Of a stretch of DNA of 33,891 bases, positions 1-33,891 are shown piece after piece; position 1 is the stretch's first letter; every line of letters begins with the position of its first letter. This DNA is from Geobacteraceae bacterium. GTDB lineage: Bacteria > Desulfobacterota > Desulfuromonadia > Geobacterales > Geobacteraceae. The position numbers and the translations under genes are program-made. The notes under the pieces are model-generated. The model saw only the letters and a program-made list of their open reading frames with translations, had not been told where the DNA came from and did not search any database. Location of the stretch: assembly GCA_024281055.1 (NCBI GenBank), contig JAMXLF010000077.1, positions 1 to 33,891 of the forward strand. The letters are read 5' to 3'.

Positions 1-10
1 GGAACGAGAA

Positions 11-54
11 CATGATAGGGAATTACGTGAAGAGTCAGGGGAGAACCTATCATG
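11..54. repeat. Inverted repeat at the window edge
   Basis: Nine-base arms CATGATAGG (11-19) and CCTATCATG (46-54) are exact reverse complements separated by 26 bases. Nothing else here reads as coding. It could be a weak RNA hairpin or the remnant of a repeat; the gene to the left is outside the window, so its role cannot be judged. Confidence 0.3.
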
Positions 55-93
55 CGCTACACGTAGATCATCAGCTTGCCTTGTTCTAGTCAA

Positions 94-126
94 TACCCCG
101 CTGCTTGCGGCGGGGTAGTTTATTTA
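94..126 (+). terminator. GC-rich hairpin terminator
   Basis: TACCCCGC (94-101) pairs exactly with GCGGGGTA (110-117), with an 8-base loop and then GTTTATTTA. The T-rich tail is imperfect. It probably ends a gene lying left of the window. Bases 127-250 hold nothing recognisable. Confidence 0.6.
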
Positions 127-253
127 CGCTGATATCATAGTTTACTGTTAATTGCAGGCTTGCGGCCTGACTTTCAGGATGCAGGCAGGATCGAGTTGAT
201 GTTGAAGCATTTGCTCTCTGTCGTGTCAGAAACAGGTCCACTATGGAAAGGCA

Positions 254-293
254 CAAAAAAAGCCCCTTCACTCCAAGGCGGAATAAAGGGGCT
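254..293 (-). terminator. Rho-independent terminator of the lipoprotein operon
   Basis: Read on the minus strand, AGCCCCTT (plus 286-293) pairs with AAGGGGCT (plus 261-268), followed by a run of seven T (plus 255-261). It lies 31 bases beyond the stop of the glycine-zipper lipoprotein gene and is its natural transcription end. Confidence 0.85.
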
Positions 294-324
294 CCGAGAA
301 ATGATCGCTCTCATCGCTACTCGG

Positions 325-855
325 TCACTCTCGCGGCGCTCCCTGGGGCGCCGGTTCGTAGTCCGGCGGCGGTGGCGGTGGTGTGGTTTTCACGCGCCGT
401 TTCCGGTATACCACGCCCGGTACCTGGTTTCCCTTGGCGTACATGCACTGCACATATGCGTGGTCGTACCGACGCTGCAGCTCATAGCTGGAATACTCGC
501 CTGCGTTGGCGCCCGAGGCTGTTCCGAGGAGCAAACCGCTTCCCGCGCCGATGGCCGCACCGGTGCCGGCGTTACCCGCGGCGGCGCCGATGGCCGCCCC
601 AGCAGCTGCACCAACGACGGTACCTACGGCTGCTCCCGAAACCGTGCTTTGCGTCGCCGCCTCCCCCGGAGATATCCCGATCTGGTAGTTGGCCCACTGC
701 CGGCAGGCTATGTCATCGGCCTGGAATACCTCGAAGGGTTTGTTGGGAGCTGGCAGCACCAGCACGCTTGGCCCCGTCGGTACGGTAACGCATCCGGCCG
801 CTACCAGTAACGTCAGGCCTAGCAGTAATTTCTGCATGCGCTCGATGGTTGTCAT
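325..855 (-). CDS. Glycine-zipper outer-membrane lipoprotein
   Basis: This 176-residue protein starts at the ATG at 855, which follows GAGGAGGAATGAT; a longer reading to 900 lacks a ribosome site. Residues about 1-21 are a lipoprotein signal with lipobox LVAAGC, so the mature protein is probably lipid-anchored. The middle (about 65-115) is a run of small residues with repeated G-x3-G and A/G pairs (GAAAGAAIGAAAG, GAAIGAGSG), typical of the glycine-zipper families that form tightly packed membrane helices. The C-terminus is Pro-rich and charged. It starts two bases after the stop of the upstream gene, whose end carries its ribosome site, so the two are translationally linked. Function is unknown; envelope maintenance is an inference from the family. 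Confidence 0.85.
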   Translation of the reverse strand: MTTIERMQKLLLGLTLLVAAGCVTVPTGPSVLVLPAPNKPFEVFQADDIACRQWANYQIGISPGEAATQSTVSGAAVGTVVGAAAGAAIGAAAGNAGTGAAIGAGSGLLLGTASGANAGEYSSYELQRRYDHAYVQCMYAKGNQVPGVVYRKRRVKTTPPPPPPDYEPAPQGAPRE

Positions 856-856
856 A

Positions 857-1330
857 TCATTCCTCCTCTGGTTCACCTTTGGGCACCGGCTTCGGGACAA
901 CTTTCAGCCATCCCTTCGGGCATTGCTTCACGTACGGATAGTAACCCTTCGGATTCTGGCAGAAGTACCAGTAACTCGGCGCCTCTGGCTCGACGTATTC
1001 ATACTGTTGCTGCGGAATGGTGGGCGGCGTGTAATAGTAAGGGTAGGGGTAAGAATAATAAGGGTAATAGGGGTAATAGTATGGATACGGATATCCCCAC
1101 CAGCCCGGGCCGATAAAGACACCGAAGCTACTATGCCCGTGTCCGTGCCAGCCACCACCGTGCCAGCCGCCGCCATGCCAGCCGCCGCCGTGCCAGCCTC
1201 CGCCACCGTGCCAGGCAACACCGCCTCCGCCCCGCACGCTACCGCCCGCGGGCGGTCCTGCGTATCCGGGGAAGGAATTCGCCAAGCAGAGTGCTATTGT
1301 TGCAAGGGCAATGCAAATGAACTTTTTCAT
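857..1330 (-). CDS. Exported Gly/Trp/His- and Tyr-rich repeat protein
   Basis: This 157-residue protein has a signal peptide (residues 1-24, cleavage likely after GYA), then repeated WHGGG units (about 38-65), a Tyr/Pro-rich stretch with repeated PYYY/PYYPYY (about 75-105) and a C-terminal part with two Cys (FCQNP and KQCPKGW) before a Pro/Glu tail. Small proteins of this make-up are common in Geobacter-like and other proteobacterial genomes and are usually left hypothetical. Low complexity means the function cannot be inferred; a surface or periplasmic structural or metal-binding role is only a guess from the His and Tyr content. It is the first gene of a two-gene operon with the lipoprotein downstream. 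Confidence 0.8.
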   Translation of the reverse strand: MKKFICIALATIALCLANSFPGYAGPPAGGSVRGGGGVAWHGGGGWHGGGWHGGGWHGGGWHGHGHSSFGVFIGPGWWGYPYPYYYPYYPYYSYPYPYYYTPPTIPQQQYEYVEPEAPSYWYFCQNPKGYYPYVKQCPKGWLKVVPKPVPKGEPEEE

Positions 1331-1367
1331 CGTCGGCCCCCTTTTGCACGTAGTAGTTCACAAAATT

Positions 1368-1396
1368 ATTATACCGCAAATCGGAAGCGCAGCGAA
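1368..1396 (-). promoter_or_regulatory. Candidate sigma-70 promoter for the exported-protein operon
   Basis: On the minus strand a perfect TATAAT (plus 1368-1373) lies 38 bases upstream of the start codon. A weak TTCGCT (plus 1391-1396) sits 17 bases further up. The -10 is convincing, the -35 is not. Confidence 0.55.
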
Positions 1397-1448
1397 GCCG
1401 GAAAATCCTTTGTCGTTTTGCAGTAGAGCTCCGGAATGACGCGTTTTA

Positions 1449-1476
1449 TGCTGCATTGACAGAAGCCAATGCAGCA
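1449..1476. repeat. Perfect 10-bp hairpin between divergent promoters
   Basis: TGCTGCATTG (1449-1458) and CAATGCAGCA (1467-1476) pair perfectly around an 8-base loop. It lies between the two divergent promoters and has no T-run directly after it, so it is more like an operator or a repeat than a terminator. The rest of 1331-1638 shows only the two promoters. Confidence 0.45.
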
Positions 1477-1537
1477 ATGGGTTTCTTGGCATCGACCTAT
1501 CAGCATTAGTTTGCCTCCGACCCCGCAGGACTACGAA

Positions 1538-1565
1538 TTGACGGAACAGAGGCGTGCTATATAAT
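1538..1565 (+). promoter_or_regulatory. Sigma-70 promoter of the ABC importer operon
   Basis: TTGACG (1538-1543), a 16-base spacer and TATAAT (1560-1565) make a near-consensus promoter. Transcription should start near 1572, giving a leader of about 67 bases to the ATG at 1639. Confidence 0.75.
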
Positions 1566-1638
1566 TTGTGAATAGGCCAGCTTGAAAAACAAGAATATCT
1601 GGAAAGGCGAAAATCCAGCACCAGGAAAGGAGGTTTCC

Positions 1639-3063
1639 ATGACAGGGCGTATTTCACGGCGACGGTTTCTGAGGACTACGGGAATGGGGACGGTTGGGCT
1701 GGCGCTCGGACCGGCCATCCTGACGAGCGGCTGCACGAAGAAGAAGGCCGCACGGCGTACCCTGCGGCTTCTCCAATGGAGCCATTTCGTTCCGCGCTAC
1801 GACAAATGGTTCGATCCCTACTGCAAGAAATGGGGCGAGGAGCACAATGTGGACGTGATCGTCGACCATATAAGCCTCTCCGACCTGCGCAGTACCTTCG
1901 CCTCGGAAGTGGCGGCCGGCCGGGGACACGACCTCATCGAGTTCATCGATCCCCCCTCCGATTTCGAGCCGAGCGTTCTCGACCTGAGCGACCTGAACCA
2001 GGAGGCGGTCAAGCGGTTCGGCGCTCAGCTGCCCGCTACCACGAAAAGTTCGTACAATCCGTTCACAAAGAAGTACTACGGCTTTTGCCACGGCTGGACC
2101 ATTGACCCGGGGGATTACCGCAAATCTCTATGGGAGAAGGTGGGGATGCCGGATGGCCCGCGTACGTGGGAGGATCTCCTTGTCTATAGTGCCAGGATCA
2201 AGAGCCAACTGGGCGTGCAGAACGGCATCGGGATCTCCCAGGAGCTCGATTCGAACATGGCTGAGCGGGCGCTACTCTGGTCCTTTGACACCGGTACCCA
2301 GGACGAAGGCGAGCAGGTGATCCTCGACAATCCGAAAACGGTGGAGGCGGTGAAGTACATGACCGAGCTCTACCAGAAGACCCTCACCCCGGAGGTCTTC
2401 AGCTGGAACCCGGCCTCGAACAACCAGCTCCTCATCGCCGGCAAGGCGTCCTACATTCTCAACTCCATCTCCGCATACCGCTCCGCCCAGAAGGATGTGC
2501 CGGAGATCGCCAAGGACGTTTTCTTCACCCCCGCACTGAAAGGGCCTCGGGGATCGGGATGGGCCTGTCAGCACGTCATCTACGTGTCGGTCATTCCCAC
2601 ATTCGCAAAGGCGAATGCTGACCTGGCCAAGCAGTTTCTCCTCGACCTCTGTGCCAACTACGATCGGGCCATGTGGGAGAGCGAGCTCTACGCTTCGCCA
2701 TCATTCTTCAACGCGCCGGTGCCCGAAGGGGACCGGGGGTACACGCGGGTTGAGGGGGCAAAGATATTGAGGGACGTCTTCAATGCGTGGTTTGCGAACG
2801 ACCCCTACGCGCTGCCGGGAGAGGCGAAAGGGAAGCTCCTTCCCCTCCAGGACGCGGAAAAGTGGAGCGCCAACGTGGGACACCCCGGACCGGCAAGCCC
2901 GGCGGAAGGGGAGATCTTCGGCACTTTCGTCCTCCCCAACATGTTCGCCCGTGTTGCCCAGGGGAAACAGAGTGCCGAGGAATCGGTCAAACAGGCGGCT
3001 GCGGAATGCCGCAAGATCTTCGACAAATGGCGGGCACAGGGACTGGTCGGGGGGAAAGGATAA
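1639..3063 (+). CDS. Tat-exported solute-binding lipoprotein, carbohydrate ABC importer
   Basis: This 474-residue extracytoplasmic binding protein is of the family-1 (MalE/UgpB-like) type. The ATG at 1639 follows AAAGGAGG; an upstream in-frame start near 1582 has no ribosome site and would bury the export signal. The N-terminus carries a twin-arginine motif (SRRRFLRT) followed by a hydrophobic stretch and lipobox LTSGC, so it is probably exported folded and lipid-anchored. The body has the usual sequence of this family, with a region reading GKASYILNSIS and a C-terminal helical part. It heads an operon with one ATPase and two permeases. The ligand cannot be read from sequence; a sugar or polyol is the family expectation. 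Confidence 0.88.
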   Translation: MTGRISRRRFLRTTGMGTVGLALGPAILTSGCTKKKAARRTLRLLQWSHFVPRYDKWFDPYCKKWGEEHNVDVIVDHISLSDLRSTFASEVAAGRGHDLIEFIDPPSDFEPSVLDLSDLNQEAVKRFGAQLPATTKSSYNPFTKKYYGFCHGWTIDPGDYRKSLWEKVGMPDGPRTWEDLLVYSARIKSQLGVQNGIGISQELDSNMAERALLWSFDTGTQDEGEQVILDNPKTVEAVKYMTELYQKTLTPEVFSWNPASNNQLLIAGKASYILNSISAYRSAQKDVPEIAKDVFFTPALKGPRGSGWACQHVIYVSVIPTFAKANADLAKQFLLDLCANYDRAMWESELYASPSFFNAPVPEGDRGYTRVEGAKILRDVFNAWFANDPYALPGEAKGKLLPLQDAEKWSANVGHPGPASPAEGEIFGTFVLPNMFARVAQGKQSAEESVKQAAAECRKIFDKWRAQGLVGGKG

Positions 3064-3066
3064 AGG

Positions 3067-4068
3067 ATGGCGACCGTCGAATTCCGCGGCGTCACGAAGA
3101 ACTTCGGCCAGGTGAAGGCCACGGACGGCGTCGATCTGGCGATCAAGGACGGGGAGCTGCTGGTGCTCCTCGGCCCATCGGGCAGCGGCAAGTCGACGCT
3201 CATGCGCCTCTGTGCCGGGCTGGAACAGCCCACGTCGGGGACGATTGCCATCGACGGAGTCGTGGTCAACGACGTGTCACCCCGGGAGCGGGGAATTGCC
3301 ATGGTCTTCCAGAGCTATGCCCTCTATCCCCACAAGACCGTTTTCGACAACATCGCCTTTCCGCTCACGGTGGAGCACATGGCGAAGGAGGATATCCGCA
3401 AGAAAGTGGAATGGGCGGCCGGGCTGTTCGGCATCGGCCGTCTGCTCGACCGGATGCCGTCCCAGCTCTCGGGCGGCGAGCGGCAGCGGGTGGCCATAGC
3501 TCGGGCCCTGGTGCGCCGTCCACGGGTGCTCCTGATGGACGAGCCCCTCTCCAACCTGGACGCCAAGGAGCGGCACTATGCGCGGGGCGAGTTGAAAAAG
3601 TTCCAGCGAGGGATCGGCGTCACCACTATCTACGTTACCCACGACCAGGTGGAGGCGATGGGGCTCGGCGACCGGATAGCGGTCCTCTGCGAGGGGCGGT
3701 TGCGCCAGGTAGGCACCCCCGAGGAGATTTACGACCGCCCGGCCGATATCTTCGTTGCCGGTTTCATCGGGATCCCTCCCATGAACTTCATCGAAAGGGA
3801 AGGGCGAATCGCCGGCTTCCGCCCCGAGGTGTTCCGCCCCCTGGAGCTTGTGCAGGGCGACGAGCTGATGCGACTCAGGTACCGAATCGAACGGGTCGAA
3901 AACCTGGGCGGGTATCGCGTTGCCTATGGTGTGGTCGACGGGACCCCCATCCTGGCCAAGCTGCCCCATCGGTATCCAGTCACTGAAGGGGAAGAGCATG
4001 ACTTCGCCGTCTCGATCCGGGATATCCACTTTTTCCATAAAGATACCGGACTGAGGATCGAGGGATGA
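3067..4068 (+). CDS. ABC importer ATPase, MalK/UgpC type
   Basis: This 333-residue nucleotide-binding subunit of the importer acts at the cytoplasmic face of the membrane. Visible motifs are Walker [10 protein letters not shown] (36-44), a Q-loop in [11 protein letters not shown], signature LSGGERQRV, Walker B VLLMDEP followed by LSNLDAK, and the switch His in YVTHDQ. After about residue 235 there is a C-terminal OB-like (TOBE) regulatory domain, as in MalK and UgpC. The start lies three bases after the binding-protein stop, preceded by GGGGGGAAAGGA. Its stop overlaps the start of the first permease by four bases (ATGA), indicating coupled translation. Confidence 0.93.
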
Positions 4069-4985
4069 AAACGAAACGGCTCCTTGACCGGGACGAGGTC
4101 CTCGGCCCCCTCTGTCTTCTGCCGGTCGTCATCTATATGGCGCTTTTCATCGGCTTTCCCTTCGTCATGTCCTTCGTCTACAGCATCAGTAATGTTACCA
4201 TAGGAAATCCCCACTATCGGATCGTCGGACTGCAGAATTTCATCGCCATTGTCGAGGATCCTGTTTTCCGGAAATCCCTGGTCAACACCTGCATCTTCAC
4301 CTTCGTCTCTATCTCCATCGTGATCGTTCTCGGCCACATTCTCGCCGAGCTCCTGCGCAGGGAATTTCGCGGCAAATGGGTCGTTCGATTCCTTGTCATG
4401 CTTCCCTGGACTGCGCCGATCGCCCTCGGCGCCATCGGCTTTCTCTGGTTTCTCGATTCAGTCTTCAGTCCCATCGACTGGCTGCTCCGCACCTGGGGGC
4501 TCCTCGGCAGCCCGGACTCACTTTTCGGAGCACAGAGCAACCTCTACTGGCTCGGCAGGCCGGAGCTGGCCATGACTTCGGTCATCCTGGTCCACGTGTG
4601 GCGCATTCTTCCCTTGGCGGCGGTCATCCTCCTGGCCGGGATGAACGCCATTCCCCGGGAGATCATCGAGGCCGCCCAAGTGGACGGCGCAGGGTATTTC
4701 CGGCGTCTTTTCCACATCATTCTGCCGCTCCTCTTCCCGGTGATCGGGGTAACGATCCTGTTCGCCACCTTTTTCACCTTTACCGACATGACCGTTGTCT
4801 GGATCCTTACCAAGGGGGGGCCGCCCCCCAACAGCACCCAGGTCCTGGCGAGCCTCGCTTTCCTGAAGGGGATTGCCGGTGGGGACCTTGCCCAGGCGGC
4901 GGCGGTGGCGCTCTTCTTCTTCCCGGTTCTGGCGGGAATCGCCGCCATCGTGCTGCGGCTCGTGAAAAAGGCGGTGGTGACCTGA
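4065..4985 (+). CDS. ABC importer permease, MalF/UgpA type
   Basis: This 306-residue inner-membrane permease has about six hydrophobic segments. The first begins near residue 17. The cytoplasmic EAA loop that docks the ATPase is seen near residue 202 as EAAQVDGAGYFRRLF followed by ILPLL. It overlaps the ATPase stop by four bases. A periplasmic stretch (about 140-165, DSVFSPIDWLLRTW and onward) separates central helices. It should pair with the permease downstream to form the channel. Confidence 0.9.
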   Translation: MKTKRLLDRDEVLGPLCLLPVVIYMALFIGFPFVMSFVYSISNVTIGNPHYRIVGLQNFIAIVEDPVFRKSLVNTCIFTFVSISIVIVLGHILAELLRREFRGKWVVRFLVMLPWTAPIALGAIGFLWFLDSVFSPIDWLLRTWGLLGSPDSLFGAQSNLYWLGRPELAMTSVILVHVWRILPLAAVILLAGMNAIPREIIEAAQVDGAGYFRRLFHIILPLLFPVIGVTILFATFFTFTDMTVVWILTKGGPPPNSTQVLASLAFLKGIAGGDLAQAAAVALFFFPVLAGIAAIVLRLVKKAVVT

Positions 4986-5013
4986 GAAACGTCACTGCAC
5001 ACAGAGGTGGCCT

Positions 5014-5847
5014 ATGAAGAGATTCCTGGCACGAAGTGGTTTCTACGGGGGGCTCACCTTCTTCGTCCTGTTCGCTGCGGCACCCTTCTATATCATGCTC
5101 ATCACCATGTTCAAGCGAAACCACGACCTCCTCAACCCGGCGAACAACCCCTTCTTCTTCACCGAGCCTCCGACCCTGGACCATGTAAAGCTCCTCTTTC
5201 TGCAGAGCCTCTACCCTGAGTTTCTCCTCAATACCCTGCTGGTCGGCATTGCGGTGGTCGCGATCACCCTTGTTTTGGCCGTGCCCGCGGCCTTCAGTCT
5301 GGCCCGGATTGCCGGCGGGTGGGGGCAGAATCTGGCGATCGGGATCTTTCTCACCTACCTGATTCCTCCGACCCTGCTATTCATTCCGCTGTCGCGGATC
5401 ATTTCCTTGTTCGGGCTGGAAGACTCGCTCTGGTCCCTCATCCTCGTCTATCCAACCTTCACCGTCCCGTTCTGCACCTGGTTGCTGATGAGCTTTTTCA
5501 AGTCTATCCCCAAAGATATCGAGGAGCAGGCGCTTATCGACGGCTGCAGCAGGGTGGGGGCCTTCTTTCGGGTGCTCTTCCCCCTTGCCCTGCCTGGGAT
5601 TGTGACGGTCATCGTCTTCGCCTTTACTCTGGTGGCGAACGAATACATCTACGCCCTTGCCTTCATCCAGGACTCCGCCAAGAAGACCATCGGGATCGGG
5701 ATGACCACGGAGCTGGTGCGTGGTGACGTCTTCTACTGGGGGCCGCTGATGGGAGGGGCGCTCATCGCGAGCATTCCGGAGGCGCTTCTGTACACATTCT
5801 TCCTGGACCGGATCGTCGCCGGACTCGCCGCGGGGACGACGAGGTGA
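5014..5847 (+). CDS. ABC importer permease, MalG/UgpE type
   Basis: This 277-residue second permease has an N-terminal membrane helix followed by a periplasmic loop and four or five further helices. The EAA loop near residue 170 reads EEQALIDGCSRVGAFFRVLFP. It begins 28 bases after the first permease, with a moderate ribosome site (AGAGGTGG). It is the last gene of the importer operon and converges on the minus-strand phospholipase-D-family gene. Confidence 0.9.
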   Translation: MKRFLARSGFYGGLTFFVLFAAAPFYIMLITMFKRNHDLLNPANNPFFFTEPPTLDHVKLLFLQSLYPEFLLNTLLVGIAVVAITLVLAVPAAFSLARIAGGWGQNLAIGIFLTYLIPPTLLFIPLSRIISLFGLEDSLWSLILVYPTFTVPFCTWLLMSFFKSIPKDIEEQALIDGCSRVGAFFRVLFPLALPGIVTVIVFAFTLVANEYIYALAFIQDSAKKTIGIGMTTELVRGDVFYWGPLMGGALIASIPEALLYTFFLDRIVAGLAAGTTR

Positions 5848-5848
5848 G

Positions 5849-5885
5849 TGCCGTTACCAGCGGCTGAGTGCCGGCGGGTACGGCA
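5849..5885. terminator. Possible hairpin between convergent genes
   Basis: TGCCGTTACC (5849-5858) pairs with GGGTACGGCA (5876-5885) except for one bulged base. It occupies the 42-base gap between two convergent stops. There is no T-run on either side, so termination is uncertain. Confidence 0.35.
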
Positions 5886-5889
5886 TACG

Positions 5890-7302
5890 CTAAAGCCAGT
5901 CGGAAAAAAGGTTGCCCAGCCATTCCTTGATTCTGGGCACCAAAGGGCGCTCCTTCCACCCCTCCAGTTTGATCTGGTCGCAATCCTGAAGATCCCTTAT
6001 GAACATCTTTTCCATCTCGTCGGCGAACTGCCGGCTCAGAATGATCGCATTCATCTCGTCGTTCTTCGTGAAGCTCAGAAAGTCCATGTTTGTGGAGCCG
6101 ACCGTCGACCATACCCCGTCGATGACGGCGGTTTTCGCGTGGAGCACGGCATTGCGCCGCTCATATAACTTAACTCCGGCCTGGAGGAGCTTGGAATAAT
6201 GGTAACGGCCGGCGTTCAATGCCAGCCATGAGGAACTGTGCCGGGGAAGGATAAGTTTCACGTCGACACCACGGCCTGCGGCATCGGTGAGTACCTGGAC
6301 CATCTGCCGGTCGGGCACGAAGTAGGCGGTGGTGAGGTGGGCGTAGTTTTCGGCAAAGGCGATGGCAGAGAGATACATGATGAATGTGTTCCTGTTCAGT
6401 TCCCCGGGAGTGTTGCCGACCACCTTGACCAGGGCATTGCCTTCCTCCTTGAGAGTCGGGAAATAGGTATGCTCTGCCAGTTTCGGGCCTTTTTCCCGGT
6501 GCCAGGTGTCGAGAAACAGTTTCTGGAACTCGGCCACGGCAGGGCCTTCGATCTGGACATCCGTGTCGCGCCAGGGGATTTCCTCCTCCTTTTCCTCTTT
6601 GACGCCGAAAAGTTCGCCCGAATAGACCTCGCTGATGTTGACCCCTCCGGTAATGGCGATCCTGCCGTCCACGATCAGGATCTTGCGATGATCCCGCTGC
6701 GTTATCCGCCAATTGCCGTGGGCCAGCAACGGATTGATCGGGTTGAATTCGATCACCTGCACGCCCCCGTCGCGAAGGCGTTTGAAGAGAGCGGCAGGAG
6801 TCCCCATGCTCCCCACGCTGTCGTACACGAGATTGACCGAGATACCGGCGGCCTGTTTTTGCAGCAGCAGATCGACCAGGCTTTGTCCCGTTGTCGCATC
6901 CTTGACGTCTTCGAATATGTACGATTCGAGGTTTACGTGATCCTGTGCATTCCCGATGACTTTAAACATGGCGGCATAGGTCGCCGGTCCATCGATCAGC
7001 AACATCACCTTGTTCCCCTTGCTGAGGGGGCTTGTGCTTACCGCCTCCATCACGGCGAGCTGCCGGGAGAGCATGTCGGTATGTTCGGCACCGTGTTCGA
7101 GCCTCTCGATGAGGGCCTTGCTCTGTCCGGGTGAGAGCAAACCTTCGGGAGTAGAGATCCGAGGATGCTCAGGAGGGGGAACTTTCTGCATGACTTCGAT
7201 AACCTTCGGCGTGGTCGCGCAGCCGGCGCCGAGTGCGGCACTGAAAAGCAGCATGAGGCCGGACAGCAATCGGCCAACCGTCGTCCGGCCAATCAACGGC
7301 AT
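5890..7302 (-). CDS. Phospholipase-D-family cardiolipin synthase-like lipoprotein
   Basis: This 470-residue protein carries two HKD catalytic motifs, HRKILIVDG (His about 205) and HAKTAVIDG (His about 388), each followed by the usual GG/GS-x-N segment (TGGVNIS and VGSTNMD). This is the layout of bacterial cardiolipin synthases and related phosphatidyltransferases. Instead of the two membrane helices of ClsA it has a short N-terminal signal with lipobox LGAGC (Cys 28), so it is probably a lipoprotein, closer to the ClsC-like and periplasmic PLD groups. The ATG at 7302 overlaps the end of the upstream fusion gene by ten bases; no strong ribosome site precedes it, so reinitiation is likely. A functional link to the sulfur genes upstream is not evident. 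Confidence 0.85.
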   Translation of the reverse strand: MPLIGRTTVGRLLSGLMLLFSAALGAGCATTPKVIEVMQKVPPPEHPRISTPEGLLSPGQSKALIERLEHGAEHTDMLSRQLAVMEAVSTSPLSKGNKVMLLIDGPATYAAMFKVIGNAQDHVNLESYIFEDVKDATTGQSLVDLLLQKQAAGISVNLVYDSVGSMGTPAALFKRLRDGGVQVIEFNPINPLLAHGNWRITQRDHRKILIVDGRIAITGGVNISEVYSGELFGVKEEKEEEIPWRDTDVQIEGPAVAEFQKLFLDTWHREKGPKLAEHTYFPTLKEEGNALVKVVGNTPGELNRNTFIMYLSAIAFAENYAHLTTAYFVPDRQMVQVLTDAAGRGVDVKLILPRHSSSWLALNAGRYHYSKLLQAGVKLYERRNAVLHAKTAVIDGVWSTVGSTNMDFLSFTKNDEMNAIILSRQFADEMEKMFIRDLQDCDQIKLEGWKERPLVPRIKEWLGNLFSDWL

Positions 7303-10300
7303 GGCACGAACCGCACTGCGCTGCTGGTTTCGGTGAGAAGTTCCCTGATGGCGTCGAGGACGTAGTCGATGTCCTCCCCGGTGTTCCCCGAGCCGAGGGA
7401 GAAGCGGACCGTACAATGGGCCTCCTCGGGAGTGAGTCCCATGGCAAGAAGGGCGTGGGAGGGTTCGGGGTTTCCGGATTTGCAGGCGGAGCCGGAGGAG
7501 AAGGCGATCCCTTTCCGGTCGAGGAAGAGGACGAGGGATTCGCCGCGGATTTGCGGCAGGGTCATGGAGAGGGTGTGGGCGAGGCGGTCCTGCTGCGGGC
7601 CGTTTCGCCGCGCGCCGGGGATGAGGGCGGCGATACCGGCTTCGAGCCGATCGCGCAAAGCCGCTAGTCTGGCGTCCTCCCCCATGTGCAGCCGGCAAAG
7701 GGCCAGTTCCACCGCCTTGCCGAAGCCGACGATGCCCGGAACATTTTCGGTGCCGGCCCGCATCCCCCGCTCCTGGCCGCCTCCCCGGATCAGCGGTTCG
7801 AGCAGGACGTCCTTGCGCACATACAGGGCTCCGACCCCCTTCGGGCCGTGGAGCTTGTGGGCCGAGACGGCGAGGAGGTCCACCCCCAGTTCCTCCACGT
7901 CGAGGGGGAGCTTGCCGAACCCCTGGACCGCGTCGGTGTGGAAGAGGGCGCCGCTGGCGCGGGCGATCCGGGCGAGCTCTTTCACCGGCTGGAGCGCGCC
8001 GGTCTCATTGTTGGCGAGCATCACCGAGACGAGGAGGGTGTCGGTGCGGAGGGCCCGTCGGAGCGTGTCCCGCTCCACGACGCCGTCCCGGTTCACCGGG
8101 AGGATGGTGAGGTCGTACCCTTCGGCGGCCAGCGCCCGGCAGGGGTTTAAGACCGCCGGATGTTCGATGGCGCTCGTGATGATATGGCGCCGCGAGGAGC
8201 CGGCGGCCCGGGCAAGCCCGACAATGGCCAGGTTGTCCGCCTCGGAGCCGCCACCGGTAAAGATGATGCGGCGGGCGGTGCAGTTGAGACCCTGGGCCAC
8301 GATCCGTCGGGCCGCCTCCAGCGCCGTCCTGGCGCTGTTCCCCGGAGCGTGGATGCTCGACGGGTTGCCGCACTCCTCGCCCAGGAAGGGGAGCATCGCC
8401 TCGCGGACCTCCGGTGCGACCGGCGTGGTGGCGTTGTGGTCCATGTAGACGCGGCGCCGCGGTTCAGCGTGCACTTCGACGCGGGGGAGTGGGCTTGCCT
8501 CGCTTTCTTCTTCTGCCGCCGGAAGAAACACTTCCCGGTGCTCCCCGCCCGAAACCACGGCCTTTCTCACCCGGCACAGAAGGGTCTTGTAAATGGGGAA
8601 GCCGGAAATCGGGTCGAAGCGGCCGAGGTCCGTAAGCTCGTTCACGTTGCACTCCCGCCAGGCAGCCGGCCCGAGCGGACCTCCGCCTCCCATGGCGGCG
8701 TCCACCGCCCCGCGCACCATGTCGTCGGTAAGCCGGGCGGTGAAGAGGGCACGTCCGCGTGGCGTTTCCACCCAGACCTGTTCCCCTTCGGTTATTCCCA
8801 GCTCCAGGGCATCCTGACGGTTTACGGTGACAGGGGGCACCGGGTGGTGCTCGGCGAGCCCCCGCACCCCGTGGTGCTGGCTGCGGAAATCGTAGTCGGT
8901 CCGTCCCCCCGAGTTGAACACGAGCGGATACTCCCTGGCCAGCTCAGGGTTTGCCAGCGGCCCCTCGGCCGGCTCTGTATAGACGGGGAGGGGGGCGTAG
9001 CCGTGCTCGGCGAGGGTCGACGAGGCGATCTCGAATTTGCCGCTCGGCGTGGAGAAGCCCGGCGTGCCGTCGGGGCGCAGGTGCCCCTTCTCCCATTTCT
9101 TGTACTGCTGCATCACTGTCGGAACTCTCGCCTCGCCCCCGGCCGCCCGCACCTCCTCCAGGGTAAAACCGCTTCCCTCCAGGGCACAGCGGAGGATCTC
9201 CTCCTCACTCTGGGGAAACAGGTGGCCGTAGCCCAGGCGCCGGGCAAGCTCTGCGAGGATGAGAAAGTCGTTGCGTGTCTCCCCCCGGGGCTCCACGAGC
9301 CGCTCGCGGACCTTGAACAGAGGACCGTAGCGCATGTAGGAGGTGATCTCGTAGTAGGTGGCGGCGGGGAGGACGAGGTCGGCGTAGGCCGAGTCGGAAG
9401 TATGGTAGCGGTTGATGGCGACCATGAAGTCGAGGGCGGCAAAGGTTCTGCGCCATACCTCCGGCCGGGGCCAGGCGGTGATGATCGATCCGCCCAGGAC
9501 GGTGAGCGCCCGGATCGGGTACGGCTTGCCGTGGAGCACCGCATCGGGGAGGGCGATGGCGTGGGATTCGCCCCGGTAGGCGCTGTAGACCGGGAAGCGA
9601 TCGCGGCCGAGGGCCTTCCGCACGTCCGGGTTGGGGATGAGGCGGGAGCGGTTCTGGGGAAAGATGTTCTCCTTCATCCGGAAGAGAAGCCCGCCCGGGA
9701 CGTCGAGCTGGCCGGCCAGGGCCCAGAGGGTGAACACTGCCCGGATCGCCTGCACCCCGCTGTCCGAGTATTCGAGCCCGGTGTACATGACCGGACAGGC
9801 GCCCCGGGCGGAAGCCACGAGCCGTGCCAGTTCCCGCACCTTATCCCGGGGTACGCCGGTGATCCCCTCAACCACCTCGGGGCGGAAGTGCTGGACATAC
9901 TGGCAGAGCTCGGTGAAGCCGACCGTCCAGTCGCGGGCGAACCGCTCGTCGTGGAGCTCTTCTGCGAGGAGCACGTTGATCATCCCGAGAGCGAGCGCCC
10001 CGTCGGTTCCCGGCCTGATGGGAATCCACTCGGCCCCGGTTTCGCGGGCAGTCTCCCCCCGGCGCGGATCGATGGCGATCACCCGGGCGCCCCGCTCCCG
10101 GGCACGGAGGATCTGGTGGTGGGCAAGGGGTGGCGAATCGGTGGCCGGGTTCGCTCCCCAGAGGACGATCAGCTCCGCCTGCTCGATGTCGGTCTCCATG
10201 GTGATGAGCATCTCCCCCATGGTCACGTGGGGGGCGATCATGGCGAAGGAGACGTAGCAGAGCGCCCCCACTCCGAGGGTGTTGGGAGAGCCGAAGGGGA

Positions 10301-10697
10301 AAAGGACGCTCGATGCGGAGGAGACCGCTGCTTCGGCCGGTTGGAAAAGATCGCAGAGCGCCATGTCGAAGCTGCCGCGGCCGGTGTAGATCGCCACTGC
10401 TTCCGGTCCTGATGTCTTCCTGATCTCCTCGAAACGTGTAACGATGGTTTCGTACGCCTCGTCCCAGGATATCCGCTCGAATGCATGGCTTCCCTTGGGG
10501 CCGTTGCGGCGAAGGGGGTGGAGGAGCCGGTCCGGGTCGTTGACGATCTCCGGGGAGTGGCGGCCGATGCGGCAGATCATCCCGAGAGGGTGCCCCTTCT
10601 GCGGCTCCACCCGCACCAGCCGACCGTCTTCCAGGGTTGCGGTGACGAAGCAGCCGGCCGGGCAGATGCCGCAGAGTCCGTGGCGCGTTTCGCTCAT
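7293..10697 (-). CDS. Molybdopterin oxidoreductase-cysteine desulfurase fusion, probable ergothioneine synthase
   Basis: This is a 1134-residue two-enzyme fusion. Residues 1 to about 730 are a bis-MGD oxidoreductase: the N-terminal iron-sulfur motif is C9-x2-C12-x3-C16 with C42, and Cys147 in GALCYVS, after FGSPN, sits where the Mo/W ligand lies in formate dehydrogenase-like enzymes. A linker rich in Glu and Pro follows. Residues about 750-1134 are a complete NifS/IscS-type cysteine desulfurase: MDHNATTP at the start, PLP lysine 948 in SAHKLHGP, and active cysteine 1072 in SSGSACKSG. It follows egtD by ten bases. The Caldithrix abyssi metallopterin-dependent ergothioneine synthase has this architecture and inserts cysteine-derived sulfur into hercynine without oxygen; assignment here is by architecture and neighbour. 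The ATG at 10697 is preferred because GAGGG lies seven bases upstream; 10703 is the alternative. Confidence 0.88.
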   Translation of the reverse strand: MSETRHGLCGICPAGCFVTATLEDGRLVRVEPQKGHPLGMICRIGRHSPEIVNDPDRLLHPLRRNGPKGSHAFERISWDEAYETIVTRFEEIRKTSGPEAVAIYTGRGSFDMALCDLFQPAEAAVSSASSVLFPFGSPNTLGVGALCYVSFAMIAPHVTMGEMLITMETDIEQAELIVLWGANPATDSPPLAHHQILRARERGARVIAIDPRRGETARETGAEWIPIRPGTDGALALGMINVLLAEELHDERFARDWTVGFTELCQYVQHFRPEVVEGITGVPRDKVRELARLVASARGACPVMYTGLEYSDSGVQAIRAVFTLWALAGQLDVPGGLLFRMKENIFPQNRSRLIPNPDVRKALGRDRFPVYSAYRGESHAIALPDAVLHGKPYPIRALTVLGGSIITAWPRPEVWRRTFAALDFMVAINRYHTSDSAYADLVLPAATYYEITSYMRYGPLFKVRERLVEPRGETRNDFLILAELARRLGYGHLFPQSEEEILRCALEGSGFTLEEVRAAGGEARVPTVMQQYKKWEKGHLRPDGTPGFSTPSGKFEIASSTLAEHGYAPLPVYTEPAEGPLANPELAREYPLVFNSGGRTDYDFRSQHHGVRGLAEHHPVPPVTVNRQDALELGITEGEQVWVETPRGRALFTARLTDDMVRGAVDAAMGGGGPLGPAAWRECNVNELTDLGRFDPISGFPIYKTLLCRVRKAVVSGGEHREVFLPAAEEESEASPLPRVEVHAEPRRRVYMDHNATTPVAPEVREAMLPFLGEECGNPSSIHAPGNSARTALEAARRIVAQGLNCTARRIIFTGGGSEADNLAIVGLARAAGSSRRHIITSAIEHPAVLNPCRALAAEGYDLTILPVNRDGVVERDTLRRALRTDTLLVSVMLANNETGALQPVKELARIARASGALFHTDAVQGFGKLPLDVEELGVDLLAVSAHKLHGPKGVGALYVRKDVLLEPLIRGGGQERGMRAGTENVPGIVGFGKAVELALCRLHMGEDARLAALRDRLEAGIAALIPGARRNGPQQDRLAHTLSMTLPQIRGESLVLFLDRKGIAFSSGSACKSGNPEPSHALLAMGLTPEEAHCTVRFSLGSGNTGEDIDYVLDAIRELLTETSSAVRFVPCR

Positions 10698-10707
10698 CTT
10701 CATGCCC

Positions 10708-11772
10708 TCAGTGCTCCACCACTTTTTTCTGCTTTGTGTCCCTTCTGCGCAGCAGGAGGAGTGCAAACCAGCCGCACTCGTCGGTGAAGACCTCCTCGGT
10801 CGCGAAGCCGAACTCTTCCAGGTAGGGTATGAACTTCCGCAAGCGGAACTTGCGGCTTATCTCGGTCTGCACCATCTCTCCCGCAGCGATGGTGAAAGTC
10901 TTTCTCACCGGCGACACGCGGACATCCTGCTCCCGGGTGAAGCGGGCGGCTATCTCCACCTGCTCCCGGTCGGGATGGTAGCGGGCCACGTGCTCGACGG
11001 CGTCGAGGTCGATGCCGCTGCCGAGTTCCCGGTTCATGCGGGTAAAGATGTTGCGGGTGAAGGCCGCCGTGATTCCGGCCGCGTCGTTGTATGCGGCATC
11101 GATGATCCGGCGCTCCTTTACCAGGTCGAGGCCGAGGATAAGGAAGTCCCCAGTGGGGATCGCCTCGGCCATGGAGGCGAGGAAACAGGTCATTTCCTCC
11201 GGCGCGAAATTGCCGATGGTACTGCCGAAGAAGAGGACTGCCGTCGGCGAGAGCTCGCGGAAAAGGGGGAAGGCGCCGCGATAGTCGGCATGCACGCCTA
11301 TTACACGCACGGCGGGATGGGCGGTGGAGATGGTGCGGCAGGCCCCGCGCAGGGCGCTTTCGCTCACATCCACCGGGACATAGCGCACCGCATGGGCCCG
11401 GTCAAGCCAGGCACGCAGGAGAATATCGGTTTTTACCGAGCTGCCGGAACCGAGTTCCACGAGCGTTGCCGCACCGGTGATCCGGCGGATCCGGTGGGCA
11501 TTGGCCTCCAGGATTGCGGTTTCAGTCCGGGTGAGGTAGTACTCCGGCTGCTCGGTGATCAGGTCGAAGAGGGCGCTACCCAGCGCATCATAGAGGAACC
11601 GGCACTCCAGCTGTCGGGGATGGCTGGCGAGCCCCGCTGCCGTCGACCGGGCGAAATCGAGGGTCGGATTGCTGTCGGCCTTCCCCCAGAGAATGGTTGC
11701 GCCGCGACCTTCGCGCACTTCGCGGAAACTCCGGCAGATGGATATTGCAGACGATGCGAGCGAGTTTTCCAT
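10708..11772 (-). CDS. egtD: L-histidine N-alpha-methyltransferase (hercynine synthase)
   Basis: This 354-residue SAM-dependent methyltransferase is of the EgtD (DUF2260) family, which trimethylates histidine to hercynine. Family hallmarks are YDALGSALFD with ITEQPEYYLTRTE, the SAM-binding LVELGSGSSVKT, YVPVDVS, FFGSTIGNF (the Asn belongs to the histidine site in characterised EgtD), GLDLVK and AFTRNIFTRMNRELG. Length matches the family. The ATG at 11772 follows AAAGGAG with five bases; an upstream GTG at 11787 overlaps that ribosome site and is rejected. No egtB-like sulfoxide synthase is seen; the molybdopterin/desulfurase fusion downstream would supply the sulfur step. Confidence 0.93.
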   Translation of the reverse strand: MENSLASSAISICRSFREVREGRGATILWGKADSNPTLDFARSTAAGLASHPRQLECRFLYDALGSALFDLITEQPEYYLTRTETAILEANAHRIRRITGAATLVELGSGSSVKTDILLRAWLDRAHAVRYVPVDVSESALRGACRTISTAHPAVRVIGVHADYRGAFPLFRELSPTAVLFFGSTIGNFAPEEMTCFLASMAEAIPTGDFLILGLDLVKERRIIDAAYNDAAGITAAFTRNIFTRMNRELGSGIDLDAVEHVARYHPDREQVEIAARFTREQDVRVSPVRKTFTIAAGEMVQTEISRKFRLRKFIPYLEEFGFATEEVFTDECGWFALLLLRRRDTKQKKVVEH

Positions 11773-11821
11773 GGAGGCTCCTTTCACATCGGGATGCTCA
11801 TGCGGAAGTGGATGCTCTGCA

Positions 11822-11849
11822 AGTATAATTTACGGAGAAAGGGAGTCAA
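11822..11849 (-). promoter_or_regulatory. Sigma-70 promoter of the egtD operon
   Basis: On the minus strand TTGACT (plus 11844-11849), a 16-base spacer and TATACT (plus 11822-11827) lie about 50 bases upstream of the egtD start. Confidence 0.7.
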
Positions 11850-11854
11850 ATGAC

Positions 11855-11874
11855 AGGGGACGTGTCCCGTTTTT
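11855..11874. repeat. Short REP-like palindrome
   Basis: GGGAC (11857-11861) and GTCCC (11864-11868) form a tight palindrome followed on the plus strand by a T-run. It lies between the divergent egtD and DinB-family promoters. The form resembles the short repetitive palindromes mobilised by RAYT-type transposases, but a genome-wide count would be needed to say so. Confidence 0.35.
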
Positions 11875-11900
11875 GCGTTCTCCCCCGTGCGTAGTAGACT
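11873..11900 (+). promoter_or_regulatory. Candidate promoter of the DinB-family gene
   Basis: TTGCGT (11873-11878), 16 bases, then TAGACT (11895-11900). It lies 41 bases upstream of the ATG at 11941. Confidence 0.45.
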
Positions 11901-11940
11901 TTCAGCCAGGCAGGGATTTCAGCCGGAAGGAGGTTACGCC

Positions 11941-12450
11941 ATGAATGCGAACGAAACGCTGAGGAGAGAGTTGCTGGCGCTGCTCGAGGGGGGAAACGCG
12001 CACATGGGGTTTGAAGAGGTGGTTGCCGATTTTCCACCCGAGCACATCAATAGCAAGCCGCCGCACACGCCGTATTCCTTCTGGCATTTCGTGGAGCACA
12101 TCCGCATCGCCCAGTGGGATATCCTGGAGTTCATCAGGGACCCCCGTCACGTCTCACCCGACTACCCGCAAGGGTACCGGCCCCGGCCGACGGAGAAAAC
12201 CGACGAAAAGGGATGGAGGAAAAGCATCGACAGCGTTCTCGCAGACCTGGAGGCGCTGCAGGAGATCGTGCGGGATCCGAAGACCGATTTGTTCGCGCCC
12301 ATTCCCCATGCGCGGTCATACACCATCTTTCGCGAAATAGTTCTTGCCGCCGACCACAATGCCTACCACATCGGTGAGCTGGCCGTCCTTCGCCAGGTGA
12401 TGAATGTCTGGCCGGAAGGACGAAAATATCTCACCGGCAAGCCCGACTGA
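11941..12450 (+). CDS. DinB-fold protein
   Basis: This 169-residue protein of the DinB/YfiT four-helix family is expected to bind a divalent metal with three histidines. Candidates are His49/His53 in FWHFVEH and His139 and His143 in DHNAYHIGEL, which is the family's C-terminal signature. The ATG at 11941 follows GGAAGGAGG. Some members are thiol-dependent transferases (bacillithiol or mycothiol S-transferases), and the fold is also the N-terminal domain of EgtB, but this protein has no formylglycine-like oxidase domain, so it is not EgtB. It diverges from the ergothioneine genes; whether it acts with them is open. Confidence 0.82.
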   Translation: MNANETLRRELLALLEGGNAHMGFEEVVADFPPEHINSKPPHTPYSFWHFVEHIRIAQWDILEFIRDPRHVSPDYPQGYRPRPTEKTDEKGWRKSIDSVLADLEALQEIVRDPKTDLFAPIPHARSYTIFREIVLAADHNAYHIGELAVLRQVMNVWPEGRKYLTGKPD

Positions 12451-12468
12451 GTCAGATAGTGTCCGTAG

Positions 12469-12495
12469 AAAAGGCCGTCGTTACGGGCGGCTTTT
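12469..12495 (+). terminator. Terminator after the DinB-family gene
   Basis: AAAAG-(G)-CCG and CGGCTTTT form a stem with one bulged G around TCGTTACGGG, ending in four T. It lies just past the stop at 12450 and is close to symmetric. Confidence 0.6.
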
Positions 12496-12615
12496 GTGCC
12501 CGAGGATCTCCGATCCCGCGATGGTTGCTGTGCCGATTTTCCATTTAAAAAATATCGTTCTTCGGTTATTGTACAACATTCACTAATCAGGCTTTGTCGA
12601 TCTTGGAGATCCTGA

Positions 12616-16818
<4,203 letters not shown>

Positions 16819-16855
16819 AAATACGAACAAGCCGAAGGGACTGGGGAGAGATGAA

Positions 16856-18208
16856 ATGGAACAAGCTGTCATTCTGATCGTGGACGACACGGAAAGCTCG
16901 CGCTTTATGCTGAAATTGCAGCTCGAGGAATGGGGCTACGAGGTTCTTGCGGCTGCTGACGGTCAGGGGGCTTTGGCGATACTGGGGAGCGAACCCGTAG
17001 ACCTGGTGCTGTCCGATCAGGTGATGCCCGGAATGGATGGGATCGAGCTGCTGAGGTCTGCCAAGAAGTTGAATGCCGACATCCCGTTCATCATACTTAC
17101 CGCCCACGGGAGCATTCACAAAGCGGTCGTTTCCATCAGGAAGGGGGCCGACGATTACCTGGAAAAGCCGTATGCGGCTGATGAACTCGGGGCCGCCATC
17201 GAGCGCGCCCTGAAATACAGCCGACTGAGCCGGGAGCACCGGGAGCTTACTGAATATCTCTCCACCATGCGCGGCTTCCAGACCGTCGTAACCCGCTCGC
17301 CGCTTATGGGGACCGTGCTTGAGATGGCGAAAAAGGTCGCCCAGACTCCCCAAACCACGGTGGCTATCTTTGGAGAAAGCGGCACCGGCAAGGAGGTGTT
17401 GGCCCGTGCCATCCACAGCGCTTCAGGGTTTCTGGAAAACCGTTTTGTCGCGGTCAACTGTGCCGCTATTCCGGCCAACCTCTTGGAAAGTGAACTGTTC
17501 GGCCACATCAAAGGTGCCTTCACCGGTGCCGACCGGGACCGGGAAGGCAAGTTTGAAGCGGCCCGGCAGGGGACTATTCTCCTTGACGAGATCGGTGACA
17601 TGCCCCTTGAACTGCAGGCAAAGCTGCTCAGGGTACTGGAAGAGCGCTCTTACTGCCGAGTCGGGTCGAACCGTCCGGCCAAGGTGGAGTGTCGGGTCAT
17701 CACTACCACCCACCGCGACCTGGAACAGATGGTCAGGGCAGGAAAGTTCCGTGAGGACCTTTACCACCGGATATGTCTGTTTCCCCTTACCATACCCCCG
17801 CTCAGGGAGCGGAGCGAGGACATTCCTTTGTTCGTTGCGTATTTCCTCGACGTGTTCCGCAAGCATCTCGGCAAACAGCTTCCCGGTGTTTCTCAGGCGG
17901 CTATGAAGCTGATGTGCGAGTACAAGTGGCCGGGCAATGTCCGTGAGCTGAGAAACTGTCTCGAGCGTGCCGCCATTCTGACAGATGAAGAGCTGATACG
18001 ACCAGACCATCTGAACATTGCCGGTGTCGCCGTTCCGACCGACAGCCCGGGAAACATCCGTCTCGACATCAGCCTCCCCGCCGGCGAATTTTCACTGGAT
18101 GCGGCCGTTGACCGGATACTGGAGATCGCCCTCGAAAAATGCCATGGCAACAAATCCCGGGCTGCTGCTCTCCTCAAGGTTGATCGTAAGGTTTTCTACC
18201 GCAGATGA
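16856..18208 (+). CDS. NtrC-type sigma-54 response regulator, slightly short C-terminus
   Basis: This 450-residue enhancer-binding protein has a receiver domain with Asp54 in VLSDQVMPG, an AAA+ domain with Walker A GESGTGKE (173-180), the sigma-54-contacting GAFTGA loop (220-225), Walker B ILLDEIGD (241-248) and an R-finger region, then a Fis-type helix-turn-helix (about 420-450, KCHGNKSRAAALL). The protein stops at VFYRR, within or just after the recognition helix, where relatives usually continue some ten residues, so DNA binding may be altered. The ATG at 16856 follows GGGGAGAGATGAA. Probably co-transcribed with the hybrid kinase. Sigma-54 promoters lie nearby at 18308, 24243 and 31724. 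Confidence 0.92.
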   Translation: MEQAVILIVDDTESSRFMLKLQLEEWGYEVLAAADGQGALAILGSEPVDLVLSDQVMPGMDGIELLRSAKKLNADIPFIILTAHGSIHKAVVSIRKGADDYLEKPYAADELGAAIERALKYSRLSREHRELTEYLSTMRGFQTVVTRSPLMGTVLEMAKKVAQTPQTTVAIFGESGTGKEVLARAIHSASGFLENRFVAVNCAAIPANLLESELFGHIKGAFTGADRDREGKFEAARQGTILLDEIGDMPLELQAKLLRVLEERSYCRVGSNRPAKVECRVITTTHRDLEQMVRAGKFREDLYHRICLFPLTIPPLRERSEDIPLFVAYFLDVFRKHLGKQLPGVSQAAMKLMCEYKWPGNVRELRNCLERAAILTDEELIRPDHLNIAGVAVPTDSPGNIRLDISLPAGEFSLDAAVDRILEIALEKCHGNKSRAAALLKVDRKVFYRR

Positions 18209-18222
18209 TTGCCTCTTTTGTT

Positions 18223-18267
18223 GTTCCATTGCGGTACATGTGTACCCAATGGGAACACTTCTTTTTT
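18223..18267 (+). terminator. Terminator of the kinase-activator operon
   Basis: GTTCC-ATTG-C-GGTAC and GTACC-CAATGG-GAAC pair around a short loop with small bulges (18223-18255), followed by TTCTTTTTT (18259-18267). Confidence 0.65.
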
Positions 18268-18307
18268 GCTTCCACATTATAACTACCTGATTTAATTGTA
18301 TATTATT

Positions 18308-18322
18308 TGGAATGCTCTTTGC
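18308..18322 (+). promoter_or_regulatory. Sigma-54 promoter of the GGDEF-EAL gene
   Basis: TGGAAT (18308-18313), five bases, TTGC (18319-18322) gives the invariant GG-N10-GC spacing with a good match to TGGCAC-N5-TTGC. Transcription would start near 18334, about 125 bases before the start codon. Confidence 0.7.
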
Positions 18323-18458
18323 TTCTTGTCGGTTACAGAGAGCGCAAGGCTCCCGGTTGATACGGATGAAACGATTACCGTTGTGACCAGCCGGAGCTTC
18401 TCGGAGCTTCTGCACTGATGCCAGTCGCCGTGCCCACTTGCTGCGCAAGGAGAGCTTC

Positions 18459-20405
18459 ATGCTTGATATGGTGCAGGCAGACAAGAAGCCGTTGATCCTG
18501 ATCGTCGATGACGAACGTTTCATGCAGGAGACATTCCGTGACACCCTGACGGATGCGGGGTTCAGCGCGGCAGTGGTTTCTGACGGGGCAACGGCTTTGG
18601 ACTGTTTCAAAGATCTGAAGCCGGATCTTGTTATCCTCGACCTGGTCATGCCGGATATTGACGGGTTTTCAATCTGTAAGGAAATCCGCGCGCTTCCCGA
18701 AGGGAAGGACACTCCGATAATGATGGTTACTGGGCTGGGCACGACAAAATCCATTCATAATGCTTTTGCGGTGGGAGCTACAGATTACATCTCGAAGCCG
18801 GTCAATCCGGATCTCCTGGTGTATCGTGTCCGTTCCTTGCTCCGGGCCGGCCGGAGCCTGAAACGTCTGGCGGAAAGTAATACAAGGCTTGCCACTACGG
18901 AGCAGATTGCCAGCCTGGGTAGCTGGGAGTGGGATCCCCTCAGCAACACCATCCGGGGATCGGCGGAGATGTTCAGAATGTTTGCGATCGAGCACCAATC
19001 CGCGGCGCTCACCTTTGAGAAGTTTCTCGCTGCCGTATACCCTCCGGACCGCGCAATGGTTGAATCCGCGTTGAAAAATGCCTGCAAGGGCAGATCAGCC
19101 TGCAGCCTGGAATGTCGCCTGAAGCACCCCGATGCATCGTTGCGCACCGTCCGGCTTCAGGGCCATCCGGATGTTACAGAGCCGAGAGTAGTTCCACGAC
19201 TGACCGGGACTCTCCAGGACATAACCGAGGCAAAACAGATCGAGGACCGCCTCAAGCTGCTCAAGGAGGCGATCGACTGTCTGCCGGTGGGGATCACCAT
19301 GAGTGACGTCCATGGCAGGATCATATACTCGAATCCTGCCGAGGCCGAAATGCACGGCTATGCGGCCGAGGAACTCATCGAAAAGGATGCCCGGCATTTT
19401 GCTCCCCGGAGTCTCAGCAAGCCGCTCCAGCCCGAACAGCTCAAGAAAGTCGGTGTCTGGCGTCGGGAGAGCGTCAATGTCCGGAAAAGCGGCGAAGAGT
19501 TTCCCGTGCAGCTCTCCTCGATAGCGGTAACTGATTCCGACGGGAAATGTCTCGGAATTGTCACGGCCTGTGAAGATATCACGAGCCGCAAAAGGTCGGA
19601 ACGAAGGATACAAAGTCTCGCCTACTATGACACCTTGACGGGGCTTCTCAACCGTGCGGCTTTCCTGGACCGGTTGCACCAGGCCCTTGCCCTGGCCAAG
19701 CGGGAAGGACACAAGATCGCGCTCATCTTCCTTGACCTTGATAACTTCAAAGATGTCAACGATACGCAGGGACACGATTTCGGCGATAAACTGCTGATGG
19801 CGGTGGCCGGACGCCTGACGGCGGGCATGCGCGAATCGGACACGCTCGCCAGGCTCGGCGGTGACGAATTCGTGCTTGTCCTGACGACCGACATCAGTCA
19901 GGACAGCACCGCTATTGCGGCGCAGAGGGTTCTTGCTCTCTTTGACGATCCGTTTTCCGTGGATGGACGCGAAATATACAGTAGCGTAAGTATCGGAATT
20001 GCTCTTTATCCCGATGATGGCAAGGATGCTGAAAACATGTTCAGGTGCGCCGATACGGCGATGTACCATGCAAAAAAAGAGGGGAAGTCCCGTTACCGTT
20101 TTTTCTCACAGGAAATGAATCGGAAGATCATGCAGCGGGTGGCGCTCGAAAACAGCATGCGTCAGGGCATGGACAAGGGTGAGTTCCATCTGTACTTTCA
20201 GCCCCAATGGGATCTCAAGACGGCCAGGATCGTGGGTGCGGAGGCCCTGTTGCGTTGGCAAGGCCCGGATTTCGGGCTCATGTTGCCCTCGTCGTTCATC
20301 CCCTTGGCTGAGAATTCCGGAATGATCTTCGGCATGGCGAATGGGTTCTGCGTACTGCCTGCAACCAGGCAAGAAACTGGATCTCGGCTGGGCATCGCGA
20401 TGTAA
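18459..20405 (+). CDS. REC-PAS-PAS-GGDEF-EAL protein, main fragment before frameshift
   Basis: This is the 648-residue N-terminal part of a cyclic-di-GMP turnover protein. A receiver (phosphorylatable Asp61 in VILDLVMP) is followed by two PAS domains (about 145-245 and 260-385), a GGDEF domain with intact RLGGDEF (467-471) and an upstream RESD inhibitory site, and the start of an EAL domain (EALLRW at 595). In the cyclase the NDTQGHDFGD segment keeps the Asp that makes the enzyme a normal diguanylate cyclase rather than the Ser of cGAMP-making Hypr enzymes. The reading frame is lost near 20335, giving some 20 unrelated residues and a stop. The ATG at 18459 follows AAGGAGAGC. Confidence 0.88.
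   Translation: MLDMVQADKKPLILIVDDERFMQETFRDTLTDAGFSAAVVSDGATALDCFKDLKPDLVILDLVMPDIDGFSICKEIRALPEGKDTPIMMVTGLGTTKSIHNAFAVGATDYISKPVNPDLLVYRVRSLLRAGRSLKRLAESNTRLATTEQIASLGSWEWDPLSNTIRGSAEMFRMFAIEHQSAALTFEKFLAAVYPPDRAMVESALKNACKGRSACSLECRLKHPDASLRTVRLQGHPDVTEPRVVPRLTGTLQDITEAKQIEDRLKLLKEAIDCLPVGITMSDVHGRIIYSNPAEAEMHGYAAEELIEKDARHFAPRSLSKPLQPEQLKKVGVWRRESVNVRKSGEEFPVQLSSIAVTDSDGKCLGIVTACEDITSRKRSERRIQSLAYYDTLTGLLNRAAFLDRLHQALALAKREGHKIALIFLDLDNFKDVNDTQGHDFGDKLLMAVAGRLTAGMRESDTLARLGGDEFVLVLTTDISQDSTAIAAQRVLALFDDPFSVDGREIYSSVSIGIALYPDDGKDAENMFRCADTAMYHAKKEGKSRYRFFSQEMNRKIMQRVALENSMRQGMDKGEFHLYFQPQWDLKTARIVGAEALLRWQGPDFGLMLPSSFIPLAENSGMIFGMANGFCVLPATRQETGSRLGIAM
20331..20340 (+). other. Frameshift point in the EAL domain
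   Basis: In the current frame GGC ATG GCG AAT reads G-M-A-N. If one base is restored after GGCAT (20331-20335), the following frame reads G-E-W-V-L-R-T-A-C-N-Q-A-R-N-W, exactly the expected EAL continuation, and runs without stop to 21004. A one-base deletion or sequencing error is therefore likely. No slippery heptamer is present. Confidence 0.85.
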
Positions 20406-20407
20406 AG

Positions 20408-21004
20408 GTGGCGGTTAATATCTCCGGGAAACAGCTGAGACAGCCGAATTTCCTGGATGTCACGGAACGGATTATCCGGGAAACGGGTGTGGAGCCTGGT
20501 GCGGTCGAGTTTGAATTCACGGAAAGCGTGATCATGGAAAAGGCGGAGCGAACCATCTGTACGCTCACGGCCCTCAAGGCTTTGGGGTTGCAACTGAGCA
20601 TAGACGACTTTGGCACCGGGTATTCCTCCCTCAGCTATCTGAAGTATTTCCCCATCGACCGGATCAAGATCGATCGGTCGTTTGTCATGGATATTGGTCG
20701 CAGCGATGGTGACTCAACGATAGTCGAGGCTATAATCTCCTTGGCCCACAGTCTGAAGTTGAAGGTGGTGGCTGAAGGTGTCGAGACCGCGGAACAGCTG
20801 CGGTTTCTCGCTGCCCGACGGTGTGACGAGGTGCAGGGCTTCTATCTGGCGCGGCCGATGGACGCACAGGAATTTGCCGCAACCCTGATAGGCGGGACTT
20901 GTGCCGAGAGCATGAACGGGCAGCAACCCGACTGGGTCAGCGGCCTTTCGGTTGACGCCGGACCAGGTGCGGGAGACGGAGGCTGGCCCTCACATAACCG
21001 GTAG
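20408..21004 (+). CDS. EAL phosphodiesterase domain, fragment after frameshift
   Basis: This is the downstream part of the broken gene; the true homologous frame begins at 20336, and a GTG at 20408 is the first start-like codon but has no well-placed ribosome site. It holds most catalytic residues of an EAL c-di-GMP phosphodiesterase: VAVNIS, FEFTES, SIDDFGTGYSS, DRIKIDRSF and VAEGVET, followed by QGFYLARP. Joined to the upstream part it would give about 848 residues. As it stands the phosphodiesterase half would not be made, so the upstream protein would keep only cyclase capacity. Confidence 0.75.
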   Translation: MAVNISGKQLRQPNFLDVTERIIRETGVEPGAVEFEFTESVIMEKAERTICTLTALKALGLQLSIDDFGTGYSSLSYLKYFPIDRIKIDRSFVMDIGRSDGDSTIVEAIISLAHSLKLKVVAEGVETAEQLRFLAARRCDEVQGFYLARPMDAQEFAATLIGGTCAESMNGQQPDWVSGLSVDAGPGAGDGGWPSHNR

Positions 21005-21097
21005 TGCGGGCACGCCAGTGCATCGGTGGGACTTGGATGCCGGTCTTCAGCTGCAACCGGCGCAAAGAATAGTGCGGAAATCAAAGGAGCGGGGAGC

Positions 21098-21316
21098 ATG
21101 AGCCAGAACGCGGTAGAGCAGCTTATCGGCCGTCTTGTTACCGATGTTACCTTTCGTGAAAGGGTGCGGGACGATGTATTGATGGCCTGCCATGAACACG
21201 GTTTCGCATTGACCCGGGATGAACTGTCGCTCGTGGGGCAGTTGGATCTCGATGTGTTTTCGCAGCTGGCCGAACTGGTGGCGGATGACCTGCGCAGGAG
21301 CGAGAATTTTTTATAG
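21098..21316 (+). CDS. Small Os1348/Nif11-like protein
   Basis: This 72-residue protein starts at the ATG at 21098, which follows AAAGGAGCGGGGAGC. It opens MSQNAVEQLIGRL, has a TDVTFRERV segment and a GFALTRDELSLVGQLDLD segment, and is mainly helical and acidic. This pattern resembles the small Os1348-type members of the NHLP clan and the Nif11 domain, known from leader peptides of ribosomal peptide products. There is no Gly-Gly cleavage site, no Cys/Ser/Thr-rich core and no maturation enzyme nearby, so a peptide natural product is unlikely. Sitting between c-di-GMP signalling genes, it may be a small regulatory or interaction domain. Family call is from memory of the pattern only. Confidence 0.7.
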   Translation: MSQNAVEQLIGRLVTDVTFRERVRDDVLMACHEHGFALTRDELSLVGQLDLDVFSQLAELVADDLRRSENFL

Positions 21317-21405
21317 TGGCGGTTTAACCGCTCGATCAATAATCCCGTGCGGACGTTTCTTTGCTGCCTGTGTAACTGGTGGTGTCTTGCTACAGGAGGT
21401 GTGGG

Positions 21406-22152
21406 ATGGATATGCCGACAATTCTGCTGGTTGATGACACGAAGCTGCTGCTGGAAATCGAAAAATCTTTTCTGGAAAACTCGCCTGTGCGTGTTCTTAC
21501 AGCAATGAATGGTGAAGAAGCCCTTAAAATTGTTAACAGTGAGCGGCCGGACTTGGTCATTCTTGATCAGAACATGCCGGTCATGAATGGTGTGACTTGT
21601 TGCGCCGCGATCCGACGGGACCCAGACCTGAAAAAGATTCCGGTTCTCATGATAAGCAGCGCTATTTCCCGGGAAGACCGTGAGATGTATAGACGAGTGG
21701 GATGTAGCGGTTTTCTGGCTAAGCCCCTGGAGCGCCAAAGTTTCCTTAAGGAAGTTCGCACATTCCTTCCGGCCGTGGAAAGAAGAGAGCCGCGGGTTCC
21801 CTGCCAGACTGCCGTGCGCATGGAAATTGCGGGATCGTCGTTTGCCGGGACATCTGAGAATATAAGTTTAAAAGGAATGTTTGTTTCAACTGCGTGCCAG
21901 GTGACGGTCGATGCTCAAGTTGTACTACGGTTTCGCCTGCCTGATACTGACGATGCTTCCTGGATAAGGGTCAAGGGACGGGTTGCCTGGATCAACCCCG
22001 AGCGACAGCTGACAAACCGGCTTCTCCCTCCGGGGGTCGGTGTTGAGTTCGTTGAGATTGTCGGTGAAGGTTTGCCCATTCTGCGCAAAACGGAACTATA
22101 TGAGTTTATCGAGTCCCGTCGGAGAAAGGGAGTGGGCATTGCTCCTGCTTAG
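21406..22152 (+). CDS. Response regulator with C-terminal PilZ domain
   Basis: This 248-residue protein has a receiver domain (about 4-121, Asp54 in VILDQNMPVM, Lys in FLAKPL) joined to a PilZ domain. The PilZ c-di-GMP motifs are complete: R-x3-R at 126-130 (RREPR) and N-x-S-x2-G at 152-157 (NISLKG). It should bind cyclic di-GMP and act as a phosphorylation-tuned effector, for instance on motility, exopolysaccharide or pili, but the output is not visible. The ATG at 21406 follows AGGAGG with six bases. It ends convergently with the ABC ATPase, the stop codons overlapping. Confidence 0.9.
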   Translation: MDMPTILLVDDTKLLLEIEKSFLENSPVRVLTAMNGEEALKIVNSERPDLVILDQNMPVMNGVTCCAAIRRDPDLKKIPVLMISSAISREDREMYRRVGCSGFLAKPLERQSFLKEVRTFLPAVERREPRVPCQTAVRMEIAGSSFAGTSENISLKGMFVSTACQVTVDAQVVLRFRLPDTDDASWIRVKGRVAWINPERQLTNRLLPPGVGVEFVEIVGEGLPILRKTELYEFIESRRRKGVGIAPA

Positions 22153-23081
22153 CCTTTCTCATTCAATATCGACACGAATACATCCTCCATGCTCGGTTCT
22201 ACCAACCGCATTCCCATAAGCTCAACACGTTCCTTACGAAGGATCTCGTCGACCCGTTCCCGTCCTTTCGCCGGCTCGTCGACCACAAGATGCACCCGGT
22301 CACCGAAAAGTCCCACGGATCCATCGGGCATTTTTTTTCGCAGCAGGCGGGCGGTGAGGCGGGCATCACTTGTGCGGATCTCCAGGATGCTTCCTTTCAT
22401 GAGCCTGCGCAGACTATACGGGGTGTCGCAGGCGAGGAGCCGTCCCTTGTGGATGAGTCCGACCCTGTGACAGCGGTCCGCCTCGTCGAGGTAGGCAGTA
22501 GTAATGACTATGGTAACTCCTTCCCGGAGGAGTTGATAAAGTATGCGCCAGAAGTCGCGACGGCTTACGGGGTCGACACCGTTTGTGGGTTCGTCGAGGA
22601 AGAGCACCCGTGGCGTGTGGATGAGGGCACAGGCAAGCCCGAGCTTCTGTTTCATGCCACCCGACAGGTTGCCTGCCAGCCGCTTCCTGAACGGGGTGAG
22701 GTTGCTGAAGGAGAGCAGCCTGCCTATTTGTTCATCACGGCCTTTGCGGGGGAGGGCGTAGATATCGGCGTAGAAATTGAGGTTCTCCATAACCGTCAAG
22801 TCCTGATAGAGACCGAAACGCTGGCTCATGTAGCCGATTTCCGCCTTGAGGGCCTCAGACTCCCGTCCTGTGTGGCGCCCCATGACCCAGGCATCTCCGG
22901 CAGTGGGATCCATGATGGCGGCGAGCATCCGCATAGTTGTGGTCTTTCCTGCCCCGTCCGAGCCGACGAGGCCGAACAGCTCGCCTTGTGTGATGGTGAG
23001 GGTGAGCCGGTCCACAGCTGTGAGGTTGCCGAAGCGCTTCGTCAGGTTGTCGGCCTTGATTGCGTCGTCAATGTTACTCAT
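22149..23081 (-). CDS. ABC exporter ATPase, YbhF/DrrA type
   Basis: This 310-residue ATPase of the ABC-2 drug or lipid exporter group has Walker A GSDGAGKTT (40-48), with Ser-Asp where the family often has Pro-Asn, signature LSGGMKQKLGLA, Walker B VLFLDEPTNGVDP and a C-terminal domain ending PSMEDVFVSIL, typical of this group. It overlaps the HlyD-like gene upstream by four bases. No ABC-2 permease follows: the next gene converges head-on, so the transporter is incomplete here. Confidence 0.9.
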   Translation of the reverse strand: MSNIDDAIKADNLTKRFGNLTAVDRLTLTITQGELFGLVGSDGAGKTTTMRMLAAIMDPTAGDAWVMGRHTGRESEALKAEIGYMSQRFGLYQDLTVMENLNFYADIYALPRKGRDEQIGRLLSFSNLTPFRKRLAGNLSGGMKQKLGLACALIHTPRVLFLDEPTNGVDPVSRRDFWRILYQLLREGVTIVITTAYLDEADRCHRVGLIHKGRLLACDTPYSLRRLMKGSILEIRTSDARLTARLLRKKMPDGSVGLFGDRVHLVVDEPAKGRERVDEILRKERVELMGMRLVEPSMEDVFVSILNEKG

Positions 23082-24115
23082 TTACCGGTTCCCGGTACCT
23101 TGCCCTTCAGGCCCGTAGTTTGGGTCCCGGTTTCGGTCAGAATCTCTGCGTCTGCCGGCATTCCGGGCTTGAGTTCCCTGTTAGGATTGGGAACGGTAAT
23201 CTTGATCCGGTAGACGAGCTTGACCCGTTCCTTCTGAGTCTGGACATTCTTCGGCGTGAATTCAGATTCTGAGGAGATGAAGGAGACCCGTCCTTCGTAG
23301 GTTTTTCCCGGCCAGGTGTCTGTTCTGACTCTGGCTGCCTGTCCCAGTTTGACCCTTCCCAAATCGGTTTCGGCAATATAGGCCTTGACCCAGACGCTTT
23401 CCAGCTCTCCGATGGTGATGATCGGCGTGCCGGGAGCGATCTGTTCGCCAGGTTCTATGTGCTTTGCCATGATCATGCCGGCAGTTGGTGCGGTGAGGGT
23501 GGCGTAACCGAACTGATCTTGGGCAAGTGCTAATGCTGCCTCCGCTTCCCTCAGTCGTGCGCGGGCCTGGTCAATGCGTTCGTGCCGCGGTCCTTTGCGC
23601 GTAAGGATCAGCGCTTCACGGGCCTGCCGGGCCTGTGCCGCGGTTGTGTCCCGGGTGGTCCGGGCGGCGTCGAAGCGCTGCTTCGGTATCACTTCTTTGC
23701 GATAGAGTTCTTCTTGTCGCTGAAAATCGTCAGCTGCCCGCTTCGCCTCGGCTTCGGCTGCAGCCAGCATGGCTTCGGCCTGGGCAATCTCTTCCCTGCG
23801 GGAGCCGGCGACGAGTTCCGCGAGCGTTGCCCGCGCCGATTGCGCTTCTGCTCTGCGGATCGCCACTGTATGGGCAAGGTCGGAGCTGTCGATGCGGGCA
23901 ACAATTTGACCACTCTGCACCATCTCACCTTCGTCTACAGGGCGCTCCAGAACTCGGCCGGAAATCTTGAAGCTTGCCTCGACAGTGGTGGCTTCGATGT
24001 TTCCTGAAACCTTGATGACGCTGATGTCGTTGCCGTGGCGACGGCTGACATATAGCGCGACTGCGGCGATAATGACGACCGCGACGATGATCGCCGAAAA
24101 TACTCCCTTTTTCAT
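23078..24115 (-). CDS. HlyD/YbhG-type membrane fusion protein
   Basis: This 345-residue periplasmic adaptor has an N-terminal membrane anchor (about 4-24), then a biotinyl-lipoyl half-motif (GNIEATTVEASFKISGRV), a long coiled coil (about 85-200, AEAMLAAAEAEAKRAADD and onward) and a beta-barrel part with APTAGMI and GEQIAPGTPI. It should link an inner-membrane ABC exporter to the outer membrane. The ATG at 24115 follows GGAGG with nine bases; a TTG one codon earlier is less likely. It is first of two genes with the ATPase. Confidence 0.9.
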   Translation of the reverse strand: MKKGVFSAIIVAVVIIAAVALYVSRRHGNDISVIKVSGNIEATTVEASFKISGRVLERPVDEGEMVQSGQIVARIDSSDLAHTVAIRRAEAQSARATLAELVAGSRREEIAQAEAMLAAAEAEAKRAADDFQRQEELYRKEVIPKQRFDAARTTRDTTAAQARQAREALILTRKGPRHERIDQARARLREAEAALALAQDQFGYATLTAPTAGMIMAKHIEPGEQIAPGTPIITIGELESVWVKAYIAETDLGRVKLGQAARVRTDTWPGKTYEGRVSFISSESEFTPKNVQTQKERVKLVYRIKITVPNPNRELKPGMPADAEILTETGTQTTGLKGKVPGTGK

Positions 24116-24177
24116 CAAAGGCCCTCCGGAGCGGTACAGCCGGCAATCCAGCCGGGATCACATGTAGATTGTTTTCA

Positions 24178-24206
24178 AGTATAATTGCAAGGATGCGGCG
24201 AGTAAA
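24178..24206 (-). promoter_or_regulatory. Sigma-70 promoter of the HlyD-ATPase pair
   Basis: On the minus strand TTTACT (plus 24201-24206), exactly 17 bases, TATACT (plus 24178-24183). It lies about 65 bases before the start codon and is divergent from the sigma-54 promoter at 24243. Confidence 0.65.
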
Positions 24207-24242
24207 GGAAAGAGTTGTCCGGTCAAGCGGTTGTATTTCACT

Positions 24243-24257
24243 TGGAACGGTTTATGC
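24243..24257 (+). promoter_or_regulatory. Sigma-54 promoter of the ANTAR regulator
   Basis: TGGAAC (24243-24248), five bases, ATGC (24254-24257) gives GG-N10-GC with a T-rich downstream flank. Transcription would start near 24269, about 49 bases before the start codon. This places the regulator under an enhancer-dependent activator. Confidence 0.7.
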
Positions 24258-24317
24258 TTTTAAAACTGCAGATATCTGGTTTGACCTGAAAAATACCAGT
24301 ATAAGGTGGTGATTTTA

Positions 24318-24884
24318 TTGAGAACAGTACTGATTTGCGATGACGAACCAGTCATCAGGATGAGCTTAAAAAATAAGCTGATGGAGCTGGGTTTCGACGA
24401 GGTGATGGAGTGCGGCGACGGCGAGACGGCGGTAAAACTGGCTCTTGATCGGTTGCCTGATATCGCCATCTTGGATATCGCTATGCCCAGGATGGACGGG
24501 ATTACTGCCGCCAGCGCGCTGAAAAAGAAGTTGAAAATCCCGATTATTTTTCTGACTGCGGCCTTCGACCCTGAGACGGTCAGGCGGGCCAGAGAGGCTG
24601 GTATCGCCGCGTTTCTCACCAAGCCTCTCCGTGAACAGGACCTCTGGCCTGCCATCGAGCTGGCATTTGCCCACGCAGATGAAGTGGAGGCTCTCAAGGA
24701 GGAAGTTGAGGATCTGAAGGAGTCGATCGAGAACCGAAAGATTATTGAAAAGGCTAAAGGTGTACTGATGAGAACTCAGGGGCTCTCAGAGCCGGAAGCA
24801 TTCCGCAAGCTGCAGAAACTGGCCATGGATAAACGGAAAAGCATGAGGCAAATTGCCGAGGCAATTCTACTCACCGAATCGTAG
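24318..24884 (+). CDS. ANTAR-domain response regulator (RNA antiterminator)
   Basis: This 188-residue protein has an N-terminal receiver (Asp53 in AILDIAMPRMDG, Lys in FLTKPL), a coiled-coil joint (about 115-130) and a C-terminal ANTAR RNA-binding domain with the typical ENRKIIEKAKGVLMRTQGLS segment. Such proteins bind paired hexaloop hairpins in nascent RNA when phosphorylated and stop terminator formation. In Geobacter sulfurreducens an ANTAR regulator, GnfR, acts on nitrogen-fixation genes; this is a candidate equivalent, but orthology was not tested. TTG at 24318 is preferred since AAGGTGG lies eight bases upstream; GTG at 24306 or 24309 would overlap it. No partner kinase is adjacent. 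Confidence 0.88.
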   Translation: MRTVLICDDEPVIRMSLKNKLMELGFDEVMECGDGETAVKLALDRLPDIAILDIAMPRMDGITAASALKKKLKIPIIFLTAAFDPETVRRAREAGIAAFLTKPLREQDLWPAIELAFAHADEVEALKEEVEDLKESIENRKIIEKAKGVLMRTQGLSEPEAFRKLQKLAMDKRKSMRQIAEAILLTES

Positions 24885-25006
24885 AGACGGTTTTATTAAC
24901 GACTGGAGGATATAGGTAATCCACGTCCTATCCGTTGATTCCGCAGCTGGTCGAGGATGTTGTCCTGTCGACGGCTGAGCGGTAACATCTTTGTTCCTTT
25001 TTCATG

Positions 25007-25041
25007 GACCGGTTTTCGAGTTTTCCGAAAACCGGTCTTTT
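25007..25041 (+). terminator. Strong terminator after the ANTAR gene
   Basis: GACCGGTTTTCG (25007-25018) and CGAAAACCGGTC (25026-25037) form a perfect 12-bp stem with a 7-base loop and four T after it. Bases 24885-25006 hold only weak hairpins and no gene. Confidence 0.85.
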
Positions 25042-25123
25042 AGGGTCAAAGGGGCTAACTCTGTAGACCAGCTGCTAAGGCGAGCCGTAGTTACAAAAGA
25101 CGACATTAATTTAAAAATTTGCA

Positions 25124-25152
25124 TTGTCAACCATGTAAAACTGTGTTATATT
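25124..25152 (+). promoter_or_regulatory. Sigma-70 promoter upstream of the riboswitch
   Basis: TTGTCA (25124-25129), exactly 17 bases, TATATT (25147-25152). Transcription would start near 25159, giving a leader of about 400 bases to the first gene. Between start and aptamer there is a 6-bp hairpin near 25204 and an 8-bp one at 25281-25315. Confidence 0.6.
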
Positions 25153-25280
25153 GCGCGCGACGCTGTAATAAGAATGTTTATTGCAATTGAAATTACGACG
25201 AATTGCTTGAAATAGCAATGACTTGCCCCATCACTTATATTATTTTGCAGGTTGTTTGACGATTCCTGCCGAAAAATGCA

Positions 25281-25315
25281 CTTCTGTCCGTCTCAGAAAA
25301 CTGTCCAGACAGAAG
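25281..25315 (+). repeat. Hairpin in the riboswitch leader
   Basis: CTTCTGTC (25281-25288) and GACAGAAG (25308-25315) are exact complements around a 19-base loop, 22 bases before the aptamer. Function unknown. Confidence 0.4.
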
Positions 25316-25337
25316 CTGAAAAATAGGTATCAGTAAG

Positions 25338-25422
25338 TCTCTCCGATAAGAGCAAAACCGGGGTAACCCGGTGACGCAGAACCACGGACCCGGTAACGGG
25401 CAGCCGAGTCGCCGAAGAGAGA
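25338..25422 (+). ncRNA. GEMM-I riboswitch aptamer, A20 (cGAMP-type) variant
   Basis: The segment carries the GEMM-I core. GCAAAACC leads into P2, ACCGGG-GTAA-CCCGGT with a GNRA loop (25356-25371); then GTGACGC joins to P3, with CCCG-GTAA-CGGG, then GGCAGCC and a 3-prime strand. P1 can form from TCTCTC (25338-25343) and GAGAGA (25417-25422). The base before the G-C pair that opens P2 (25351) is A, where cyclic-di-GMP members have G20; A20 marks the cGAMP-sensing subclass known from Geobacter. The mapping of position 20 was done by eye against the Vibrio Vc2 aptamer. It controls the exported-protein operon that follows. Confidence 0.85.
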
Positions 25423-25442
25423 GTGCTTATCTCTGCTTTTTT
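25416..25442 (+). terminator. Weak hairpin and T-run overlapping riboswitch P1
   Basis: AGAGA within the P1 3-prime strand can instead pair with TCTCT (25430-25434), followed by GC and six T. Only five base pairs form. Competition with P1 would make this a possible expression platform, but the strong terminator downstream is a better candidate. Confidence 0.4.
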
Positions 25443-25460
25443 AAATAAAAGGGATAATTG

Positions 25461-25497
25461 CGCCCGCCTTCGGTATGAGAAGGCGGGCGTTTTTTTT
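25461..25497 (+). terminator. Strong intrinsic terminator after the riboswitch
   Basis: CGCCCGCCTT (25461-25470) pairs perfectly with AAGGCGGGCG (25480-25489), followed by eight T. It stands 62 bases before the first start codon, so transcription of the operon must pass it. The 5-prime arm has GCCCG, able to pair with CGGGC of aptamer P3, a possible antiterminator. Confidence 0.88.
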
Positions 25498-25558
25498 GCC
25501 TGCCGACAGGCTGGTCAGGATCTTCGTCTGCAAATGTCACTTCATACAGGGGTTGTTG

Positions 25559-26749
25559 ATGAAACAGCTCAGAATAATTTTCGCGACCATGCTGACCCTC
25601 CTGACGCTCATCCTGCCGACGGTACACCCTGCGACCGCCGGGGATAAAGAGACCGTGGAGGGAGAGGGATATGCCACCATCGTCGACGGCCACAAGGATA
25701 CCGCCCGGGAAAAGGCAATCAACAACGCATTGCGCCGGGCCGTCGAAGAAGTCGTAGGCGTGATGGTCGAGTCGCAGACCCTTGTCAGGGATTTTCAGCT
25801 GTTGAACGACAGAATCTACACGCAAAGTTCGGGATACGTCCAGAGGTACGCTGTTATCGCGGAGAGGTGGGACGGTGATTCCTGCTGGGTGAAGCTGCGG
25901 GCGACTGTTTCCCTCGTCAAGTTGGAGCAGGGACTTGATTCCCTTGGCGTGCTGGCGAAACAGATGGGAAAGCCCCGGATTGTCATGTTCATGACGGAGC
26001 AGAATGTCGACCAGTCCGCTCCGTCATGCTGGTGGCGCGGTGACAACGGCGTCACCGGGGTGGCGGAAACCGTTCTGACCAGCAGGCTCCAGGAGAAGGG
26101 GTTTGAGTTCGTTGACCGGCGGGTTGTGCACGCCGCTATCAGAGAGAGCGGGAATTCCGCCGTGGCTGAGGTGAGCCTGAGCAATGAGGCGGCACTCAAG
26201 CTCATGGCCGGAGGAGAGGCGGAAGTGGTTATCATAGGACGGGCGCATGCCCGGCAAGGGGCTGCGCTTGCCGGGACCTCGATCCGTTCGTACCAGGCTA
26301 CGGTGACTGCGCGGGCTGTCAATGCCGACACCGGCGAGCTGCTTGCCTCTACTACCGGTCATGCGGTTGCAGCTCATGTGAATCCTGAAGCCGGAGGTGC
26401 TGAGGCTTTGAAAAAGGCCGCTGATGACGCTTCCGGACAACTGATTCGGCAGGTCACTGCCAGTTGGCAGAAAGTTGTCCATGGAAACCGGGTCGTCAAG
26501 CTTGTGGTGACAGGCTTGGCCTTTTCGGATGTAGCATTATTGAAAACCATGCTGAGAGAACGGATCAACCGTGTCGACGGGATATATGACCGCAGCTTCA
26601 GTGACGGTACGGTCAAACTCGACCTGGACGTCAAGACGGATTCTCGGGAGATTGCAGGGAATCTGGACAATGTCCGCTTTAAGGACGGTATTCTAAAGGT
26701 TACGTCTGTCACGGCAAACGTGATCCGGTTGACAATCACTCGGGGGTAG
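25559..26749 (+). CDS. FlgT-like exported protein
   Basis: This 396-residue protein has a Sec signal peptide (about 1-27, cleavage after ATA). The next segment, GEGYATIVDGHKDTAREKAI to about residue 100, is the FlgT N-terminal/LPP20-like fold, and the rest (about 130-396) has further FlgT- or TolB-like alpha/beta segments such as PRIVMFMTEQNV, VVIIGRAHA and a C-terminal KLVVTGLAF unit. FlgT is an outer-membrane-associated flagellar ring protein in Vibrio, but homologues occur without flagella, and no flagellar gene is near. First gene after the riboswitch; the ATG at 25559 follows AGGGG. A role in an envelope complex with the CsgG-like neighbours is inferred. Confidence 0.78.
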   Translation: MKQLRIIFATMLTLLTLILPTVHPATAGDKETVEGEGYATIVDGHKDTAREKAINNALRRAVEEVVGVMVESQTLVRDFQLLNDRIYTQSSGYVQRYAVIAERWDGDSCWVKLRATVSLVKLEQGLDSLGVLAKQMGKPRIVMFMTEQNVDQSAPSCWWRGDNGVTGVAETVLTSRLQEKGFEFVDRRVVHAAIRESGNSAVAEVSLSNEAALKLMAGGEAEVVIIGRAHARQGAALAGTSIRSYQATVTARAVNADTGELLASTTGHAVAAHVNPEAGGAEALKKAADDASGQLIRQVTASWQKVVHGNRVVKLVVTGLAFSDVALLKTMLRERINRVDGIYDRSFSDGTVKLDLDVKTDSREIAGNLDNVRFKDGILKVTSVTANVIRLTITRG

Positions 26750-26760
26750 TAGGAGGCACG

Positions 26761-29016
26761 ATGCGGGCAAGGTTTTATCCATTCATATTTTTGCTGGTGA
26801 TGCTGGTTTATGGTTGCGCCACCCCCGGCAAGGAGAGTTTCAAGATCGGGCTTGAACTCGAAAACCAGAACAGACTGGAAGAATCTCTCAGCATGTTCGA
26901 TGATGCTGTCGCCAAGGAGCGCAATAACGATGAGTACGCAATTGCCGCCGCCCGGGTACGGCAGCGCCTTATCGCCGCTTTGACGGCAAAGGCGAAGTCC
27001 TTTCTCGATGCCCGGCCTCTTACCTTCGAGCAGTTGCAGCAGGCTCTGACATATGCGGAAAAGGCACTTAAGCTCGACGGTAATAACGCCGATTCGGCAA
27101 AGCTCGTTGAAGAGACGAAGCGGCTCGTGGATGACATGATTGCCCGGGCGGAGGTGTTGAACACGGCGGCTCTCATGGCTGCTGACGCAAAAGAATGGCA
27201 GTACGCCCTTGACCAGCTCCGGGAGGTCAAGGATTTCTATCCCAGCTATCCCGAACTAGCGGAAAAAATCGCAAGGACCGAGAACGATGCAGTTGCCTAT
27301 TGCATGAAAGAGGCAGATAGTGCCAGGCGAAACGACGACCTGGCCTCGACCATTGCCATGCTGACGCAGGCGCTGATGATGCGGCCTTCCGATCAGCAGA
27401 TCACCCAGATGCTGGCTGACGCGAAGGCAGCACACACTCCCGAGAAGTACCTTGCAAAGGCCCAGACGCTTACTCAACAGAACGATTGGAATAACGTTGT
27501 TCCGCAACTAGAGAAGGCAAGGAAGCTGAATCCAGGGCCGGAGGCCCGCAGCCGGATTGACAAACTCTACCACGATGTGTTTGCCGTCTTTATCGAACGC
27601 GCCATTCACGATACCATGGAGGGTGACCTGTACGGTGCTTACGGCAACCTGATGTCGTCAGGCTTTGCGCCAGGCCAGAAATACGACGAGCGGATCGATC
27701 AGTTTGCCGAGAAACTTGCGGCCGCCATGATGGAAAAGGCGGCGGGATATGAGAACAGCGGCAAGTTGGGTAATGCCCTCGTCTGGTATGAAAAGGCACG
27801 GAAAATTACAGGGGAGCAGCGGGACCTCTTCCTGAAGATCGAGTCGCTCAGGGAAAAGGTCAAGCAGAGGGTGGTGAAAAAGATCGCTGTCATGGATTTC
27901 ACGTCGCCAAGTACCAGTCCGGACGCGGGCCGGGTAATGACTGACAACCTCCTCTCGTACCTGACCAAAAATGCCAGCACAGACGTCAAGATCTTCGCGC
28001 GTGACGTGCTCGGTGCCATACTCAAGGAAATCGAGCTGGGACAGGCCGGTCTCTACGACATCGAAAGCGCCAAAAAGGCAGGTAAGCTGAAAGGGACCGA
28101 TGTGCTGATCTTCGGCAGCGTTCTCCAGTACAACGTGGAGAAAAATGCTGACGAAGGGCTGAAGATGGTTAATGCCGTAATCGGCAAAAAATCAACGCTT
28201 AATCCTGCCTACCAGGTCTGGCAGGCCTCTCACCGCAACCCATCCGAGGAGGAGAAGCGCGCGGCACCGCCCGAGGTCATCGATGAAGATGTCAAGGAGA
28301 TCGTCAAATACAAAGTGGCAACCCACAAGAAGACGGCGAATGTGAGTGTTTCCTTCAGGGTGATTGACGTTGAGGAGGGTGAGGTGATCATCACCAAGAC
28401 TCTCAAGAACAAGAAGGAGGCGGTGGATACCTACTCGGAGGGGGTGGAATTCGCCAACATTCCGTTCAAGGAGCTCAAGCTCCCGTCGGACGGCGAGCTG
28501 CTTGATCAGGTCGTGGAGGAAACCATATCCGAGTTGGGCTACGGCGTCCTTTCCCTGTTCCAGAATCTCCAGGTCACCTACGCCAACAGCGCCGAGATGC
28601 TGAAAAAGAAGGGTGATTTTGAGCAGAGCATCGAACGGTGCATCGATGCAGCCTATGTAGAGGAGTTGAAAAACGTCTCAACGCCGATCGCGCAAAACGC
28701 CCGCAAGGAAATCGAGGTCCTGCTGCAGATAATAGCCACGGAACAGAAAAGCTCGGGAAAGACGGGGATTGCCGCGGTCCTTAACGGCGAAGCGGCCAGG
28801 TCCGTTACGCCGGGCGCCGGTAATCAGTTTCGCGGCGAGGGGGTAAAGGAAACTGGCGGGGCGCCATTGCCTGCTCCGGGCATGAAGAGTGCTCCCAAAT
28901 CTTCCAACGGAGAGGCTTTAGCGGCTTCGGCACTTCCGCCGGCCGGTGGGCAGCCAGCTGACAAAGGCGAACAGCAGGCAAATCCGCATCTTAAAACGGC
29001 AGGGAAGGCCAATTGA
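26761..29016 (+). CDS. TPR and CsgG-like lipoprotein
   Basis: This 751-residue protein has a lipoprotein signal (lipobox LVYGC, Cys about 19). Residues about 20-365 are helical TPR-like repeats (EESLSMFDDAVAKE, ALTYAEKALKLDG, TIAMLTQALMMRPSD). From about 371 a CsgG-like domain begins with KKIAVMDFTSPS, continuing RVMTDNLLSYL and KGTDVLIFGSVLQYNV, with a long insert, then FRVIDVEEGEVI. The last 80 residues are low complexity. CsgG is the outer-membrane secretion channel of curli; related domains also occur in non-channel lipoproteins. The start follows GTAGGAGG, eleven bases after the previous stop. Function is not known. Confidence 0.85.
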   Translation: MRARFYPFIFLLVMLVYGCATPGKESFKIGLELENQNRLEESLSMFDDAVAKERNNDEYAIAAARVRQRLIAALTAKAKSFLDARPLTFEQLQQALTYAEKALKLDGNNADSAKLVEETKRLVDDMIARAEVLNTAALMAADAKEWQYALDQLREVKDFYPSYPELAEKIARTENDAVAYCMKEADSARRNDDLASTIAMLTQALMMRPSDQQITQMLADAKAAHTPEKYLAKAQTLTQQNDWNNVVPQLEKARKLNPGPEARSRIDKLYHDVFAVFIERAIHDTMEGDLYGAYGNLMSSGFAPGQKYDERIDQFAEKLAAAMMEKAAGYENSGKLGNALVWYEKARKITGEQRDLFLKIESLREKVKQRVVKKIAVMDFTSPSTSPDAGRVMTDNLLSYLTKNASTDVKIFARDVLGAILKEIELGQAGLYDIESAKKAGKLKGTDVLIFGSVLQYNVEKNADEGLKMVNAVIGKKSTLNPAYQVWQASHRNPSEEEKRAAPPEVIDEDVKEIVKYKVATHKKTANVSVSFRVIDVEEGEVIITKTLKNKKEAVDTYSEGVEFANIPFKELKLPSDGELLDQVVEETISELGYGVLSLFQNLQVTYANSAEMLKKKGDFEQSIERCIDAAYVEELKNVSTPIAQNARKEIEVLLQIIATEQKSSGKTGIAAVLNGEAARSVTPGAGNQFRGEGVKETGGAPLPAPGMKSAPKSSNGEALAASALPPAGGQPADKGEQQANPHLKTAGKAN

Positions 29017-29026
29017 GGATAGGCTC

Positions 29027-31234
29027 ATGGTACGAAGGATCACGTTCATCGCGCTGTTGATTTGTCTCGGATGGCGTGTTGTTGGGGCCGTTGCCACTGA
29101 GATGGAGCTTAAACCGAAGCTTGCCTGCCTTCCTTTCGTTTCACTGAATGTTGACGCCATGGCTGTTGCCGAGAATCTCTCGTCTGTGCTGGCGAACAGT
29201 ATCGATCGTACGGGAAATTTCGAGACCGTTGAGCGTCGCAAAATAGAGGGGATGATCGAGCTCGCCGGACTGAAGATCAACAACCTGACGACGGACGACC
29301 TCTATCGGGTCGGGCGTGAGGCTGGTCTCGATTTTCTCGTTTCCGGCACGGTGAAGCGGGCCGGGAGCGGCATGACGGTCGAAGTCTTGTTGCTGAGCAT
29401 GCGGGCCGGCAAGATTTACTATGCCGACACATTCCAGGCAAACGATTATGAAATCGTTAGTCGAATGCAGCAGGTTACAGCTGAGATCATCGCCAAGACG
29501 AAGGAATGTATCCTGGAAGGGCGGGCTGCCGCCCAGGACAAGAAACCACTGGCGGTCCCCTTCGATGTGGAAGTAAGTGGCACGTCGAGTAGCCTGCGCC
29601 TCAAATGGAAACACGCAGACTGTTCGCCGGCGGTCGTTTTCAAGGTGTTCCGTGCGGCCAGAGAGGTGGGGCCTTTCGTTAATATCGCCACCAGCACCGA
29701 GCCTGCTTACACGGATGGTAACCTGAGGGTGAACGAGACGTTTTACTACCGGGTCAAGGCTGTCAACTCCCGTGGAGGGGAGAGTGAGTTTTCACAGACG
29801 GTAATGGGGAAGACTGCGCTTGCCCCTCCGCCGCCTATTCTTCTGAGCGTCGATGCTGAAGTAAAGGGGGCGGTGCTTTCCTGGCGGCCGCGTCCAGCCG
29901 ACGATAGTGACGTCAGGACGGTTGTCGCGGGTTACAGGGTTTACCGTAAGGGTATAGGAGACAAGGAGTACGTCGAACGGGCGCGCTGTCCGCGAGAGGC
30001 GATTACCTACCGTGATTCCGGTCTTGAGGAAAAGAAACATTATACCTATGCCGTTGTCTCATTCAATGGCGACGGCACCGAAAGTGAGTTTTCTACCTCG
30101 CTCGACGTCGTAGCAGTTCCCCCTATTGACGGGGTGCGCGTGGAAGCGGTCAGGAAGAGGCGGGTCGGCTTGCGATGGGCGCCGTCTTTGTGCGAGAGGG
30201 TTGAAGGATACGCCATCTATCGTTCGGATCGGCAAGACGGGGGATACGACAGGGTTGGTACCGTCAGCGGGAGAGAGATGACAGCGTATGGGGACCAAGC
30301 TCCGGAAAGCTGCAAGACCTACTGGTATCGGATCGCGGCATACAACCGAGAGGGAGTGGAAACCACGCCCGCCCCACCGGTTGCCGTGACCACGGAGGGA
30401 AAGCTGCCGGTCCCGGCTGGTATTATGGCCATCAACGGCCAGACGAGAAAAGTAACTATCTACTGGCAACCTGTCGGCACCCCGGCCGATGGCATCAAGG
30501 GGTATCAGGTTTATCGGGCTGAGAACGACAAAGGCCCTTTCAGGCTGTTGGGCGATGTGACGGCGAATATCACCTCCTTCACCGACGAGAGTGCGCTGGG
30601 TAACGGCACGACCTATTTCTACAAGGTAGGTTCCTTCGATGACGGCGGCGATCTGAGCCCCCTTTCAGAGCCGGTGGCGGCTATCACCAAAGGAGTGCCC
30701 CGGGCCCCTGACGGTCTCAGGGCGGTATCCGGAGAGGTAAGACAGGTTACGCTCAGTTGGGGCGGCAATTCCGAGCCCGACATCGAGAAGTACGAGATCT
30801 ATCGCGGCCCTGCTGACGAAACGACGGTATCCCTGATCGACAGCGTCACCGTGACTTCTTACGTAGACAGGGGATTGGAGGACGGCGTCGGCTATAACTA
30901 CGCCGTCAAGGCGGTTAACAAAGAGCGGATGTCCAGTCCCGTTTCGACGGCCGTGTCTGCGCGAACCAGGCCGCTGCCGAAGAAACCGACCAATCTTCGA
31001 ATCGCGTTGCACGACGGTATCCGGATGATCACCTGGGAGCCGGCGAGTGATCAGAACATCTTGCGCTACAACGTCTACAAGAAGGGATTTATGGGGCTGT
31101 CGGAGAAGGTTGCCACGGTCGAGACGAATTCCTGTCGCATCGACAGCCTGATGGAGGATGCTGAACTGCTCATAAAAGCCCAGGACGATACCGGGCGCGA
31201 AAGCGAGGGGGCGGCAATCCTGCTGTCCCGGTAG
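29027..31234 (+). CDS. CsgG-like protein with six FN3-like repeats
   Basis: This 735-residue exported protein has an N-terminal signal (about 1-22). A CsgG/TolB-like domain (about 30-165) opens LACLPFVSLNVDAMAV and has VERRKIEGMIEL and DFLVSGTVKRAG. Six fibronectin-III-like repeats follow, each near 90 residues, with the tell-tale W (LRLKWKHAD, LSWRPR, LRWAPS, IYWQPV, LSWGGN, ITWEPA) and Y-x-V/Y-x-I strands (FYYRVKAVN, YTYAVVSFN, YWYRIAAYN). The CsgG-FN3 pairing is unusual and suggests a periplasmic or surface scaffold. The ATG at 29027, after GAGGATAGG, lies ten bases past the upstream stop; a longer reading from 28946 would overlap that gene. Confidence 0.82.
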   Translation: MVRRITFIALLICLGWRVVGAVATEMELKPKLACLPFVSLNVDAMAVAENLSSVLANSIDRTGNFETVERRKIEGMIELAGLKINNLTTDDLYRVGREAGLDFLVSGTVKRAGSGMTVEVLLLSMRAGKIYYADTFQANDYEIVSRMQQVTAEIIAKTKECILEGRAAAQDKKPLAVPFDVEVSGTSSSLRLKWKHADCSPAVVFKVFRAAREVGPFVNIATSTEPAYTDGNLRVNETFYYRVKAVNSRGGESEFSQTVMGKTALAPPPPILLSVDAEVKGAVLSWRPRPADDSDVRTVVAGYRVYRKGIGDKEYVERARCPREAITYRDSGLEEKKHYTYAVVSFNGDGTESEFSTSLDVVAVPPIDGVRVEAVRKRRVGLRWAPSLCERVEGYAIYRSDRQDGGYDRVGTVSGREMTAYGDQAPESCKTYWYRIAAYNREGVETTPAPPVAVTTEGKLPVPAGIMAINGQTRKVTIYWQPVGTPADGIKGYQVYRAENDKGPFRLLGDVTANITSFTDESALGNGTTYFYKVGSFDDGGDLSPLSEPVAAITKGVPRAPDGLRAVSGEVRQVTLSWGGNSEPDIEKYEIYRGPADETTVSLIDSVTVTSYVDRGLEDGVGYNYAVKAVNKERMSSPVSTAVSARTRPLPKKPTNLRIALHDGIRMITWEPASDQNILRYNVYKKGFMGLSEKVATVETNSCRIDSLMEDAELLIKAQDDTGRESEGAAILLSR

Positions 31235-31250
31235 TGGAAAGGAAGTCGCC

Positions 31251-31547
31251 ATGAAAGCAAGAATTCTGTTTCTGTTTGGCATGCTGTTTGTTGTTTCCAC
31301 AACTGCCAGTGGGGAAGGGGCGCCAGGAACCAGGGAACATCCGGTTTCCGACAACGGCAGGTATCAGCTCTTTCAAGGAACCTACACCGCCTTCGACCTG
31401 AAGCGGCAGGAAACGTATTCCCAGCAGGCCGTATTCCTCATCGACACCAGGACCGGTCAGGTGAAACGCTATGTGAACAAGATCGATACCGAGGGTAAGT
31501 ATATCGAAATGTGGGTATCCACTGATCTCCCTGTAGAGAAGAAATGA
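31251..31547 (+). CDS. Small secreted protein of the riboswitch operon
   Basis: This 98-residue protein has a signal peptide (about 1-22) and a mature part with YQLFQGTYTAFDLKR and FLIDTRTGQVKRYV, resembling a small beta-sheet domain. It begins 16 bases after the FN3 protein with AAAGGAAG upstream, so it is probably the last gene of the four-gene operon. No family was recognised with confidence. Confidence 0.75.
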   Translation: MKARILFLFGMLFVVSTTASGEGAPGTREHPVSDNGRYQLFQGTYTAFDLKRQETYSQQAVFLIDTRTGQVKRYVNKIDTEGKYIEMWVSTDLPVEKK

Positions 31548-31619
31548 CCGCTATTGCTCCTTCAGCAGTCTCATCAACACTATCCACCGTTGTATCCACC
31601 ACGTTCTCTCCTGAACCGT

Positions 31620-31653
31620 CTGCCTATTTATTGTGTGCACAATAAATAGGCAG
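31620..31653. promoter_or_regulatory. Perfect 34-bp palindrome, candidate enhancer site
   Basis: CTGCCTATTTATTGTG (31620-31635), two bases, then its exact reverse complement (31638-31653). It lies about 95-130 bases upstream of the predicted sigma-54 start for nifH, the usual place for an activator site, and has no T-run after it. It might instead be a hairpin ending the upstream operon. It lacks the NifA pattern TGT-N10-ACA. Bases 31548-31619 and 31654-31723 show nothing else. Confidence 0.55.
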
Positions 31654-31678
31654 TTGCTCCCGAAAGATGCTTGCCTAA

Positions 31679-32779
<1,101 letters not shown>

Positions 32780-32782
32780 ATT

Positions 32783-32872
32783 TCACCCTCCCCCTCGCCC
32801 CCTCCCATCAAGGGAGGGGGATGAATATTGCTCCCTCTCCCCTCGTGGGAGAGGGTTGGGGAGAGGGGGAAT
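32783..32872. repeat. GC-rich palindromic element between nifH and nifD
   Basis: Two perfect 9-bp hairpins, CCCCCTCCC/GGGAGGGGG (32798-32806, 32812-32820) and CCCTCTCCC/GGGAGAGGG (32833-32841, 32847-32855), sit within an overall inverted repeat from CACCCTCCCC to GGGGAGAGGG. Elements of this kind (CCCTCTCCC/GGGAGAGGG) are interspersed repeats in many proteobacteria. In this position it may stabilise the nifH end of the message or reduce read-through into nifD. Confidence 0.7.
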
Positions 32873-32896
32873 TTATAACTGATAGAGGAGATTTTT

Positions 32897-33891
32897 ATGT
32901 CCCATCCAATAAAGAAAATAGACGGCATCACCAAAGAATCGACCCAGGAGATGATCGACAAGGCCCTGGAGGCCTATCCGGAGAAGGGGAAGAAAAAGCG
33001 GATTCCTCATCTTGCCCCTAACGATCAGGCCTCCTGTACCGCGTGCGTAAAGTCAAACCGCAAGACTGTCCCCGGCGTGATGAGTGCCCGCGGCTGCGCC
33101 TATGCCGGCGCCAAAGGGGTGGTCTGGGGCCCGATCCGCGACATGGTCCACGTCTCCCACGGCCCTGTCGGCTGCGGCTATTACTCCTGGGGGACCCGGC
33201 GTAACCTCATGAGCGGCATCAACGGGGTCACCAACTTCGCCATGCAGTTCACCTCCGATTTCCAGGAGAAGGACATCGTCTACGGTGGCGACAAGAAGCT
33301 CAAGGCGCTCCTCCAGGAGGCGAAAGATCTCTTCCCCCTGGCAAAGGGGATTTCGGTCCTCTCCGAGTGCCCGGTGGGTCTGATTGGCGACGACATCAAC
33401 GCCGTGGCCAAGCAGTCCTCCAAGGAGCTCGATATCCCGATCATTCCCTGCAACTGTGAGGGGTTTCGCGGTGTTTCCCAGTCGCTCGGCCACCACATCT
33501 CCAACGACACGATCCGCGACTACATCATCGAGACTCGCGAGTTCCCGGACCCGATCGGTCCCTATGACATCGCCCTGATCGGCGAGTACAACATCGGGGG
33601 CGACGCCTGGTCCACCAAGCCGCTCCTGGAAGAGTGCGGTTTCAACGTCAAGGCGGTCTGGACCGGCGACGGCGAGATGGAGAAGATCGCGGCGACCCAC
33701 CAGGTCAAGCTGAACGTCATCCACTGCTACCGTTCCATGAACTATATGTGCAAGGTGATGGAAGAGAAGTACGGCATTCCCTGGATCGAACTCAACTTCT
33801 TCGGCCCGACCAAGATCAAGGAGAGTCTCAGGAAGCTGACCGAACTGTTCGACGACAGCATCAAGGAGAAGGTGGAGGCGGTCATCGCCAA
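32897..33891 (+). CDS. nifD: Nitrogenase molybdenum-iron protein alpha chain, 5-prime part
   Basis: The first 331 residues are present; the gene continues past the window edge. P-cluster ligands are Cys67 in SARGCAYAG, Cys93 in [11 protein letters not shown] and Cys158 in [12 protein letters not shown]. Cys278 in HCYRSMNY is the FeMo-cofactor ligand, and His200 in SQSLGHH matches the substrate-channel histidine. This is therefore the molybdenum-type (Nif) enzyme, not Vnf or Anf. The ATG at 32897 follows AGAGGAG. Confidence 0.97.

Follow-up and report, generated by a model that had tools for sequence, protein, structure and literature searches.

An A20 GEMM-I aptamer stands in front of an uncharacterised operon of four genes, all with export signals and none for a cytochrome, and this aptamer represents a distinct subtype, A20 combined with G48, which comes with a different expression platform and was missed by an earlier note on this DNA. 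From modelled folds of the leader we propose, with moderate confidence, that the RNA is a GEMM-I transcriptional riboswitch with a cGAMP-type pocket, which would control the envelope operon as an OFF-switch. The ligand, probably cGAMP, is predicted to repress the operon, whereas the known cGAMP riboswitches turn electron-transfer genes on. In a limited literature collection, the titles and abstract openings among the matches listed describe no OFF-type cGAMP riboswitch.

Across the window, that is, the whole stretch of 33,891 nucleotides analysed here, RF01051 is the sole Rfam match over the gathering score. It matches positions 25341-25416 of the forward strand at 53.9 bits, well over the gathering cutoff of 35 (E 5.1e-8, model positions 1-87), which confirms the aptamer recognized in the earlier note, and the stems P1, P2 and P3 around the junction are all present in the covariance model and the folds. 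The aptamer comprises the following features.

25338-25343, forward strand: 5' strand of P1 (UCUCUC), from folds
25341-25416, forward strand: GEMM-I (c-di-GMP-I, RF01051) aptamer of the A20/G48 subtype, from covariance model and alignment
25351, forward strand: A at the ligand-discriminating position (model position 11, equated with G20 of Vc2)
25379, forward strand: G in place of A48, whose likely P3 partner is C in the A20/G48 subtype, from alignment
25412, forward strand: C, equivalent of C75 of the Geobacter aptamer (equated with C92), from alignment

We take RF01051 model position 11 to be G20 of Vc2, and C75 of the Geobacter aptamer to be C92. In this numbering, inspection of the model alignment finds the A that had been claimed at the G20 position, and together with the C at position 92 both sequence marks of GEMM-Ib are present. 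C75 of the Geobacter aptamer touches the ligand according to PMC6274999 and PMC7288161, and among the aptamers and mutants that the latter names, A20 with C92 is the cGAMP combination. Judged by these bases, the pocket is of the cGAMP type (A20, C92), and the ligand is probably 3',3'-cGAMP.

The genome also encodes candidate cGAMP synthases, as four of its 26 GGDEF matches carry the Hypr serine: L139 (GGDEF), L145 (GGDEY), and L153 and L154 (both GGDDF), the calls for the last two resting on weak alignments. Among examined genomes that hold the A20/G48 subtype, the Hypr serine occurs in 21 of 29, and in 20 of the 21 outside Gemmatimonadota and Eisenbacteria; none was seen in six Gemmatimonadota/Longimicrobial genomes with the subtype. 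This distribution bears on a different reading, in which the A20/G48 aptamer senses mainly c-di-GMP, or both dinucleotides equally, and the operon belongs to the c-di-GMP regulon. The Gemmatimonadota genomes speak for it, as do the Desulfobacca aptamer, which with the cGAMP-type base gained affinity for cGAMP and lost little for c-di-GMP (PMC9481103), and the OmcST switch, reported to sense both dinucleotides (PMC6456294). Nevertheless, the A20 and C92 combination and the near-constant Hypr serine outside Gemmatimonadota and Eisenbacteria argue for cGAMP, and we regard a mainly or equally c-di-GMP-sensing aptamer as unlikely.

The operon itself consists of four genes, spaced by 10-16 nt, with signal peptides read by eye.

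25559-26749, forward strand: gene 1, 396 aa, exported; FlgT_N and CsgG over the Pfam cutoff
26761-29016, forward strand: gene 2, 751 aa, lipoprotein; CsgG and TPR over the Pfam cutoff, lipobox LVYGC
29027-31234, forward strand: gene 3, 735 aa, exported; fn3 over the Pfam cutoff, TolB_N and CsgG below it
31251-31547, forward strand: gene 4, 98 aa, small exported protein; no Pfam match over the cutoff

This largely agrees with the earlier note, which had described all products as exported, gene 1 as FlgT-like, gene 2 as a TPR/CsgG-like lipoprotein and gene 4 as a small secreted protein. For gene 3, said to be CsgG-like with six FN3 repeats, the fibronectin part stands, in that fn3 passes and six repeats can be read by eye in the translation, but Pfam passes only four stretches and CsgG stays below the cutoff. 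None of the four proteins contains a CxxCH motif, in keeping with the claim that no electron-transfer protein is encoded. Sequence comparison with solved structures gave weak matches for gene 1 (best E 0.0046, designed repeat proteins) and no match for gene 2, and a single-sequence AlphaFold model of gene 1 reached a mean pLDDT of 38.8. The limited literature collection yielded no paper joining three of FlgT, CsgG, fibronectin type III and Geobacter.

Between aptamer and operon, and upstream of both, the leader contains the elements on which the proposed switch is based.

25124-25152, forward strand: sigma-70-like promoter candidate (TTGTCA-17-TATATT, TG ahead of the -10), from a motif scan
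25411-25426, forward strand: A strand, comprising the aptamer 3' end and the P1 3' strand; antiterminator partner of the T strand (13 bp, duplex -15.6 kcal/mol)
25418-25434, forward strand: weak alternative hairpin with GC and six U behind it, a possible minor terminator, from a fold
25460-25474, forward strand: T strand, comprising the terminator 5' arm and part of the loop; also the 3' strand of the antiterminator, from folds
25460-25490, forward strand: intrinsic terminator, a 12-bp stem followed by a T run, from terminator scan and folds

The terminator, which had been placed near 25461, is separate from the aptamer and starts 43 nt past its end. According to our model, the A strand would in the absence of ligand be captured by the newly made terminator 5' arm, and the resulting 13-bp antiterminator would let the polymerase pass into the operon. 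The ligand would instead hold the aptamer and P1 together and leave the 5' arm free to pair with the 3' arm at 25479-25490, whereupon transcription would stop. For the window leader, computation yielded the aptamer, its pocket bases, the separate terminator, and the alternative pairings and the energy of each; cGAMP would presumably bind in vivo, and the operon may build or anchor an assembly of the outer membrane or surface for which there is no use at high cGAMP.

In these computations, the antiterminator fold beats aptamer plus P1 by 4.3-5.1 kcal/mol for transcripts ending at 25474-25482, and the aptamer side is favoured once they end at 25486 or beyond. The antiterminator probability of the window leader is 0.9997. 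When the T region was shuffled 500 times, 1.2% of the shuffles attained this value, and 26% exceeded 0.5. The leader is predicted to share both structural hallmarks of the Cd1 type, a separate terminator and an antiterminator formed by the aptamer 3' strand and the terminator 5' arm.

The same RNA and the same ligand could also make an ON-switch, if P1 blocked the hairpin at 25418-25434 and freed GUGCUUAUCUCU for pairing with AGGGAUAAUUGCGC, which would undo the base of the main terminator. This pairing indeed appears, together with P1, in the best fold of 25330-25470, and the RNA of all GEMM-Ib-switched genes of Geobacter sulfurreducens fell on deletion of the synthase, from which it follows that the known cGAMP switches activate (PMC6456294). 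However, once P1 has formed, no other fold comes near the full terminator (-66.9 kcal/mol at 25491), the small hairpin lies 3.6 kcal/mol above the best fold, which contains P1, and the feature common to 33 of 51 leaders of the subtype is the Cd1-like pairing, the small hairpin having been examined in the window leader only. We therefore judge the ON-switch quite unlikely. As the main terminator, the small hairpin is ruled out by its energy. Against the OFF-switch, this hairpin with its six U is readable as an ON element, and PMC6456294 and PMC9481103 report or predict ON logic for published A20 riboswitches.

The predicted OFF-switch is best viewed against the other aptamers of the genome, 41 GEMM-I copies of which 29 have A at the discriminating position and five belong to the A20/G48 subtype ('type ii'); Gs1761 is presumably a 'type i' sequence. 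Our alignment covers 30 of the 41; it leaves out the three odd copies C57, C34 and C26:38714, and another eight of the ordinary A20 type. By position, 22 of 24 ordinary A20 aptamers have a terminator that overlaps aptamer bases, an arrangement that implies ON logic, and the terminator is separate in all five A20/G48 leaders. Since four of the genome's 10 G20 aptamers have a separate terminator too, this trait is not private to the subtype. The antiterminator probability exceeds 0.5 in 33 of 51 A20/G48 leaders, against 9.6 expected (sd 2.6, shuffled T); the remaining 18 are at or below 0.5 and include C87, one of the genome's own five copies. CUUCGG, which is complementary to the CCGAAG that ends the aptamer, occurs in 16 of 53 type ii terminators, compared to none of 54 other terminators at the same loci. 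Pairing is moreover stronger between matched than between mismatched strands (p 4.5e-4, and p 0.015 for the linker part by itself); these p values are optimistic because the leaders are related and not independent. Among public A20/G48 leaders, ten have an overlapping terminator, and in 16 none was found.

For conservation of the operon and its leader, we used 35 loci that hold a homolog of gene 1. They come from 35 of 74 other matched genomes, one per genome, and each extends 1,385 bases or more upstream of gene 1. In none of these 35 loci did a covariance model built from 30 of the genome's own GEMM-I aptamers find such an aptamer, the best match (16.1 bits, E 0.057) being at chance level. 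Genes 1-3 occur together in seven of them, five of which also have gene 4 homologs, and two more loci have a distant set; as just these seven of 35 keep genes 1-3 together, the operon itself could be compared at few loci. No Rfam riboswitch exceeds its gathering score in the seven, and a related-locus search found no gene 1 relatives in named genomes. The lack of a GEMM-I at the 35 loci and of an Rfam riboswitch at the seven would suit an aptamer that is a bystander, having arrived or stayed by chance, with the operon read from its own promoter below the terminator. The promoter candidate upstream of the aptamer would suit it as well, being at chance level and not significant, since one was found against 1.0 expected in shuffles. 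Against this, none of aptamer, terminator and antiterminator is disrupted, all three follow the plan of the subtype, and the motif scan found no sigma-70-like site between 25491 and 25559, where the earlier note had considered that a promoter might lie. A bystander appears highly improbable to us.

The earlier note had held that an output other than electron transfer would widen the cGAMP regulon, but PMC6456294 had already named targets in G. sulfurreducens that depend on cGAMP and are not cytochromes: a lipoprotein transpeptidase operon, pilMNOP and hypothetical genes. When 18 early genes downstream of ordinary A20 aptamers were scanned in this genome, only one scored as a cytochrome over the Pfam cutoff; together, these targets and this count rule out the premise that electron transfer is all that cGAMP controls. 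More tentatively, and with some doubt, we suggest that two cGAMP GEMM-I subtypes of opposite sign coexist in one cell, A20/A48 with overlapping terminators switching genes ON and A20/G48 with separate terminator and antiterminator switching large surface or envelope genes OFF, so that one messenger would exchange the cell surface; the second subtype would reach far outside Geobacter, into Desulfuromonas, Nitrospirota, Myxococcota and perhaps Gemmatimonadota. If so, cGAMP would both install and remove surface structures, and the A20/G48 bases, accompanied by CUUCGG in some of the terminators, would mark the repressed half of the regulon.

Among known systems, the FlgT/CsgG/LipL46-like envelope proteins share FlgT_N and CsgG with gene 1, but identification of gene 1 as LipL46 (NF033164) and of gene 2 as Myxo TraC (NF040658) was rejected, both scoring far under the NCBIfam cutoffs (68.7 bits against 400 and 27.2 against 500, respectively). 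The GEMM-Ib cGAMP riboswitches of Geobacter (Gs1761/pgcA, pilM) share the GEMM-I three-way junction, A20, C92 and control by an intrinsic terminator, but have A48 where the window aptamer has G. The window leader also lacks the aptamer-overlapping terminator and ON logic that are usual in known GEMM-Ib, though not part of its definition: the pilM terminator re-uses an aptamer strand with ON logic (PMC9262584), whereas that of the window is separate and predicted to be OFF. The c-AMP-GMP aptamer of Desulfobacca acetoxidans is a GEMM-I from outside Geobacter whose discriminating position is also A, a likeness drawn without regard to G48, but it is predicted to be ON and stands in tandem with an AdoCbl riboswitch (PMC9481103). 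The Cd1 c-di-GMP-I riboswitch of Clostridioides difficile, a known OFF-switch, shares the separate terminator (T+H) and the antiterminator of A with T (PMC9262584), and differs in that it senses c-di-GMP, while the window aptamer is A20/G48.

Across the whole window, the only RNA that Rfam places above its gathering score is a GEMM-I aptamer. It carries A at base 25351 and C at base 25412, which we take to be the ligand-choosing position (position 20) and the C92 position, so the earlier note's reading of a GEMM-I aptamer with A at position 20 is borne out. The leader is built from the following elements:

Elements of the window leader
25341-25416, + strand: GEMM-I aptamer
25411-25426, + strand: A strand, the aptamer 3' end with the 3' strand of P1
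25460-25474, + strand: T strand, the terminator 5' arm with part of its loop

The genome (4.44 Mb, 103 contigs) has 41 GEMM-I matches, 40 of them above the gathering score; the discriminating base is A in 29 of the 41, G in 10 and C in 2. The A group falls into two subsets: 24 ordinary aptamers matching the pattern GAUAAUACUAAACC...GGAAAG or near it, presumably the pattern of Gs1761, and five, including that of the window, with the pattern CCGAYAAGAGCAAAMCC...GACGCAGA, which we call type ii. In an alignment that takes in 30 of the 41 sequences, the A48 position is G in the five type ii copies and A in the other 25. The presumed partner of the A48 position at the foot of P3, the base before GCC, is C in all five type ii copies, and T (19) or C (6) in the remainder. 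Public type ii stretches were collected with the pattern itself, which requires A20 and G48; a covariance model finds GEMM-I in 68 of these 72, each with at least 39.7 bits, and does not find it in L156, L160, L194 and L214. Of 74 public type ii rows, the false row L156 among them, 72 have C as the partner base, and 5/5 public G20/A48 neighbours have T. While the ordinary A20 pattern is present in all 48 family genomes, type ii occurs in six.

Several other arrangements were seen. On contig C26 of this genome (76341-76910), a triple array of GEMM-I aptamers (A20, A20, G20) precedes one exported protein, possibly as a two-messenger gate; a similar gene on contig C70 has a single G20 aptamer upstream. 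A further aptamer (C24, 25710-25786) combines an ordinary cGAMP-type backbone with G at the discriminating position. At four loci (L186, L203, L224, L207), tandem aptamers, G20/A48 then A20/G48, precede exported proteins of FN3-like appearance by eye; in the second copy the terminator overlaps the aptamer (ON-type), and the aptamer end lacks CCGAAG.

The four genes behind the window aptamer are separated by gaps of 10-16 nt. As the earlier note had it, an export signal is visible by eye at each start, the second product being a predicted lipoprotein, and Pfam returns the expected domains, FlgT_N/CsgG (gene 1), TPR/CsgG (gene 2) and fn3 (gene 3). None of the four genes has a heme motif. The six FN3 repeats of the note can be discerned in the translation, of which Pfam passes four. 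From these domains, we would guess at outer-membrane lipoproteins working with a surface FN3 protein. On either side of the operon are an ANTAR response regulator gene (24306-24884) and a nifH-like gene (31691-32779); in the gap separating the operon from the latter is an inverted repeat (31620-31653) with perfect 16-bp arms and a 2-nt centre, CTGCCTATTTATTGTG TG CACAATAAATAGGCAG.

Homologs of gene 1 occur in 6/48 family genomes at E 1e-10 and in 70/395 phylum genomes at 1e-20, each count including the window's genome itself, and those of gene 2 in 4/48 family genomes. Genes 1, 2 and 3 are found together in seven of 35 fetched loci, five of which also have gene 4 (tblastn); a more divergent version of the set is present at two other loci. 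One of the seven (G038, C1:173917-175914) has a gene 2 match with an internal stop, reported as one TAA. According to Pfam-based names, the operon is flanked by recX-like and alaS-like genes in L066 and followed by an alaS-like gene in L072. The joint conservation of operon and leader that the earlier note had looked to was not found: GEMM-I occurs in 0/35 loci with a gene 1 homolog, and the seven operon loci yield only tRNAs and no Rfam riboswitch above the gathering score. In genome G026 the operon and a type ii aptamer are both present, each on a contig of its own. As far as the examined genomes show, the riboswitch appears to have joined an older operon in this lineage.

The other type ii copies of this genome precede the following genes:

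Targets of the remaining type ii copies
subtilase; InlB-like repeat below cutoff
run of exported proteins, the first without Pfam match, the second DUF11
sigma-70-like gene, then zf-HC2 gene, then gene with sub-cutoff TPR and M48 matches
Kelch/Ig protein, 1,908 residues or more (the stretch ends within it)

Among 47 genes scanned at type ii loci, 44 of them public and 3 from this genome (starts from our own gene finder, several genes incomplete), the commonest families are fn3 (8), Pur_ac_phosph_N (6), DUF11 (5) and bacterial Ig families, alongside response regulators (2) and glycosyltransferases (2); behind one public leader (L179) lies a protein with six CxxCH. The 18 early genes scanned behind ordinary A20 aptamers (two more sat behind G20 aptamers) include PilM, L,D-transpeptidase, NlpC/P60, two OMP barrels, a PMT protein, Ig and FG-GAP proteins and a histidine kinase; one multiheme cytochrome is above the cutoff and a second below, and any CxxCH occurs in 4/18. 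Surface output is therefore normal in this genome and does not by itself widen the cGAMP regulon, as had been proposed.

For the supply of cGAMP, the Hypr-marking serine is present in four of 26 GGDEF matches of the genome, the predicted cGAMP synthases:

Candidate Hypr proteins of the window's genome
L139: serine with GGDEF
L145: serine with GGDEY
L153 and L154: serine with GGDDF, weak alignments (E 6e-7 and 2e-5)

Serine and GGDDF also occur together in GSU1937 of G. sulfurreducens, which is described as active (PMC8835794). Serine GGDEFs were seen in 21 of 29 examined genomes holding type ii (27 plus G467 and G468, mostly MAGs), a count that outside the family covers type ii-holding genomes only: 3/3 Nitrospirota, 1/1 Myxococcales, 1/2 Eisenbacteria, 2/2 Geobacter and 14/15 records titled Desulfuromonadales, Desulfuromonas, Deltaproteobacteria or Thermodesulfobacteriota. 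In the part of the GGDEF genes read (30/47 matches of one search, one ambiguous), none was seen in G451, which has glycine in the one of seven matches read, in G464 or in six Gemmatimonadota/Longimicrobial genomes. Little can be read from the association within Geobacteraceae, as ordinary A20 aptamers occur there too. We regard cGAMP as the probable ligand of the window aptamer. For six A20/G48 aptamers in Gemmatimonadota/Longimicrobial MAGs (L159, L182, L187, L195, L206, L217) this ligand is putative; in five of them no terminator was found within 300 nt, and the genomes concerned showed no serine GGDEF.

Terminator placement separates the two A20 subsets. The terminator 5' arm overlaps the aptamer 3' strand in 22/24 ordinary leaders (of the exceptions, one script pick belongs to the next tandem aptamer and one leader has no terminator found), whereas it is separate, 17-56 nt past the aptamer, in 5/5 type ii leaders. 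Public type ii leaders comprise 48 separate, 10 overlapping and 16 with no terminator found within 300 nt. The ten G20 leaders divide into four separate, four overlapping and two without terminator, so that separate terminators also occur outside type ii.

In the window, the A and T strands can form 13 pairs. For transcripts ending at 25474-25482, this antiterminator fold reaches -49.7 to -50.9 kcal/mol, versus -45.4 to -45.8 for aptamer plus P1; at 25491, aptamer plus terminator is favoured (-66.9 versus -56.3 kcal/mol). By these energies, the antiterminator should form first without ligand and would have to be kinetically trapped, while with ligand the terminator would form instead. Among 500 shuffles of the T region, 1.2% reach the observed pairing probability and 26% exceed 0.5. 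The pairing recurs in 4/5 own copies, the one on contig C87 being without it, and its probability exceeds 0.5 in 33 of 51 leaders with linkers of 12 nt or more (the five own leaders entered with 5 nt of sequence before the aptamer, the rest with 14), compared with 9.6 after T shuffling (sd 2.6, maximum 14, 20 rounds). Pairing of an A strand is stronger with the T strand of its own leader than with those of others (mean -12.7 versus -11.7 kcal/mol, p 4.5e-4; linker part alone, p 0.015), although these p values are optimistic, as the leaders are related. CUUCGG occurs in the terminator arm or loop of 16/53 type ii leaders with separate terminators, versus 0/54 other terminators of the same loci, which were required to be stronger (-12 versus -8 kcal/mol) and to have a longer T run. 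We consider it likely that the window switch turns its operon OFF; that it does so in response to cGAMP has about an even chance.

If large surface proteins were repressed under cGAMP, this would fit the link between cGAMP and growth on Fe(III) particles drawn in PMC6456294. Two known switches, as presented in PMC9262584, offer a comparison: in pilM of G. metallireducens, ligand binding prevents the terminator, as in the overlapping plan of ordinary A20 leaders, whereas the OFF-switch Cd1 has a separate terminator, T+H, and an antiterminator involving aptamer strand A, and type ii terminators are likewise separate.
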